From: Deltaproteobacteria bacterium GWA2_38_16
GTDB lineage: Bacteria > Bdellovibrionota > JACOXK01 > 2-02-FULL-40-11
Assembly (NCBI GenBank): GCA_001797335.1
Contig: MGPE01000002.1
Location: 112,938-176,937, forward strand
DNA length: 64,000 nucleotides
Direction: 5' to 3'
How positions within the stretch are numbered: the stretch's first letter is position 1; every line of letters begins with the position of its first letter. Positions 1-64,000 of the stretch are shown here, in pieces. The notes beneath the pieces are model-generated. The model ran no database searches, had not been told where the DNA came from, and was given only the letters and a program-made list of their open reading frames with translations. The position numbers were made by a program, and so were the translations under genes.

Positions 1-927
1 TTAAATAAGTTTGATCAAAAAAAGACAGATCCTAAAGTCTGGGCAGACATTGTCCGAGAAAAAGAAGAGCTTGGTACTGCAAAAACAGCTATTGAGGCAG
101 AGTTGACCAAACAAAAAGATCTTATCAGTGAACAAAGAAGTGGATGGCTTTCTAATAAAATGGCTAATTATGCTGGCCGATTGGGTGGCGCTGCTATGGT
201 CTATATGGGGGCACAAAACTACGAGCAAGGAAGACGACTCGCCAATGAATCAAAATTTTGTAAAGAAAATCCCAAAGATGTTCAGTGCGGAGGAACCGGA
301 ATTCCAGATGAGGGGAAACCCGTTGATTGCACTAAGCCCGAAAATATAAGTTTACCTGATTGCGGTGGACCAGTAACCACCTCAACTCCCACGCCTCTTC
401 CCGAAGGATGGACACCGGATTCAGGCGGGGATCCTTTTGGTACCACTCCCGGTAATGGAGCTGGTTCAGATGGCCTCTCAGCCAATGCAGCGGGTATCGG
501 TGGTGGAGGAAGAAGTGGAGGCGATCCTAGCTTCTTAGGCGGTGGAGGCGGCGGCGGAATGGGTGGCGGTTCTCCCACCGATGGAGCAAAACCAGAATCT
601 GAATTTGGCGGAGGCTATTCCGGAGATCAAGCCTATGGCTCAAGTGGTGGAGGGGCAGATAGCAGCTCTGAACCCTTGATGTCTATTGATTTTGGAGGTG
701 GGCCGAGTCCAGCAGGTTCTCCTGATGGATTTGACATTAGTCAATTTTTCCCTGGAGCCGAAGGACCCGAAGATCAAAGTGCGATGGTGGCATTAGGTCC
801 CAATGGCCAACCCGTGGAACAAAAAAATAAACTCTTAGGGGACAAAGACAGCCCAAGTCTTTTTACTCGCGTGACAAAAGCGCACCAAAAGAAAGCCCAT
901 GAACTTGTGCAAGAGGTATTGTTCTAA
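1..927 (+). CDS. Glycine-rich hypothetical protein (5' partial)
   Basis: The reading frame is open from base 1, so the gene starts upstream of the window and 308 residues are visible. The first 45 or so residues are charged and probably coiled coil. They are followed by a short Ala/Gly-rich segment that could be membrane-associated, two Cys pairs (C-x8-C and C-x10-C, each containing a Pro), and then a long Gly/Ser/Pro low-complexity stretch. The last 30 residues are basic and contain SLFTRVTKAHQKKAHE. The stop overlaps the next start by one base (TAATG), so the two genes are probably translationally coupled. No family is recognised. The Gly-rich part suggests a flexible, exported or envelope protein, but this is inference. 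Confidence 0.75.
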   Translation, partial: LNKFDQKKTDPKVWADIVREKEELGTAKTAIEAELTKQKDLISEQRSGWLSNKMANYAGRLGGAAMVYMGAQNYEQGRRLANESKFCKENPKDVQCGGTGIPDEGKPVDCTKPENISLPDCGGPVTTSTPTPLPEGWTPDSGGDPFGTTPGNGAGSDGLSANAAGIGGGGRSGGDPSFLGGGGGGGMGGGSPTDGAKPESEFGGGYSGDQAYGSSGGGADSSSEPLMSIDFGGGPSPAGSPDGFDISQFFPGAEGPEDQSAMVALGPNGQPVEQKNKLLGDKDSPSLFTRVTKAHQKKAHELVQEVLF

Positions 928-1775
928 TGAATACCAAAGTACTTTGGCTAATATTTATGATGCTTACTTTTTCATCCACTGCATTTTCACAAATGGATCC
1001 CAGAGCACAACAGTATTTTACAGGAACAACACAGCTGGTTGGAGCAGCAACCTCTGTCGCATGGGCTCAGACTAATTCCGCAGCCTGTGGCGCATGCGTA
1101 AGCACGTGCTGGGCCTGTGTTTGGGCAGTAACAGGATATACAGGAGCCGTTGCCAACGCAACATCTGCTGGATATAGTTTTTATCAAGCCTCTACGCTTT
1201 CTACGACTGGAGGAGGAGGGACGTCACTTCCCCCTGGTGCACAAAACTGTATTAATGACCCCAGAACGTGTGCCGATCTTGGTACTCCGGTAGATACCCA
1301 TAATACTACCCCTCAACCTTCACCCGACGACATTAAAAGGTTAAGCGGTTCTGCAAACAACATTTTAAATCTTGCTCAACAAGGACTAGAAGACTTAAAA
1401 ATCAGTGGGCACATGCCTCCAGATTTAAACGATCCTTCACTCGCAGAAAAACTGCCTCCCATGACACCGGCGGAAAAAGCAGCGCTTCAGGATTATGAAA
1501 ATAAAAAAGCTAAAATGGATGCTATGAGTACCCAAGAAAAAGTCGATATGCTTTTATCGAGTGACTATAGCAGTGGTGGATTTAGAGGTGTGGCCGGAAG
1601 TGATGAATTCTCAGATTCTTTTGATCCCAATAGTTTTTTAGCCATGTTTCAAAACCAAGGCATGGAAAATTCCGCCCCGGGGTACTATGGAAATGTTCCT
1701 TTACAAGCACTGAATCCTCATAGTAAACTTTCCTTGTTTCAACGCATTAGTTTAAAAATGAAAAATTTTAAATAA
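927..1775 (+). CDS. Secreted cysteine-containing hypothetical protein
   Basis: 282 residues with a clear Sec signal peptide: a short n-region, a hydrophobic core at about residues 5-18, and a likely cleavage after SSTAFS. An Ala/Cys-rich hydrophobic segment with CGACVSTCWACVW lies near residues 52-70. A later C-x4-P-x2-C pair (NCINDPRTC) resembles the Cys pairs of the upstream protein. The C-terminus has SLFQRISLKMKNFK, matching the SLF-x-R-[VI] motif near the end of the upstream protein. Overlaps the upstream stop by one base and is followed directly by the next gene, so this is the middle gene of a three-gene operon. Function not recognised. Confidence 0.8.
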   Translation: MNTKVLWLIFMMLTFSSTAFSQMDPRAQQYFTGTTQLVGAATSVAWAQTNSAACGACVSTCWACVWAVTGYTGAVANATSAGYSFYQASTLSTTGGGGTSLPPGAQNCINDPRTCADLGTPVDTHNTTPQPSPDDIKRLSGSANNILNLAQQGLEDLKISGHMPPDLNDPSLAEKLPPMTPAEKAALQDYENKKAKMDAMSTQEKVDMLLSSDYSSGGFRGVAGSDEFSDSFDPNSFLAMFQNQGMENSAPGYYGNVPLQALNPHSKLSLFQRISLKMKNFK

Positions 1776-2453
1776 ATGAACCGCTTGCTCTACTTTTTGA
1801 TTATCTTGATTATCACAAGCTTTGTAATCCCTGTCAGTGCACAGGTACAAAAACCTATTTTAAAAACCAAAACTTTTAAAACCGATTTTATTTCCTTTAA
1901 TCTTTCAGACCAATGGGAATGTAAAATGGATGGCACAGAATATGTGTGCCGCCCTACGGATAAAATCAAAAAATCAGATGCCATTATTATTGTGGCTGCA
2001 AAAATTCCTGGAGCAGAAGACAATGTAAAAGCTTATTATACGTATTTAAAGGAACCCAAAAAAATGACAGACTATCGGGGGCAAACGTTTACCTCTCAAG
2101 TGAGTCTGATTAAATATAAAGATATTGAAGCCACGCAATGGGTGGATGCTATTCACTTAAGTAGCGAAGTGAAAGACTTTTATACGCGTTATTTGGCCAC
2201 GGTTAAAAATGGCATTGCCATTTTAGTGACCTACAGTGTTTCAAAAAGTAAAAATGCCCTCTATGCAGCAGAGCTTAATAAGATGGCTTCTTCGATTAAA
2301 GTTTTGGCCAAGGCCCCACAACTCGGAGGCCCTCCAAAGCCTCCAGAAAAGAAAGAAATGCCTCACCCTCCCCCAACCCCTCCCATCAAGGGAGGGGAGC
2401 AACAGCCTACTCAACCACCTGCAAAGATTATTATTAACCAACCTAAGAAATAA
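1776..2453 (+). CDS. Secreted hypothetical protein with proline-rich tail
   Basis: 225 residues starting directly after the upstream stop. There is a signal peptide (about residues 1-22, ending near PVSAQ). Residues 30-170 form a compact mixed alpha/beta domain with one Cys pair (WECKMDGTEYVC). The domain pattern, a lipid-binding-like or PsbP/DcrB-like fold with a surface-exposed stress-type sequence, is only suggestive. The tail from residue 185 is rich in Pro and Lys and contains an in-frame palindromic repeat (2377-2397) that encodes PTPPIKGGEQQ. Third gene of the 5' operon; function unknown. Confidence 0.75.
   Translation: MNRLLYFLIILIITSFVIPVSAQVQKPILKTKTFKTDFISFNLSDQWECKMDGTEYVCRPTDKIKKSDAIIIVAAKIPGAEDNVKAYYTYLKEPKKMTDYRGQTFTSQVSLIKYKDIEATQWVDAIHLSSEVKDFYTRYLATVKNGIAILVTYSVSKSKNALYAAELNKMASSIKVLAKAPQLGGPPKPPEKKEMPHPPPTPPIKGGEQQPTQPPAKIIINQPKK
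2377..2397. repeat. GC-rich palindromic repeat inside a coding sequence
   Basis: Perfect inverted repeat CCCCTCCC / GGGAGGGG (8 bp) around a 5-base loop ATCAA, preceded by CCTCACCCTCCCCCAA. It stands out from the AT-rich surroundings and is read in frame as part of the proline-rich tail of the gene at 1776-2453. Similar CCCTC...GGGAG palindromes are dispersed repeats in many bacterial genomes. Here it looks like an insertion tolerated at a protein C-terminus. Confidence 0.6.
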
Positions 2454-3803
2454 TTAATAATGTAGGGTGGAAAGTAATTCAGTCCCAGTAGTCCTGGAGA
2501 GCGATGCGATGGCTATGTTGTGGTTTAACAAAGATTCCGTGTAGGCTTTGTCTGCTAGGCCTTTAAAAATGACAGATTCTAGCACTTCCCTTGAATCCCC
2601 CACGCCAAATCCCCACGCCATAACAGATTGTAAAAACCATTTCTTAGAATGATCCAGTTCTTCTGTAGCATGGCCAATATTATTAAGCGCTTCTTGATAT
2701 TCTAAATACGCTTTTTTGACTTCGAGTGGAATCCCTTGATGAGCCAATTCTTTTTGGTGAACCAATTTAAAATATTCCGCTTTTAATGTTGAAACTTTGG
2801 CTTTCACTTTCCAAATATCTAAATTCCATTTTGCCCCCAACCCAATCCCCGCTGTAAATCCATTGTAAGGGTCATACGCATAAGAAGACCCCTGCCGAGT
2901 ACGAACATCATTGGGCGTGTCGGCCACATCAATCAACGCCCCTAAAAAGAAAACAGGCAATAAATTGGTTTTTTCTCCATCCACCAAGGCTTGCCGAGCC
3001 GTAATCCCTGCTTCTAGCGCTTTAAATTCTGGGCGATACTCTAAGGCCAGTTTTTGATAATGCTCTAAAGATTCTAATTTGAAGGGCTCTTTTTTAAGTT
3101 CTGCATCTTTAATATCAAATTCTGTGTCTAACGACTCATAGCCTGCTTTAAATGCCAGGGCAGATCGGGCCAATTTTTGTCCTTTTACCACAAATTCTTT
3201 TTTTTGTTTTAACTCCTGAAGAACGGCTTTCAATTTATAGGCGTCTTGCTTTCTCACTTCGCCCGATTCCGCCTTTAACAAATCATCCACTCGTTTAATC
3301 ACATCTTTTAATTTTTTCTCTGATTCATTGATATTATCTAAAACGCCATCTGCGGCCTGAGCACTATAGTAATATTGTTTCACATCAAAAATGACTTCTG
3401 CCTTTTTCATATTTTTTTGTTCTTTTTCAGCTTCAATCCCCCCATTCGCAGCAGTCGTATAAAATTTAATTTTTCCATACGCATAAAGAGGCTGAATAAT
3501 CGTGGTCGTACTTTTCACCCAAGGACCCCATTTATCATAATCCCCAGTCGTATTCAGTGCATCTCCGAGTTCTCTATTAATAGGCGCCAGGGTGGTTAAA
3601 TTTGAAGCCGATGGAAACATATACGAACGCACTTCTTTGAGCCGGCCTTCAGAAAAAGCAATATCTTGGTCTTTCATTTTAAGCTCTGAGTTATTGCTAA
3701 TGGCTTGCTTAATGGTTTCTGAGAGAGACAAACGCACTTTTTGGGCTGCATCAACAGACAAAACAAGTCCAAAAACTACTAAAAAGAAGAATGTTTTTTT
3801 CAT
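2454..3803 (-). CDS. TolC-family outer membrane efflux/secretion channel
   Basis: 449 residues with a signal peptide (MKKTFFFLVVFGLVLSVDAA). The mature part has the long, charged, heptad-like helices of the OEP fold in two repeats. It starts with a typical LSLSETIKQAISNNSELK segment, and the second repeat begins near YQKLALEYRPEFKALEAGI. The length matches TolC/NodT-type proteins (about 430-490). The protein would form a trimeric outer-membrane and periplasmic tunnel that works with an inner-membrane exporter. It is divergent from the MMPL/RND gene at 3889 with an 85-base gap holding both promoters, so a joint role is possible but unproven. Convergent with the upstream secreted-protein operon, with no gap between the stops. 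Confidence 0.85.
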   Translation of the reverse strand: MKKTFFFLVVFGLVLSVDAAQKVRLSLSETIKQAISNNSELKMKDQDIAFSEGRLKEVRSYMFPSASNLTTLAPINRELGDALNTTGDYDKWGPWVKSTTTIIQPLYAYGKIKFYTTAANGGIEAEKEQKNMKKAEVIFDVKQYYYSAQAADGVLDNINESEKKLKDVIKRVDDLLKAESGEVRKQDAYKLKAVLQELKQKKEFVVKGQKLARSALAFKAGYESLDTEFDIKDAELKKEPFKLESLEHYQKLALEYRPEFKALEAGITARQALVDGEKTNLLPVFFLGALIDVADTPNDVRTRQGSSYAYDPYNGFTAGIGLGAKWNLDIWKVKAKVSTLKAEYFKLVHQKELAHQGIPLEVKKAYLEYQEALNNIGHATEELDHSKKWFLQSVMAWGFGVGDSREVLESVIFKGLADKAYTESLLNHNIAIASLSRTTGTELLSTLHY

Positions 3804-3888
3804 TAAACTTATTCTCTATAATGCCGATTATAAAGTTAGTCGTCAATAAAAATGGAAAAACGGCACGTTCATTAAAAGTTCATTAAAG

Positions 3889-6333
3889 ATGAAGTTATTT
3901 TATAGACATATCAGCAATTTTACGATTCGCCACTGGGGCACTATTATTGTAGTGACGGTTATCCTCACAGGATTAGCCACCTATACCTCTTCTTTTTTAG
4001 GCTTTAAGGGGGATTTTATCGATCTTCTGCCCCCTCATTCCCAATCTGTAAAAGACTTAAATATCATTAAAGAACGGGTGGGAGGAGAAGGATATCTGGT
4101 CTTGGTATTAGAAGGAGGAGAAACCCAAAAGAAAAAAGAATTTACAGAAAAGCTCGTCCCAGAACTTAAAAAATTTAAAGAAGTAACCTATGTAGAATAT
4201 AAATTTGATAAAACTTTTTTTGAAGATCGAAACCTCCTCTATATTGACGAGGCGGATTTAAAAACCCTAGAAACCCGGCTTCAAGAAAAAATTCAATATG
4301 AACGCAATAAAGTAAATCCTTTTTATATTAATCTTTTAGATGAAAAAAATGACTTTAACATTGACGACATTAAAGAAAAATATTCCAAAGCAGAAATTAA
4401 AGACTATTATATCACCAAAAATCCAGAGCGGCTTGTGCTTCTTATAAAACCCCATGGGTTTGCATCAGACTTAAATTTTTGTAAAAGGCTTCTCGCTAAA
4501 ACCCAAAGCGCCATCGCCGCTTTAGACCCCACTTCGTTTGACCCAGCACTCACCGTCAAATACACGGGACGCTATGTCACCCGCATTGAAGAAACAGATT
4601 TTATGTTCAGTGATCTTAAATTGACAACCATTATCGCTCTCATTGGAATTTTTTCGCTTCTCTCTCTTTACACAAGAAGCCTGACCACCACCCTTTTTAT
4701 TGGTGCCCCTCTCATGATCTCACTTATGTATGAATTGGCGTTTGCCACCTTGACCATTGGCTATTTAAATCTCGTCTCTTCTATCTTGCTGGGAATTCTA
4801 TCAGGCATGGGAATTGACTATAGCGTTCACCTCTATCTTCGGTATCTAGAAGAAAGAAGAAATCATAAATCTTTAGAACAAGCTATTCACATCATTCACT
4901 CTTCAACGGGAAAACCCATGCTCTTGGCTGGGATTACCACTGTTGCTGCCTTTTTAGTACTGATCCCTTCAGAATTTGTGGGTTTTTCGCAATTTGGATG
5001 GGTTTGTGGAAGTGGCATTGTATTTTGTATGTTAAATAGCTATTTTTTACTCCCTGCTCTTATTATTGCCCGAGAAAAAATAAAACCCATGCGTTATAAA
5101 ATGGCTCTGGTCACCGCTCCCCATGATTTTCTACATTATCCTAAAAAATACCCCAAACCCTATGCAACACTCGCTGTATTTGCTGTCTTTGGGCTCATTT
5201 CCCTTTGGGGAATTACTCAAATCCATTTTGATTATGATTTTAGAAAATTAAGCGCTGATAAAAATAAGACGCTTGCCCTTCAAGAAGAAATCTCAGATGC
5301 TTTTGGGGTCTCTCTCTCTCCCACCATTGTGTATTCTCCCAAGCTCGAAGATATTCCTAAAATTTCAGATGTATTAACACAAGTTAAAAAATCCACCCCT
5401 TCTTCTACGATTAAAGAAGGACTTTCTTTATTTTCATATGTCCCAGAACACCAAGAAGAAAAAATTCCTCATATTAGACAACTAGGAGAAATTGCCCAAG
5501 ACAAAGTCTTAAGATTTTTAGAGGGAGAACCCAAACAACAGATTGAAAATTTAAAACGATGGGCCCAAGTTCGCCCATTTGGTATTAATGATCTCCCTCA
5601 ACACTTAAGACAGCAGTTTGATGCGGCCAATGGCTACACAGGCTCTTTCTTATTTGTTTTCCCTGCTATTGATCTTTGGCAAGGGAAAGATGTCATTCGC
5701 TATGCCAATGAAATTCGCACCTTTAAAGAAAAAGCTCAGAAGAAAGATTTAAATATCAGCATTGCCTCTGAAGCAGTTATTTTTTCTGATATTTTAACCC
5801 TAATTGAAACTGAAGGGCCCAAAGCCATTTTATTTTGCTTTTTGGCTATTCTTCTTATTTTATGGATCGATATCAGAAATATTCGTTCTGTATTTTTAGT
5901 GCTCACACCTGTGATCGTGGGCATTTTATGTACCATGGGGATTATGTACATTTTTAATATTAAACTTAATTTTATGAACTCTGTTGTTTTTCCCATTTTA
6001 CTGGGATTAGGAATAGATAACGGGGTCTATATTCAACACCGCTATCAAGAAATGGGACAAGGATCATTGCGTTTTGTCCTTAGACACACGGGAGCCGCTA
6101 TTTTTCTTTCCTCTACAACCACCATGATTGGATTTGGATCGCTCTTATTTGCCGTACACAAGGGGTTAAATAGTGTTGGGCTTTTGGCTTTCATTGGAAT
6201 GGCCTCTTGCTTTGTAGTCTCCATGTCTCTTTTCCCAGCTATTCTTCAAATTTTAGAAGATCGCTCCATTCACCATGCTCAAAAACTAGCCCAAGTTCCT
6301 CCACAGGAAGAAATAAAGAAACTTGCTTCGTAG
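3889..6333 (+). CDS. MMPL/RND-family transporter (HpnN-like lipid exporter)
   Basis: 814 residues. The architecture is one TM helix, a large periplasmic loop (about residues 35-245), five or six TM helices with GMGIDYSVHLYLRY, one TM, a second periplasmic loop (about 440-640), and a second TM block with GLGIDNGVYIQHRYQE. The repeated G[ML]GIDxxV motifs mark the SSD/MMPL permease halves. The family moves hydrophobic lipids or hopanoids out of the inner membrane using the proton gradient. It is followed by a START-like secreted protein, which suggests a lipid-trafficking unit. The substrate cannot be read from the sequence. Confidence 0.85.
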   Translation: MKLFYRHISNFTIRHWGTIIVVTVILTGLATYTSSFLGFKGDFIDLLPPHSQSVKDLNIIKERVGGEGYLVLVLEGGETQKKKEFTEKLVPELKKFKEVTYVEYKFDKTFFEDRNLLYIDEADLKTLETRLQEKIQYERNKVNPFYINLLDEKNDFNIDDIKEKYSKAEIKDYYITKNPERLVLLIKPHGFASDLNFCKRLLAKTQSAIAALDPTSFDPALTVKYTGRYVTRIEETDFMFSDLKLTTIIALIGIFSLLSLYTRSLTTTLFIGAPLMISLMYELAFATLTIGYLNLVSSILLGILSGMGIDYSVHLYLRYLEERRNHKSLEQAIHIIHSSTGKPMLLAGITTVAAFLVLIPSEFVGFSQFGWVCGSGIVFCMLNSYFLLPALIIAREKIKPMRYKMALVTAPHDFLHYPKKYPKPYATLAVFAVFGLISLWGITQIHFDYDFRKLSADKNKTLALQEEISDAFGVSLSPTIVYSPKLEDIPKISDVLTQVKKSTPSSTIKEGLSLFSYVPEHQEEKIPHIRQLGEIAQDKVLRFLEGEPKQQIENLKRWAQVRPFGINDLPQHLRQQFDAANGYTGSFLFVFPAIDLWQGKDVIRYANEIRTFKEKAQKKDLNISIASEAVIFSDILTLIETEGPKAILFCFLAILLILWIDIRNIRSVFLVLTPVIVGILCTMGIMYIFNIKLNFMNSVVFPILLGLGIDNGVYIQHRYQEMGQGSLRFVLRHTGAAIFLSSTTTMIGFGSLLFAVHKGLNSVGLLAFIGMASCFVVSMSLFPAILQILEDRSIHHAQKLAQVPPQEEIKKLAS

Positions 6334-6359
6334 AAATTTCTTGTGATATAAAGTCCCCT

Positions 6360-7148
6360 ATGCGCTTTACTTCAGTAATTATTTTTATCCAAGTCATTTT
6401 TATTGTCACCACTTTCAGTCAAGGTTCTCTAAAAGCAGCAGAAATGGGTGGATACACCGTTGGGCAATGGTATACGGCTACTTCTGATTCCACCGTACAG
6501 TTTCGATTGGTTCAAAATCCTTCTGAAAATTGTGTCGCCTATCAAATGGAAACCACCCTGGAAGCTCCTCTAAAATCTGTTCTCTCTTCTATTGAAGATT
6601 ATTCTAACTATACTGCCCATGGCATGCCCCGAATGACCGAAAGCACTATCCTGGAACACTATGCACCCGATACCCTTGATTTTGTCATGGGAAAACAACG
6701 ACGCACCTTGGTCTCCGTTACAGATGCTCCCGTTGATATTGTTCGTTTTACGATTGCACTAGATTGGCTACCCGATAATCACTACACCCTTCTTCTCACC
6801 ACCTATCGGGATCCCGAAACTCAGACAGTGTATGTTTACTGGACTCAATACGATGAAGAAAATTTTAATACGATTACGGGTCCTTGGAAAAACCACGTCC
6901 TTTCCCCCTATACAAAAAATTGGATAGGATCTACTGTTTTTGATACGGGGAAATATCCAAAATCAAATGACGACATCTATGGTTCATGGACATTAAGAGA
7001 ACTAGATGGCCCCAAAACATTTATTCAATACGAAAATTATGTAGATCCGGGTTATTGGGGAAGAAAAGCAGCAGAGAGTATTGTAAAAGCTACTTTAGGG
7101 GATATGCCTAAAATTATTGACGTTGTTAGAACCCACTTACCAAAATGA
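6360..7148 (+). CDS. Secreted START/SRPBCC-like protein
   Basis: 262 residues from ATG at 6360, 26 bases after the MMPL stop. A longer frame exists upstream, but it lies inside the MMPL gene, and the signal peptide begins only at this Met (MRFTSVIIFIQVIFIVTTFS). The mature part has the helix-plus-sheet pattern of START/polyketide-cyclase-like domains: TLEAPLKSVLSSIEDYSNYTAHGMPRM, then beta strands ending in a C-terminal helix (IVKATLGDMPKIIDVVRTHL). Such domains bind lipids or other hydrophobic ligands. With the MMPL exporter upstream it may shuttle a lipid in the periplasm (inference). Its stop overlaps the gmhA start by 4 bases. Confidence 0.8.
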   Translation: MRFTSVIIFIQVIFIVTTFSQGSLKAAEMGGYTVGQWYTATSDSTVQFRLVQNPSENCVAYQMETTLEAPLKSVLSSIEDYSNYTAHGMPRMTESTILEHYAPDTLDFVMGKQRRTLVSVTDAPVDIVRFTIALDWLPDNHYTLLLTTYRDPETQTVYVYWTQYDEENFNTITGPWKNHVLSPYTKNWIGSTVFDTGKYPKSNDDIYGSWTLRELDGPKTFIQYENYVDPGYWGRKAAESIVKATLGDMPKIIDVVRTHLPK

Positions 7149-7780
7149 ATACACTCCATACCTGGAAAAATTCTTTGAGTGAAGCCCATCAATTGCTCAC
7201 CGACTTTTTAGAAGACACCGAACAACTCAAAAAATGTGAACTCTTTACCGATCTCTTAATCGATCTCTACACAAGAGAGGGAAATTTATTTACCTGTGGC
7301 AACGGCGGCTCTCACTGCGATGCCATGCACTTTGCAGAAGAAATGACCGGGCGTTTTCGAAAAAACAGAAAACCCCTTGGAGCTTTAGCCCTGGGAGATC
7401 CCAGTCACACAACCTGTGTCGCCAATGATTTTGGGTATGAACATATTTTCGAACGCCAATTGTTAGGATTGGGACGACCGGGAGATCTTTTGGTGGGATT
7501 ATCCACCAGTGGAAATTCTAAAAATGTCTGTTTGGCTTTTGACGCAGCCAAACAGAAAAAAATAAAAACCGTGGCACTTTTGGGAAAAGAGGGCGGCCTT
7601 TTAAAATCTATGGCTGATCTTTCTATTATTATCCCTGGAAAAACCGCTGACCGCATCCAAGAAATGCATATTAAACTCATTCATACTGTTATTGAAGCAG
7701 CTGAGCGAAAATTATTTCCTGAAAACTATTCAGAAAGGAGAACAAACGATGTCCAACGTGAAAGAAATATCCGATACTAA
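7145..7780 (+). CDS. gmhA: Sedoheptulose-7-phosphate isomerase (SIS domain)
   Basis: 211 residues. GmhA converts sedoheptulose 7-phosphate to D-glycero-manno-heptose 7-phosphate, the first step of ADP-heptose synthesis for the LPS inner core, in the cytoplasm. The sugar-phosphate-binding SIS motifs are present: LFTCGNGGSHCDAMHFAEE near residue 52 and LVGLSTSGNSKNV near 118. The C-terminal RIQEMHIKLIHTVIEA holds the conserved E-x-H-x2-[LI]-x-H of GmhA. Typical members are about 190-200 residues; the extra C-terminal tail (from ENYSERR) is translated through the trxA ribosome binding site and start. Cotranscribed with the two genes before it. Confidence 0.9.
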   Translation: MNTLHTWKNSLSEAHQLLTDFLEDTEQLKKCELFTDLLIDLYTREGNLFTCGNGGSHCDAMHFAEEMTGRFRKNRKPLGALALGDPSHTTCVANDFGYEHIFERQLLGLGRPGDLLVGLSTSGNSKNVCLAFDAAKQKKIKTVALLGKEGGLLKSMADLSIIIPGKTADRIQEMHIKLIHTVIEAAERKLFPENYSERRTNDVQRERNIRY

Positions 7781-8072
7781 TTTTGAAACGGAGGTTTTAA
7801 AATCTCCTACCCCAACCCTGGTAGACTTTTGGGCAACCTGGTGTGGGCCTTGCCGAGCTCTGGCCCCTAAAGTAGAACAGCTCTCTCAAGAATTTTCAGG
7901 TAAAATAAAATTTACAAAAATTGATGTCGATGACAATCCTAAAACCCCTTCTAAATACGGCATTCGAGGGGTTCCCACCCTCATTGTTTTTAAAAACGGC
8001 CAAGTTTTTAAACAATCGGTGGGAGATCTTTCAGTAGAAAATTTAAAGAGTTTTCTAAATTCCGCTCTTTAA
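7749..8072 (+). CDS. trxA: Thioredoxin
   Basis: 107 residues with the active site WCGPC at residues 31-35, preceded by LVDFWAT and followed by the cis-Pro segment RGVPTLIVFKNG. This is the classical single-domain thioredoxin length. The start at 7749 is chosen because GAAAGGAG lies at 7733-7740 with 8 bases of spacing, and a longer in-frame version would add 19 unrelated residues. It overlaps the 3' end of gmhA by 32 bases in another frame. It reduces cytosolic disulfides and feeds reductases. Convergent with rodA, overlapping its stop by 4 bases. Confidence 0.95.
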   Translation: MSNVKEISDTNFETEVLKSPTPTLVDFWATWCGPCRALAPKVEQLSQEFSGKIKFTKIDVDDNPKTPSKYGIRGVPTLIVFKNGQVFKQSVGDLSVENLKSFLNSAL

Positions 8073-9157
8073 AACATAAATCGTCGTAGATGGACTGAAA
8101 GTAAGATTCCAATTCCGACCATAGAGATGATAATAGACGATCCGCCATAACTTAAAAATGGCAATGTAATTCCCACAACCGGCATCACCCCAATAACCAT
8201 TCCAATATTGACAAACGCCTGCCAAAAGAAAATTGCAGTCATCCCCAATGCCAATATCGCTCCAAATTTATCTTTGGCATGACGTGAAATATCAAGCCCT
8301 ATTAAAATCATCGACGCATAGACAATAAGAAGCACTAAAATTCCAACAAAACCATGTTCCTCTGCAAATACTGAAAAAATAAAATCGGTATGTTGCTCTG
8401 GTAAAAATGCCAGTTGTGTTTGAGATCCTTTTAAATGCCCTTTTCCTCGAAGTTTTCCACTTCCTACAGCAATAATGGATTGTAAAGCATGATAGCCTTT
8501 CCCCCTGGGATCACGGCTGGGATCTAAAAAGGTTTTCACTCGATCCCGTTGATATTCTTTCAATCCAAATTCATAGGCCAAGGGCACCGCCAATGCAGCT
8601 ACAATGGCAATGATCATTAAAGACTGCCATCTCACTTTAACAAACATAAAAATAGACGCTGCCACAAAAGAAATGAGAAGCGTTGTTCCTAAATCGGGCT
8701 CTACCACAATGAGCGCTGCTGGGATTCCTAAAAGCACAAGAGGAACAAAAAGACGTCTTAAAGTATACCCCCCAGCTGCATGATCTTCGTGAAAAAATTT
8801 AGCCAAAACAAAAACCAGAACAATTTTCATAAGCTCTGAAGGTTGAAGCATAAAAAATCCTAAATTAATCCATCGTCTGGCTCCATAAATTTTAGGTCCA
8901 ATAACTAAAACCGCCAGCAATAAAATAATATTAATAATATATAGAGGGTAGGCAAAACGCTCAAAGATCCGATAATCTAGGAAGACTAAAATAGTCATGA
9001 TCCCCATGCCCCCTAGCATCCAATACATTTGGTTGAGATATTGTTCTCCTCCCCCTCGGTAGGTAGCACTGAATAAATTAAAAATTCCTACTACACATAA
9101 AAATATCACCACTGAAAACAACGAAAAATTAAAATTGGATAAAAAACGTTTACGCAC
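8069..9157 (-). CDS. rodA: Rod-shape peptidoglycan glycosyltransferase RodA
   Basis: 362 residues, multi-pass SEDS protein. Family motifs visible include RRWINLGFFMLQPSELMKI, EPDLGTTLLI, FLPEQHTDFIFSVFAEEHGF and the final GGSS in LPFLSYGGSSII. RodA polymerises lipid II into glycan strands in the inner membrane together with the class B transpeptidase encoded just upstream (PBP2). The start is GTG at 9157, 8 bases inside the 3' end of mrdA. Last gene of the mreBCD-mrdA-rodA operon. Confidence 0.95.
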   Translation of the reverse strand: MRKRFLSNFNFSLFSVVIFLCVVGIFNLFSATYRGGGEQYLNQMYWMLGGMGIMTILVFLDYRIFERFAYPLYIINIILLLAVLVIGPKIYGARRWINLGFFMLQPSELMKIVLVFVLAKFFHEDHAAGGYTLRRLFVPLVLLGIPAALIVVEPDLGTTLLISFVAASIFMFVKVRWQSLMIIAIVAALAVPLAYEFGLKEYQRDRVKTFLDPSRDPRGKGYHALQSIIAVGSGKLRGKGHLKGSQTQLAFLPEQHTDFIFSVFAEEHGFVGILVLLIVYASMILIGLDISRHAKDKFGAILALGMTAIFFWQAFVNIGMVIGVMPVVGITLPFLSYGGSSIIISMVGIGILLSVHLRRFMF

Positions 9158-11081
9158 CTTTCACTTCCTCTTTTTTCTTTTGGGGTTTTTTCCAGCGAAT
9201 CTCACGGGAATCAATCTTATCTTTCAAATACGCTTTTATAATATCCCGTACCACCATTGTGGCTCCATGGTAGGGATGGCAATCATGCAGCGCCAGTACA
9301 GCCACCACAATTTTTGGATGATCGACCGGAGCAAATCCCACAAACCACCCATGATCACGATATTTAAATTCCACTTGTTCACATTGCTTTTCTTTATCTT
9401 TTTTAATTTTAACCACCTGAGACGTCCCTGTTTTTCCTGCAATATCATAACCATCTGCTCTGGCAGAGACATAGGCTGTGCCTGCCGGTTCATTGACAAC
9501 CGCATAGAGCCCCTCTCTTAAATTTTTAAGAGTGGTTTCTTTTAATTTTGAAATTTTTAAAATCTGAGGATCAAGCTCCCGAATAAGATCCCCTTCCGGT
9601 TCTTCAATGCGTTTAATCACATGAGGCACATAGAGAGTCCCTCCATTGGCAATCGCCGAATATAATTTTGCTAGCTGTAACACCGTCACGGTTACATATC
9701 CCTGCCCAATGGCTACGGGAGGCGTTTCTCCTGGAAACCAAATTTCATGAAATCTTTTAAGCTTCCATTCTGTCGAAGGAATGGTTCCTGGAACTTCTCC
9801 CCGAAGTTCAATCCCCGTTTTTTGAGAAAGCCCTAACATACGAGCATACTTAGCAATAACATCAACTCCGATTTTTACCCCTAAACGATAAAAATAATAA
9901 TCGCAGGATTCTTTAATGGCCCGATGTAGATTTACGGTCCCATGTCCCCCTTTTCTCCACATCCAACATCGGTAATGCCCCCGCCCTAAATAATAATGCC
10001 CATTACAATGAACCGTTTCATTAGGGTCAATAAGCCCTTCTTCGAGTGCAGCCAGAGCTGTTAGCAATTTAAAAGTCGATCCAGGGGGAAAAGCATCTTG
10101 AATGGTTTTATCTAAAAGTGGTTTATTGAGATCTGAAATCAAGTGATTCCACAGATCCGATTGAATCCCTCTTGAAAATTCTGTGGGATCAAATCCTGGC
10201 TGACTATGCATGGCCAATATTTCTCCGCTATTGGGATCTAATGCCACGACCGCTCCTACTTTATCTTTAAATGCTTTTTGAACCGAAAGCTGTAAATTTC
10301 TGTCGATAGTTAAAACTAAATTTTTTCCAGGAGTCGGTTCTTTTTTAGATTTTTGATAATCAAACACCGTATTTTGTTCATAAGAGCGCTTTCGTCCAAA
10401 GGCATCCACTTCGGCATAGGTAGCTCCATCGACCCCCCTTAAATATTCTTCCCATTTTTCTTCAATTCCAAATTGCCCGACAAAATCTCCCATCTGATAT
10501 TTTTGAAAAGATCTAGAATTTAATTCTTCTAATTGAGCATCATTCACTTCTCCCACATAACCATAAAGATGTGATCCTATGGGACCGTCTGAATAAACTC
10601 GTTTGATATCCGTCACCACATCAATTCCGGGCATATCAAATCGATGGGCTTCAACGAGGGCCACCTCATCTCGAGAAACATCTTTCTTAATAATTCGCGG
10701 TTCAAATCGAGGATTTTTTTCTGCTTTCACCAAAATGGCCTTGACCTCTTCTTTAGACATCTTTAAAAGCAAAGAGAGATTTAAAAGGGTTTGTTCTGCC
10801 TCGGTTACATATTGAGGGGTCCATGTAATATCAAAAGACGGAGCATTATCGACTAACGTCTCTCTATTGCGATCCAGCATTATTCCGCGAGGGGCAGAAA
10901 TCTTTTCTTGTCGTAACGCAATTTCTTGGGAATATCGATAGAATCGATCGCCATTTAAAACCTGTAAATACCAAATTCTAATGAGAAGAATAAAAAAAGC
11001 GCACACCACAAATCCCGTAAAATAAACGTATCGGCCCTGATACTCTCTAATTTCTTCTCTTTGGCCTATGAGTGCTGCCAT
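9150..11081 (-). CDS. mrdA: Penicillin-binding protein 2
   Basis: 643 residues: an N-terminal TM helix (about 21-38), a dimerisation/pedestal domain, then a transpeptidase domain. Active-site motifs are S335-T-F-K338, S392-C-D and K550-T-G-T-S. It cross-links peptidoglycan for lateral wall growth as the partner of RodA. The Lys-rich C-terminus (KKPQKKKEEVKGA) is variable in the family. Overlaps the end of mreD by 16 bases and the start of rodA by 8, the standard elongasome order. Confidence 0.96.
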   Translation of the reverse strand: MAALIGQREEIREYQGRYVYFTGFVVCAFFILLIRIWYLQVLNGDRFYRYSQEIALRQEKISAPRGIMLDRNRETLVDNAPSFDITWTPQYVTEAEQTLLNLSLLLKMSKEEVKAILVKAEKNPRFEPRIIKKDVSRDEVALVEAHRFDMPGIDVVTDIKRVYSDGPIGSHLYGYVGEVNDAQLEELNSRSFQKYQMGDFVGQFGIEEKWEEYLRGVDGATYAEVDAFGRKRSYEQNTVFDYQKSKKEPTPGKNLVLTIDRNLQLSVQKAFKDKVGAVVALDPNSGEILAMHSQPGFDPTEFSRGIQSDLWNHLISDLNKPLLDKTIQDAFPPGSTFKLLTALAALEEGLIDPNETVHCNGHYYLGRGHYRCWMWRKGGHGTVNLHRAIKESCDYYFYRLGVKIGVDVIAKYARMLGLSQKTGIELRGEVPGTIPSTEWKLKRFHEIWFPGETPPVAIGQGYVTVTVLQLAKLYSAIANGGTLYVPHVIKRIEEPEGDLIRELDPQILKISKLKETTLKNLREGLYAVVNEPAGTAYVSARADGYDIAGKTGTSQVVKIKKDKEKQCEQVEFKYRDHGWFVGFAPVDHPKIVVAVLALHDCHPYHGATMVVRDIIKAYLKDKIDSREIRWKKPQKKKEEVKGA

Positions 11082-11617
11082 GGCGATTCTTGAGTAGAGG
11101 TTCTAGAAGGAAGTTCTTTATTTAAAAACAAATCCCACTGCTTTAAACCAAAAAATATAATGGGAGTTAATAAGACATTTAAAAATGCCATGGCCATGAG
11201 GGTAGAAAAGGTAGGCATTAAAATTCTTTGGATCGGTTCATAGAGAGATAAAATAATTAAAAAACAAATTTTATAAACAATAGACACTATTATTACAAAT
11301 CCCATCTCTGAAAGAATGGTATGCACAAAAAACCCCACAGAAATAATTTTAGAAGCATAAAAAGCCAATACCAACACACACGAATAAAATCCGAAAGGAG
11401 CTCCCGAATTTAATTCTATAAAATAGCCCAATAAAAATGCCAAAATTCCCCCTTCAATAGAGAACCGATTTAAGGCCAAATAAGACAGTAAAATAAGCAG
11501 TAACGATGGTTTATAAATTCCAAAAAATTGATGGAGCAGTGTTGACTGAAAAAAAAGACATACATAAGCAAATAAAAGAATAGAACAAAAATTAAGGTAG
11601 TCTATAAAATATTTCAC
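11066..11617 (-). CDS. mreD: Rod shape-determining protein MreD
   Basis: 183 residues, very hydrophobic, with five or six predicted TM segments and few conserved residues, as usual for MreD. It is identified by its position between mreC and mrdA and by size. It is an inner-membrane part of the Rod complex that binds MreC. It overlaps mreC by 4 bases (ATGA-type junction) and mrdA by 16 bases. Confidence 0.9.
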   Translation of the reverse strand: MKYFIDYLNFCSILLFAYVCLFFQSTLLHQFFGIYKPSLLLILLSYLALNRFSIEGGILAFLLGYFIELNSGAPFGFYSCVLVLAFYASKIISVGFFVHTILSEMGFVIIVSIVYKICFLIILSLYEPIQRILMPTFSTLMAMAFLNVLLTPIIFFGLKQWDLFLNKELPSRTSTQESPWQHS

Positions 11618-12444
11618 GGGATTTTTACCGTTAAAAGATTGGTCACAACCAACACCTCTTCAACTTTGTTCAAATTTACAGTCGGCTCAATTTCAATATA
11701 CTGAGATACTCCATATTTTTTCTTTCGAATTTGGCTGACCGTCCCCACCAAAAGTCCTTTGGGAAAAATACCTTCAATCCCAGAAGTAACAAGCACATCT
11801 CCCACCACAACATCATCGGTTCTAGCCACATATTGAAATTCACAAATAGCACTCATTCCCCCTTTTAGAATTCCTCGGGCACGAGATCGCTGTATCGTTG
11901 CATCCACACTGCTATTTCGATCCATAATTAAAAGAACATCGCTAAAATGCTCCCATACATTAATGACCTGCCCTACAATCCCGGCCGGCGTAATAACGGG
12001 CATTCGTCGCTTAAGCCCCACATCATGCCCTTTATTAATTCGAAGGGTTTGGTATTCAGACGTCGTATCCCTAGCAATCACTTCTGCAGAAACACCGGAA
12101 GGAAGATATTTTTCCTTAAAAGCCAATAAATGTCTGAGCCTTTGATTTTCTTGTTCAATCTCACGCATATTATTCACTATTTCCACTAACTTATTGTTTT
12201 CACTTACTAATTTTTTATTTTCTTTATTCACATGGACCAACCACACATAGTCATGGGCCAATCCAATCATGCTTTCAAAACCAAAGGTAATGGTTTGTTG
12301 AATGGGGCTTGTAATAAGTAAAATAACTCGATCATACCATTTTAAATCTTTAGAATTTTTTACACTAAGAGAGAGGTTAAAAAGAGGAATTAAAATAAGT
12401 AACGCAATAACAATAAACAACCGATATTTTTTAAGGAATATCAT
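11614..12444 (-). CDS. mreC: Rod shape-determining protein MreC
   Basis: 276 residues: an N-terminal TM helix (about 8-26), a coiled coil (about 70-110, NKENKKLVSENNKLVEIVNN), then the beta-rich MreC domain with GVSAEVIARDTTSEYQTLRINKG and a later SGIEGIFPKGLLVGTV segment typical of the family. It links cytoplasmic MreB filaments to the periplasmic PBP2/RodA pair. It lies 22 bases after mreB and overlaps mreD. Confidence 0.95.
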   Translation of the reverse strand: MIFLKKYRLFIVIALLILIPLFNLSLSVKNSKDLKWYDRVILLITSPIQQTITFGFESMIGLAHDYVWLVHVNKENKKLVSENNKLVEIVNNMREIEQENQRLRHLLAFKEKYLPSGVSAEVIARDTTSEYQTLRINKGHDVGLKRRMPVITPAGIVGQVINVWEHFSDVLLIMDRNSSVDATIQRSRARGILKGGMSAICEFQYVARTDDVVVGDVLVTSGIEGIFPKGLLVGTVSQIRKKKYGVSQYIEIEPTVNLNKVEEVLVVTNLLTVKIP

Positions 12445-12466
12445 GACATTTTAATTACTTCCCCAG

Positions 12467-13534
<1,068 letters not shown>

Positions 13535-13587
13535 TTATTACAAGAAAAAGGTTGCATTTCGCATCTCATATCAATAAATTAATCATC

Positions 13588-14814
13588 ATGTTACAGGCCA
13601 TTCGAAAACGCCAAAAAGTTCTCCTCACTATTTTTATTACCTTGATCTCTATTGTTTTTATCTTTTGGGGATTTTATGGCGGATTTAGTCGACGTTTTTC
13701 AGGATATTTAGGAAGTGGAGACACCGCTTCTGTCAATGGAGAGCACATCACCGTTCAGGAATTCGAACGAGAGTATCAAAATCTCGTACGACTCTATCAA
13801 AATATTTTAAAAGATAAATTCACTCCCGAAATGGCAGAACGTTTTAATTTAAAGCAACTGACGTTGAACCAACTTATTGATAAAAAACTCATTGCTCAGG
13901 GAGCGCATACATTAGGGCTTAAAGTCACAGATGATGAAATTAGGGACAATATTATCCAGGCTCCCTATTTTCAAAAAAATGGAAAATTTGATAAAGACTA
14001 TTATCTAGATCTCTTAAAAGCCAATAAATTGACTCCTGCCATTTATGAAGAGTCTGTCCGACTTGAACTCCTGCAACGCCAAGTCATGGATCTCTTAAAA
14101 AATCACATTAAAATTTCAGATGAAGAAGTGTGGAAAGATTACCTTCTAAAAAATGAAAAACTAAACCTAGAATTTATTCGGGTAGAACGGGAACTCCTTA
14201 TTTCTCGCATTGCTCTCACGCCAGAAGAAGTACAGCAATTTTTAAAAACGGAGCTCCCTAAAGTTCAGCAATATTATTCTACCAATCAACACTTATTTAA
14301 GAAAAAAGAAGAAGGGAAAGATCCTAAAACTGAAAAAATAGAACCTTTTGAAACAGCTAAAGAAGGCATTGCAAAGACACTTCTTCAAGAACAAAAAACG
14401 TCAACCTTAGCCAAAGACATTACTGAAAAGCTCTGGAAAAATAAAAATCAGTCTTCTTTTAATTCTCTTCTAAAAGAAGAAAAACTAAAATGGGAAGAAA
14501 CCGGACTTTTTCCCCGAGAAAGTAAATATATTCCTAAAGTGGGCGAATCCAAAGATATCATTGAAGCCGCTCTTCAGTTAACATCCCAAAATCCTTTTCC
14601 AGCTCGTTATTTTGAGCTTCATGGTCAATATTACATTGTTCGTCTTAAAAAACATGAAACCGCAGATTCCAAGAAGTTTGATCAGGAAAAAGAAAAAGCT
14701 GCCCAAGCACTGTTGAATCAAAAACAATCTGAAGCCTACTATGAATGGCTTAAAGAGCTCCGCACCAAGGCTAAAATTGCCATCAGCAAAGCCACTTCGT
14801 TTGAAGAAGAGTAA
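13588..14814 (+). CDS. PpiD/SurA_N-like membrane-anchored periplasmic chaperone
   Basis: 408 residues from ATG 13588 (MLQAIRKRQKVLLTIF...), the usual PpiD-type start of a short basic N-terminus plus one TM helix. A TTG at 13552 would add 12 residues. Residues 40-190 form the SurA-N-like helical chaperone domain (SVNGEHITVQEFEREYQNL... LNQLIDKKLIAQGA). In PpiD a parvulin prolyl-isomerase domain of about 100 residues follows. Here the frame goes almost directly from QQYYSTNQHLFKK to the post-parvulin segment (FETAKEGIAKTLLQEQ), so the catalytic domain seems absent. It probably helps fold exported proteins at the inner-membrane surface. Divergent from mreB. Confidence 0.8.
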   Translation: MLQAIRKRQKVLLTIFITLISIVFIFWGFYGGFSRRFSGYLGSGDTASVNGEHITVQEFEREYQNLVRLYQNILKDKFTPEMAERFNLKQLTLNQLIDKKLIAQGAHTLGLKVTDDEIRDNIIQAPYFQKNGKFDKDYYLDLLKANKLTPAIYEESVRLELLQRQVMDLLKNHIKISDEEVWKDYLLKNEKLNLEFIRVERELLISRIALTPEEVQQFLKTELPKVQQYYSTNQHLFKKKEEGKDPKTEKIEPFETAKEGIAKTLLQEQKTSTLAKDITEKLWKNKNQSSFNSLLKEEKLKWEETGLFPRESKYIPKVGESKDIIEAALQLTSQNPFPARYFELHGQYYIVRLKKHETADSKKFDQEKEKAAQALLNQKQSEAYYEWLKELRTKAKIAISKATSFEEE

Positions 14815-14817
14815 ATA

Positions 14818-16095
14818 TCAAAACTGAACGTTCACCAAAGGCTCGGGGAAACCATCAAGATCTCCTAAAAAACCGTCGGAAGAATTCTGAGGCGTTCCAA
14901 ATTGAATGAGTCCTTGACGAAGGGCTTCTACCCCAAAACTATCCAAGGGTTTTCCAAATCGAACCACATAGAGTGCCGCAGCACCTGCCACATGGGGACT
15001 GGCCATACTGGTTCCACTTTTTTTGCCATAGAGTCCACCCGGAAGCGTTGAAAAAATATCAACTCCTGGCGCAGCTAAATCTACACTGCTTCCAAAATTA
15101 CTAAAAGTCGCAAATGTATCATCTGCGCCATAACTGGTCGGCCCTCCAAAACCACCTGCAACTCCATCACTATCCGCCACTGCGGAAACCGTAATGACTT
15201 CTGGATAAGAAGCAGGTGCAAAATTTTGTGCATCTTTTGAATCATTCCCAGCAGCTACAGCATAGACAATCCCTTTTGCAACAGATGCTTGAATAGCCTC
15301 TCGAACAGGACTAGGGCTAGAAGGATTCTCTGTCCACCCTAAACTCATATTGGCAACATCAATCACATCTGCTCGTTGCGTCACCCAATCAATGCCAGCA
15401 ATAACGTCGGACAAAAAACCACTCCCATTATTATCCAACACTCGAACAGCCCACAGACGTGCTCCGGGAGCAACTCCCACAACACCGATGGCATTATCTA
15501 AAGCTCCAAGGGTTCCTGAAACATGCGTTCCATGTCCATTTCCATCATTAAAATTAGTGGCTCTTCCTGTAGAAAAATTAACGCCTCCCACCACATTTAA
15601 ATCTGGATGGCTTTTATCAATCCCTGTATCCAGTACTGCCACATCCACATCGACTCTTTGATCTTGCCCGTCGATTAAAGCCAAAGAACTAAGCTCTGCA
15701 TTCACACGATTGACTCCGAAAGGAAGCACTTGAGCAGGCTGTGTCGTTCCTCCTTTTCCTCCCCCAGGTTTTCCAGGACCGCTCACACGATCATTTCCGA
15801 CTAAAGTAACAATTTGATCTGGTGAAACATATTTCACATCTGGATCATTTTTAACAAAATCTAATTTATTAAAAGGAATTGTTGCCACAAATCCTTTTAA
15901 AGCATGGTGATAGATATGCCCTAAACCTAACCCATGCTGAGCAGCTAACCGTTTGGCATTGAGATCGGGATGTCCTACCCAATCTTGAAAAACCACAATA
16001 TGACGATCAGGAACAGGCATCGCATATAGCGGATTTGAAAATAAAACAAATAGACCTAAAAAACTAAATACCCATGTTACAGTTATTTTTTTCAC
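14818..16095 (-). CDS. Secreted subtilisin-like serine protease (S8)
   Basis: 425 residues from GTG 16095. A signal peptide (MKKITVTWVFSFLGLFVLFS) is followed by an inhibitor I9-type propeptide (HIVVFQDW... GFVATIPFNKLDFVKNDPDVKYVSPDQ), a Gly/Pro-rich linker, and the peptidase domain. The triad is visible in VAVLDTGIDKSHPDL (Asp), GHGTHVSGTLGA (His) and GTSMASPHVAGAAA (Ser), with the oxyanion Asn in VAAGNDS. A longer frame from 16116 is less likely because AGGAGG at 16102-16107 lies inside it, 6 bases before this GTG. Likely an exported degradative protease with autocatalytic maturation. Convergent with the PpiD-like gene, 3 bases between stops. Confidence 0.9.
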   Translation of the reverse strand: MKKITVTWVFSFLGLFVLFSNPLYAMPVPDRHIVVFQDWVGHPDLNAKRLAAQHGLGLGHIYHHALKGFVATIPFNKLDFVKNDPDVKYVSPDQIVTLVGNDRVSGPGKPGGGKGGTTQPAQVLPFGVNRVNAELSSLALIDGQDQRVDVDVAVLDTGIDKSHPDLNVVGGVNFSTGRATNFNDGNGHGTHVSGTLGALDNAIGVVGVAPGARLWAVRVLDNNGSGFLSDVIAGIDWVTQRADVIDVANMSLGWTENPSSPSPVREAIQASVAKGIVYAVAAGNDSKDAQNFAPASYPEVITVSAVADSDGVAGGFGGPTSYGADDTFATFSNFGSSVDLAAPGVDIFSTLPGGLYGKKSGTSMASPHVAGAAALYVVRFGKPLDSFGVEALRQGLIQFGTPQNSSDGFLGDLDGFPEPLVNVQF

Positions 16096-16101
16096 AACAA
16101 A

Positions 16102-16107
16102 CCTCCT
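16102..16107 (-). promoter_or_regulatory. Ribosome binding site deciding the subtilase start
   Basis: AGGAGG on the minus strand, 6 bases before GTG at 16095. It indicates that translation starts at that GTG and not at the GTG at 16116, which would put the Shine-Dalgarno sequence inside the coding region. Confidence 0.7.
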
Positions 16108-16261
16108 TTGTACCACAGGAAAAGCAGAGCAAAGTTCATGCCAAAAAAATTAAAAAAAGAACTCAGAAATAGTTAATGATATTTATATCTTAGCGGTGAT
16201 TTAAAAATGAGCATTTTAAAAAACTGTAGAAGTTGAAAACACTAAAGAAAATTTTATATGC

Positions 16262-16570
16262 CTAAAAAATTCCTAGCTGCATTTTTGCATCTTCAGAACA
16301 ATTCACTTTTGGATCCCAAGGCGGATCCCACACCAGTCTTACCTCAACCGTTTTGGCTTCGGGAACTTCAGATTTCAGCACTTGCTCAACCTGGGCCATA
16401 ATCTGCGGGCCAATGGGACAACCAGGACTTGTAAGCGTTAAATCTACCTGAATCGTTTCGGGATTAATTTTTTGAACACCATAAATCAATCCCAGCTCTA
16501 CAATACTAATAAAAAGTTCAGGATCTTGTATGGGGCGTAAAAATTCTAAGAGTTGTGGATCTTTTTCCAT
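16262..16570 (-). CDS. SufT-like Fe-S assembly factor (DUF59/MIP18 family)
   Basis: 102 residues of the DUF59 fold: LRPIQDPELFISIVELGLIYGV, then VDLTLTSPGCPIGPQIMAQVEQVL with the conserved Cys in T-S-P-x-C-P, and VWDPPWDP. Members such as SufT and PaaD help mature Fe-S proteins. The start is ATG 16570, 25 bases inside the end of sufU, with AGGAGG 10 bases upstream. A longer frame from 16615 would add unrelated residues. Last gene of the suf operon. Confidence 0.9.
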   Translation of the reverse strand: MEKDPQLLEFLRPIQDPELFISIVELGLIYGVQKINPETIQVDLTLTSPGCPIGPQIMAQVEQVLKSEVPEAKTVEVRLVWDPPWDPKVNCSEDAKMQLGIF

Positions 16571-16998
16571 AAATTGATGGCCTCCTCTAACGTCGTCCAT
16601 CCCAGGAGCGCACATTTAATTCGCACAGGAAATTTTCGAACCCCGGAGAGCGCTTCTAAATCTCCTTCTTCCTCATTTTTAGATACTTCACCTTGCGGCT
16701 GCATCATCGATTTAAAAAATTGAATTTTATGTTCTACTTCTTGAAGCGTTTTTCCTAAAATCTCTTCCGTTAAAATAGAACTCGAGGCCTGGCTAATCGA
16801 ACACCCTTTTCCCCACCATCCTATATTCGTGACCTTCCCTTCATCTATTTTGAGCTGCACAATGATTTGATCTCCACAGAGCGGATTAAACCCCTCCTGT
16901 TCCACATCATGAGATAAAAGTTTTCCATGATGTCTGGGACTTTTAAAGTGATCTAAAATCACTTCTCGATAAAGCTCATCTAATCCTTCAAAGGCCAC
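16546..16998 (-). CDS. sufU: SufU/NifU-like Fe-S scaffold or sulfur-transfer protein
   Basis: 150 residues, IscU-like fold. The three Cys ligands are visible: NPLCGDQIIVQL, GKGCSISQASSS and, near the C-terminus, FPVRIKCALLGW. This spacing (a longer gap between Cys 2 and Cys 3) is the SufU type. It takes sulfur from SufS, whose gene lies immediately upstream (11-base overlap), and passes it to the SufBCD scaffold. Confidence 0.92.
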   Translation of the reverse strand: MAFEGLDELYREVILDHFKSPRHHGKLLSHDVEQEGFNPLCGDQIIVQLKIDEGKVTNIGWWGKGCSISQASSSILTEEILGKTLQEVEHKIQFFKSMMQPQGEVSKNEEEGDLEALSGVRKFPVRIKCALLGWTTLEEAINLWKKIHNS

Positions 16999-18211
16999 GA
17001 TTAAAATATCTCCGTGCTTTTTTTAAAATATCTATAAATATATCTACTTCTTGGGGTGTATTATAAAGATAAAAGCTCACCCGTGCTGTTGCAGGAACAT
17101 TTAGCTTTTTCATCAATACCTGCGCACAGTGGTGGCCTGCTCGAATGGCAATGCCTTCGTGATCCAAGAGCGTTCCTAAATCATGGGGATGAATATCTTC
17201 TAAATTAAAAGAAATGACTCCTCCTTTAAGATTGGCATCCATCGGTCCATAAATAGTAAGATGATCTATTTCTTTTAATTGATAAAGCGCATGCTGTGTT
17301 AATGCCTTTTCATGTTCTCGAATAACGTCCATCCCAATATGCTCGAGATAATCAAGTGCCTTTGCAAAAGCAATAACTGCTCCAATATTAGGAGTCCCTG
17401 CTTCAAATTTATAAGGAATCGGTTTCCACGTCGAATATTCTTCATGCACTTCTAAAATCATCTCTCCTCCTCCTAAAAACGGAGGAAGACTTTCTAAAAT
17501 CTCTGGTTTCCCATATAAAACACCCACACCGGTGGGACCCAACATTTTATGTGCTGAAAATGCATAAAAATCACAATCGAGTTCACTGACATTCACTTTT
17601 AAATGAGCAACTGCTTGTGCCCCATCTACCAAAACCTTTGCCCCCACTGCATGTGCTTTTGTAATTAAGTGTGAAAGCGGATTAATCGTCCCCAAGACAT
17701 TAGACATATGCGTGACGGCCAAGAGTTTTGTTCGATCCGTTAAAAGATTATTGAAGCGTTCTATATCTAAAAAACCTTCTTTGGTAATGGGAATATATTT
17801 TAATACAGCTCCTTTTTCCTGAGCCAAGAGTTGCCACGGCACTAAATTCGAATGATGTTCCATGTGGGTTAGTAAAATTTCATCGCCTTCTTTAATATTT
17901 TTTCTTCCCCATGCATGCGCCACAAGGTTAATTGCTTCTGTAGCATTATGAGTAAAAATAATGGAACGATCCTCTTTAGCTCCTATAAACTCAGACACTT
18001 TTCGTCTGGTTTTTTCAAATGCAATCGTTGCTTCTTCAGACAAATAATAAATGCCTCGATGGATATTGGCATTCATGGTGCTATAATAGTGACTCAAAGC
18101 CTCAATCACCGTTTTGGGTTTCTGAGATGTAGCTGCAGAATCTAAATAAATAAGAGGTTTCCCATGGACCCTTTGATCCAAGATTGGAAAATCTGGCCTT
18201 ACATTTTTCAT
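16988..18211 (-). CDS. sufS: Cysteine desulfurase SufS
   Basis: 407 residues, class II (SufS/CsdA) PLP-dependent desulfurase. The PLP-lysine is in YAFSAHKMLGPTGVGVLYG, the cofactor His in THMEHHSNLVPW, and the catalytic Cys in IRAGHHCAQVLMKKL. It converts cysteine to alanine and hands a persulfide to SufU. The start at ATG 18211 lies 2 bases after the Rieske stop, with GAGGA just upstream. An in-frame ATG at 18247 would overlap the Rieske gene. Confidence 0.95.
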   Translation of the reverse strand: MKNVRPDFPILDQRVHGKPLIYLDSAATSQKPKTVIEALSHYYSTMNANIHRGIYYLSEEATIAFEKTRRKVSEFIGAKEDRSIIFTHNATEAINLVAHAWGRKNIKEGDEILLTHMEHHSNLVPWQLLAQEKGAVLKYIPITKEGFLDIERFNNLLTDRTKLLAVTHMSNVLGTINPLSHLITKAHAVGAKVLVDGAQAVAHLKVNVSELDCDFYAFSAHKMLGPTGVGVLYGKPEILESLPPFLGGGEMILEVHEEYSTWKPIPYKFEAGTPNIGAVIAFAKALDYLEHIGMDVIREHEKALTQHALYQLKEIDHLTIYGPMDANLKGGVISFNLEDIHPHDLGTLLDHEGIAIRAGHHCAQVLMKKLNVPATARVSFYLYNTPQEVDIFIDILKKARRYFNRGL

Positions 18212-18212
18212 A

Positions 18213-18530
18213 TTAATCCTCGAAACAAATTTTAATTTCTTCGCCATCCACTTTTACTTTAAAGATTTTTAGAGGAGTCACCGCAGGCAGGGTCAATGCC
18301 TCACCCGTTGTAATATCAAAAGTAGCTCCATGATGAGGACACTCAATCACGGTATCTGATAACGTTCCTTGGTCGATGGGAAACTGAGCATGAGAACACT
18401 CATTAAAAAAAGCATAATAATTCCCTTTTACCTGAGCAATGGCAATATCTTTTCCTTCCACCACAAAGGCTTTTGTTTGTCCTTCGGATAGTTCATTTTT
18501 TTTAGCCACCGTTACCCATCCCATGGTCAT
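18213..18530 (-). CDS. Small Rieske [2Fe-2S] ferredoxin-like protein
   Basis: 105 residues. The Rieske ligands are C-x-H (NECSHAQFPIDQG) and C-x2-H (ECPHHGATFDITTGE). It is soluble, like the NirD or biphenyl-dioxygenase ferredoxin type. A stand-alone Rieske gene between sufD and sufS is common in bacterial suf operons and is thought to supply electrons or act as a client; the exact role here is not known. It overlaps the sufD stop by 4 bases. Confidence 0.92.
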   Translation of the reverse strand: MTMGWVTVAKKNELSEGQTKAFVVEGKDIAIAQVKGNYYAFFNECSHAQFPIDQGTLSDTVIECPHHGATFDITTGEALTLPAVTPLKIFKVKVDGEEIKICFED

Positions 18531-19342
18531 TCCCCTTCCTTTAACTTTAACTTAATGACCTCATGGAGTTTTTGTCTGGTTTCTTCATGAGGTATTTTTT
18601 CAAATACCTGCTCAAAAAATCCTTCTACAATCATACTCCTCGCTTCTTCGTAAGAAAGTCCTCGGGATTGCAAATAAAAAGTTTCTGCTTCATCAATCGT
18701 CCCTATGGTAGCCCCATGTTTACATCGAACATCGTCTGCTAAAATCTCAAGCTTAGGAATAGAGCGCGCCTTGGCATTTTCACTCAGCAATAAATTTTTA
18801 TTGGTCTGATATGCATCTACCTTCTGTGATGACTTTGGAATATGGATCACTCCCTCATAATTCGATTTTGCAGAATCTTTAAGAGCGGCCTTAAACAATA
18901 GGTCACTCGACGTATCAGAAGCTTCGTGATCTTGCGTGGTATACATATCAAATTTTTGGGAATGATCCCCAAATATCACCCCACTCACTTTTGCCAAAGC
19001 CCCTTTTCCTTCTAAAATCGTATGAAGATTAGATTTGGTTTGCTGTGCCCCTAATCCGACATGAATGCTTTGAAAACTTCCATCTTTTTCAATACGAGCT
19101 TCTTGAGTTTCAGAATAATCCACATCCTTTGAACAGCGCTGAATATGAATGTACTGAAGCTTTCCCCCTTCTTGAACATGAATATGTCTTTCACTGTGAG
19201 GATAAGATTGGTTTTCCTCAATAACACTCACTTCAGCAAAAGGTTCGACAATAATCTCCGTCACATCTCCAGAGGTCACATGATAAATGGGATCTTTGAT
19301 AACTTTCCCTTTTGGAATATGGAGAGAAAATTTTCCCATCAT
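18527..19342 (-). CDS. sufD: Fe-S assembly protein SufD
   Basis: 271 residues, short for SufD (usually 370-450) because the N-terminal helical region is reduced. The core is the SufBD beta-helix, with IHVQEGGKLQYIHIQRCS and the conserved C-terminal DDVRCKHGATIGTIDEAETFYLQSRGLSYEEARSMI, cut short here. It partners SufB and SufC in the scaffold complex. Start ATG 19342 with GGGGTGA just upstream; another ATG follows directly. The 5-base spacing to sufB suggests coupled translation. Confidence 0.9.
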   Translation of the reverse strand: MMGKFSLHIPKGKVIKDPIYHVTSGDVTEIIVEPFAEVSVIEENQSYPHSERHIHVQEGGKLQYIHIQRCSKDVDYSETQEARIEKDGSFQSIHVGLGAQQTKSNLHTILEGKGALAKVSGVIFGDHSQKFDMYTTQDHEASDTSSDLLFKAALKDSAKSNYEGVIHIPKSSQKVDAYQTNKNLLLSENAKARSIPKLEILADDVRCKHGATIGTIDEAETFYLQSRGLSYEEARSMIVEGFFEQVFEKIPHEETRQKLHEVIKLKLKEGE

Positions 19343-19346
19343 ACAA

Positions 19347-20777
19347 TCACCCCACAGATCCTTCCATCTCAAGCTGAATCAAGCGATTTAACTCTACGGC
19401 ATATTCCAAAGGAAGTTCTTTGGTAAAAGGCTCAATAAATCCATTCACAACCATCGTTACTGCATCACTCTCAGAAATACCTCGGCTGGTTAAATAAAAA
19501 AGTTGTTCATCGCCCACTTTACTGACAGAAGCTTCATGCCCCACCGTTACATTTTCTTCGTCAATTTCCATGGTCGGATACGTATCTGATCGGGAATGAT
19601 CATCCAATAAAAGAGCATCACACCGAACACTGGATTTCACATGATGAGCCCCTTTAAAAACTTTAACCATCCCTCGGTAAGTAGAACGTCCCCCATCTTT
19701 TGAAATGGACTTTGACGTAATGACCGATGTCGTATGAGGCGCTACGTGATAAATTTTGGCCCCAGCATCTTGATGTTGATTGGCTCCTGAAAAAGCCACA
19801 GATAGAATTTCTCCATGAGCTCCTTCTCCGACTAAATAAACACAGGGAAATTTCATGGTAAGTTTAGAACCTAAATTCCCATCAATCCATTCTACCGTTG
19901 CTTTTTCTTTAGCCACGGCTCTTTTGGTCACAAGATTATAAACATTTTTTGACCAGTTTTGAATGGTGGTATATCGAATCTTTGCCCCTTTTTCGGCAAT
20001 GAGTTCTACAACAGCCGAATGGAGAGAATCACTGGAATACGTTGGCGCCGTACAGCCTTCAATATAATGAATAGAACTACCTTCATCGGCAATAATGAGT
20101 GTTCGTTCAAATTGTCCCATATTTTCTGCATTAATTCTAAAATAAGCTTGCAGAGGAATAGATACCTTCACCCCTTTTGGCACATAAATAAAACTCCCCC
20201 CAGACCACACCGCAGAATTTAAAGCAGAAAATTTATTATCCATCGGGGGGATAATTGTTCCAAAATATTTTTTTACAATATCTGGATGTTCTCTTAATCC
20301 TGAATCCATATCTAAGAAGATAACTCCTTGAGCCTCTAAATCTTTTCGGATGGAATGATAGACGACTTCAGACTCATACTGCGCTGTAACGCCCGCTAAA
20401 AATTTTCGTTCAGCTTCGGGAATACCCAGTTTATCAAAAGTATCTTTAATATCTTTGGGAACTTCGTTCCAATCTTTACTTTGTTTTTCTCCAGGCTTGA
20501 TATAGTAAAAAATATTATCAAATTGAATTTCATTTAAAAGTTTACTGTCCCCCCAATTGGGCATAGGTTTGGCATTAAAAATTTCTAATGCCCTCAATCT
20601 AAAATCCAACATCCATTGTGGTTCTTGTTTCATCTTAGAAATTTCTTCTACAATTGCTCGATTCAATCCTCTTTTTGATTTAAAAGAGTAGTTCTCGGGC
20701 TTATGGAAACCATACTTTTCATCGTACTGATCCCCAATATTTTCGATAGAGTTTTTATTTAATTTTGAGTTTGACAT
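19347..20777 (-). CDS. sufB: Fe-S assembly scaffold SufB
   Basis: 476 residues, typical SufB length. Conserved stretches include [47 protein letters not shown] (with the family Cys) and the C-terminal [23 protein letters not shown]. It is the main scaffold on which Fe-S clusters form with SufC and SufD. The start is ATG 20777. A TTG at 20783 would add two residues and has somewhat better spacing from AAGGGG, so the start is uncertain by two codons. It overlaps sufC by 19 bases. Confidence 0.95.
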
Positions 20778-21505
20778 ATCCAATCATACCCCTTTTCTTC
20801 AAGCACCAGAGCTAACTCTGGCCCACCCGATTGTACTAACTTCCCATCCATTAATACATGCACATAATCTGGCTTAATATAATTTAAGAGCCGCTGATAA
20901 TGCGTAATGACAAGCATGGATCGGTTTGAATCTCGCAATTGATTAATGCCCCCTGCCACCGTAGTAAGCGCATCAATATCAAGGCCAGAATCAGTCTCAT
21001 CCAAAACCGTTATTTCTGGTTCTAAAAGTGCCAGCTGAAGCACTTCTAATTTCTTTTTTTCTCCGCCAGAGAAACCATCATTTACATATCGACCTACCAC
21101 CGTATCGGCCATCCCTAAAAACTTCATTTTTTCTTTTAAAAGAGTTCTAAATTCTTTAATAGGAATTTCGCCCCCTCTTACAGCTTTCATCGAAGCTCTT
21201 AAAAAATTCCCAACACTCACCCCTGGAATCGCCACGGGATACTGGAACGCTAAAAATAATTTTTTTCGTGCTCTTTCGTGTGGTTTTAAAGGAACCATGT
21301 TTTCTCCTTTAAAAAGAATCTCTCCTTGGGTCACTACATACTTAGGATGCCCCATAATGGTATAAGCCAAAGTGGTTTTTCCAGAACCATTTCTACCCAT
21401 CAACGCATGTACTTTCCCTCGTTCTAGGGTTAAATTAATTCCCTTTAAAATTTCTTTCCCATCTACGCTGACATGCAAATTTTTAATTTCAAATATAGGT
21501 TTCAT
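20759..21505 (-). CDS. sufC: Fe-S assembly ATPase SufC
   Basis: 248 residues, ABC-type ATPase. Walker A is [10 protein letters not shown], the signature is [13 protein letters not shown], Walker B is [18 protein letters not shown], and the H-loop His is in [10 protein letters not shown]. The ETDSGLD variant is characteristic of SufC. It drives conformational changes in SufBCD. First gene of the structural operon, 19-67 bases downstream of the mapped promoter/operator. Confidence 0.96.
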
Positions 21506-21519
21506 TTATTTACCCCCCG

Positions 21520-21548
21520 TTTTATGTAAATCTTTACATTTTTGTCAA
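21520..21548 (-). promoter_or_regulatory. suf operon promoter with an embedded operator-like palindrome
   Basis: On the minus strand: -35 TTGACA (21543-21548), a 17-base spacer, then -10-like ATAAAA (21520-21525). The spacer holds the near-palindrome ATGTAAA-GA-TTTACAT (21524-21539). The decamer GTAAAGATTT within it occurs again in the promoter of the adjacent rrf2 gene, at the same distance (5 bases) from the -35. An Rrf2-type repressor binding here would block RNA polymerase. Seen directly: the sequences and spacing. Inferred: the function. Confidence 0.65.
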
Positions 21549-21572
21549 GTATAATTCCAAAAAATTTCTGAC

Positions 21573-22034
21573 CTACCCACTCACTACTTTTAAAAGCTGC
21601 TCTTTGGTCTCAGCTTCATTTTGTAATAAATCTTGAAGCGTAATCTGATTCATAATCATATTCACATGTCGATGAATCACGTTCCACACAGAACGCACCG
21701 AACAATTTTTTTCATGAACACACGCATTTTCTTTTCCTGCGTGATCCACACAAAATTCTTCATCAAACATGGGATCTCCCAGTGCCCTGGCAATTTCTGA
21801 AAGTTTTAATTCCTGCGGTTTCTTAGCTAATCGATAGCCACCATGAACTCCTCGAACAGATCCAATAATTCCCTGACGTCTCAAATGCGTTGTAATCTTA
21901 GAAACATATTGTATAGATAGTCCCTCTTTCTTAGAAATTTCACTAATGGACAATCCTGCATTGCCTTCTGCTTGTGCCTGAGCCAACTGCATCAAACATC
22001 TTAAACCATATTCTTCTAATGCTGTTATTTTCAT
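21573..22034 (-). CDS. Rrf2-family transcriptional regulator (SufR/IscR-like)
   Basis: 153 residues: an N-terminal winged helix (ALEEYGLRCLMQLAQA... ISEISKKEGLSIQYVSKITTHLRRQGII, wing GVHGGYRLAK) followed by a dimerisation helix. Cys95, Cys105 and Cys111 (C-x9-C-x5-C) match the cluster-binding trio of Rrf2 sensors, so it probably holds a [2Fe-2S] or [4Fe-4S] cluster. It lies directly upstream of the suf operon in the same direction and shares a promoter-spacer decamer with it, which supports control of suf and itself according to Fe-S status. Confidence 0.92.
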   Translation of the reverse strand: MKITALEEYGLRCLMQLAQAQAEGNAGLSISEISKKEGLSIQYVSKITTHLRRQGIIGSVRGVHGGYRLAKKPQELKLSEIARALGDPMFDEEFCVDHAGKENACVHEKNCSVRSVWNVIHRHVNMIMNQITLQDLLQNEAETKEQLLKVVSG

Positions 22035-22040
22035 AAATTT

Positions 22041-22069
22041 AGAATATCAAATCTTTACTAAAAAGTAAA
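22041..22069 (-). promoter_or_regulatory. rrf2 promoter with the operator decamer
   Basis: Minus strand: -35 TTTACT (22064-22069), a 17-base spacer, -10 TATTCT (22041-22046), ending 6 bases before the rrf2 ATG. The short gap means the transcript would be nearly leaderless. The spacer contains GTAAAGATTT (22049-22058), identical to the suf promoter decamer and in the same register. This points to autoregulation by the encoded Rrf2 protein (inference). Confidence 0.55.
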
Positions 22070-22128
22070 CATTTTCTCATGCTATTTTAATCTATAAATC
22101 TATATTTGACAATGGCCTATAATTTTCT

Positions 22129-22149
22129 GAAAGCGGGTGAAGGGAATCG
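22129..22149. repeat. Direct repeat of the tRNA-Gly 3' end
   Basis: The 21 bases at 22129-22149 are identical to 22290-22310, which cover the 3' end of tRNA-Gly and three flanking bases. The copies are 161 bases apart and enclose a foldback element. Such a partial tRNA duplicate is what site-specific insertion at a tRNA 3' end leaves behind; here it could be an attachment-site-like scar. Confidence 0.75.
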
Positions 22150-22166
22150 GCTCATTGTATCTACTA

Positions 22167-22290
22167 CTCGCAAAGAGATGCAAGCTAGACAAGCAAGACG
22201 ACAACGAAAATGCGAGGCGTACTTTAGACGGTACGTTGAGCATTTGAGGAGGAAGTCTGGCGAAGTATAGCGAAGCATATCTGAAGCGAG
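22167..22290. repeat. Foldback (MITE-like) element beside tRNA-Gly
   Basis: Nested inverted segments pair outside-in: CTCGC (22167) with GCGAG (22286); AGAT (22076+100) with ATCT (22279); GCTAGAC (22184) with GTCTGGC (22255); AAATGC (22208) with GCATTT (22240); GCGTAC (22217) with GTACGT (22231), allowing G-U pairs. The segment is more GC-rich than its surroundings and has no reading frame. As RNA it would form one long interrupted hairpin. It is bounded by the 21-bp direct repeat of the tRNA end. The 22034-22584 gap otherwise holds the rrf2 promoter, the tRNA and AT-rich sequence. Confidence 0.65.
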
Positions 22291-22292
22291 AA

Positions 22293-22363
22293 AGCGGGTG
22301 AAGGGAATCGAACCCTCATCTCAAGCTTGGGAAGCTCGCATTCTACCACTGAACTACACCCGC
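22293..22363 (-). tRNA. tRNA-Gly (CCC)
   Basis: 71-base cloverleaf on the minus strand. The acceptor GCGGGTG pairs with CACCCGC, the D arm has GTTCAGTGGTAGAAT, the anticodon stem-loop is CGAGC-TTCCCAA-GCTTG with anticodon CCC, and the T arm is AGGGTTCGATTCCCT. The discriminator base is T. CCA is not encoded. Confidence 0.93.
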
Positions 22364-22583
22364 GATAAGTGACAATTTAGGGCGTCACCCCTTCTTAATA
22401 CCAAAATAAGTTTGTAACTTATTAACTTTATTTAGAAAATTCAATATTATTTTTTACTCCACTCTATTTTTTTGACATTTTTGCTTAACTCTAAAAAAAC
22501 CTTTTAAATTTTAAGTTATTGATATTAAACATATTTCCCTTGATTTTTCCGACTGGCATTGATTTTGTATTAAACCATAGAGC

Positions 22584-23264
22584 ATGAACCGGTTTATATC
22601 AAAAGTAATTTTCCCCCTCCTTCTTCTCGCACTCCTCAGCATAGGGCTCAGTGGATGTGGCGACTTAACACCAGAAGGAAGTTGTGGAGAAGCCCTTTCT
22701 ACCAGTGGGTATCTTTTATCAAAAGACTGTCGTGCTTTGAGCTGGGGACAGGATCTCCCCATTAAAATAGCGTATGGCACTTCCCTCGTAAATTATAAAA
22801 ATGCTAATGCTGTTGCAGCTATTGATAAAGCCATTCAAAATTGGGAAAATGTAACAAGCCTAGATCTTTTTCAATATGTCGGCACACAAGATGATCCCGT
22901 GGGACAAGAATCCAATTCTTATATCAATCTCATTGGGATGCGTTCTGGAAGCAATTGGTCTAATGATCCCATCCGAGGGAAAGCAGACGAACCAGCCAAA
23001 ACCATTTATTACTATAAAGATTTTTTATACAATGCAGATATTTTCTTTAACACTGAATTCCCTTTTTCTGTCAACGCCACACCCAATACTTTTGATCTTG
23101 TCTCTATTGCCGTTCATGAATTGGGACATGTGCTGGGATTAGGGCATGATGATTCTTTAGATCCAGATATCAGCACCATGAATTCAAAAATTTTTAAGGG
23201 ATCTGAACGACAATTACCAGCAACCAGAGATATTCAGCGCATTCGAGCCTTATACGCCCGTTAA
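22584..23264 (+). CDS. Matrixin-family metalloprotease, putative lipoprotein
   Basis: 226 residues. An N-terminal lipoprotein signal (LLLALLSIGLSGC) puts the lipid-modified Cys at about residue 25. The M10/matrixin zinc site is HELGHVLGLGHD near residue 177, with the third ligand in the extended HExxHxxGxxHD motif. It is followed by STMNSKIF, close to the Met-turn (S-x-M) of metzincins. The catalytic domain starts near ALSWGQDLPIKIAYG. Probably an envelope-anchored, zinc-dependent protease. Convergent with the next gene, overlapping by 4 bases. Confidence 0.88.
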   Translation: MNRFISKVIFPLLLLALLSIGLSGCGDLTPEGSCGEALSTSGYLLSKDCRALSWGQDLPIKIAYGTSLVNYKNANAVAAIDKAIQNWENVTSLDLFQYVGTQDDPVGQESNSYINLIGMRSGSNWSNDPIRGKADEPAKTIYYYKDFLYNADIFFNTEFPFSVNATPNTFDLVSIAVHELGHVLGLGHDDSLDPDISTMNSKIFKGSERQLPATRDIQRIRALYAR

Positions 23265-23923
23265 CGCTTCTTTTTCCGACGAGAAACCATCATCCTCATC
23301 GTTTCTTTAGGCTCTGGAATATATACCAAACAAATATCTTCTTTGGATTTTAATTCATCAAACGTGAGTTTTAAAAAATCATGCCGTTTTAGATTTGGAC
23401 TATTTCGTAAATAGAGGCGAACCCAATATTTCATGGTTTGATCGTAGAGTTTGATCGAAGGCCCATGAAAAGCATAGCGAGGGTGAATCTGACGTAATTT
23501 TCCATCAAACTCAGGTGCCACATGATAGAGCTCATGAAAAATAGTTTCTAATTTTTCTGAGTAACTTAAATTTTGAAACCGAGGCATCATAAAATAGAGA
23601 ATATATAAAATCTCTCTTCGCCCAATTTTTAATTGATCCGTCTTAAATACATATACTTTTTCCCCTTCTCGTTCTCGGATAGAGTAACATCCATTTTCAT
23701 ATTTCATGGGATAAAGTTCCGCCCAGGTGCCGAATTCTAAAGAGCTTTTGGTTTTAGCACAGCTAATTAAGATTCGATGGTTTTTTTTAATATGAGAAAA
23801 AAGAGGCGTTTTTTTAACAATGTCCTCAATGAGAAGATTCATATGATGGGCAAAGTCAAACATAGGTGGCGTCTTTAATACGACTAAGAGGCCTACTTTG
23901 CAACTGGGAAATTTTACCCACAC
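23261..23923 (-). CDS. Putative zincin metallopeptidase of unknown family
   Basis: 220 residues from GTG 23923; an internal ATG at 23863 (MFDFAHHMNLLIED) is an equally plausible start. The central FHELYHVAPEFDG has the HExxH zinc motif, and a later HPRYAFHGPS could supply further ligands. This resembles the small cytoplasmic 'putative metallopeptidase' families found in phages and chromosomes. No signal peptide is obvious. The C-terminus is strongly basic (MMVSRRKKKR). It overlaps the matrixin gene tail to tail by 4 bases. Biological role unknown. Confidence 0.7.
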   Translation of the reverse strand: MWVKFPSCKVGLLVVLKTPPMFDFAHHMNLLIEDIVKKTPLFSHIKKNHRILISCAKTKSSLEFGTWAELYPMKYENGCYSIREREGEKVYVFKTDQLKIGRREILYILYFMMPRFQNLSYSEKLETIFHELYHVAPEFDGKLRQIHPRYAFHGPSIKLYDQTMKYWVRLYLRNSPNLKRHDFLKLTFDELKSKEDICLVYIPEPKETMRMMVSRRKKKR

Positions 23924-23930
23924 ATCGATA

Positions 23931-24023
23931 TAGAGGAAAAGAGGAGGTCGTCTTTCGCTTCATGGCTCGCCCCTGAAGGGCTGCGCTTTACTTCCGCTCC
24001 AGAAGACCTCCTCTTTTCCTCTA
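23931..24023. repeat. 93-base palindromic element
   Basis: A 23-base left arm (23931-23953, starting TAGAGGAAAAGAGGAGG) is the reverse complement of the right arm (24001-24023) with one mismatch. The 47-base loop contains a further small hairpin (GCCC...GGGC). No coding potential. It sits between the head of the zincin gene and the sigma-54 promoter and is too long to be an ordinary terminator; a MITE-like repeat is the likelier identity, though it could also stop transcription. Confidence 0.7.
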
Positions 24024-24229
24024 ATTGTCAACGTGTCTGGCTAAAAAATAAACATCCCATAAGTACATGTTTTTATATGAGTTTTTAAATTTCCGGCCTC
24101 ACACCTTAAAGACCTTTTTAAAACACCAGACAGAAATTTATAAAAATGTTTTCTTAATCTCATTCCAAGAATCCAATAAATACAAATCATTACAAGGACT
24201 TATAAAAACTTTTTACTCTGGCTTTGATC

Positions 24230-24245
24230 TGGCACGCAGCTTGCT
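24230..24245 (+). promoter_or_regulatory. Sigma-54 (-24/-12) promoter
   Basis: TGGCAC-GCAGC-TTGCT matches the sigma-54 consensus TGGCAC-N5-TTGCW at every conserved base. It lies 28 bases before the ATG of the following outer-membrane protein, with GAGGAAGG in between as ribosome binding site. Transcription would start near 24257 and need an enhancer-binding ATPase, not found in this window. Confidence 0.75.
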
Positions 24246-24273
24246 TTTTATAAAGACGAGGAAGGTGTTCACA

Positions 24274-25626
24274 ATGCAAAAACGTTTATTCACATACATA
24301 CCATTATTCACAATAGCTCTTTTAATTATCTCTCTTTCAAAAGTTTCTGCAGAATCTGTCACAGCCAGTGGTAAACGAGGAGGATCCAACGTCTATTCTG
24401 CTGAACCCGTAACAAAAAGCGCCGTAAGCTTTGGATACCAACAAGAATATTTTAGATCCAATAGAATTCAAGTCGCTGGAAACAACAACTTTTATGGAAA
24501 TCAATTTTTCTTTAACTATGCCCCTTTTGATTCTATCCAGCTTTTTTTAAATCACAAAATTTTTAGAAATCACAATGCCCAAACATTGCAAACTCTTCAA
24601 TCGCTCGATTTCACACGATCAGAAGCAGGAACTCTGGTTTCGCTTCCTCTTTCAACCCATTATTTTATAGGAGTAGAACCCTCTTATATTTTATTTAATG
24701 GCAATGGAAGCAATCTCGAAGGAAGTAGCTTTGGAATACGCCTTTTAAATACCTTTAAAACAGTTTTGAGCCCAAAAAATACTCTTAAATTACATCTCAA
24801 TTCTCAGTATTTTTACGACCAATCTTCTAAAATCACTGAAACCTTTAATTTTTCTTTCTTTGAACGAAAGCAACTCTACGGAATTGCGACTTATAAATCT
24901 ATTCATCACGGATTAGGCGTAGAATTTGAAATGCCATACGTTAGTCCCTACGTAGAATATACGCTGGATCAACTGTTGAAATCGCATCTTTCCTTTTTTA
25001 AAAATCCCAATCGCTTGACGTTAGGAACCCATATTGCGTTTAAAGAAGCATCTCCTTGGACACTCAATATTGGAACAGATGCTGGAATATCTCATAAATT
25101 AACAGACAATAGGCCTCCCACACCTCACTGGAATGTCTTTGCTGCACTTTCTTTTGCCGATATACCAGCTAAAATAATCGCACCTTCTCTTCCTATTGAA
25201 ATTAAAAAAGAAGAAGTAAAAAAGGAAGAAGTCAAAGAACCTGAAATTCTTGAGCCTCAAGTCATTGTCCCTCAACAAGAATCTATGGTTGTTCCCATTT
25301 ATCCTATTTTGGAAGGAACTGTGATTGAAACCCCCATTTCTCAACTTTTAACATGGATCACACTCACAAAATTTGAAAACAAAAATTATCCGATTTATGC
25401 ACTAAAACCCAAAAAGAAAAAAAGTATCGTTAATAAAACAGTAATCCCCGTTACAACTCCTGTAGCCATAAAAGAAAAAGAACAATCCAATAAATCAAAA
25501 ACACCTGTGTTTATTGATACTCCCGCTCTAAAACCCGAAACACGAGATGTCGTTCCTTCTCAAGATTTAAACAAAAATTTCTCAGAAGAAGAACCGAATA
25601 AGAATTTCTTGATTCATTTTAGATAA
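24274..25626 (+). CDS. Outer-membrane beta-barrel protein with proline/lysine-rich tail
   Basis: 450 residues from ATG 24274, chosen because of the sigma-54 promoter, GAGGAAGG and the signal peptide (MQKRLFTYIPLFTIALLIIS, cleavage near VSA). Residues 45-310 alternate polar and aromatic residues (VSFGYQQEYF, NQFFFNYAPF, LNLHLNSQYFYD-like strands), as in a transmembrane beta barrel. From about residue 310 the tail is rich in KEEVKKEEVKEPE, Pro and Lys, so it probably spans part of the periplasm or is exposed. No family name can be given. A longer frame from 24067 is unlikely. Confidence 0.75.
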   Translation: MQKRLFTYIPLFTIALLIISLSKVSAESVTASGKRGGSNVYSAEPVTKSAVSFGYQQEYFRSNRIQVAGNNNFYGNQFFFNYAPFDSIQLFLNHKIFRNHNAQTLQTLQSLDFTRSEAGTLVSLPLSTHYFIGVEPSYILFNGNGSNLEGSSFGIRLLNTFKTVLSPKNTLKLHLNSQYFYDQSSKITETFNFSFFERKQLYGIATYKSIHHGLGVEFEMPYVSPYVEYTLDQLLKSHLSFFKNPNRLTLGTHIAFKEASPWTLNIGTDAGISHKLTDNRPPTPHWNVFAALSFADIPAKIIAPSLPIEIKKEEVKKEEVKEPEILEPQVIVPQQESMVVPIYPILEGTVIETPISQLLTWITLTKFENKNYPIYALKPKKKKSIVNKTVIPVTTPVAIKEKEQSNKSKTPVFIDTPALKPETRDVVPSQDLNKNFSEEEPNKNFLIHFR

Positions 25627-26041
25627 ACAGCTTTTTCGTGCGCGCTTCAAATTGATCAATCACTTTAGGAAGATCATTTTTAACCAGACGACTCACAATA
25701 AAGGAAGGGACTAAAAAACCAAACTCCACATCTAGCGTATATGTTGCAACCGTTTTCCCTTTTTTTTCTTCTAATTTCCAACCGCCGCTATTTTTCTTAA
25801 AGAGATTACTTTCGACCAATGTCCAAGACACTTCTTTGGGAGATTTTTCTTTAAATTCCAAAACATAGTGAAAGGTTTTCATCATTTCTAAGGTAAATTC
25901 AACCCGTTTTGGTTTTTTAGACTGAAGATGGGCTTTTTTTATTTCAGAGATAAACTCTGGATATCGTTCATAATCCACAATGACAGAGTAAAGATCTGAA
26001 ATTTTAGGAGAAACTTCTTTTGTTAAAGATACTTTAGACAT
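25619..26041 (-). CDS. SRPBCC (Coq10/RatA-like) domain protein
   Basis: 140 residues covering one SRPBCC fold: KEVSPKISDLYSVIVDYERYPEFISEIKKAHL (the D-x2-x-YPxFI pattern of the Coq10/RatA family), beta strands, and a C-terminal helix (FIVSRLVKNDLPKVIDQFEAR). The family binds hydrophobic ligands such as ubiquinone. It lies 3 bases downstream of glpX on the same strand. Specific ligand unknown. Confidence 0.85.
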   Translation of the reverse strand: MSKVSLTKEVSPKISDLYSVIVDYERYPEFISEIKKAHLQSKKPKRVEFTLEMMKTFHYVLEFKEKSPKEVSWTLVESNLFKKNSGGWKLEEKKGKTVATYTLDVEFGFLVPSFIVSRLVKNDLPKVIDQFEARTKKLFI

Positions 26042-26043
26042 GC

Positions 26044-27003
26044 TTACTCGTAATCTGGTTTTTTATCAAAAACATGGCGCGCTGTAATTTCTCGAATCGT
26101 TCCTGTTTCTGATCGCATGACAATAGAATGCGTTACCGCTCCTCCGGGTAAAAACCGAACCCCATTTAAAAGTGTACCGTCGGTAACACCCGTAGCACAA
26201 AACATCACATGTCCTTTGGCTAATTCATCAATGGTCCACACTCTATGAATATCTGAAATCCCCATTTTTTGGGCACGCTCAATTTCTTGAGGATTTCTGG
26301 GTTTTAAAATCCCTTCCATATAACCACCCATACATCGAAGAGCCGCAGCCGCCAAAACACCCTCGGGCGCCCCTCCAATTCCCATGAGAACATCAATCCC
26401 AGACCGAGGACGACAGGTAGACACAGCGGCTGACACATCGCCATCCCGAATAAGCATAATTCTAGCCCCTGCGCGTCTGACTTCTTCCATCAAACTTTCG
26501 TGACGGGGACGATCCAGTATGACAACCGTCAAATCTTGAATGTAACATTTTTTAAGTTCAGCAATACGATTTAAATTTTTTGTTGCAGATTCTCGAATAT
26601 CAATCGCTTCTTTTAATCCGGGTCCAACGGCAATTTTTTGCATATAGGTATCTGGGGCATGTAAGAAACTCCCTTTTCCAGCAATGGCAATACAGGAAAG
26701 CGAATTGGTATCTCCCCTGGCACAAATGGTGGTCCCTTCAAGAGGATCTAGCGCAATATCAATGGGGGGATAGGGTTTTCCCTTTCCAACTTTTTCCCCA
26801 ATATAAAGCATGGGAGCTTCATCCCGCTCACCTTCTCCAATAACCACCGTCCCATCAAAATCTAAGGTATTTAAGGTTAACCGCATGGCACAAACGGCAG
26901 CTTCATCCGCTGCTTTTTCATCGCCCCTTCCCATGAGTCTTGCAGAAGCCATCGCAGCCGCTTCGGTCACACGAACAAGCTCTAAGGCAAAATTTTTATC
27001 CAT
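26044..27003 (-). CDS. glpX: Class II fructose-1,6-bisphosphatase GlpX
   Basis: 319 residues, family length. Metal and substrate motifs seen: VVIGEGERDEAPMLYIGE, DIALDPLEGTTICARG, VVILDRPRHESLMEEVR, RDGDVSAAVSTC and GIGGAPEGVLAAAALRCMGG. It hydrolyses fructose 1,6-bisphosphate in gluconeogenesis, consistent with pckA elsewhere in the window. Lies between the two SRPBCC genes on the minus strand. Confidence 0.96.
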   Translation of the reverse strand: MDKNFALELVRVTEAAAMASARLMGRGDEKAADEAAVCAMRLTLNTLDFDGTVVIGEGERDEAPMLYIGEKVGKGKPYPPIDIALDPLEGTTICARGDTNSLSCIAIAGKGSFLHAPDTYMQKIAVGPGLKEAIDIRESATKNLNRIAELKKCYIQDLTVVILDRPRHESLMEEVRRAGARIMLIRDGDVSAAVSTCRPRSGIDVLMGIGGAPEGVLAAAALRCMGGYMEGILKPRNPQEIERAQKMGISDIHRVWTIDELAKGHVMFCATGVTDGTLLNGVRFLPGGAVTHSIVMRSETGTIREITARHVFDKKPDYE

Positions 27004-27027
27004 GGGGAGGTCTTATCAAACAACGAT

Positions 27028-27885
27028 TTATTGTGCAACAGGAGAAGAAAGTCCCCGCTTTTCACCTTCTTGAACCAGATCATCTAGATTTCTTTCAGGC
27101 GGGAGTTCTTTGGAGGTTTCAAGATAATTTCGAAGCAAAATACCCACTCTTTGCAATGCAACTTCCATCGCAAATTGTAAAACAAAATTAGGGATAATTT
27201 TACTAATCCCCTTTTGATCTCTTTCCAGTTTTCCTTTAAAGAGCATCATCACTTGGTCTTTTTTAGGACGGCTTCGATAAAATCCTTTGGCAGATGCTTG
27301 AGGCGTTGCGGTTACACCGTCTGAACGTTTATAATTTTCTACTCTTACAAATCCTTTTAATCCCACAAAATCTCCAGGAGCATTTTGTCTTCCAATGGCA
27401 TTTCCTGAAATCACTTCCCAATGAACCCATCCTTTATCCTGAGATTGTTCTTCAGATACTTTTGAATAGATTTCAAGTTTATAGGTCCCTAAAATGGTTT
27501 TTATTTCTGTTTTCATGTGAAGATATTTTTGAAATTTTCCCTCTCTTTTTTTCACAATCATTTCAGACATTTTAATATAGTCAGGAGCAATTTTTTGGAG
27601 ATTTTCATAATCAGACATGAGTTTTAGCGCTCTGGGCACGGGAACACCATCCACAATACCCGCTGCTGTCATTTCTAGAACCTTCATCTTTTCACCGTCC
27701 CCATGGGGAACGATTTTTACAACACTAATCACCTCTCGTTTTTCCATCCGCTCCCTAATTTCGGACTTCTCATAAAATTGCGCTTCAAGCTCTTCTGCCC
27801 ACCCAAAGCCTACGCCAAGGCATGGAAAAAAGACGATAAGTGCCAGTAATTTCAAATATATACGCATATTAGAAGAGTATGCCAT
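27028..27885 (-). CDS. Secreted SRPBCC/START-like protein
   Basis: 285 residues with a signal peptide (core LLALIVFFPCLGVGFGWA). The start is ATG 27885, preceded by AGGAAAT; ATG 27867 is an alternative that keeps the signal peptide. The mature part has a START-like order: VDGVPVPRALKLMSDYENLQKIAPDYIKMSEM, beta strands with MKTEIKTILGTYKLEIY, and a long C-terminal helix (NFVLQFAMEVALQRVGILLRNYL). It is similar in design to the protein at 6360-7148, so periplasmic lipid binding is a reasonable guess. Lies 24 bases upstream of glpX. Confidence 0.75.
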   Translation of the reverse strand: MAYSSNMRIYLKLLALIVFFPCLGVGFGWAEELEAQFYEKSEIRERMEKREVISVVKIVPHGDGEKMKVLEMTAAGIVDGVPVPRALKLMSDYENLQKIAPDYIKMSEMIVKKREGKFQKYLHMKTEIKTILGTYKLEIYSKVSEEQSQDKGWVHWEVISGNAIGRQNAPGDFVGLKGFVRVENYKRSDGVTATPQASAKGFYRSRPKKDQVMMLFKGKLERDQKGISKIIPNFVLQFAMEVALQRVGILLRNYLETSKELPPERNLDDLVQEGEKRGLSSPVAQ

Positions 27886-27949
27886 ATTTCCTATTAAAAA
27901 ATAAACTCTCTTTTACTATTTCGGAAGAATGACGCAAAACTTAACCTAT

Positions 27950-30205
27950 CTATTTTAGAGGTCTTCGTTGAGGATTTGGCTGGTTTAAATAAACAATGGT
28001 TTTAGCTTTATTATTATAGATATTGCTTTCATCCACCTTCATCAATTTTCGATCATTCCTATCTTCTTCTAAAAGAGAAGGGACTACAATAAAGCCTGTT
28101 CCACTGGCACGCTTTAATAAAAGATACACGGTATAAGGAAAAGCGGTTTGCCGTAAAGAAGACACATCCCATTTTAAAGAAAGGGAAATTTTTTGATCTT
28201 TACCTAAAGAAGGCACCAAAAGCTTATCAATGAGCATTAAATTTTTGGGTGGTTCTTCTAAAACAGGGCTCCAGTTTCTAAACCTTTTTGAAAATAAATC
28301 TGTTTGTGGTTTAAAAAGATCTACATCGTCTACTGGATTATGAGGAGTGGTATCATAATAAAATAAAAGCTCTGTAGGATCTGTTTTAGCTCTAGGAAGT
28401 TCTTCTTCTAAAAGATCTCCATATCCTAAATTTTGAACTAAGGTCGTCATTTCTAATTTATTTAGGTTGTCTTGAAGTGGTTTTACCACAATATTTTCAC
28501 TCAAAATCGCTAAATCCGGTTGTGTGGTTCGAATACGCCCAGTGACTCTGGCTGTCTCTTTGGAGTCTGCTCGAATAGGGCTATGACTTTTAAAATAATC
28601 TTGTAGCACAGTCCAAAGTTCAAGATGGGTATCTTGCATATTGGAAAGCCCTGGCAATTCCTCTTTAATCAGTTTCAATGCCTCCACAATTCCCTGAGTA
28701 GCAGAGACATGATATATTCTATCATCTAAAATTTCTTGCCCTTGATATCGAATGCTCACTACTTTTTGAGGATAGCTATCCGGATTATAAATAACTTCCA
28801 AACCTGCTGTATCAAAAAATTTCCCCAACATGAACACCAGATCAATGGCTTTTTTAAGGGTAGCCCCATCCATATCCAACGTCCAAATGGTCCAGCTCGT
28901 ATCCTTTAAAGGATCATAAATCAGTGGCAACATATTATAGATGCCGGAACGAGAAATGGGCCCACGTTCTAACCCATGAGACAAAAATTCAGAATTATTA
29001 AAAGAAAAATTAACCCCTAAAGGTTTTGATTTTTCATAAATGGCGTCAACAACAAAATTTCCCAAAAAAGACTCTGTCACACCACTTTTAATAAGTTCAA
29101 TTTCTGTCTCTGCAATCGCATCTGAAAACAAATTAATCTCATCATCACCCGAGGTATATTTTTTAATAAGCTGTTGTTTATATCCATCAATTTGCGTTTT
29201 CATCTCCTGATTTTCTTCATAAGAGGCATCGATGGGATGCAATTCATATTGGGATTTTCCCCACAGCATTTTATTTTGAATGGAATCAAAAACAATATCC
29301 AAATGCCCCATGAAAGAACCAAATTCTCCGGTTTTGGCAAGCCAGGTAGTGTCATGCAGAGGATCATCTTCGGTACGTTGAATCGTAACGGGGCGATGCT
29401 CACCATCTGGGATCACTTTATTATGAGAATGCCCTCCTAAAATAAGATCGATAGAGGTCACATTATCTGCAATAGAAATATCATCTTCATCTAAGAGATG
29501 GGTTAAGGCAATCACCACATCTACTTTTTCTGTCCGACGAAGCTGGAGCACTACTTTTCTGGCTTCTGAAATTGGATTTTGAATACGCACCGGATCAAAA
29601 AAGAATTGATAGGCCGCTTCATTCGTTGAAAGACCAAACACCCCTACTTTAAAATATTTTTGCCCTTCTTGAGGAGTAAATCCTTTGTCTCCCTTTCTTA
29701 AAAATTCTCCGTCGACTAAATAAAAAACTTCATACCGCTTAATTTTTTCCGAAAGGTGATTATCTTCTGGCAAAAAACGAAAATTAAAATTAGCCGATAA
29801 AAAACTAAAATTAAGAGGTACTCGCGTTAACACTTTATCCAATACCGTTGGCCCTGTATACCAATCATGATTCCCAACCGCTACCGCTTGATAACCTAAA
29901 CGGTTTAACATCTCAAAAGAGGCTACCCCCGCTCCCAAATTAAAAAAGAGCGACCCTTCCGTACAATCTCCCGCATCGAGTTGCAATACGGGGAAGCCTT
30001 TTTCTTTGGCATCACTTTTTAATTTTTCAAAAGCAGTCTTAAGGCGCGCCATTCCACCCAATTGAAAAGTATTGGGGCGCGCTTCAAAGCTTGAATGGAG
30101 ATCTCCTGTAAATAAAATAGTAAATGGAATTTCTGCTGCGTCTAAAGAAGTAAGAAGGAAAAAAGAAAAAACGAAACTCCCACCAATTTTAAGCCATGTG
30201 GTCAT
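27950..30205 (-). CDS. UshA-like metallophosphatase/5'-nucleotidase with C-terminal extension
   Basis: 751 residues with a signal peptide. The calcineurin-like metal site is seen in FTGDLHSSFEARP, LQLDAGDCTEG, AVGNHDWYTGP, ALTHLLDEDD and LGGHSHNK. The 5'-nucleotidase C-terminal domain follows (about 350-560; NFVVDAIYEKSKPLGVNFSFNNSEFL...). Residues beyond about 570 are an extra beta-rich domain not usual in UshA (550-600 residues). Probably periplasmic, removing phosphate from nucleotides or similar esters. The start overlaps the stop of the next upstream barrel gene by one base, so the two form an operon. Confidence 0.88.
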   Translation of the reverse strand: MTTWLKIGGSFVFSFFLLTSLDAAEIPFTILFTGDLHSSFEARPNTFQLGGMARLKTAFEKLKSDAKEKGFPVLQLDAGDCTEGSLFFNLGAGVASFEMLNRLGYQAVAVGNHDWYTGPTVLDKVLTRVPLNFSFLSANFNFRFLPEDNHLSEKIKRYEVFYLVDGEFLRKGDKGFTPQEGQKYFKVGVFGLSTNEAAYQFFFDPVRIQNPISEARKVVLQLRRTEKVDVVIALTHLLDEDDISIADNVTSIDLILGGHSHNKVIPDGEHRPVTIQRTEDDPLHDTTWLAKTGEFGSFMGHLDIVFDSIQNKMLWGKSQYELHPIDASYEENQEMKTQIDGYKQQLIKKYTSGDDEINLFSDAIAETEIELIKSGVTESFLGNFVVDAIYEKSKPLGVNFSFNNSEFLSHGLERGPISRSGIYNMLPLIYDPLKDTSWTIWTLDMDGATLKKAIDLVFMLGKFFDTAGLEVIYNPDSYPQKVVSIRYQGQEILDDRIYHVSATQGIVEALKLIKEELPGLSNMQDTHLELWTVLQDYFKSHSPIRADSKETARVTGRIRTTQPDLAILSENIVVKPLQDNLNKLEMTTLVQNLGYGDLLEEELPRAKTDPTELLFYYDTTPHNPVDDVDLFKPQTDLFSKRFRNWSPVLEEPPKNLMLIDKLLVPSLGKDQKISLSLKWDVSSLRQTAFPYTVYLLLKRASGTGFIVVPSLLEEDRNDRKLMKVDESNIYNNKAKTIVYLNQPNPQRRPLK

Positions 30206-30786
30206 TAATCAAAAAGATAGGTAAAGGCAGCTCCCATGCTGATTAAATGAATGTCATCATTTTCAATAAAAAATCGATATTTAAAAATAGGCCCTATCGA
30301 AAATTTATCGGTTAAATTAAAATCAAGTCCTGTCCCCGCACCCAAATGCACCGCTAATTTTCCCTGATTACCTTTGGTATAATCAAAAGTAATCCCCGTT
30401 AATCCAAAGCTATACCATGCGATATCTTCTTGAAGAATATTGGTGGTATAACGAAGTCCCGGAGATAAGGACCATAGATTTTTATTCCCTTGATCAGGCG
30501 TCGGACCATTTTCTCGAAACAGCAAATCGTATTGGAACTCTCCTTCCACAGAAAGTCCTTCCCAAAAACCATATCCCAGACGGGTAGCCACCCCAAACCC
30601 AGAACGATATTCATCTCGAATAGTAGGATTAATAGGGATTTCACCAAAACCTTGAAATGAAAATGCCCATCGCCCTGGTTCTACATGTTTAATATTTTCA
30701 ATTCTCGTTGAAGGTTTTACCTTTGAAAAAACAAAAGAAGGAAAGAAAAAAAGAATCACAACGACCCACACGATATTTTTCTTCAT
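30205..30786 (-). CDS. Small outer-membrane beta-barrel protein
   Basis: 193 residues with a signal peptide (MKKNIVWVVVILFFFPSFVFS). The mature part has repeated amphipathic strands (GVATRLGYGFWEGLSVEGEF, YTTNILQEDIAWYSFGLTGI, HLGAGTGLDFNLTDKFSIGP) and ends in an aromatic residue pattern (AFTYLFD) expected of an eight-stranded OmpW/OmpA-type barrel. Its stop overlaps the UshA-like start by one base. No specific function is visible. Confidence 0.8.
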   Translation of the reverse strand: MKKNIVWVVVILFFFPSFVFSKVKPSTRIENIKHVEPGRWAFSFQGFGEIPINPTIRDEYRSGFGVATRLGYGFWEGLSVEGEFQYDLLFRENGPTPDQGNKNLWSLSPGLRYTTNILQEDIAWYSFGLTGITFDYTKGNQGKLAVHLGAGTGLDFNLTDKFSIGPIFKYRFFIENDDIHLISMGAAFTYLFD

Positions 30787-30842
30787 TGAAAAAGTATTTT
30801 AGTAGATTAGAATGCCAAGTCAATGAATTTTACTCTATACCT

Positions 30843-32225
30843 ATGATTCATCTCGCAAACATTGATATTCTAATTATTATCGCCTATTTCATGGGAGTTA
30901 TAGGCATTGGTATTTTTACTTCCCGATATGCCAAAAATATGGAGTCTTTTTTGCTCATGGGAAGAAAACTCACTCTTCCTCTTTTCGTAGGCACCTTAGT
31001 TTCTACTTGGTACGGCGGCATTATTGGAGTCGGAGAAATTTCTTATTCATCTGGATTATATAATTGGCTTACTCAAGGAATTTTTTGGTATCTTTCCTAT
31101 CTTGTCTTTGCCCTTTTTCTAGCCGCTAGACTTCAAAAATCCAAGGCTTTTACACTCCCGGACCAACTTGATTTCTTTTACGGAAAAACGGCTAGAAAAA
31201 TTGGGCTCGTATTTAATTTCTTTAATGTGGTCCCCATTGCTTATGTCATTTCTCTGGGAGTCATGATTCAAGCTATTTTTCATCTTCCCCTCCCCATCAG
31301 TATTATCATCGGAGGACTTTTTTCAATGACCTATACACTTTTGGGCGGCTTTGCGGCAGATGTATATACGGATTTCATTCAATTTGTCGTCATGTGTATC
31401 GGAGTTTCCCTTTTAATTTTCTTTTCTTTTTTTAAACTCGGTGGGTGGGAATATTTAACAACACACGTCCCTCCTTCGCACTTAACCTTGAGCGGGGGCA
31501 TGCCTTTTTCAGAAATTTTGATTTGGGGATTTATCGCCATGACAACGCTTGTAGATCCTAATTTTTATCAGAGATGCTATGCGGCTGAAAAGCCAGAGGT
31601 CGCTAAAAAAGGAATTTTACTCTCTATTATTTTTTGGATGCTTTTTGATATTTGCACAACCTTTGCCGGCATTTATGCTCGCGCGCGTTTTTCTGACATC
31701 GATCCCAAATTTGCCTATCTTCATTTAGCAGATGAAGTACTCCCTCCGGTATTTAAAGGTATTTATATTGCAGCCATGCTGGCCACCATTATGTCTACGG
31801 TAGATTCTTATTTTTTTGTTGCTGCCACGACGATATCTCGAGATCTGTACCAAAAAGTATTTCGCCCTAATGCTTCTGAAAAGCAGATTGTTTGGATCAC
31901 CCGATGCGCCAATGTCTTTACCGGTCTTTTAACGATTGTCATGGCGTTGGGGCTCTATCAATCTATTAAAACCATCTGGAAATTGTTTGGCTCTATCAGC
32001 GGAGCAGGACTTTTAGTCCCTCTCATGATTGGGTTTTGGTATTCAGGACCCAAAAAACACAGCGCGGGTGTTGCTGCCATGGTTTTTGGATTACTGACCG
32101 CTGCATTTTTTTACACAGGAAATAAATTCTTCCATATTCCCTGGTGCAGTGCCATTGAACCTCTCTATCCTGGAATGGCCGCCTCTTTTTTAGCGTTTTG
32201 TCTTTTTAACCGAGGAGCAAAATAA
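30843..32225 (+). CDS. Sodium:solute symporter (SSS family)
   Basis: 460 residues from ATG 30843 (MIHLANIDILIIIAYFMGV), matching the usual SSS start; a longer frame from 30708 would add an improbable basic leader that overlaps the divergent barrel gene. About 13 TM helices. The signature regions include FLLMGRKLTLPLFVGTLVSTWYGG and TLVDPNFYQRCYAAE and AAMLATIMSTVDSYFFVAATTISRDLY, with the Ser/Thr-rich Na+ site. The substrate is not deducible. The stop overlaps the start of a 32-codon reading frame (TAATG). Confidence 0.9.
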   Translation: MIHLANIDILIIIAYFMGVIGIGIFTSRYAKNMESFLLMGRKLTLPLFVGTLVSTWYGGIIGVGEISYSSGLYNWLTQGIFWYLSYLVFALFLAARLQKSKAFTLPDQLDFFYGKTARKIGLVFNFFNVVPIAYVISLGVMIQAIFHLPLPISIIIGGLFSMTYTLLGGFAADVYTDFIQFVVMCIGVSLLIFFSFFKLGGWEYLTTHVPPSHLTLSGGMPFSEILIWGFIAMTTLVDPNFYQRCYAAEKPEVAKKGILLSIIFWMLFDICTTFAGIYARARFSDIDPKFAYLHLADEVLPPVFKGIYIAAMLATIMSTVDSYFFVAATTISRDLYQKVFRPNASEKQIVWITRCANVFTGLLTIVMALGLYQSIKTIWKLFGSISGAGLLVPLMIGFWYSGPKKHSAGVAAMVFGLLTAAFFYTGNKFFHIPWCSAIEPLYPGMAASFLAFCLFNRGAK

Positions 32226-32323
32226 TGGACTGGGGGTATTTACTTATTGCGGATGCTAGCCTTCTCATTCTCGCCACCAGTATTATTACCTATTATTTTT
32301 TTAAAGATTTCTTTAAAAAATAA
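32225..32323 (+). CDS. Small membrane protein coupled to the symporter
   Basis: 32 residues starting with the ATG of a TAATG overlap with the symporter stop. The sequence MDWGYLLIADASLLILATSI... is a single TM helix followed by a basic-aromatic tail (YYFFKDFFKK). Short single-helix proteins encoded directly after SSS transporters are known as symporter small accessory proteins. Overlap, size and topology fit that role. Its shortness keeps confidence moderate. Confidence 0.65.
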   Translation: MDWGYLLIADASLLILATSIITYYFFKDFFKK

Positions 32324-32375
32324 TTTCGCACTTGGAGGTCTCTAAATAAAATATTTACTTAGCTGTAAGATATAA

Positions 32376-33053
32376 TTAAATGAAAGGTAAGTATTTATAG
32401 ACAGTCCAGAAATGAGAAAAGCTTCCCACCATGATAAAAAGATGCCAAATTTCATGAAAGCCAAATACTTTTGGAAATGGATTGGGCCATTTTACAGCAT
32501 AAAATATAGCTCCAACCGTATACATTAAGCCTCCTAAAGCAAGCCAGATGATGGCGCCGTGAGGTAACATTTTGGCCAGTGGATAAATAAAAACCACGCT
32601 TAACCATCCCATTCCTAAATACATCCCCACAGAAATCCATCGGGGTGCGTGAAGCCAAAAGATTTTTTTGAAAATCCCTATGACACACAGTGCCCAAATA
32701 ATTCCAAAAAGTGACCAGCCTAAAAGCCCTCGTAAGGGAACAAGGCAAAAAGGTGTGTACGTTCCGGCTATCAGTACAAAAATCATCATATGATCTAGCC
32801 TTTTTAAAATTTTCACACCCTTTTCTTGAAGGGGAAGCAAATGATACAGAGCGCTAGAAAAGTACAGCAAAATAAGGCTTGCCCCAAACACTGAAAATGA
32901 AACAATATGCCACGCGCCTCCATAATGAGCCGCTGCTATCACCATGAGAACAAGCCCTGCAATAGCTAAGCATGCACTTACAAAACTTGTAACACCGCTC
33001 ACAGGTTCTCGGAAGTGCACATAAAATTTTAAGGGAATCATTTGCTCTATCAT
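32376..33053 (-). CDS. Hemolysin III/TrhA-family membrane protein
   Basis: 225 residues with seven predicted TM helices. Family motifs: REPVSGVTSFVSACLAIAGL near the N-terminus, YFSSALYHLL, KRLDHMMIFVLIAGTYTPFCL and, near the C-terminus, FGFHEIWHLFIMVGSFSHF. The conserved Ser/His/Asp residues form the metal site of the PAQR/hemolysin III superfamily. The start at ATG 33053 follows AGGAG with 8 bases of spacing. In some bacteria the family controls membrane fluidity (TrhA); the name hemolysin is historical. Confidence 0.9.
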   Translation of the reverse strand: MIEQMIPLKFYVHFREPVSGVTSFVSACLAIAGLVLMVIAAAHYGGAWHIVSFSVFGASLILLYFSSALYHLLPLQEKGVKILKRLDHMMIFVLIAGTYTPFCLVPLRGLLGWSLFGIIWALCVIGIFKKIFWLHAPRWISVGMYLGMGWLSVVFIYPLAKMLPHGAIIWLALGGLMYTVGAIFYAVKWPNPFPKVFGFHEIWHLFIMVGSFSHFWTVYKYLPFI

Positions 33054-33116
33054 ATAGAAAACTCCTAAATTTTTCATTCAGAAAAATTTATTGTTGCGAA
33101 TACCTTGACAAATGGT

Positions 33117-33133
33117 GCGCCCGGAGGGACTTG
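33117..33133. repeat. Copy of the tRNA-Arg(TCG) 3' end
   Basis: 17 bases (GCGCCCGGAGGGACTTG) identical to 33309-33325, the acceptor and T-arm part of the neighbouring tRNA-Arg, 192 bases away. The cloverleaf is not completed, so this is a fragment. Confidence 0.75.
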
Positions 33134-33141
33134 GCTTCGGT

Positions 33142-33305
33142 CAAAAATTGCTCCACAATTTTTGCCTCCAGCCGGGCCTCATGAGCCACCCATAAATGGG
33201 TACCCGGCTCATTCCGGCATTCAAGTCCTCCTCTTTGACTGAAAACAGACACTGGTCTGTTTTCTCATTTAAAAAGCTCATAAACTTTTCTTTCAGAAAA
33301 GTTTA
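33142..33305. repeat. Row of four hairpins next to tRNA-Arg
   Basis: Four inverted repeats follow each other: CAAAAATTG/CAATTTTTG (33142-33164, perfect 9 bp); ACCCAT/ATGGGT with flanking GAGCC/GGCTC (33183-33210); GAAAACAGAC/GTCTGTTTTC (33241-33264, perfect 10 bp, 4-base loop); TAAACTTTTC/GAAAAGTTTA (33281-33305, perfect 10 bp). Between them CAAGTCCTCC (33222) can pair with the T-arm copy at 33123. No reading frame. The fourth hairpin ends next to the tRNA 3' end and could be its terminator. Confidence 0.65.
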
Positions 33306-33307
33306 TT

Positions 33308-33381
33308 CGCGCCCGGAGGGACTTGAACCCCCAACCCTTTGATCCGAAGTCAAATGCTCTATCCAATTGAGCTACGGGCGC
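33308..33381 (-). tRNA. tRNA-Arg (TCG)
   Basis: 74-base cloverleaf on the minus strand. The acceptor GCGCCCG pairs with CGGGCGC, the D arm has AGCTCAATTGGATAGAGC, the anticodon stem-loop is TTTGA-CTTCGGA-TCAAA with anticodon TCG, and the T arm is GGGGGTTCAAGTCCCTC. The discriminator base is G. CCA not encoded. Confidence 0.93.
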
Positions 33382-33465
33382 ATAAACTTAAAAACTTTAA
33401 CCAAAAACCTCTCATCGCTCAATTGGATAACGCTCATCTGAACGGTCGCTTATCGCTCCCTTTGG

Positions 33466-33485
33466 CCAATTGAGCTACGGGCGCA
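33466..33485. repeat. Copy of the tRNA-Arg(TCG) 5' end
   Basis: 20 bases identical to 33363-33382, the acceptor and D-arm part of tRNA-Arg. An inverted D-arm copy (GCTCAATTGG at about 33418-33427) lies in front, so the two would form a hairpin. Not a functional tRNA. Confidence 0.7.
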
Positions 33486-33545
33486 CAAAAACATCTGCTC
33501 TTGTTTGACAATCATATACACTTACGCTAAAAGATCAACCAATTC

Positions 33546-34535
33546 GTGAATCCCAAAATTAAAAATTTACCGAAGATAGAACTGCATCGCCATTTAGAAG
33601 GATCCATTCCCATTCCCTTGGTGATGGAGTGGAGTAAAAAATATAATCTCCCTCTCTCTCATGACATGCAGGTCAAAAACCCCATGCCTTTAGGACCCGT
33701 CCTTGAACGACTGTTTTATCAACAACGCTGTTTTCAAAATATTGAAAGCGTTGAAACTTTAACCTACGAAGTTTTAAAAGATATTGCATCGGATAATATA
33801 AAACTTATTGAACTAAGATTCAGCCCCAGCTTTATGGCTGAACCTAAAAATTTATCTTTTGATTCTATTATGGAGGCGACTCTCGCAGCCAAAGAACGGG
33901 CTCAAAAAGATTTTGGGATTGAAGTAGGTTTTATTTTAATCAGCAGCCGTGACTATGGCATTGAAGCCTGTGAAGAAACGATCAATCTTGCCATTCAATG
34001 GAAAAAAGAAATTATTGGTGTAGATTTGGCTGGCAATGAAACAGAACATCCTCCAGAACTTTTTGAAAAGCCCTTTCAGCGCGCCCACACAGAAGGACTC
34101 AATATTACAACACACAGTGGGGAAGTTTCTAATCCACATCATATTTCTACCTCTATTCATAAACTCAAAGCTTTGAGAATTGGCCATGGCGTGCAAGCCA
34201 TTCAAGATCCCAAAGTAATCCAAGATCTTATTAAATATAAAATTCCGTTAGAGCTTTGCCCAACCAGTAATCTGATGACTCAAGCTATTTCTAAAATCGA
34301 GCTCCACCCTCTCAAAAAACTGATGAATGCCGGAGTTTTAGTGACGATTAGCTCCGATGATCCTACTCTTTTTGGAACCACTCTTTCTCAAGAATATGAT
34401 ATTGCTATACATCACCTGGGATTAAGCTTAGATCAAATTCAAAAAACCATTTTAACAAGCTTTCATCATTCTTTTTCGTCAGATGAACAAAAAAAGAGAG
34501 CCTGGAAAAAATACTTTAAATATCTTGAAAAATAA
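33546..34535 (+). CDS. add: Adenosine deaminase
   Basis: 329 residues, amidohydrolase TIM barrel. Metal ligands and active-site segments: ELHRHLEGSIP (H-x-H), THSGE, RIGHGVQAI and TISSDDPTLFGTTL (the final Asp). Length fits bacterial Add (330-350). The start is GTG at 33546; no ATG is near. It deaminates adenosine to inosine, or adenine in the related subgroup; the two cannot be told apart securely here. pckA follows 31 bases later. Confidence 0.9.
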   Translation: MNPKIKNLPKIELHRHLEGSIPIPLVMEWSKKYNLPLSHDMQVKNPMPLGPVLERLFYQQRCFQNIESVETLTYEVLKDIASDNIKLIELRFSPSFMAEPKNLSFDSIMEATLAAKERAQKDFGIEVGFILISSRDYGIEACEETINLAIQWKKEIIGVDLAGNETEHPPELFEKPFQRAHTEGLNITTHSGEVSNPHHISTSIHKLKALRIGHGVQAIQDPKVIQDLIKYKIPLELCPTSNLMTQAISKIELHPLKKLMNAGVLVTISSDDPTLFGTTLSQEYDIAIHHLGLSLDQIQKTILTSFHHSFSSDEQKKRAWKKYFKYLEK

Positions 34536-34566
34536 TTTTTGAGTGTGTTAAGGTGAGGTCAGCTTT

Positions 34567-36141
34567 ATGAGCACTCATCCACACTTAAAAACGTACGGTT
34601 TTTCTAAGAATAAAACTATTTTTTGGGGACTCACCACAGCCAACCTCACTGAAGAAGCCCTCAAAAGAGAAGAAGGATTTTTAGCAGACCAGGGTCCCTT
34701 GGTGGCCACTACGGGAAAACATACTGGCCGTTCGGCAGAAGACAAATTTATTGTAAAAGATTCCACCACAGAAAAAAAAGTATGGTGGGATCAAAATAAA
34801 TCTTTCTCTCCTGAACAATTTGAAAAGCTTAAGAAAAAAGTAGTAGCCCATTTAGAAGATAAAGATCTTTTTGTACAAGATTGTTTTGTAGGGGCAGATC
34901 CCAAACATCAATATTCTGTTCGCGTTTTAAATGAAGCCGCCTGGCATAATATTTTTGTTCGAAATATGTTTTTTAGACAGACTGCTGGATTTACTCATAA
35001 AAATCCGCCCAAGTTTACAATCCTTCACGCCCCTTCTTTTAAAGCAGATCCAAAAACAGATGGCACTCGATCTGAAACATTTATTATTTTAAATTTCACA
35101 AGTGGCATTGTTTTAATCGGCGGGACAGGATATGCCGGAGAAATTAAAAAATCTGTTTTTACGCTCTTAAACTTTTGCTACCCCGATGAAGGCATTTTTC
35201 CAATGCATAGCTCTATTAATATTGGTAAAGACAATGATACAGCCGTATTTTTTGGGCTTTCTGGAACGGGAAAAACAACGCTTTCTGCAGATCCTACGCG
35301 CATTTTGATTGGAGATGATGAACACGGTTGGGGCCCAAATGGTACCTTTAATTTTGAGGGAGGATGCTACGCCAAAGTTATTAATTTATCCCCAAAAACA
35401 GAGCCTGAAATTTATGCAACCACTCAACGTTTTGGCACCATTTTAGAAAATGTAGTTTTTGACCCGAACACCCGAATGTTGGATTTAAATAGCAATAAAA
35501 TTACAGAAAACACCAGAGGCTCTTACCCCATTGATTTTATTCCCAATGCTTCTAAAACTGGGATAGCAGGACATCCTAAACATATTGTAATGCTCACGGC
35601 CGATGCCTTTGGAGTATTGCCACCTGTCTCTCAACTCACCACTGAGCAAGCGATGTATCATTTTATTTCTGGATACACAGCAAAAGTGGCGGGAACAGAA
35701 ATTGGAATTAAAGAGCCCAAAGCTACTTTTAGTACCTGTTTTGGAGCGCCTTTTATGCCCAGACCCTCTTCTGTCTATGCACATCTTTTGGGACAACGGA
35801 TGAAAACACACAAATCAAAAGCATGGCTCATTAATACCGGCTGGATTGGAGGGCCCTATGGGGTAGGTTCTCGTATTAGCCTTCCTTATACGAGAAGTAT
35901 TTTAAAAGCGATTTTTTCAGGACAATTGGATGATGCCGAAACAGAAATAGATCCATTTTTTAATTTAAGAATTCCCAAGCAATGCCCCGATGTACCCAAT
36001 AATATTCTAAATCCACGTATCGGCTGGAAAGATAAAAACGCCTACGACGCCAAAGCAAAAGAATTGGCTAACCAATTTGTAGAAAACTTTAAAAAATTTA
36101 ATTTTGAAGAACTCACCAAATACGGCCCTAATTTGAAATAA
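34567..36141 (+). CDS. pckA: ATP-dependent phosphoenolpyruvate carboxykinase
   Basis: 524 residues. The P-loop GLSGTGKTTLSADP is near residue 230, followed by IGDDEHGWG (metal/kinase-2) and the FEGGCYAKVI adenine region. TGKHTGRSAEDKFIV near the N-terminus is typical of the ATP-using family. It converts oxaloacetate to PEP, the first step of gluconeogenesis. GAGGTCAGCTTT precedes the ATG. The 3' end overlaps mpg by 14 bases on opposite strands. Confidence 0.97.
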   Translation: MSTHPHLKTYGFSKNKTIFWGLTTANLTEEALKREEGFLADQGPLVATTGKHTGRSAEDKFIVKDSTTEKKVWWDQNKSFSPEQFEKLKKKVVAHLEDKDLFVQDCFVGADPKHQYSVRVLNEAAWHNIFVRNMFFRQTAGFTHKNPPKFTILHAPSFKADPKTDGTRSETFIILNFTSGIVLIGGTGYAGEIKKSVFTLLNFCYPDEGIFPMHSSINIGKDNDTAVFFGLSGTGKTTLSADPTRILIGDDEHGWGPNGTFNFEGGCYAKVINLSPKTEPEIYATTQRFGTILENVVFDPNTRMLDLNSNKITENTRGSYPIDFIPNASKTGIAGHPKHIVMLTADAFGVLPPVSQLTTEQAMYHFISGYTAKVAGTEIGIKEPKATFSTCFGAPFMPRPSSVYAHLLGQRMKTHKSKAWLINTGWIGGPYGVGSRISLPYTRSILKAIFSGQLDDAETEIDPFFNLRIPKQCPDVPNNILNPRIGWKDKNAYDAKAKELANQFVENFKKFNFEELTKYGPNLK

Positions 36142-36652
36142 AAAATCTCCAAGGCTTGTGTTGCCAGGATCCTGCATAATTAATCCCAATGCGTTTGCCT
36201 TGTTTAATATCTTTCGAAGATAGACTCACTCCCCGATCTTCAAACCAAAGGCCACTTTGGGGAGTGGCACTTTTTCCATTCAACCCTTTATTAATCTGAA
36301 AAGAGGTCGTCAGTTTTCCAGGACCGTTGAAATGTTTTTCAACCGTTTTTATCCCTCGGATAAGAATAGCTGCTGGAAAATCTTTTTCTTCTGTGACAAT
36401 ATTGAGCATCCAATACATTCCATAACACAGATACACATACCAAATTCCGCCTGGTTCAAACATCACCGCATTTCGTTTGGTTTTTCCACGAGCCGCATGG
36501 CAGGCCTTGTCATCCATCCCCACATAAGCTTCTGCTTCGGTGACAAAACCAGAGATTTCTTTTTTCCCTATTTTTCGAATTAGAAATTTCCCTAATAGTT
36601 CTGGACAAATTTCAAGGGTTGGACGTTTAAAAAAATCTAGAGATAAAATCAT
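36128..36652 (-). CDS. mpg: 3-methyladenine DNA glycosylase (AAG family)
   Basis: 174 residues. Conserved: VTEAEAYVGMDDKACHAARGKTKRN, with the catalytic Glu and the DNA-contacting segment, and GGIWYVYLCYGMYWMLNIVTE. It ends with HKPWRFFISN, the usual family end. It excises alkylated purines in base-excision repair. A little shorter than many homologues (185-200) but complete in motifs. The start codon abuts a palindromic repeat (36653-36679). Confidence 0.92.
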   Translation of the reverse strand: MILSLDFFKRPTLEICPELLGKFLIRKIGKKEISGFVTEAEAYVGMDDKACHAARGKTKRNAVMFEPGGIWYVYLCYGMYWMLNIVTEEKDFPAAILIRGIKTVEKHFNGPGKLTTSFQINKGLNGKSATPQSGLWFEDRGVSLSSKDIKQGKRIGINYAGSWQHKPWRFFISN

Positions 36653-36679
36653 GAGATTCTTCGCTTTGCTCAGAATGAC
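36653..36679. repeat. Dispersed palindromic repeat, copy 1
   Basis: 27 bases that fill the gap between the acyl-CoA dehydrogenase stop and the mpg start. Pattern GAGA-TTCT-TCGC...GCTC-AGAA-TGAC, where TTCT pairs with AGAA. Two further copies in the window (55636-55666 and 56438-56466) keep the frame but change both stem sides. Confidence 0.65.
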
Positions 36680-37845
36680 TACCGATAAGCAGCAATTCCT
36701 GTGACAGCTTCGCCAATAACCAACGTATGAATATCATGCGTGCCTTCATAGGTTTTCACGGCTTCCAAATTACACATGTGACGCCCCACAGGATATTCAA
36801 ATGCCGTTCCATTAGCACCCAACATGTCACGAGCCATCCGTGCAATTTCTAATGCCATCCAGACATTATTTTTTTTGGCCAAAGAAATTTGATAATGTTT
36901 CACTTTTCCTTCGTCTTTCAGCTTTCCTAACCGCCAAGCTAAAAGTTGTGCTTTGGTAATTTCTTGAACCATCCAGGCTAATTTTTGCTGAACCAACTGA
37001 AAGGAAGCAATGGGTTTTTCAAATTGAATACGATCTTTAGAATATTCTAGAGCTTCATGATAACACGCCAGCGCTGCTCCAATGGCTCCCCATGAAATTC
37101 CATAACGAGCTTGATTTAAACACAGGAGGGCTGATTTGAGCCCCTCCGTTTTAGGAAGTAAATTTTTGGCAGGAATTTTACAATCTTCTAATACAAGCTC
37201 ACTTGTCACCGAAGCCCGCAAAGAAAACTTTCCTTTAATATCAGAGGCTTTTAAACCAGGCGTTCCTTTTTCCACTAAAAACCCTCGAATTCCTTCAGAG
37301 GTTTTAGCCCAAATTACACAAATATCAGCCACGGAACCATTGGTAATCCACATTTTTGCCCCATTTAAAATATAGTGATCCCCTGATTTTTTAGCGGCCG
37401 TTCTCATTCCTGAGGGGAAAGATCCAAAATCTGGTTCTGTAAGGCCAAAACAACCAATCGCCTTTCCTTGCTGCAAAAGAGGCAACCATTTTTCTTTTTG
37501 CTCATCACTACCAAAGGTTAAAATAGGATACATGACCAAAGCTCCCTGAACAGAAACAAAAGATCTTAACCCACTATCTCCCCTTTCCAACTCTTGCATA
37601 ATAAGTCCATAGGCATTGGATCCAAGATCAGCACACCCATAGCCTTTAAGTTGTGCTCCTAAAAATCCAAGCTCTGCCATTTTTGGAATCAATTGTTTTG
37701 GAAAAAGCGCCTTTTCATTATACTCTTCAATAATAGGTAGGACTTCTTTAGTAACAAAATCACGTACTGTTTTTCGGATGAGTTTTTCTTCTTCTGTTAA
37801 TAAACCATCTACATCATAAAAATCTAAACCGCTAAATTCTTTCAT
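36679..37845 (-). CDS. Acyl-CoA dehydrogenase, glutaryl-CoA dehydrogenase-like
   Basis: 388 residues in the three-part ACAD order: helical N-domain, beta domain (GCFGLTEPDFGSFPSGMRT... KMWITNGSVADICVIWAK) and helical C-domain. The catalytic Glu is in NLEAVKTYEGTHDIHTLVIGEAVTG, the position and wording of the glutaryl-CoA dehydrogenase subgroup. FAD-dependent oxidation of an acyl-CoA, possibly glutaryl-CoA to crotonyl-CoA in lysine breakdown; substrate is inferred from similarity only. Confidence 0.9.
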   Translation of the reverse strand: MKEFSGLDFYDVDGLLTEEEKLIRKTVRDFVTKEVLPIIEEYNEKALFPKQLIPKMAELGFLGAQLKGYGCADLGSNAYGLIMQELERGDSGLRSFVSVQGALVMYPILTFGSDEQKEKWLPLLQQGKAIGCFGLTEPDFGSFPSGMRTAAKKSGDHYILNGAKMWITNGSVADICVIWAKTSEGIRGFLVEKGTPGLKASDIKGKFSLRASVTSELVLEDCKIPAKNLLPKTEGLKSALLCLNQARYGISWGAIGAALACYHEALEYSKDRIQFEKPIASFQLVQQKLAWMVQEITKAQLLAWRLGKLKDEGKVKHYQISLAKKNNVWMALEIARMARDMLGANGTAFEYPVGRHMCNLEAVKTYEGTHDIHTLVIGEAVTGIAAYR

Positions 37846-37881
37846 AATGACTTCCTTTCTACTCTAAACTTCATTCATAAA

Positions 37882-40116
37882 TCAAGTATTAGGATTAAAG
37901 AATCGAAGGCGGTTTGCATTCGTCACAACCGTTACAGAGCTCATCGCCATTGCCGCTCCCGCGATCATGGGATTTAAGAGCACCCCAAAAAGAGGATACA
38001 AAACACCGGCTGCGATAGGAATACTTAAAACATTATAGAAAAAAGCTCCCCATAAATTTTGTCGAATATTATTAACCGTGGACTGGGATAAGGAAATGGT
38101 GTGGGCTACCGACAAAAGAGAATTTCCCAAAAGCACCACATCTCCACTTTCAATGGCAACATCGGTTCCACTCCCAATAGCAAATCCCACATGGGCACGA
38201 GACAATGCAGGGGCATCATTGATTCCATCTCCTACCATCCCTACTTTTTCTCCTTCAGATTGAAGCTCTGCTATTTTTTGGGCCTTTTGATGAGGAAGCA
38301 CTTGAGCAAATACCTTATCAATCCCAACTTCTCTGGCAATGGCCAAAGCGGTATTGAGATGATCTCCGGTTAGCATCACAACCTTTAGTCCCAAGGAATG
38401 AAATTTTTCAACCGCTTCTCTGGCATCTTCTTTTAACACATCAGATACCGAAAAAATTCCAACCACTTTTTTATCCATGGCTAGATATAAAGGTGTTTTT
38501 CCTTCAGCAGCCCATTGATTAGACACTGTCAACGCTTCTAAAAAATCAATGCCTTCATCTTTCATGAACGTTTGATTTCCCAAACAAACACGTCTTCCTT
38601 CTATCTCTGCCATAACTCCCTGCCCAGAAATAGCTTTAAAATTTTGGACGGTCAAAAGTGAACCCACATTTTTTTCTTTAGCCAAAGAGCAAATAGCCTC
38701 TCCATAAGGATGCTCAGACCCTTGTTCAAGACTGGCGGCTATTTTTAAAATCTCTTTTTCCTCTAGGGAAGACATAGAAAGGATCGACAAAACGGATGGA
38801 TGCCCTTCTGTTAGTGTCCCCGTTTTATCTAAAACAATGGTCGTTAACTTACCCGCCATTTCTAAAGCATCACCCTTTCGAATCAAACTTCCAAATTGAG
38901 CTGCTTTTCCAACTCCAACCATAATTGAAATGGGAGTAGCCAATCCCAACGCACAGGGACACGCAATAATAAGAACCGTCATCATGGTTACAAACGCAAA
39001 TTGTATTTGAGGTTGGGGCCCAAATTTAAACCACACAAAAAATGTCATCAAAGAAATCCCAATCACTGTAGGGACAAAAATAGAAGCAATTTTATCCACT
39101 CGCCGCCCAATACTGGGTTTTGAGCTTTGGGCCTGTCGAACCATGTCAATAATGTGAGAAAGAATAGTATCCTGCCCCACGTTAGTGGCTTTAAATAAAA
39201 AACTTCCTGTTTTATTCAGTGTCCCTGAAATCACGCTATCCCCCACCGTTTTTTCAAGTGGCAAAAATTCTCCCGTCAGCATGGATTCATCCAAAGACGA
39301 ATGCCCTTCAATAATTTTTCCATCCACCGGAATTTTATCTCCCGGACGAATGCGAATAATATCTCCCACTCGAATATCCGAAATAGGGATATCCGATTCA
39401 TGAAAATTTCGAATGATTCTGGCTGTTTTTGGCTGAAGCCCTATAAGCCTTCGAATGGCTTCAGATGTTTTTCCTCTGGCCTTCATTTCAAGAGCAGAAC
39501 CTAAATTAATAAATGCCAAAATCATGGCTGCCGCTTCAAAATACGTATGCTGAGCCAAAATGGGCACAAGTGTTGGGCGAAGAGATAAAACCATGGAATA
39601 CACCCAGGCAGATCCTGTTCCCAAAGCAATAAGGGTATCCATCGTAGCACTTTTATATTTTAGGGAAGACCAAAACCCTTTAAAAAAATGATCTCCAGAA
39701 TAAATCAATACACCCAATGATAAAATCCCCATTATAATCCAAAATATTTGCCCCCGTGGCTCATCCAAATATGGAAGTACATGAAAAAAATCTGCCCCCA
39801 TCAAGGGAATACCCAAAGCTCCCGCCAAGGCACTTTTTCTTAAAAGTTTTTTATAATACAGAAATTCTATGCCTTCTTTGTCTGATTCACCTTCATTATC
39901 CACTACCTCTTTGGCCTGATATCCTAAGCTACTCACTGCTTTTATTAAAAGATCTGAAGAAGTAGCTCCTTGAACCAAGGCCGTTCGTTCTACTAAATTT
40001 ACAGAAGCTTGGACAACACCGGGCACTTGAGAAAGCACTTTTTCCACTTTGGCCACACAACTGGCACACGTCATCCCACTGATAGAAAAACGTTTTACTT
40101 GATCCTGATTCCCCAT
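37882..40116 (-). CDS. copA: Copper-type P1B ATPase
   Basis: 744 residues. One N-terminal heavy-metal domain ([17 protein letters not shown]), TM helices, the actuator TGES-type loop ([14 protein letters not shown]), the CPC metal site in [16 protein letters not shown], the phosphorylated Asp in [12 protein letters not shown] (about residue 430), the HP motif ([12 protein letters not shown]) and the hinge [19 protein letters not shown] plus GMTCASC indicates Cu+ export, although Ag+ is also possible. It removes copper across the inner membrane. Divergent from the GT39 gene by 33 bases. Confidence 0.92.
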
Positions 40117-40149
40117 AAACGGTATGATTATACTTAAAATAAGAAAACA

Positions 40150-41619
40150 ATGAATACTTTTTTATTACTTCTCATTTCTAGCATCATTATTCTTTTTAAA
40201 CTGGGAGCACTGGGTATCCTTGAAACTTCTGAAGCACGATATGCTGAAATTGCCTATGAAATGGCTATGAGCGGCGATTGGCTTACCCCTCGCATCTGGC
40301 ACATCACAGATTTTCAAAAACCTCCTTTTATGTACTGGACCACCGCTCTTTCTTATAAAGTTTTTGGGGCTTCGGAATTTGCTGCACGACTTCCCGCAGC
40401 TCTCTCAGCTATTTTAGCCATTTTGGTTTGCTACCATCTAGGAAAAACTCTTTTTAATAAAAGAGTAGGATTTTATGCAGCTTTATTGCTACTGGCCTCT
40501 CCTTTATACTTAGGAGCTTCTAAAATTTTAAATTTAGATATTTTTGTCTTACTCTTCACAGCACTCATGTTTCTTATGTTTTTAAAAGACCGTTTTTTCT
40601 TATTTTATGTTTTTATGGGCCTTTCAATCCTTGTGAAAGGCCCCATGACGCTTTTCTATGTTATCCCCACACTCCTTATTTTTTTAGCTATGAATCGCGA
40701 GTTATCAAAACTAAAAAATATGCAGCTTCTTCGAGGAGCATTTATTTTCCTCCTCATTAGCCTTCCTTGGTTTGTCTGGGAAAGTATTCAATTTAAAGAT
40801 AAAGAGCTTTGGAAATTTTTTGTCTATGGGCAACTGGGAAGCCGCTTCCTTCCTTTTATCAAAGCTTTTGAGTCTTATAAAAGCATTATCCCCCTTCCGA
40901 CAAAACCTTTTTATTATTATGGCTTGATTTTTATCCCAGCTTTTTTACCGTCTATCCTTGGAATCATCGCTGGCAGATCCTTTCCACAAAAAAGAGAATT
41001 CCTATTTCTTCTTTCTTGGATTCTAGCCCCTCTTATTTTATTTAGCCTCATGCCAGTAAAACAACCCCTCTATATCGTTACCCTCGCAATACCTCTAGCA
41101 TTACTGTCTGCTTATAGTTTAAGTAACTTGATAGAACGCATTCCTACTTCAAAACGCATGATTCGCTTTGCATTCTTGGGTTTCTTTACCCTCGTTTTTA
41201 TAGGACACTTTTTTATCCATCGCTACGAACACCACACTAAAAGTGTCAAAGCATTTCTCCCTGTTCTCTATGCTCATCCTGACACTCAAATTATTTTATA
41301 TAGAATCATCTTAAGAGCCATCCCCTTTTATACGAATAAACGTCCCATTTTCATTCACACACAAGATCCGGTGGGATCACGACATTTTGACCTTACCTTT
41401 GATGATCCTAAAAATTATTCACCTTATTTTTTACTCGACTATCACAATATGGACTCACTCATGGAGCTTTTAAAGACTGCTACAAAAACCTTTATTTTTT
41501 CAGGGTATGAATGGAAAGAAGTTTTAAATGCGGCCACAGAAAAAAAGATTCCTCTTTTTATCTGTCACCAAACTCCTAAATACACACTGATGGGTAATTT
41601 TAATTGTTTAGAAAAATAA
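40150..41619 (+). CDS. ArnT/PMT-like glycosyltransferase (GT39-type)
   Basis: 489 residues, about 11-12 TM helices plus a soluble C-terminal domain. The N-terminal [23 protein letters not shown] and [13 protein letters not shown] are the hallmark loop of ArnT-like transferases, which move a sugar from a polyprenyl phosphate to lipid A or another acceptor on the periplasmic side. The Asp/Glu-Arg pair (E-A-R) is present. The acceptor and donor here are unknown. Convergent with hppA, 3 bases between stops. Confidence 0.87.
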
Positions 41620-41622
41620 TCC

Positions 41623-43974
41623 TTATTTTGTAATACGCATTCCATAAAAAGATCGGACCACAAAAAATAAGCCAACCACAAGAAGAACCGAACCAATCCA
41701 AAATGCCACTTGAGCAGAAGATACAGCAATTTCAACTGCCAATAATCCAAATAATGTCGTAAATTTAATAATAGGATTTAATGCAACACTTGAAGTATCC
41801 TTAAAGGGATCCCCCACCGTATCACAAATAACAGTAGCCGCATGAAGGGGAGTCCCCTTTTCTTTAAGATCCACTTCTACTACTTTTTTAGCATTGTCCC
41901 AAGCCCCACCCGCATTGGCCATAAAGATCGCCTGAAATAACCCAAAAACCGCAATTGAAATCAAATAAGAAGCAAAAAACGTAGGATCAAAACAAGCAAA
42001 AGCCAGCGTAAAGCAAAAAATAACTCCAAAAATATTAATCATCCCGGCTTGGGCATATTGCGTACAAATACGAACCACATCTTTTGATTTTTCAACATCT
42101 GCTTTCGTTGTACCCTCTAGACGAATATGTTTTTTAATATATTCAACAGCGCGATATGCCCCCGTAGTAACTGCTTGCATCGATGCTCCACTAAACCAAT
42201 AAATCACAGCACCTCCGGTAATAAAGCCTAAAAGTACTTTTGGATTTAAAAGATCTAATTTTAAATTTAAGAGCAAAATAATGGAAAAAATCATCGTTGT
42301 TGCCCCAATAACCGCTGTTCCAATAAGCACTGGCTTTGCTGTTGCTTTAAACGTATTTCCTGCAGAGTCATTTTCTTCCAGAAAATGTTTTCCTTTTGAA
42401 AAGTCGGGCTTAAATTGAAACTCTCTTTCAATATCAGATTTAATATTGGGAAGATGTTCAATTTGAGAAAGTTCAAATACCGATTGAGCATTATCCGTCA
42501 CGGGACCGTAACTATCCACGGCAATTGTCACAGGGCCCATCCCTAAAAATCCAAAAGCCACCAACCCAAAAGCAAAAACGGTGGGATATACCATGTAAGA
42601 ATCAAGCCCTGAAACGGAGGTCAGATAGGCAATAAGCATCAAAAATACCATGACCATTCCCTTCCAAAATGCACTAAAGTTCCCCGCCACAATCCCAGAA
42701 AGAATTGCTAAAGAGGCTCCCCCCTCACGTGCTGCTGTCACAATTTCACTCACATGTTTGGATTTAGCCGAAGTAAAAATCTTGGTAAATTCTGGGATCA
42801 ACGCAGCTGCTGCCGTTCCACAGCTAATAATAGTTGCCAGTTGCCACCATAAATTCGTTCCTAAATCTTTAAGGAGTAAAAAACTGACCCCATACGTCAC
42901 AGCCATAGATACCAAAGAGGTAATCCATACCAAAGAAGTCAGAGGTGCTTCAAAATTAAATTGATCTTTATTTCCGTACAACGCATGAGAAATTTTATTA
43001 TTAATCCAATAAGAACCGACAGAAGTCACAATCATTAAAACCCGCATGGTAAAAATCCAAATAATAAACTGGGCTTGAAATGTCAGCCCAACTGCCAGCA
43101 CAATAAAACTAATAAGGGCTACCCCTGTAACTCCATAGGTTTCAAATCCATCCGCCGTAGGGCCCACAGAATCCCCTGCATTATCCCCCACACAGTCTGC
43201 AATCACGCCAGGATTTCTGGCATCGTCTTCTTTAATGTTAAAGACAATTTTCATAAGGTCTGAACCAATATCGGCAATCTTTGTAAAAATTCCGCCACAA
43301 ATCCGAAGCGCGGAAGCTCCTAGAGATTCTCCAATAGCAAAGCCAATAAAACACGCCCCTGCACTTTCTTTCGGAATAAAAAGAAGAATAAAAAGCATCA
43401 TCACAAGTTCTACGCAAATAAGAAGCACCCCAATGGACATGCCCGATCGAAGTGGAATTTCCATGACTGGATAAGGCTTCCCCTGTAAAGAAGCAAAAGC
43501 AGTTCGGCTATTGGCATAGGTATTAAGTCTCATTCCAAACCAAGCAACACTAAAAGATCCCAAAATCCCAATTACAGACCAACCTAGGATAACCAGAACT
43601 TGAGAAAGCTCCATCTGACGAAGCACATAAAAATAATAAAAAATACAAGAACCAATAAATATTTCTAAAACAGCTAAAAGTTTCCCTTGTTGAACCAAAT
43701 AGGTTTTACACGTTTCATAGATTAAGGAAGAAACATCGAGCATCGATTGATGGGCAGGTAATCGTTTCGTCCTCATAAACTCAAACCACCCAAACACCAT
43801 CCCCAAGAGTGCCACCACAATTCCCCACAAAAGAAGCGTAGTCCCAGCTATTTGAGCTCCAAAAATCGTAAAATAAGTTGCTGAAAATTCTGGAATTTTT
43901 AATTCTGCTTCGCTAGCAAAAACAGGGGCAGATACGCACATACTCATCACTACCAAACGTATTAGTCTTTTCAT
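41623..43974 (-). CDS. hppA: Membrane-bound ion-translocating pyrophosphatase
   Basis: 783 residues from ATG 43972-43974, chosen because AAGGAGG lies 5 bases upstream; a longer frame exists. A signal-like N-terminus (MKRLIRLVVMSMCVSAPVFASEA) precedes the first core helices. The pyrophosphate-binding loop reads EDDARNPGVIADCVGDNAGDSVGPTADGFETYG, the DSVGPTADGFETYG variant. GNTFKATAK has Lys at the position that makes the family K+-independent. It pumps H+ (or Na+) using PPi hydrolysis. The pumped ion cannot be fixed from sequence alone. Confidence 0.93.
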   Translation of the reverse strand: MKRLIRLVVMSMCVSAPVFASEAELKIPEFSATYFTIFGAQIAGTTLLLWGIVVALLGMVFGWFEFMRTKRLPAHQSMLDVSSLIYETCKTYLVQQGKLLAVLEIFIGSCIFYYFYVLRQMELSQVLVILGWSVIGILGSFSVAWFGMRLNTYANSRTAFASLQGKPYPVMEIPLRSGMSIGVLLICVELVMMLFILLFIPKESAGACFIGFAIGESLGASALRICGGIFTKIADIGSDLMKIVFNIKEDDARNPGVIADCVGDNAGDSVGPTADGFETYGVTGVALISFIVLAVGLTFQAQFIIWIFTMRVLMIVTSVGSYWINNKISHALYGNKDQFNFEAPLTSLVWITSLVSMAVTYGVSFLLLKDLGTNLWWQLATIISCGTAAAALIPEFTKIFTSAKSKHVSEIVTAAREGGASLAILSGIVAGNFSAFWKGMVMVFLMLIAYLTSVSGLDSYMVYPTVFAFGLVAFGFLGMGPVTIAVDSYGPVTDNAQSVFELSQIEHLPNIKSDIEREFQFKPDFSKGKHFLEENDSAGNTFKATAKPVLIGTAVIGATTMIFSIILLLNLKLDLLNPKVLLGFITGGAVIYWFSGASMQAVTTGAYRAVEYIKKHIRLEGTTKADVEKSKDVVRICTQYAQAGMINIFGVIFCFTLAFACFDPTFFASYLISIAVFGLFQAIFMANAGGAWDNAKKVVEVDLKEKGTPLHAATVICDTVGDPFKDTSSVALNPIIKFTTLFGLLAVEIAVSSAQVAFWIGSVLLVVGLFFVVRSFYGMRITK

Positions 43975-44062
43975 AGCTTCCTCCTTAGTCCAAATCTTAA
44001 GAAAAATAGCTTTTAGCCTAAACCTTGTCAATGGTTTTAAGATTATGCTATATACAGACGCC

Positions 44063-44764
44063 ATGATTTTTAAAAAAATTTTTATTGGATTTTTCATCCT
44101 CATCGCTTTTGCTGGCCTAGTTATTTTTTCTCCCGTGGATTTTTGGCAAGTTTCAAAACTTAAAAATCATTACCCATTTTTAAAACCACAAAAACTAGGG
44201 ACCTCTCCCGAAATCATCCTTACCCGGGAAAGACCAGGATCGTGGATTCCTCTTTCTCAAATTTCAAAAGTCGCTCTGGCCGCTATTATTGTGAGTGAGG
44301 ATTCTTCTTTTTATCAACATAAAGGATACGACCCAGAACAAATTAAAAAAGCCATCGAAATTAATTTAAAAAAGGGGCGATATGTCAGAGGTGCCAGCAC
44401 CATTACTCAGCAAGTAGCAAAAAATATCTTTCTCACTAAGAAAAAGAGTTTACTTCGAAAAACCAAAGAATTATTGCTGGCCATTTGGCTTGAAAAAAAT
44501 CTTAAAAAAAATAAAATTTTAGAAATTTACGTCAATATTGCTGAATGGGGAGATGGCATTTATGGTATTGGAGAAGCTTCCCAATATTACTTTAATAAGT
44601 ATCCGTTTGAACTCACGGCTGAAGATGGTGCTTTTTTAGCCATGCTCCTTCCCAGCCCCAAACGCTATAGCCGAACTTTTTTACAAAAGGGCATCACTCC
44701 CTTTGCTCAAGAACGTATTGATGATATCTTAGCCAAGCTCTCCCAAACGTATGAAATAAATTAA
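44063..44764 (+). CDS. mtgA: Monofunctional peptidoglycan transglycosylase
   Basis: 233 residues from ATG 44063: one TM helix (about 4-24) and a single GT51 domain. Motif 1 is VSEDSSFYQHKGYDPEQI, with the catalytic Glu; motif 2 is RGASTITQQVAKNIFL; the later motif RKTKELLLAIWLEKNLKKNKILEIYVNIAEWGDGIYGIGEAS includes the second Glu. There is no transpeptidase domain, so this is the MtgA type, polymerising lipid II. A possible promoter TTGTCA-N18-TATATA (44026-44055) precedes it. Tail to tail with the TSUP permease gene, overlapping by 4 bases. Confidence 0.92.
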   Translation: MIFKKIFIGFFILIAFAGLVIFSPVDFWQVSKLKNHYPFLKPQKLGTSPEIILTRERPGSWIPLSQISKVALAAIIVSEDSSFYQHKGYDPEQIKKAIEINLKKGRYVRGASTITQQVAKNIFLTKKKSLLRKTKELLLAIWLEKNLKKNKILEIYVNIAEWGDGIYGIGEASQYYFNKYPFELTAEDGAFLAMLLPSPKRYSRTFLQKGITPFAQERIDDILAKLSQTYEIN

Positions 44765-45474
44765 ACTATCGCCACTAAAATCATCCGGATGGCTAGAAGC
44801 GTAATTACTGACCGAAAGAGCCACATAAAAAGCCCTTCAGAAGCTTTCTTTAAAATGAGTTTCCCACATAAAGATCCTATGAAAGAAGCTAGGAGCATCC
44901 CCCCAATTAACAAAAGATAAGGTGTCATCACAAATCCTAAAGCCATAAAGGTCACGATTTTTAAAAAATGTTGAAAGGTTTGACAAGCAGCTTTCGTCGC
45001 AATCAACGCTTCTTTTCTTAAGCCCTCTCTTAAATAAAAGGGAGCCTGAAGTGGCCCTGTGGCTCCGACAAATAATGCCAAAAAACTCATCACCATGCCC
45101 ACAAAGAAAAACTTAGCTGGAATTTTAGGAGCTGATTCTAGTTTTGGCATCCAGGTTAAAATGAGGATAAAGCATCCTAAAATAATTCGGTACAAATTTT
45201 CAGGAAGTGTCACAATAACTTGTGATCCTGCTAAAGCGCCCACGATTGCACCCAGTACAAACAAAACCAGAATATCTCGACGAATATAGGGAAGGCTTAA
45301 AATGGCTCGACTGCCATTACTGCCCATTTGGATAACACCGTGAACAGGAATGAGAATAGCCGGAGGAAAAAATTGAGCCATCACAGTTAAAAGCAAGGTC
45401 CCTCCCCCCATTCCCAACACACCTGAAAGGGTTGAGGTTAAAAAAGCCGTCGCCATGAGGATTGCTTCATTCAT
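44761..45474 (-). CDS. TSUP-family (TauE/SafE) membrane permease
   Basis: 237 residues, about eight TM helices in two repeats. The first has FLTSTLSGVLGMGGGTLLLTVM and the second FLALFVGATGPLQAPFYLREG, the G-x-G and P-rich motifs of TauE/SafE proteins. The family transports sulfite, sulfoacetate or related anions; the substrate here is unknown. It stands alone between two plus-strand genes. Confidence 0.87.
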   Translation of the reverse strand: MNEAILMATAFLTSTLSGVLGMGGGTLLLTVMAQFFPPAILIPVHGVIQMGSNGSRAILSLPYIRRDILVLFVLGAIVGALAGSQVIVTLPENLYRIILGCFILILTWMPKLESAPKIPAKFFFVGMVMSFLALFVGATGPLQAPFYLREGLRKEALIATKAACQTFQHFLKIVTFMALGFVMTPYLLLIGGMLLASFIGSLCGKLILKKASEGLFMWLFRSVITLLAIRMILVAIV

Positions 45475-45544
45475 AAACTTAATGAAGTGTATTATATAAA
45501 TGTTCTTGATGAAATAAAAAAAATAGCCTAATTTTCAAAAAGCG

Positions 45545-46645
45545 ATGAATGCCTATCGAAAAATCACTTACACTGTCATTACTTTTATTTTTTTCTTAAC
45601 CCCAATTGAAATTGCTTTAAGAATACTGAACCACAAGTACCATTTCACTCAAACTAAAATTATACATACCTCCATTCAAAATACAGACTTTCCTCTTTTT
45701 GAGTATGACCCAAATACAGGGTGGAAAAATAAACCTAATGCACAAGGAATATTTAAAATTCCAGACAGAGAATCTTTTGTAAAAATTAATTCCTTTGGTT
45801 TTAGAGGGGAAAACCTCTCCCCACAAAAAACGCATAAAAAAAGAATTATGTTTTTTGGAGATTCTTTTACCTGGGGATATGGCGTCAGTAATTCAGAAAC
45901 TTTCATAGAAAAACTGTCTTCCTTATTTCCAAAAGATTCCTTAGAACTCATCAATTGTGGAGTTCCAGGCTATGGCACAGACCAAGAGTATTTATATTTT
46001 AAAAAGATAGGTTCTCTTTGGAAACCAGACATCGTTATTCTTTTATTATTTGATTATGACATTGCCGTTGACAACATTCGAGGTAATCATGAAAATGGTT
46101 ATTTAAAACCTTATTTTGATTTTGATGATCATGGATCTCTGATTTTAAAAAACCATCCTGTCAAAAAGTTTATCCCTAAAGATGAAAAAAAGGTTACCCC
46201 ATCCGTACAACTCAAATACACATATTTACCACTCACCTATCAAATCTTAAGCCAACGATTGCGATTTTTAAAATACGATATTTTAAAAACCAATAAAACT
46301 TTATGGAATTTTTCTTTAAAATTAAAATCAAAAAAAGATTTACATAAAGGCTTTTTTATCACCCGAGAAATACTAAAATTATTTAAGGCTGAAGCAGATA
46401 CCCTAGGGGCAACCTTGATCGTGGTAGCAGGACATGAACAAAGCCACCTTCAAAAAAATCCAAGTATTAACTTAATCGCATTAAAAGATTTTTTTCAAAA
46501 AAATAATATCCTCTATATTGACCCTTATGAATCTCTTTATCGCGAAAACAAGAAAAACCCTCTTTATTTTCAACATGACTCACATTGGAATGCCCATGGT
46601 CATGAAATCATGGCGCACATTCTCTATCAAAAACTTCAGTTATGA
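45545..46645 (+). CDS. Membrane-anchored SGNH/GDSL hydrolase-like protein
   Basis: 366 residues. An N-terminal TM or signal anchor (YTVITFIFFLTPIEIALRIL), then an SGNH fold: block I FFGDSFTWGYGVSNSETF (nucleophile Ser), block II INCGVPGYGTDQEYLY, and block V YFQHDSHWNAHGHEIMA with Asp and His. Proteins of this layout deacetylate or acetylate exopolysaccharides or cell-wall glycans (AlgX-like). The substrate here is unknown. Convergent with pntB, 8 bases apart. Confidence 0.82.
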   Translation: MNAYRKITYTVITFIFFLTPIEIALRILNHKYHFTQTKIIHTSIQNTDFPLFEYDPNTGWKNKPNAQGIFKIPDRESFVKINSFGFRGENLSPQKTHKKRIMFFGDSFTWGYGVSNSETFIEKLSSLFPKDSLELINCGVPGYGTDQEYLYFKKIGSLWKPDIVILLLFDYDIAVDNIRGNHENGYLKPYFDFDDHGSLILKNHPVKKFIPKDEKKVTPSVQLKYTYLPLTYQILSQRLRFLKYDILKTNKTLWNFSLKLKSKKDLHKGFFITREILKLFKAEADTLGATLIVVAGHEQSHLQKNPSINLIALKDFFQKNNILYIDPYESLYRENKKNPLYFQHDSHWNAHGHEIMAHILYQKLQL

Positions 46646-46653
46646 TTATTTTT

Positions 46654-48066
46654 TTAGTCAGTATCGAGAGATAATTGTTTTACAAGCTCTCCAACGACGG
46701 CCTTGGCATCCCCAAAGAGCATCCATGTTTTATCTGAAAAGTAGAGTTCGTTATCAATGCCAGCAAATCCTGGATTTTTGCTCCGCTTCACAGCAAAAAC
46801 AGTTTTGGCTTTATCGGCGTCGATAATAGGCATGCCATAAATGGGACTTGTTTTATTATATCTGGCAGCGGGATTGACCACATCATTGGCTCCCAAAACC
46901 AATGCTACATCGCATTGTGGCATATCGGGATTAATTTCATCCATTTCTACAAGGTCTGTATAAGGAATTTCTGCCTCAGCTAAAAGCACATTCATATGTC
47001 CCGGCATTCTTCCGGCTACCGGATGAATAGCAAATTTTACAGTAATCCCCCGTTTCTTTAGTTGGTCGTAAAGTTCTCTCACTTTATGCTGAGCCTGTGA
47101 TACCGCCATCCCATAGCCAGGAATAATGACCACAAGACTTGCTTGCTCTAAAATGAGCGCAGCTCCTTCGGAAGTTTCAGATTTATAAACTTTTTGCTCA
47201 CCATCACTCACGGCTTCGGCTTGCACTTGGCCAAATGCACCAAAGAGCACATTCACGAATGAACGGTTCATGGCTTTACACATAATAATAGAAAGAATTA
47301 AACCACTAGAACCATCCAGGGCACCGGCGGTAATCAAAAGTTTATTATTTAATACAAAACCCATCGCCACCGCCGAAAGTCCAGCATACGCATTTAAAAT
47401 AGAAATAACCGTCGGCATGTCTGCTCCACCAATCGGAATAATCAGAAGCACTCCAAATACCAATGATAGGCCAACGATCCCTAAAAACACGGAAGAGGAC
47501 CAAGCTTCGGCAGGATTCATAACGATAGCAACACCCAGCACCAACGCCAATAACAGTAGTCCAATATTACCTACATTTTGAAGAGGATAGGTTACAGGTC
47601 GTTGTGGAATCCATTTAATTCCCTGGAGTTTTCCAGCCGCCATTAAACTTCCCGTAAACGTAAGATAACCAAGAACAATTTCAACAATAATGGCAGTCAT
47701 TCGAAACGTGGTCAGATTGTGTTGCTCTCCGTGCAACCATAAAAAATATTCCGCAGTTCCTACAAGTCCGGCTGCAAGTCCACCAAAAGCATGGGAAAGA
47801 GCTGTTCGCTGAGGCACCGCTGTCAAAGGAACGCGAGACAGAGGAACCCCCACCACAAATCCCAAGATGATGGCTCCCACAATCCACCCATGATGGATAA
47901 TGATTTGGGGCTGTGCCCATGTGGCCAATATGGCTATAAGCATCGCCGCCACACCAGAGTAAACACCCCAACGGGCACTTTTGGGATCGTTCATCCAATA
48001 GAGCGCAAAAATAAATAGCGCAGCTGAAACAACATAGGCCAGTTGTGTTATCGTATAGATCGTCAT
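46654..48066 (-). CDS. pntB: NAD(P) transhydrogenase beta subunit
   Basis: 470 residues: an N-terminal TM part of about nine helices, then the NADP-binding dIII domain (VIIPGYGMAVSQAQHKVRELYDQL, HPVAGRMPGHMNVLLAEA, DVALVLGANDVVNPAA, KTVFAVKRSKNPGFAGIDNELY). It transfers hydride from NADH to NADP+ driven by the proton gradient. It overlaps the membrane subunit gene by 4 bases. The three-gene split form is complete here. Confidence 0.96.
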   Translation of the reverse strand: MTIYTITQLAYVVSAALFIFALYWMNDPKSARWGVYSGVAAMLIAILATWAQPQIIIHHGWIVGAIILGFVVGVPLSRVPLTAVPQRTALSHAFGGLAAGLVGTAEYFLWLHGEQHNLTTFRMTAIIVEIVLGYLTFTGSLMAAGKLQGIKWIPQRPVTYPLQNVGNIGLLLLALVLGVAIVMNPAEAWSSSVFLGIVGLSLVFGVLLIIPIGGADMPTVISILNAYAGLSAVAMGFVLNNKLLITAGALDGSSGLILSIIMCKAMNRSFVNVLFGAFGQVQAEAVSDGEQKVYKSETSEGAALILEQASLVVIIPGYGMAVSQAQHKVRELYDQLKKRGITVKFAIHPVAGRMPGHMNVLLAEAEIPYTDLVEMDEINPDMPQCDVALVLGANDVVNPAARYNKTSPIYGMPIIDADKAKTVFAVKRSKNPGFAGIDNELYFSDKTWMLFGDAKAVVGELVKQLSLDTD

Positions 48067-48380
48067 TTTTTTACGTTCTCACCTTTAATAATCCCAGGCT
48101 TTACTTTAAACATTTTAAGCATTCTGTCTGTAATGAGAAAGCCGCTCACGATATTGGTCATAGAAGAAAAAAGTGCAATGGCTCCCAAAATGCGTATGGG
48201 TAGCGGATGATCTGAACCCACAACGATAATAGAACCAATAACCGCAATTGCCGAAATAGCATTCGTAATGGACATAAGCGGTGTGTGTAAAAGCCTAGAA
48301 ACACGACCAATCACACCAATACCTATAAAGGTGGACAGCATAAAAACAAAGATCATAGATATGTAATCCATTTGTTCCAT
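48063..48380 (-). CDS. pntAB: NAD(P) transhydrogenase alpha subunit, membrane part
   Basis: 105 residues, three TM helices, matching the C-terminal membrane domain of E. coli PntA (FVMLSTFIGIGVIGRVSRLLHTPLMSITNAISAI-type pattern, shown here with LHTPLMSITNAISAIAVIG). In many non-enteric bacteria PntA is split into this piece and the NAD-binding piece. It lies 2 bases after pntAA. Confidence 0.94.
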   Translation of the reverse strand: MEQMDYISMIFVFMLSTFIGIGVIGRVSRLLHTPLMSITNAISAIAVIGSIIVVGSDHPLPIRILGAIALFSSMTNIVSGFLITDRMLKMFKVKPGIIKGENVKK

Positions 48381-48382
48381 AG

Positions 48383-49540
48383 TTATGCCCCCCCTGATTT
48401 GGCTAACGCTTCTTTAACCCGAGAGTTTACAACCTCACCTTGATGCGTAATGAGAGAACCCTTTTGTATGTCATCTGATAAATCCAGCTGAAAAGCTTTG
48501 TCTTTTGTAAAAGCTAGAACAAACGAAGTTAAATTTCGAGAGAACAAAAGACTTGCATGTGTAGACATCGTAGAGGGCAAATTCAGAGGGGCTATAATTT
48601 TAACTCCATTTTTTGTAACAATGGTTTCACCTGGTTTAGAAAGTTCACAATTTCCCCCGCCCTCTGCTCCTAAATCTACAATAATGGAACCAGAACGCAT
48701 GCTACTCACAATTTCAACTGTAATGAGTTTAGGGGCAAAAACACCCCCAATCAAAGCTGTGGTAATGACAATATCTACCGCTGCACATTGCTGAGCTAAA
48801 AGTTCACGCTGCTTCAGTTTGTCTTCTTGAGATAATTCTTTAGCATATCCTCCACCCGCAGAAGCACTCTCTTTAAGTTCAATTCCCACATATTTGGCTC
48901 CCAAGCTTTCGATCTGTTCTTTCACTTCTGGTCGCACATCGGTGGCAGTAACATTTGCTCCCAAACGCCTTGCTGTTGCAATGGCTTGAAGACCCGCCAC
49001 CGCAGCCCCAATAACAAACACTTTTGCAGGGAAAACCGTTCCAGCAGCCGTCATAAACATGGGAAAATATTTAGGCAGCTCATTGGCCGCCATTAAAACA
49101 CCTTTATAACCAGAAATATTGGCCATGGATGAAAGAGTGTCCATGGATTGCGCTCTGGTCGTTCGAGGGATAGTGTCTGTAGAAAAAGCAGAAATTTTAT
49201 GTGTGGCGAGCTCACGCACGATATTCAAATAACGAAGCGGCATGAGCGAGGCCAAGAGCACGGTTTCTTGTTTTAAAAATTCGATCTCATTTCGACTAGC
49301 AGTTATTTCAGGAGCATTTACTTTAAACACAAGATCCGAAGATCGAGTGATGGCCCTGGGATCTTGCTCTACGGTACACCCCACTTTAAGATAGTCATCA
49401 TCTAAATAAAAAGCTGCTTCTCCAGCACTTTTTTCTATAGAAATCCCATATCCCGCCTGGATTAATTTTTTGCACGACTCCGGAACCAGCGCTACACGAC
49501 GTTCCCCAATACGGGTTTCTTTTAATACTCCAATTTTCAT
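48383..49540 (-). CDS. pntAA: NAD(P) transhydrogenase alpha subunit, NAD-binding part
   Basis: 385 residues of the dI domain. KIGVLKETRIGERRVALVPESC and STDTIPRTTRAQSMDTLSSMANISGY are typical of the alanine dehydrogenase/PNT family. The NAD Rossmann motif is KVFVIGAAVAGLQAIATARRLGA. First gene of the pnt operon on the minus strand. The RTTRAQSMD loop, which in PntA replaces the alanine-dehydrogenase active site, favours the transhydrogenase call. Confidence 0.96.
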   Translation of the reverse strand: MKIGVLKETRIGERRVALVPESCKKLIQAGYGISIEKSAGEAAFYLDDDYLKVGCTVEQDPRAITRSSDLVFKVNAPEITASRNEIEFLKQETVLLASLMPLRYLNIVRELATHKISAFSTDTIPRTTRAQSMDTLSSMANISGYKGVLMAANELPKYFPMFMTAAGTVFPAKVFVIGAAVAGLQAIATARRLGANVTATDVRPEVKEQIESLGAKYVGIELKESASAGGGYAKELSQEDKLKQRELLAQQCAAVDIVITTALIGGVFAPKLITVEIVSSMRSGSIIVDLGAEGGGNCELSKPGETIVTKNGVKIIAPLNLPSTMSTHASLLFSRNLTSFVLAFTKDKAFQLDLSDDIQKGSLITHQGEVVNSRVKEALAKSGGA

Positions 49541-49618
49541 AAGATATTTGGATATAATGCAAAAAAAAGAAGCCCACTACAAGAAAATAATCAAAAATTG
49601 ACCTGAGTTATATTTTAG

Positions 49619-50131
49619 CTAAGAAAAAAGCTTGAGATAGATATTATGTACATCTTGATTAAAGCAAACAATCACTACTTTCTGAGGATAAGGATGATAT
49701 CCACCTTCTAAAAATTTTTTTACTTCTGAAAGCGCAATCTGAGAAGCCCTCTCTATGGGAAAATGATACGCTCCCGTACTAATGGAAGGGAAAGCAATGG
49801 TTTTTAAGGAATATTTTTCTGCCACCGTTAAACAGCTTTGATAACACTTGGCCAAAAGTTCATCCTCATGAGCGTTACCCCCCTGCCACACCGGTCCTAC
49901 AGTATGAATCACCCATGGAGCAAACAAATGATAGCCTTTTGTGATTTTTGCTTCTCCCGTTTTACATCCCTGAAGCGTTCGGCATTCTTCTAAAAGCTCT
50001 GGCCCAGCGGCTCTGTGAATGGCGCCATCGACTCCGCCCCCACCCAAAAGAGTAGAATTAGCAGCGTTTACAATTGCATCCACTCTTTGCTCAGTAATAT
50101 CGCCCACTACAATTTCAATATGACTTTTCAA
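49619..50131 (-). CDS. Macro-domain O-acetyl-ADP-ribose deacetylase
   Basis: 170 residues, a complete YmdB/MacroD-type macro domain: [34 protein letters not shown] with the ADP-ribose-binding Asp and Asn, and [18 protein letters not shown], the phosphate loop. It removes ADP-ribose-derived adducts or deacetylates O-acetyl-ADP-ribose. Lies just after the large phosphodiesterase gene on the same strand, with 7 bases between them. Confidence 0.92.
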
Positions 50132-50138
50132 AACTGTA

Positions 50139-52622
50139 TTATTTTAATTTAAGCGCTGGTAAAAGAGAAGAAAAATCAAAACTAGATTTAACTTCGGAAA
50201 AATAGGAATCCCCCATCAGATAATGAGTTAAGGTCACAGGCATGCTGCCCCCTCTGGCAATATCAATTTTCCCAGGAGTAACGTTTTGTCCAAAATATAC
50301 TTGTAGAGAATTTTTTTCTTGAAATAATTCCCCTGCATGGCGACCTGGAACACCCGTATTAAATCCCTTCCCTCTGGCCGGAAAAATATTAATGGTCCCT
50401 GCAAGCTGTGTATCATAAATATGTGAGATCTCATGAATGGCATCTAGCCGCTCAATGTTTGCAGATGCCAAAAGCCACTCGGCATCAGAATGCCAACTCC
50501 CCTCTTTTATCCAGCTGGCCATTTCTTTACTTTGCTCTGAAAGTTTTAAGGGATCTCCTTCTACTTTTCCTGTCAGCGAATCTTCCAGCACTTCATATCG
50601 ATACAAATCCCCTGCGCGAATAACGCGTGCTTCCCCCTGAGGAGCAATAATTCTAACCACTTGATGAACGCCAGGACCAAATTGCGACACCTCTTCTCGA
50701 ACCAAACAATAATCTAACGAATCTTTAAGCTGTGTTTTAATTTGAGCAATCCAATCCACATGTTCACCTGACAATAACTCATAATTTCTAAGTACTTCAT
50801 AGGTTGGGTGAACTGCCCAACGATCAGGGTTTACTAAATTTCCTTCTTTGTCGTAAGCATCTCGATAAAATAAATCCATGACAAATGAACCCCCTGCCGT
50901 ACTTCCAAAAACAACATCATATCCGACGATAGAAGATTTCACGAGATCAATCTTGGGAGGGCCTCCTTCATCTGAGGAGATTTTTTTCCAACGAGAAGTC
51001 AGAGGTTTAATCACCCTATCTTCCACATTTATATTGCCTTCTGGAAGATTCACATTCACTTGACCATGATCGGAAATAATCCCAAACAGTGTTTTTGAAT
51101 ACACTCCACTTTCCTTATATAAAGAAATAATTTGAGATACATCTTGATCAAATTTGGGTAAATATGTTTCTAAAACCTCTTTAGAATGGGTTCCAAATTC
51201 ATGGGTTTTATGATCCACCCAAGGATTATACCAAAGCAAAAAATCAGGAATCCCCTCGTCTTCTGTACTTAAAATTTCTCTGGCAATGTCCTCATAATGA
51301 CGTTCTGTCCACAAAAGTTTATTGGCCCACCGTTCTGCATTTCTTTCCAAATAATGAGCTAATTTTTTCCTTTTATGATTGAGCTCTATTTCCACTTGAG
51401 CTCGATGCTTTAAATGTGCAAGCCCAATGGCTTCTGACAAACCTGGTTTAATTTGCATCATGACTTCGCCCAAAAGATAACTAAAACGATCGTCGGCCGC
51501 AGTATCAAACTGAGCCATAAAAGAAACTGTGTGATAGGGTTCTAACTGTTCAAAAAGTGTTTTAGCACCTGCTTCTTTAACCAGTTCTCTTAAACGAATG
51601 CCATCTCGCCCCCAGAAATACATCCACTCTTGTTTTTTGCGATCTACATACGTAAAATTGGGAATGCCGGTTGAATTTTTTACTCCTTTTTTAAATTCTG
51701 GATCAGAAACCATTACCCCCGTTTCTAAAATAGCAATGTTACGGGTTGAAATGGTAGGGGTACTGGAAACAGATTTTTGAACCCACACGCTTTCGTTAGA
51801 AATTGCTTTTAATGTTGGATACAGCATGCTCTGAGAAAGAAGTTCAGATAAATACTGTCCACCAACACCATCCACCATCATCATCACTGCTCTTTTTTTA
51901 GAAATAGAAGCTTTAAAATAGTGAATCGTTTTTTCTAAACCCGCAGTTTCTAACCATTGTAGTTTTGCTTTTCTTAAAACTTCACGATGTTGAAAATCGT
52001 AAAAATAATCCTGGCCAATGGATTGAACCAAAGTGCCAATAAAATGATACAGCTCCATGGCCTTTTGTGGATCTTCTAAAATTTTACCTAAACGAGATTT
52101 TACAAAATCAGGCAAACTCGGATTTTGAGCTAATTTTTGAATTTGTTCATGAATGGCAGTGGAAGCAACGTCTTTCCCATTTTGATATAAAAAAAGTTTT
52201 CCAAATACAATCAGAACTGTTTTTAAATATTCCTTCTTTTGAGGATCTTGCAAAAAAGAGCCCGAGGCACTGTCTATTTTCCCTTCTTCTGCTGTTTTTA
52301 AAAGTTTTTGAAGAACCCCTACTTTTTCAAGCATATACATCATAAAAGGAAAATAGGTCTCATCAAATTCTTCACTTTTAATAAGATGTTTATATTTTTG
52401 ATGGAGTTCTTTATCCCCTAAATCTAATTCATCTAAAAAACTTAAAAGCTTTTCTTCAACAATGTATCCTTTTAGTGTTTCATAAGCAGGTTTAATGGCA
52501 CCAGATCGAACTCCGTCATAAATTTCCACAAAAATATCTGCAAGCCCCGCCTGAGCTTTGATGGGCTGAATAACAAAAGTCAAACCGATGCACCACAGAG
52601 TAATTTTTCTAATCATTTTCAT
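50139..52622 (-). CDS. Large secreted alkaline-phosphatase-superfamily phosphodiesterase
   Basis: 827 residues with a signal peptide (core [18 protein letters not shown]). Residues 20-240 are helical and not recognised. The catalytic domain then begins with [19 protein letters not shown] (metal Asp) and [14 protein letters not shown], which places Thr/Ser as nucleophile. Later metal ligands appear in [17 protein letters not shown] and [11 protein letters not shown]. This is the type I phosphodiesterase/nucleotide pyrophosphatase fold (PglZ/PigN-like superfamily). Probably periplasmic; the substrate is unknown. Two further in-frame Met codons follow closely, so the exact start is uncertain by two residues. 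Confidence 0.83.
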
Positions 52623-52725
52623 GGGTTATCCTCATTTCTTCATTTCTATAATAGATAAAAAAGATAAAAATAATAATTAAAGGGGACCTATATATACGTC
52701 AAAAGGGAGGGAAAATCAAGGGTCC

Positions 52726-53205
52726 GTGGTGACTTACAGCGCGAACCACTCTCCAAACGACCAAAGTGTAGTTGATATTGTTAAGTTTTTAAAGAAAAAT
52801 CCTACCCCGCCGGATGAGGTGTTTTTTAAAGAACTCCTAGACAGTGGCCTATCCATTCGAGCTATTGCTATGAAAATCGGTCGTTCCAAGACCTATGTGG
52901 TTAAACATTTAAAGCTTCTGGGTATGTATCAAAAGGGGCGTCGGAGCATTAAACAAGTCCCCTATGGCATGTGCCTCAAAGCAGGAAAATTAATAGAACA
53001 TCCCCAGCAGCAAAAGATCATTCAACTGATAATAAATCTCGAAAACAGTGGCTTTAATAATGAAAAAATTGCCCTAGCATTGAATGCTCAAGGTCTTCGT
53101 TCTAAAAATGGGGTCAAGTGGCAACGATGGACAGTAAAAAATATTTTAGATCGAGAAAACTCAAAATCGCACACTTCAAACATTATTAATAAGAAAATTA
53201 CTTAA
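52726..53205 (+). CDS. Recombinase-like HTH protein without a catalytic domain
   Basis: 159 residues from GTG 52726; a second GTG follows directly, and AAAGGGAGG lies 15 bases upstream, so the start is uncertain. Residues 44-70 form a helix-turn-helix (GLSIRAIAMKIGRSKTYVVKHLKLLG). Residues 85-140 resemble the 'Recombinase' domain of large serine recombinases: PYGMCLKAGKLIEHPQQQKI, then IALALNAQGLRSKNG and W-x3-TVKNIL. The N-terminal catalytic resolvase domain with its Ser is missing. It may be a stand-alone DNA-binding protein or a truncated recombinase. First gene of the accessory region. Confidence 0.65.
   Translation: MVTYSANHSPNDQSVVDIVKFLKKNPTPPDEVFFKELLDSGLSIRAIAMKIGRSKTYVVKHLKLLGMYQKGRRSIKQVPYGMCLKAGKLIEHPQQQKIIQLIINLENSGFNNEKIALALNAQGLRSKNGVKWQRWTVKNILDRENSKSHTSNIINKKIT
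52733..52748 (+). repeat. 16-bp inverted repeat, left copy
   Basis: CTTACAGCGCGAACCA, whose exact reverse complement lies at 56710-56725, nearly 4 kb away. The two copies bracket the accessory region. This copy falls inside the recombinase-like gene and encodes TYSANH. Confidence 0.6.
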
Positions 53206-53230
53206 TATCGCATGCCTTCCACCGCGTAGT

Positions 53231-53362
53231 TTAGATTGTAGCCCACACGACAGTTTCCGTCACTCCCTCCATGAAGATAGGGATGCATTTTTTGATGGAG
53301 TCGATGTCATCTTTAGACCAAGCGTTATTGAGAAAAAGATTGTCATCAAGAATTAATACTTT
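53231..53362 (-). pseudogene. Coding remnant
   Basis: On the minus strand an open stretch of 43 codons ends in TAA. It reads like real protein (LDDNLFLNNAWSKDDIDSI...KCIPIFMEGVT...VWATI) but has no suitable start; a TGA lies immediately in front. Probably the last part of a decayed gene. Family not recognised. It supports the picture of a region shaped by insertion and decay. Confidence 0.35.
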
Positions 53363-53408
53363 TCAAATATGAGAAAGTATTATATAAAGATTTTCCCTCT
53401 ATAGAAAT

Positions 53409-53984
53409 ATGACTTTGCGATTATTTTTATTTCTTTTTTTTATAATTTTAAGTTGTCCTTCCATTGCTCAAACATCAGATGGGAAAAAACTTTCTAAAAG
53501 ATGGGAGGTTGTTAAAAATACCATCGACTTGGGGCATGATATTTTAAGCCGTTCCTCTCAGAATGCGCGATCAGATGATTATAAAAATATTTATGACATT
53601 CTTCATAAATATTTTTCTTATAATAAAGATAAGGTCTATGAAACCAATGTTCATTTTCCCAACATAGAGACGGATCCCTATTGGGATATATATTGTTGGA
53701 TTACTAAAGCTGTAGCCTATGCAGATATATTTACCGGCAGCTCTATATATCTTTGTGAGCCTTTTTTTGAATATGTTGAGAAATATGGTTATTTATATGG
53801 GGCCCAAACATTGATTCATGAAGCTTCGCATTTATTTTATGAGGAAATAGGAGGTCTTCGATCGTGGTCAACTGAATATTTTGCAGAGGTTATGGAAGTT
53901 GCGGCGATGAATGATGCAGAAGAATTAGCTTATAAGTCTAAATATATGACTACCTTTGGTATTAAAGGAAAGTTTCATTGGTAA
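53409..53984 (+). CDS. Secreted M35/lysine-specific metalloendopeptidase-like protein
   Basis: 191 residues with a signal peptide (MTLRLFLFLFFIILSCPSIAQ). The segment AYADIFTGSSIYLCEPFFEYV followed by TLIHEASHLFYEE matches the order 'IYLC-x-FF ... LIHE-x-SH' of deuterolysin/lysine-specific (M35) peptidases, with HEASH at residues 137-141. A downstream Asp as third zinc ligand is less clear (the usual D-x-Y-G motif is not present), so activity is uncertain. Codon use is more AT-rich than in the flanking chromosomal genes, consistent with accessory origin. Confidence 0.65.
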   Translation: MTLRLFLFLFFIILSCPSIAQTSDGKKLSKRWEVVKNTIDLGHDILSRSSQNARSDDYKNIYDILHKYFSYNKDKVYETNVHFPNIETDPYWDIYCWITKAVAYADIFTGSSIYLCEPFFEYVEKYGYLYGAQTLIHEASHLFYEEIGGLRSWSTEYFAEVMEVAAMNDAEELAYKSKYMTTFGIKGKFHW

Positions 53985-54196
53985 TAAATCGTTCCCAATA
54001 GATTTTTTAAAGCGTCGATATCAACTTAGATCAAAGGCCCCCTCATTTTTAACGTTATTGTATTTTTAGTGACAATGCTTATTTAGTTTTGGAAATTAAA
54101 GTCTGTTGGAAGCTGACGCAACTTAACTCCCAAAATGTGAATTCTGAAAGAGTCCAGCTCCAGGATAACAAACAGCGCGTCGGTAAATTGAAAAAG

Positions 54197-54274
54197 TGGT
54201 CTCCCCATTCATGATGGGCTAAAAGCTCTATTAAGAGCTTAATAATGAGCTCTCAAACACAAAAAAGGAGACCA
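54197..54274 (+). promoter_or_regulatory. Structured leader that could hide the transposase ribosome binding site
   Basis: TGGTCTCC (54197-54204) is the exact reverse complement of GGAGACCA (54267-54274), the Shine-Dalgarno region 2 bases before the transposase ATG. Between them lie two more hairpins: CCCAT/ATGGG (54204-54218) and AAGCTCT-ATTA-AGAGCTT (54223-54240). If the outer stem forms in the mRNA, the GGAG is paired and translation is limited, as known for some other insertion sequences. It could alternatively belong to a non-coding RNA of the element. Confidence 0.55.
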
Positions 54275-54276
54275 TA

Positions 54277-55284
54277 ATGGATAATTACGATCACTATGTA
54301 GCAATAGATTGGGCCCAAAGCAATATGGCAATTGCAAGAATGACAAGGGAAGCAGAGAAAATTTCAGTGATTGATGTTCCGTCTGATATTAAGGAATTTC
54401 AATTGTATTTAGAAAGGCTCAGAGGAAAAAAGATTTTAACATTTGAAGAAACGACCACATCGCAATGGCTCTATACGGAATTAAAATCGTATGTGGATGA
54501 GGTCGTGGTGTGTGATCCTTATAGAAATAGACTTTTAAGTGAGGGACCCAAGACAGATAAGATTGATGCTGAAAAACTGGTACAGCTTCTTCGGGCAAAT
54601 TTATTAAAGCCTGTGTTCCATTCGGGAGATGAGTTTATTTATCTAAGGAAACTGGTGAGTGGCTATGAGGACATCGTGCAATTTGGGGTAAGATTTAAAA
54701 ATCAAAGGTCTTCATTATTTAGAGCCAATGGGTTGGACAAAAAAGAGAAAGATCTTAAAGAGCCTTCTGAGCAATTTGTTTTAGAAGGGATAGATCAAGG
54801 GATTGAGGCTTATGAGAAGCAGAAGAGTAGATATGAAAGAGAGTTCAATAGAATTGTCAGTAAAAATTCTATTGTAAGAAATTTAACAAGTTTACCTGGC
54901 ATAGGAAAAATAGGGGCCGTTAAGGTGGCAGCCATTGTTGTAGATCCCAAGAGGTTTAAAGATCGAGGGCAGTTTTTAAGCTACTGTGGACTGATTTGTT
55001 TAGAGAAGATCAGTGGTGGGAAAAGTTATGGGCAAAGAAAACCTCGATATCAAGGGATGCTCAAGGGGGTTTTTAAAACGGCTGCTTTGGGAGCGATTCA
55101 AGGAGAAGGTAAAAATAATTCTATGAGGCAATTTTATGATTATTTAATGAGAGAGAAAAATTATGCTGAGCATAATGCAAGGCATGCAGTTGCTAGAAGA
55201 ATTGCAGTATTGACTTTGGGTGTTTTAAAGAGTGGGAAAAAATATCATCCTAGAGGGAGATTACAATGTAACAAAACTTTGTGA
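54277..55284 (+). CDS. IS110-family transposase (DEDD recombinase)
   Basis: 335 residues. The N-terminal RuvC-like domain has YVAIDWAQSNMAIARM (D11), LTFEETTTSQWLYTEL (E57/E58) and GPKTDKIDAEKLVQLLR (D94, D97), the IS110 DEDD tetrad. The C-terminal Tnp20-type domain has LTSLPGIGKIGAVKVAAI and FLSYCGLICLEKISGGKSYGQRKPRYQ, the region that carries the catalytic Ser in this family. The frame is intact and likely functional. IS110 elements have no long terminal inverted repeats and use a bridge RNA from a non-coding end; both flanks here are non-coding and structured. Exact element ends not determined. Confidence 0.92.
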   Translation: MDNYDHYVAIDWAQSNMAIARMTREAEKISVIDVPSDIKEFQLYLERLRGKKILTFEETTTSQWLYTELKSYVDEVVVCDPYRNRLLSEGPKTDKIDAEKLVQLLRANLLKPVFHSGDEFIYLRKLVSGYEDIVQFGVRFKNQRSSLFRANGLDKKEKDLKEPSEQFVLEGIDQGIEAYEKQKSRYEREFNRIVSKNSIVRNLTSLPGIGKIGAVKVAAIVVDPKRFKDRGQFLSYCGLICLEKISGGKSYGQRKPRYQGMLKGVFKTAALGAIQGEGKNNSMRQFYDYLMREKNYAEHNARHAVARRIAVLTLGVLKSGKKYHPRGRLQCNKTL

Positions 55285-55292
55285 CAGACCTT

Positions 55293-55426
55293 CAAGACTA
55301 AAAAATTCTAACCTCAATATTGAGAAGGGATAATGGTCTTGCAGGTGAGGAGAAAGAGCTCAATCAGCATGATAACACAATAATACTTGTTGTTGATAGT
55401 TCATTTCAGTCGGTTAGCCTCTCCTC
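55293..55426 (+). ncRNA. Candidate IS110 bridge RNA (right-end structured region)
   Basis: Immediately after the transposase stop. A first stem CAAGAC (55293-55298) / GTCTTG (55336-55341) encloses two unpaired stretches and an apical CTCA-ATAT-TGAG hairpin (55313-55324). A second stem GAGGAGA (55347-55353) / TCTCCTC (55420-55426) encloses another large loop with an inner AACA...TTGTT pairing. Two consecutive stems with big internal loops are the layout of target- and donor-binding loops in IS110 bridge RNAs. A further perfect hairpin CATGGA/TCCATG follows at 55452-55469. Only pairing was seen; function is inferred. Confidence 0.4.
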
Positions 55427-55635
55427 TATATGCCTGAGATTTATTTTAGCCCATGGAGAAATATCCATGAGAGCTCAGATAGACGCATAGGGAATACTGT
55501 CAATAAAGAAAAGACTGTTAAGACGGAAAAATGAAGAGACAATGAATTTTATGTCAATATATTTGGGAGACCGTACGGCAAAAAATACAAAATTTTGCTC
55601 AATGCAGAGGTTTTTTCTTGACTTACTTTTTCATA

Positions 55636-55666
55636 GACATGCTGAGGACGAAGTCCGAAGCATCTC
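55636..55666 (-). repeat. Dispersed palindromic repeat, copy 2
   Basis: On the minus strand: GAGA-TGCT-TCG, a GAC/GTC central stem, CTC-AGCA-TGTC. Same framework as the copies at 36653 and 56438, but the variable stem is TGCT/AGCA. No coding function. Confidence 0.55.
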
Positions 55667-55847
55667 GTCGATAACAGAGTAACATCATTAATTTTCAAAA
55701 AATTGAGGGAGTTGAAAGAGATGGCTTTTCTATTAAGGTGGAAATCTAATCTTGGTTATAATTTGATTGATAATCAAAAAAAAATCTGAAAGTATGAAAG
55801 TGAGTTATTCAGATTTTAGTTATAAATAAAGCATAAGGTGGTTTTGA

Positions 55848-56372
55848 ATGTTGTTTCGACTTTTATTTATCATATCTTTAATGCTATCTTCTTTTTTTAA
55901 TTTTGTATTAGCAACTGACCTAGACATTTCCAATGGGAGACTTGGAAGTATCAAAGTTGGGGAATCCATCTCTAGTATCTATAAAGTATTTAATAAAGAT
56001 ATGACGAGAAAGACTGATTTATTATTAGAGGGGGATCCTTCTCCAGCAATTGAAGTGTTTCTGTCTAAAAAAGAGAAGAATGAAAGATCCCCAGCTCTCG
56101 TTTTTGAGGAGCATCCTGAAGGCAAGATTTGGAGAATAAATGTTCTAACCAATAAATTTAAAACTAAAGATGGGCTAGGCGTCGGGAGTCGTTTAGGGGA
56201 CCTAAAAAAATTCTACAAGGGGAAAATTGTAACAGGAGAGGGGAATATTGTTTTTGTCTCCTCCTCCACTGCTCAATCCTTTCTGTTAGATTATGATGAG
56301 TTAAAATATTTGAAATCAAAGAAGGTTCCAAATTCAGTGAAAGTAAAGTCAATTTTAATTCTTGGGAAATAA
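55848..56372 (+). CDS. Secreted hypothetical protein with an internal duplication
   Basis: 174 residues with a signal peptide (core FIISLMLSSFFNFVLA). Two similar segments, GRLGSIKVGESISSIYKVFN (about residue 30) and GLGVGSRLGDLKKFYKG (about 108), follow the 'G-x-VG-x-S-x2-D/S-[IL]-x3-F/Y' pattern seen in several periplasmic or lipoprotein domains. No catalytic motif is visible. It is the last gene of the accessory region, between the IS110 right flank and tRNA-His, and stands alone. Confidence 0.65.
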   Translation: MLFRLLFIISLMLSSFFNFVLATDLDISNGRLGSIKVGESISSIYKVFNKDMTRKTDLLLEGDPSPAIEVFLSKKEKNERSPALVFEEHPEGKIWRINVLTNKFKTKDGLGVGSRLGDLKKFYKGKIVTGEGNIVFVSSSTAQSFLLDYDELKYLKSKKVPNSVKVKSILILGK

Positions 56373-56437
56373 GGTGGTTAATTTGGTAGTTATTGAGTTC
56401 AAATAGGCAGTCATTCTTTTACCTTGGCAAATGCGCT

Positions 56438-56466
56438 GAGACCCTTCGCCTACGGCTCAGGGTGAC
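56438..56466. repeat. Dispersed palindromic repeat, copy 3
   Basis: Pattern GAGA-CCCT-TCGCC...GGCTC-AGGG-TGAC, where CCCT pairs with AGGG. Same framework as copies at 36653 (TTCT/AGAA) and 55636 (TGCT/AGCA). Confidence 0.6.
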
Positions 56467-56709
56467 GTGCATAAAACATCCTGTAACGGCAGAAAATTTT
56501 TTCGAGATTTTTTCTTCCTAAGACGAATGATAATTTGGGATACAGACTTTTCTGTAAAAAAGTTTTTCAGCGTCGATTTGAACTTTTCCTCAAAAAAGCT
56601 CTGATTCCACGAAATTTTTAGACTAAAATTCTATGTAAAACATCTTAAACTACGCGACCCGATCATTTATTTTTTTTACCATCTGATTGACACAGACTAT
56701 GACTTAAAA

Positions 56710-56725
56710 TGGTTCGCGCTGTAAG
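56710..56725 (-). repeat. 16-bp inverted repeat, right copy
   Basis: TGGTTCGCGCTGTAAG, reverse complement of 52733-52748. On the minus strand it is preceded by an ATG and reads MAYSANHFKS then stop, echoing the TYSANH of the recombinase-like gene, so it may be the start of a second, destroyed copy of that gene. Confidence 0.55.
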
Positions 56726-56944
56726 CCATACTCAAGATGGTGACGGGACATGAACCACTTTTTGGATACCCATAATTAAAAAATTCATAATAAATTTAAC
56801 TGGTTACCAACAAATGAATTTTGGTTCGCGAGAATTACTTTCATTTTTTAGTTGATTTTTATTTAATCCGGCGCGACGGTCACGCTTGTATGTTCTTGAA
56901 ATTGAACAGAAATTCTTGTGCCCCCTGGACACTAAAAAAATCTG

Positions 56945-57019
56945 GGTGGGTGACGGGATTTGAACCCGCGACCCTCGGGACCACAACCCGATGCTCTAAC
57001 CAGCTGAGCTACACCCACC
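56945..57019 (-). tRNA. tRNA-His (GTG)
   Basis: Minus-strand cloverleaf with the extra 5' G that marks tRNA-His: G-GTGGGTG pairs with CACCCAC-C. The D arm has AGCTCAGCTGGTTAGAGC, the anticodon loop TTGTGGT gives anticodon GTG, and the T arm is CGCGGGTTCAAATCCCG. The accessory region lies on its 3' side. Confidence 0.93.
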
Positions 57020-57095
57020 GCATATCTTTTCGGTAGTATCAAAAAGAGATTTCTAATGCAAGAAAAGAGCTTTTTTCATATAATAAAAAGATCCA

Positions 57096-58352
57096 ATGTT
57101 AGCATGGATTAAAGAATATCAAAAAGCCATAGTTTATATCATTACTATTGTTTCAGTAGTCGCCATCCCATTTTATATTCGATCTTTAGAAATTTTTTCA
57201 AAAGCAGGTGGCGGTTTTGTTGATCTCAGAGTCACCTTGCTGGCAGGCCAACGTATTTTTAATCACGAACTCATCTATAATGCCCAAGATATCGCTCAAG
57301 ATATGCCCTATTTATACGCCCCCTGCTTTGCCTATGTCATGGGGCTCTACAGAATTATCATTACCCCAGAACGTCTCGCTATTTTTATTTGGTTTCTATC
57401 CTGCTATCTCTTTCTAGGACTTATTTTAAAATTAAGCCTCCATATAACGGAAGAAACTTATGAAAAAAACTCTCATCCATGGTTTTTTTACCCTGTTTTA
57501 CTTTTTTTATGTTTTCGATATTTTTTAAGCAATATCCAATTGGGACAAATTAATATTTTCTTAGATTTCCTACTCTTACTTAGCTTATATTTTCTCTATC
57601 ACAAAAGAGAGTTCCTAAGTGGTGCTTTATTGGCCATTGCCACACTCATTAAGCTACCCTTTCTGATTTTTATTTTATTTTTCTTATTTCAAAAAAAATG
57701 GAAAGCTCTCTTTTCTTTTTTTATAACAGCCCTTATTCTTTTATTTTCCCCCGCCCTTCATTTAGGGTGGCATGAAAATTTATTCTTCCTAACACAGTGG
57801 AAATCAACCTTAGCTACAAAATCATCTGTTATTCTAAATTTCAAAAACCAATCATTAATTAGTTTCTATGCCAGAGGACTTCATTTTTTATTTAAAGATA
57901 TGGAATTCCAAAAACTTTACACCTATAGTTACTTACTGAGCATTTTCACAGCCATTCCTCTTCTTATAAGCTCAACGATTATTTATTTTTTTAAAGAAAA
58001 AACAAAATGGATAAAATTTTTTGGACTTGCTTCTTGTTTTATGATTTTCATGGTTATTCTTTCACCATCTGCTTGGAGAGCAACGTTTATTCATCTCCTT
58101 TTTCCCTATTGTTTTATTCTTATGTATTGGTGGAATCGTGAAAAAAAATGCCCTTTTATACCGAGGCTTCTTATTCTTTCCTTTGTATTATCTTCTTTTA
58201 TCACAGGGGATCTTTTTGGAGGATCGCTAAACACTTTTATTCATCAAACATCATTTATTTTTATTTCTTCCTTGGTAGTATTATACCTGCTCTTTATAAT
58301 ACCTTCTCGAATTCGCGCCCAGCAAGACTCGAACTTGCAACCTAGTGATTAG
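57096..58352 (+). CDS. GT87-like polytopic glycosyltransferase
   Basis: 418 residues, about ten TM helices. The first loop holds GGGFVDLRVTLLAGQRIFNHELIYNAQDIAQDMPYLYAPCFAYVMGLY, the DUF2029/GT87 pattern (an acidic residue in 'FxD' followed by 'Y.PP.Y.Y'-type sequence). SNIQLGQINIFLDFLLLLSLYFLY is the family 'GQ-x-N' segment. It would transfer a sugar from a polyprenyl carrier; the acceptor is unknown. The last 12-13 residues (RAQQDSNLQPSD) are read from the antisense strand of tRNA-Arg(TCT), so the gene ends inside the tRNA. Confidence 0.82.
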   Translation: MLAWIKEYQKAIVYIITIVSVVAIPFYIRSLEIFSKAGGGFVDLRVTLLAGQRIFNHELIYNAQDIAQDMPYLYAPCFAYVMGLYRIIITPERLAIFIWFLSCYLFLGLILKLSLHITEETYEKNSHPWFFYPVLLFLCFRYFLSNIQLGQINIFLDFLLLLSLYFLYHKREFLSGALLAIATLIKLPFLIFILFFLFQKKWKALFSFFITALILLFSPALHLGWHENLFFLTQWKSTLATKSSVILNFKNQSLISFYARGLHFLFKDMEFQKLYTYSYLLSIFTAIPLLISSTIIYFFKEKTKWIKFFGLASCFMIFMVILSPSAWRATFIHLLFPYCFILMYWWNREKKCPFIPRLLILSFVLSSFITGDLFGGSLNTFIHQTSFIFISSLVVLYLLFIIPSRIRAQQDSNLQPSD

Positions 58353-58387
58353 AAATCACTTGCTCTATCCAATTGAGCTATGGGCGC
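58314..58387 (-). tRNA. tRNA-Arg (TCT)
   Basis: 74-base cloverleaf on the minus strand. The acceptor GCGCCCA pairs with TGGGCGC, the D arm is AGCTCAATTGGATAGAGC, the anticodon stem-loop AGTGA-TTTCTAA-TCACT gives TCT, and the T arm is TGCAAGTTCGAGTCTTGC. Discriminator G. It overlaps the 3' end of the GT87-like gene by 39 bases on the other strand. Confidence 0.93.
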
Positions 58388-58465
58388 ACAAGATTTCAAA
58401 TACCCCGCTAACGTACCGAAAAAATTATACGTGTGTCAACTTATGAATAATGTTACACAAAACTA

Positions 58466-59050
58466 ATGTCTAAAAAATTTATTTTAGCTTCTCGCTCTCC
58501 CAGACGAAAAGAACTTCTCACTCAATACGGATTTTCTTTTGATATCATAGAAAGTCATATTGAAGAGCGTTTTCAAGATCATCTCACCTCTTCACAAAAT
58601 GCCCTTGCCATTGCCAAAGTCAAAGCCCTGGATGTAGCCAACAAAACCAAAGGCATTATTTTAGCGGCCGATACAATCGTTTCTGTTGGAAAAATGATTT
58701 TAGGAAAACCAAAGGATATGGCCCATGCAAAGATAATGCTTCAGTCGCTTTCCGGGAAACTTCATTCTGTCATTACGGCCTTTGTGATTTATAATACTCA
58801 AACCAAACGAGAATACGCAAAGACTGTTACGACCAAATTAAAATTTAAAAAACTAACCAATGAATTTATAAATCGCTATCTTAAAACTCAAAATCCACTG
58901 GATAAAGCTGGGGCCTATGCCATTCAAGAAAATCACGACACTCTTGTAGAACATATAGAAGGATCTTTTACGAATGTCATGGGGTTACCAATAGAAGAAG
59001 TGGTTGAAGCTTTAAGAAAATTTGGAATTTTACCACACGACAACACATAA
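58466..59050 (+). CDS. maf: Maf-family nucleotide pyrophosphatase
   Basis: 194 residues, complete Maf fold: FILASRSPRRKELLTQYGF with the S-x-SPRR motif, ILAADTIVSVGKMILGKPKD, and LDKAGAYAIQE. These proteins hydrolyse dTTP, UTP or modified nucleotides to monophosphates. The set of residues does not separate the YhdE and YceF subtypes with certainty here. Convergent with the next gene. Confidence 0.93.
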   Translation: MSKKFILASRSPRRKELLTQYGFSFDIIESHIEERFQDHLTSSQNALAIAKVKALDVANKTKGIILAADTIVSVGKMILGKPKDMAHAKIMLQSLSGKLHSVITAFVIYNTQTKREYAKTVTTKLKFKKLTNEFINRYLKTQNPLDKAGAYAIQENHDTLVEHIEGSFTNVMGLPIEEVVEALRKFGILPHDNT

Positions 59051-59057
59051 TTTTTTT

Positions 59058-60323
59058 TCATTTTACTATAGCTATATCGTATAAAGGAACAAATAGCCCA
59101 TTTATAACCAAATGAGTTTTGTTAGGATCAGTATTATTTAATCCCATCGTTAGATACGTATTCCCAGGCAATTGATTTACTTGCATCTGATAAATGGCAT
59201 TTTGAAGCTTCTGAATCCCTTGAGTGTCATTTGCTGAGGTCATATAGTGATCTAAGGCCCGATTTAAATAATTTAAAATAGTGCTTTGATTTAAGTTTAA
59301 TTTTTCAAATTGTTGTTTGTCTTCGGTAGACAACAAGTCTCTATATTTATTTAAAACATCTTCAAGCGTCTCTGTTTCAGAAGACATACCGGTCAATTTG
59401 TCCATTTGATCCAAGAGATCACCCATGTCCTCTACATAACTTCCCTGATCTTCCATTGCCTTCTTCAAATTATCACAAGCATTATATACCCCCGTTTCTG
59501 CCACTGTTTCTGCCGCATGACCACGCTGTTCTAGCATGATCAAATCTGCGATCTGCTCATAATCTCTCATTAAATCTTCGTAACTCGCATCCGGAGAAAT
59601 ATATAAAACATATTTGGGAGGATCAAATTTAGGCCCCTCGCCTGCAGAAACTCCAAACATTTCACTTAAAGATCCCACTCGTTTAAACCCGATGGCCCCT
59701 CTCCTATTCACTGGAGGCGTTCGAGTAATCATCACCCCAGCAATAAAATTTTCTCTTAAATCAGCGTTTTCTAAAAAATAATACATATTTCGAAAAATCC
59801 GGGGTTCTTGAAACATGTCATCAATACCAAAAGCCGTATTTTTAGGTTTAGAGCTATCCCAATAGGACATTACGGGAACCCCCACATCTCTTCTCATCCC
59901 ATTAAAAGCTGCATTCATCATCATTGCTGAAAACTTTTTTTGTTGAGCTACTTCAGGCGAATCAGAAGCCGCCCAGGGCAGTGTTTTTCGAGAATCTATT
60001 TCAGATTCTAAATCTGCGATGTCTCTAATGGCGTCCATTTTTCGATTACGAACTTGGATAATCTTATTTTCAAGTTCAGGAGATATCCCCTTTAGCGTCG
60101 CTTCTTCAATGAGCCGAGATAATGCTTTCTCAGTTCTATCTCTTTTTTGAACTGCCCCCACCCATTTATTTAAAAGAACCCCCACGGCCAACTCATTTAA
60201 AGGAGCTTCCTGTTCAGGATCTTCAGCGGGAGACGCAGTCCCTGTCATCGGACGTGCTTCAGAAAAGTGAGTGGTTACAAAAATCAAAAAAACACAAAGA
60301 ATAATCGTTAAAAATTTCATCAT
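59058..60323 (-). CDS. Secreted helical hypothetical protein
   Basis: 421 residues, starting at ATG 60323 or the adjacent ATG 60320, with a signal peptide (core FLTIILCVFLIFVTTHFSEA). Residues 45-100 and 270-350 are predicted long helices or coiled coils (QKRDRTEKALSRLIEEA, DDLLDQMDKLTG-type heptads). A central segment (SYWDSSKPKNTAFGIDDMFQEPRIFRNMYYFLENADLREN) is not recognised. It lies downstream of spoVR on the same strand with a 45-base gap, so it may belong to the same operon. Function unknown. Confidence 0.75.
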   Translation of the reverse strand: MMKFLTIILCVFLIFVTTHFSEARPMTGTASPAEDPEQEAPLNELAVGVLLNKWVGAVQKRDRTEKALSRLIEEATLKGISPELENKIIQVRNRKMDAIRDIADLESEIDSRKTLPWAASDSPEVAQQKKFSAMMMNAAFNGMRRDVGVPVMSYWDSSKPKNTAFGIDDMFQEPRIFRNMYYFLENADLRENFIAGVMITRTPPVNRRGAIGFKRVGSLSEMFGVSAGEGPKFDPPKYVLYISPDASYEDLMRDYEQIADLIMLEQRGHAAETVAETGVYNACDNLKKAMEDQGSYVEDMGDLLDQMDKLTGMSSETETLEDVLNKYRDLLSTEDKQQFEKLNLNQSTILNYLNRALDHYMTSANDTQGIQKLQNAIYQMQVNQLPGNTYLTMGLNNTDPNKTHLVINGLFVPLYDIAIVK

Positions 60324-60367
60324 CTCTCTCTTTATCTCTTATCGGAAGGAACAAAAAAAACATGAGG

Positions 60368-61720
60368 CTAGAGAGTGCGTTCGTGGTGGTCTTTCCCGTC
60401 AAAGGTCAAAATCCGCTTTTCTCCATTGATCACCGTTTCTAAACACACATTTTTTTTCCAAAGCTTCTGAAGACGTTCCAAGGTTTCTTTGGTATCGGTT
60501 AATTTTAAATCAACTCCTTGGTGATCATGCTGAAGCAATAAATTGCCTTTTCCTTCATAATTTTCATCTGCCGCATAAATAAACGGCTGGCCAAAATTAG
60601 ACAAAGAAAAAAGAAGTTTTTCTTTTACCTTTTGCGTATCGCGGTCCATAATTTCATACGTCCCATTTCGTTTGTTATACGCATAGACAAAAAGTTTTAA
60701 TCGCTCACAAAGATCAGGTGTTAAAAACTCATCCACAAATGTCACGTCGTTATAGAGCTTTCTTACTTCAAATACTTTTTTAAACCCTTCTCCACATTTC
60801 TTATCCCAATTTTTCTTGAACTCACTGTCATCGCACGCTTCATATTCTTCCCCAAACTTTCCTTTGTTCCATCGCTCTTCAATATCTCTAAATATTTCTA
60901 TTCCTAGTTTATAAGGATTAATTTGGCCTGGTTGAGAAGCCAAAGTCCCAGCATGGTGATCCGCAAAATCAATAATTTCTGAATCTTTTAAGATTTTTTC
61001 TGTTAAAATTTTAGAATGCCAAAAGCTGGCCCACCCTTCATTCATAATCTTGGTTTGTGCCTGGGGAATAAAATAATAAGCTTCTTCTCGAAGCATGAGA
61101 AGAATTTCTTTTTGCCACTCTTCCAAAGGAGCATGCTCCACTAAAAATCCCAAAATATCTTTTTCTTTTAATGCCCGTTGATTTTTTTTTTCTTTTCTTT
61201 TTTTCTCATGTAAAAATTCGTATGGATGATATACATCAATAAGATTTTCTAACGATAAACATTCATCAATAAAACTTTCTACCGTATCATACCCAAATTG
61301 CTCTCCAAAAGAGCGGATGGAGACGGCATGATTGGCCATGCGATCCATCATTTTTCGATTCGTATCTTTAAAAAAGCGGTTATTTTTAAAAAAATCAGAG
61401 TGCGCATACACATGGGCAATCACAATTTTTTGATCCACAAGGCTATTGGACCGCATGAGATAGGCGTAACAGGGATCATTATTAATCACCATTTCATAGA
61501 TTTTTTGAAGCCCATATTCATATCCTTTGCACAGGTGATCGTACTCCATTCCAAATCTCCAGTGGGGATATCTCGTTGGAAATCCCCCATAAGCAGCAAT
61601 TTCATTGAGTTCATGGTCATCGACCAATTCAAAAATGGTTTCAAAAAAATCGAGCCCATACCCCCTTGCCCAGGTTTCAATTTCTTTCCGAATATGGTGA
61701 ATATCCCCTTTTAAACTCAT
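60368..61720 (-). CDS. spoVR: SpoVR-family protein
   Basis: 450 residues. The N-terminus has [47 protein letters not shown], a hallmark of YcgB/SpoVR proteins. [15 protein letters not shown] in the middle is the most conserved family motif (His/Trp-rich). The C-terminal domain is beta-rich and ends [13 protein letters not shown]. In many bacteria SpoVR is encoded with PrkA and YeaH and linked to stationary-phase and stress physiology; its biochemical role is not settled. It overlaps yeaH by 4 bases. Confidence 0.95.
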
Positions 61721-62829
61721 TTCCCTTTTCCTAAAAAATCTTTAATCGATCGATAAATGGCATCTTTGTCGTCTATTTTAGAAGTCACTAGTTTTTCTTC
61801 CTGTGAAAAAACTTCCCTTAAATCTTTAATAAATTGCCCACTCCCATATCGACTTTCCACTTGCCCATAACAAAAGAGATTCACTTTTGGGATAAGATGA
61901 AATTTTAAAAGATCAATGCATAACTTTGTATCTTCCCCAGACCAGTTATCACCGTCAGAAAAATGAAAAATATAAATATTCCAATCTTCCATCGGATATT
62001 GGGAATCAATAAGGGCCTTGGTCATTTTATACGAGGAGGAAATAAGCGTTCCCCCACTTTCTCTCGTATGATAAAAGGTATTTTGGTCCACTTCTTTGGC
62101 TTGCGCATCGTGAATAATGTACCGGCAAACAATATTGTCGTACTGACTCCTAAGCCAGGTATCAATCCAAAAGGATTCAATCCGAACAATTTCTTTTTGT
62201 TCATCGCCCATAGAACCCGACACATCCATAATATAAATAATCGCTGCATTGTATTCCGGACGCGGGGTCGGCTTCCAAAAACGATATCGTTTATCGCGTT
62301 TAATGGGAACAATAATAGGGTCTTTTTCATTGTATTCTCCAAAAGCAATCTGTCGCTTGAGGGCTTCTTTATACGTACGTTTAAAATGACGTAAAGATTC
62401 TGATCCTGTGGGACGAATACTTGAATATTTATTGGTAAAATTGGTAACTACTCCTCTTCCTCGAGGTTGAATCCGAGGAAGATTGAGTTCTTCGGCCATC
62501 ATCTGTGCCAGCTCTTCAAGACTTACTTCTACTTCTAAAATATGCTCACCTGGAAGATTTCCGGCTTGAGAAGCTTGAGCCTCTCCTTCTTGCGCCCCTT
62601 TTCCAATCACTGTTCCTACTTTTCCTTCGCCTTGCCCCACTCCTCCCATTTGCTCTTGCCCATATCTAAAACGGGGAATGTCAATTTGGGGCAAGGGAAT
62701 ACTAATTAAATTTTTTCCTTGCGCACCTAAGAGTTCTCCCTTGGTGATATATTTTTTAAGATTTTGTTTGATGCGGCCTTTAATAATATCTTTAAAGCGG
62801 TTTAAGTCCCGCTTAATTTTAGGAATCAC
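61717..62829 (-). CDS. yeaH: YeaH/DUF444 protein (von Willebrand A-like)
   Basis: 370 residues. An N-terminal basic stretch and Gly-rich linker ([23 protein letters not shown]) precede a vWA-like domain with the MIDAS motif [35 protein letters not shown] carries further metal-site residues. Works in the PrkA/SpoVR system; in enterics YeaH is linked to the YeaG kinase in stress and nitrogen starvation. It overlaps both prkA and spoVR by 4 bases. Confidence 0.94.
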
Positions 62830-64000
62830 GAGGCTCTCCTGACGTCCCCCCTCGCGTAGATACTGGCCACAAAATTAAGAACATCGGTCGAACAAATCTC
62901 ACAATACCCATAGCTTTTAATGAGACGACTTTTAATAATCCTAATTCTTTCTTGTGTTGCTGGATCCACCGTTCGAGAGACCAAAGATGACAATTTAATC
63001 GTATCCTTCTGATCTTCAAAAATTTTAAGTTCCAGCGCTCGTCTCAACCGCTCATTGGTTCGATAATCAAAAGTTTTGTCTTCCAAAGCAAGCGAGCCAA
63101 TGTAATTCATGATTTCTCGTCTAAAATCATCTTTTCGGCTTTCAGGGATATCAATTTTTTCTTCAATCGAACGCATCAGTCTTTCGTCTGGTTCCTCATA
63201 GTCTCCCGTATAACGATTTTTTACCCGGTCTCTTTGAGTATAGGCTTTCACATTATCCAAATAATTAGAACACAGCCGTGAAACCACCTCGTCGTCACAG
63301 CTAATGGCCCTTTGGACTTCACTTTTGACAATCTCTTCATATTCATGACGAACCATGGCTAAAAGTTCTTCATAACGACGTCGTTGCTCATCTCCCGATA
63401 CCATCACATGGTGCCTCAACCCTTTATGAAGTTCTGAGAGAACTAAGAAAGGATTCAAACAAGCATTTTCTTCATTCACCAAGGAATTGGAAATTTTATC
63501 TTGAATATACCGAGGAGAAATCCCATTTAATCCCTCTCGTAATGTTTCTTTCCTTAACTCTTTCACATTTTCTTCGGTGTAACCGGGGAGCGCATGACCA
63601 TCGTAGAGTTTTAATTTTTGCACCAAAGACAAATTGGCTTTTTTGGGCGATTCCAAACGAGTTAAAATGGCCCACATAGCAGCCATGGTCAGTGTATGAG
63701 GAGCAATATGTTTCCCACGGATACGGTCGCCATTAAAATCCCTTTCATAAATTTTTGTTTCAGCCTTTAGTTTGGTAATATAGGGAATATCAATTTTAAC
63801 CGTCCTATCTCGAAGCGCTTCCATATACTCATTGCTTTGAAGTTTTCTGTATTCTGGCTCATTGGTATGTCCAATAATGACTTCATCAATATCGGTCTGA
63901 GCAAATTTTTTGGGCTTAATTTTATGCTCTTGTGTTGCCCCTAAAAGATCGTACAAAAAGGCTGTATCGAGTTTTAAGATTTCAATAAATTCAATCATCC
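62826..64000 (-). CDS. prkA: PrkA serine protein kinase (C-terminal part, partial)
   Basis: The frame is open to the window edge, so the N-terminal AAA+ part lies beyond 64000. About 390 residues are visible of the family's 640-690. Seen here: the end of the ATPase domain ([40 protein letters not shown]), [19 protein letters not shown], and the PrkA C-terminal domain ([14 protein letters not shown]... [14 protein letters not shown]). First gene of the prkA-yeaH-spoVR operon. PrkA phosphorylates target proteins, and in some species acts as a protease-like regulator. Confidence 0.95.

What the first reader, a model, noticed from the sequence alone, without database searches (positions are those of the whole stretch)
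55284..55500. Candidate bridge RNA to the right of the IS110 transposase
IS110 elements use a structured RNA with two internal loops to pair donor and target DNA. Directly behind this intact transposase are two successive stems (CAAGAC/GTCTTG, GAGGAGA/TCTCCTC), each enclosing a large internal loop, and a third perfect hairpin (CATGGA/TCCATG). If this is the bridge RNA, it sits at the right end, as reported for the IS1111 group, while the left side has a different structured leader. This would be a new programmable recombinase example in an uncultured-type lineage.
Basis: inference. Interest (0 to 1): 0.7.

Follow-up and report, generated by a model that had tools for sequence, protein, structure and literature searches.

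The report
Guide RNA of an IS1111-type transposon
The sequence behind this transposase encodes a folded guide RNA whose two short stretches spell out the DNA site where the jumping element sits, so it is a real RNA-programmed insertion element of a recently discovered kind, in a bacterial lineage far from the studied examples.

Summary
The window holds a complete 1,457-bp IS110-superfamily element (54182-55638), and the noncoding stretch behind its transposase encodes a bridge/seek RNA (core 55344-55499). Ten elements of the same clade (relatives 47-60% identical in transposase) keep the same fold with compensatory changes (92.5% of cells paired, against 36-53% when slid). At one fixed place a loop segment complements each element's own right flank (permutation p = 5e-6), and a second segment matches the left flank (p = 8e-5). 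A conserved ATAGAC matches the right end; in one relative both have changed to ACTACC. A segment facing the left end is more weakly supported (p = 0.03). The element sits at the outer edge of a REP-like palindrome (GTC|ATGCTGAG); about 15 intact REP units in the same genome begin with GTCAT. Subterminal inverted repeats, right-end RNA and guide order are those of the IS1111 type, but the transposase belongs to a long-branched lineage close to neither IS4321 nor IS621. Side findings: a leader hairpin covering the transposase ribosome-binding site, and a possible transposase-less relative carrying a hydrolase gene.

The parts
54182..55638 (+). whole insertion sequence, 1457 bp; one C (54181 or 55638) is shared by both junctions
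   Evidence: ends conserved in relatives with both ends (1432-1565 bp) and flanks diverge beyond them
54277..55284 (+). intact DEDD transposase, 335 aa, PF01548 + PF02371
   Evidence: AlphaFold model matches IS621
54189..54197 (+). left subterminal inverted repeat TGAAAAAGT; the outer extension is 54182-54188
   Evidence: sTIR differs between relatives but matches between the two ends of each
55625..55633 (+). right subterminal inverted repeat ACTTTTTCA; the outer extension is 55634-55638 (TAGAC)
   Evidence: coordinates
54198..54273 (+). leader: GGTCTCC (54198-54204) pairs with GGAGACC (54267-54273), covering the Shine-Dalgarno sequence of the transposase
   Evidence: same pairing with other sequences in L004 and L058; 0-1 of 200 shuffles as good in win, L025, L003, L004, L058
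55293..55341 (+). upstream stem CAAGAC/GTCTTG of the presumed long RNA
   Evidence: inverted repeats of different sequence at the same place in most relatives
55344..55499 (+). bridge/seek RNA core
   Evidence: covariance model R1, 126.5 bits (window is a training sequence); covariation
55347..55426 (+). target-binding loop closed by GAGGAG (55347-55352) and CTCCTC (55421-55426), inner stem GCU 55358-55360 with AGC 55416-55418
   Evidence: 5 of 6 outer pairs change on both sides among 10 sequences
55364..55372 (+). right target guide UCAGCAUGA, complementary to top strand TC|ATGCTGA at the right junction
   Evidence: permutation p=5e-6 over 10 elements
55407..55411 (+). left target guide CAGUC, same sense as left flank ..GTC (pairs with the bottom strand)
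   Evidence: permutation p=8e-5 over 8 elements; in the window itself only GTC matches contiguously
55438..55445 (+). putative left-end donor guide GAUUUAUU, pairs with LE GGTAAATT (5 Watson-Crick + 3 wobble)
   Evidence: best of 158 positions in the RNA; permutation p=0.028
55448..55475 (+). donor stem AGC (55448-55450) / GCU (55473-55475) enclosing hairpin CATGGA/TCCATG (55452-55469)
   Evidence: A-U of the stem replaced by G-C in 4 relatives
55479..55484 (+). right-end donor guide AUAGAC, same sense as RE ..ATAGAC
   Evidence: L057 has ACTACC in both; clade B variants concordant p=0.0095
55618..55623 (+). -35 box TTGACT; in the circle it lies 17 bp from TAAATT (54184-54189) of the left end
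   Evidence: joined ends, same spacing in most relatives
55639..55666 (+). right flank: REP-like palindrome ATGCTGAGGACGAAGTCCGAAGCATCTC (insertion site, outside the element)
   Evidence: uninterrupted GTCAT.CTGAG REP units elsewhere in the same genome

Best explanation
It is a bridge (seek) RNA of an IS1111-type insertion sequence. Inferred cycle: the transposase binds the RNA. The target loop pairs its 5' guide with the right half of the target's top strand and its 3' guide with the left half of the bottom strand. The second, multiloop part pairs with the two abutted ends of the excised circle (RE sense guide AUAGAC, LE antisense guide GAUUUAUU). The complex then exchanges strands at a shared C, inserting the element at the outer edge of REP-like palindromes (GTC|ATnCTGAG). 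Circle formation joins TTGACT to TAAATT at 17 bp, which would drive transcription of transposase and RNA. Shown here: element ends, conserved fold, guide-to-flank matches, right-end guide covariation, REP target. Inferred from known family members: RNA production and binding, circle formation, strand exchange, promoter activity.
For: Covariation: 92.5% of cells paired, 8 of 12 pairs change on both sides, slid controls 36-53%. Right target guide p=5e-6; left target guide p=8e-5. Natural redirection: L025 guide CGGGAATG for target CATTCCCG, L004 AAGTGGCC for GGCCACTT, L055 TTAAGAAAG for CTTTCTTAA. Donor: RE guide ATAGAC, changed together with the end to ACTACC in L057, and concordant in sister clade B (p=0.0095). 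Held-out test: model R1 found L118, which was not used to build it; its guide ACTGTCCAA complements its own right flank TTGGACAGT. sTIR covariation and junction promoter. REP target and uninterrupted copies in the same genome. Transposase model matches IS621 recombinase, E=5e-15, TM 0.63. Guide order (top-strand complement first) as described for IS1111 (PMC11187229).
Against: No expression or activity data. Single copy in its genome, so no second insertion of it to compare; the neighbouring genes were not found in seven relatives, so no orthologous empty site. The left guide of the window element itself matches only GTC contiguously, which is also all that the genome's REP units share there. 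The left-end donor guide has modest statistics (p=0.028) and is weak in L004 and L057. L058's right guide pairs over only about 5 bases.
Confidence: 0.94

Rival explanations
1. The stretch is a structured RNA of other function, such as a terminator or a translational regulator of the transposase; the matches to the flanks are incidental.
For: A conserved leader hairpin covers the ribosome-binding site and a further hairpin lies near the right end (55578-55598), so other structures do exist in the element.
Against: Guide-to-flank matches at a fixed place across elements with different targets, p=5e-6 and 8e-5, and a held-out case.
Confidence: 0.03
2. A target-only seekRNA: the RNA picks the target, while the element's own ends are recognised by the protein through the sTIR; the apparent donor guides are scaffold.
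For: Siddiquee et al. (PMC11187229) moved elements with an 82-nt seekRNA for which they describe target matches only; the 55347-55426 loop is about that size. The left-end guide statistics are weak.
Against: RE guide and RE change together in L057 (ATAGAC to ACTACC) and in three variants of clade B.
Confidence: 0.2
3. The element is a dead relic; the RNA is conserved only by descent.
For: Single copy; left guide match short.
Against: Transposase reads intact with KTDKIDA motif, and both ends, both sTIRs and both loops are intact.
Confidence: 0.2

Closest known systems
IS1111-family seekRNA elements (ISEc11, ISKpn4, ISPa11; Siddiquee et al. 2024, PMC11187229)
   Same: RNA downstream of transposase, subterminal inverted repeats, junction promoter, top-strand complement before bottom-strand match; ISPa11 also targets REP sequences
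   Different: transposase is far from IS4321 of that family (about 18-22% identity over the aligned part); the RNA scaffold model gives no hit in the IS4321 copies of R751; perfect sTIR core 9 bp instead of the usual 11-13
IS621 / ISCro4 bridge-RNA recombinases (IS110 group; Durrant et al. 2024, PMC11208160)
   Same: same protein fold, dual guides for target and donor, shared core at the junction, REP target
   Different: RNA at the right end instead of the left, reversed guide order, longer sTIRs, donor guides in a multiloop (as Durrant et al. report for many IS1111 members)
TIGR-Tas
   Same: distant similarity of the protein (NF052498 below its cut-off; 9mty)
   Different: no tigRNA array was looked for or seen here; this is a mobile element with recombinase domain and defined ends

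Membership tests
IS110 superfamily (RNA-guided DEDD transposases) | PF01548 DEDD domain and PF02371 C-terminal domain | tested here: met
   44.2 and 54.8 bits, both above cut-off; NF033542 133 bits, just under its cut-off of 140
[quoted passage not shown]
IS1111 family | subterminal inverted repeats (7-17 bp, usually 11-13) | tested here: met
   9 bp perfect in the window; different but matched repeats in each relative
IS1111 family | long noncoding region downstream of tnp carrying the RNA | tested here: met
   354 bp after the stop codon, 95 bp before the start codon
IS1111 family | top-strand complement 5' of bottom-strand match | tested here: met
   55364-55372 before 55407-55411
IS1111 family | extensions of 7 bp (left) and 3 bp (right) outside the sTIR | tested here: inconclusive
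   7 and 5 bp with the shared C assigned to the right end, 8 and 4 with it assigned to the left end; a difference of 4, as in IS1111, follows only from the second reading
IS1111 family | GL-P----S(t)G motif and 330-350 aa | tested here: inconclusive
   335 aa; motif GLICLEKISG has C in place of P
IS1111 family | transposase groups with IS1111-family transposases | tested here: inconclusive
   own clade with sister clade B, 100/100 support, on a long branch; only IS4321 as IS1111 reference, itself on a long branch
IS1111 family | RNA co-purifies with transposase; circular intermediate | not testable with these tools
   needs experiment

The most novel reading that the evidence does not exclude
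The two clades are a deep lineage separate from both classical IS110 and IS1111, with its own RNA scaffold in which donor as well as target guides are reprogrammed in nature. It may also have given rise to transposase-less derivatives: L118 carries a hydrolase gene between a candidate left end and a bridge RNA whose guides match both flanks, so cargo could be moved in trans by an RNA-guided recombinase.
Probability: 0.25. Interest if true: 0.68.

Novelty: new member of a known kind. Interest (0 to 1): 0.47.

Why it matters
Programmable bridge RNAs are known from few experimentally studied elements. This adds a deeply diverged family with about a dozen members, most with defined ends, targets and guides that can be read from sequence. 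It supplies natural evidence that the right-end part of an IS1111-type RNA tracks the element's own end (L057, clade B), which bears on whether IS1111 RNAs read the donor as well as the target. Elements whose right guides read up to 8-9 bases could also serve as starting points for genome engineering tools.

Tried and rejected
Viral contigs: no relative. Rfam at gathering score: only four tRNAs in the window. Sequence search of the single protein against the PDB: nothing at 0.001; the profile did reach IS621 and ISCro4. Degenerate copies of the RNA in the own genome: none. Empty site through neighbouring genes in family members: no homologue found, so no conclusion. I considered the direct repeat GAGCTCA (in both loops) as a pairing arm with itself and rejected it: L003 has GACTCA in both, which cannot pair; each copy pairs instead with its own AGC. 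I considered GTC as part of the left end (a longer left extension) and rejected it because intact REP units in the same genome read GTCATnCTGAG without interruption and because the 17-bp promoter spacing then fails.

Full report
Observation. The transposase 54277-55284 is intact, carries PF01548 and PF02371, is the only copy in its genome, and its predicted structure (mean pLDDT 83) matches the IS621 and ISCro4 recombinases (E = 5e-15 and 3e-14, TM about 0.63).

Relatives and element ends. Searches of related genomes and of genome contigs gave elements with 47-60% transposase identity: L025, L003, L004 (= L026), L055, L056 with a second copy L067, L057, and the partial L010, L058, L066. Their noncoding ends align with the window. 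Left ends read GGTAAATTGAAAAAG or close variants and right ends TTGACTTACTTTTTCATAGAC or close variants (L057 and L058 deviate most), and beyond these points the flanks differ. The window element is therefore 54182-55638, 1457 bp; relatives are 1432-1565 bp. Each element has subterminal inverted repeats that differ from element to element but match between its own two ends: TGAAAAAGT in the window, ATAGTGAAC in L004, TCACAAAAATT in L057, GGCAATTA in L058. All left flanks and all right ends finish in C, so one base is shared. Joining the ends puts TTGACT 17 bp from TAAATT, a junction promoter of the kind known from this family (PMC11187229).

Insertion site. The right flank is the palindrome ATGCTGAGGACGAAGTCCGAAGCATCTC. 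The same genome holds many uninterrupted units GTCAT(C/T)CTGAGG..GAAG(A/G)ATCTC (38 sites against 9 for the reversed control pattern at 3 mismatches; about 15 of the listed sites look like full REP-like palindromes). GTC from the left flank and ATGCTGAG from the right flank rebuild such a unit. L003 and L025 also sit at the outer edge of palindromes.

Structure. An alignment of ten RNAs with 12 pairs in three helices has 92.5% of cells paired; 8 pairs change on both sides, and sliding the partner by 1-3 columns drops pairing to 36-53%. Five of the six pairs of the target stem (GAGGAG in the window; GAGCGT, GGGAAG, GATGGA and others in relatives) vary by compensation. The first pair of the donor stem AGC/GCU becomes G-C in four sequences. 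An upstream stem at the place of CAAGAC/GTCTTG recurs with different sequences in most relatives.

Target guides. Right behind the motif (C/U)UCA of the 5' arm lies a segment that complements the element's own right flank: UCAGCAUGA for (TC)ATGCTGA in the window, CGGGAAUGA in L025, UUCAGGAUGA in L003, AAGUGGCC in L004, UUAAGAAAG in L055, UUUAUAUGAU in L056. Reassigning flanks among the ten elements never reached the observed sum in 200,000 permutations (p = 5e-6). Directly before the motif G(G/A)UUA lies a segment of the same sense as the left flank: GCUUGC in L055, UCGUC in L003, GAGAUC in L067, GCUUUC for GCCTTC in L004 (p = 8e-5). L056 and L067, two copies in one genome, are both in this set, so the left test is not on fully independent elements. 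[quoted passage not shown]

Donor guides. All clade members keep AUAGAC in the RNA and ATAGAC at the right end, except L057, where both read ACTACC. In the sister clade B (transposases about 34-37% identical to the window) the same scaffold is present at the same place, scoring weakly with the covariance model; there the right-end guide has three variants, all concordant with the right end (p = 0.0095), and the left target guide matches the left flank (p = 0.008). The clade B right target guide was only inspected by eye and is less clear. A segment facing the left end, GAUUUAUU against GGTAAATT, is the best in the RNA for six of eight elements and follows the changed left end of L058 (AACUGAUU against GGTTAGTT), but the permutation test gives only p = 0.028. 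The right-end donor guide is therefore supported; the left-end one is likely.

Held-out check. Model R1, run over 369 genomes, found all its training members there and two loci not used to build it. L117 is a degraded remnant. L118 has RNA and right end but no transposase; its guide ACTGTCCAA complements its own right flank TTGGACAGT. A left end upstream of it, with left guide match and inverted repeat, is equalled in only 5 of 2000 simulated sequences; between the two lies an intact alpha/beta hydrolase gene. Relatives of that gene are widespread in the phylum, so capture by the element versus deletion next to a host gene cannot be decided.

Membership. By ends, RNA position and guide order the element is of IS1111 type. 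By sequence the transposase forms, with clade B, a fully supported clade on a long branch, near neither IS4321 nor IS621, so formal IS1111 membership stays open. What it works like is clear: an IS110/IS1111 bridge-RNA recombinase.

Limits. Nothing here shows that the RNA is made or that the element moves. The left guide of the window element itself is short (GTC). L058's right guide is weak.

Noticed in passing
54198-54204 with 54267-54273: Leader hairpin GGTCTCC/GGAGACC covers the Shine-Dalgarno of the transposase; relatives keep the pairing with other sequences (L004 AGCTTTTCCC/GGGAAAAGCT, L058 ATCTCCCTCC/GGAGGGAGAT), suggesting translational control of the transposase.
   Followed up: partly
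55565-55598: GGAGACCGTA followed by a hairpin of variable sequence just inside the right end, seen by eye also in L025, L010, L055, L056 and L118; function unknown, possibly an alternative partner of the leader or a 3' boundary of the RNA.
   Followed up: no
L118:664-1811 (G316:C152): Transposase-less locus: candidate left end, intact alpha/beta hydrolase ORF 696-1505, bridge RNA 1501-1653 and right end; both guides match the flanks. Possible non-autonomous cargo element or a deletion fusion. A second right end of this type lies in the same genome (L124).
   Followed up: partly
L069, L006: Clade B copies with intact transposase whose RNA has lost its middle by a deletion apparently between the two GGCCCA repeats of the target and donor loops; L070 has lost RNA and right end.
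   Followed up: no
L117:1501-1616 (minus strand): Degraded bridge-RNA remnant without transposase nearby, donor half best kept.
   Followed up: no
window genome; 36669 in the window: Dispersed REP-like palindromes GTCAT(C/T)CTGAGGGC..GCCCGAAG(A/G)ATCTC; among the listed full units only the occupied one reads ATGCTG, the sequence that best fits the element's guide.
   Followed up: partly
52726-53205: 159-aa ORF matching the Recombinase domain (PF07508) and, weakly, a helix-turn-helix, upstream of the element.
   Followed up: no
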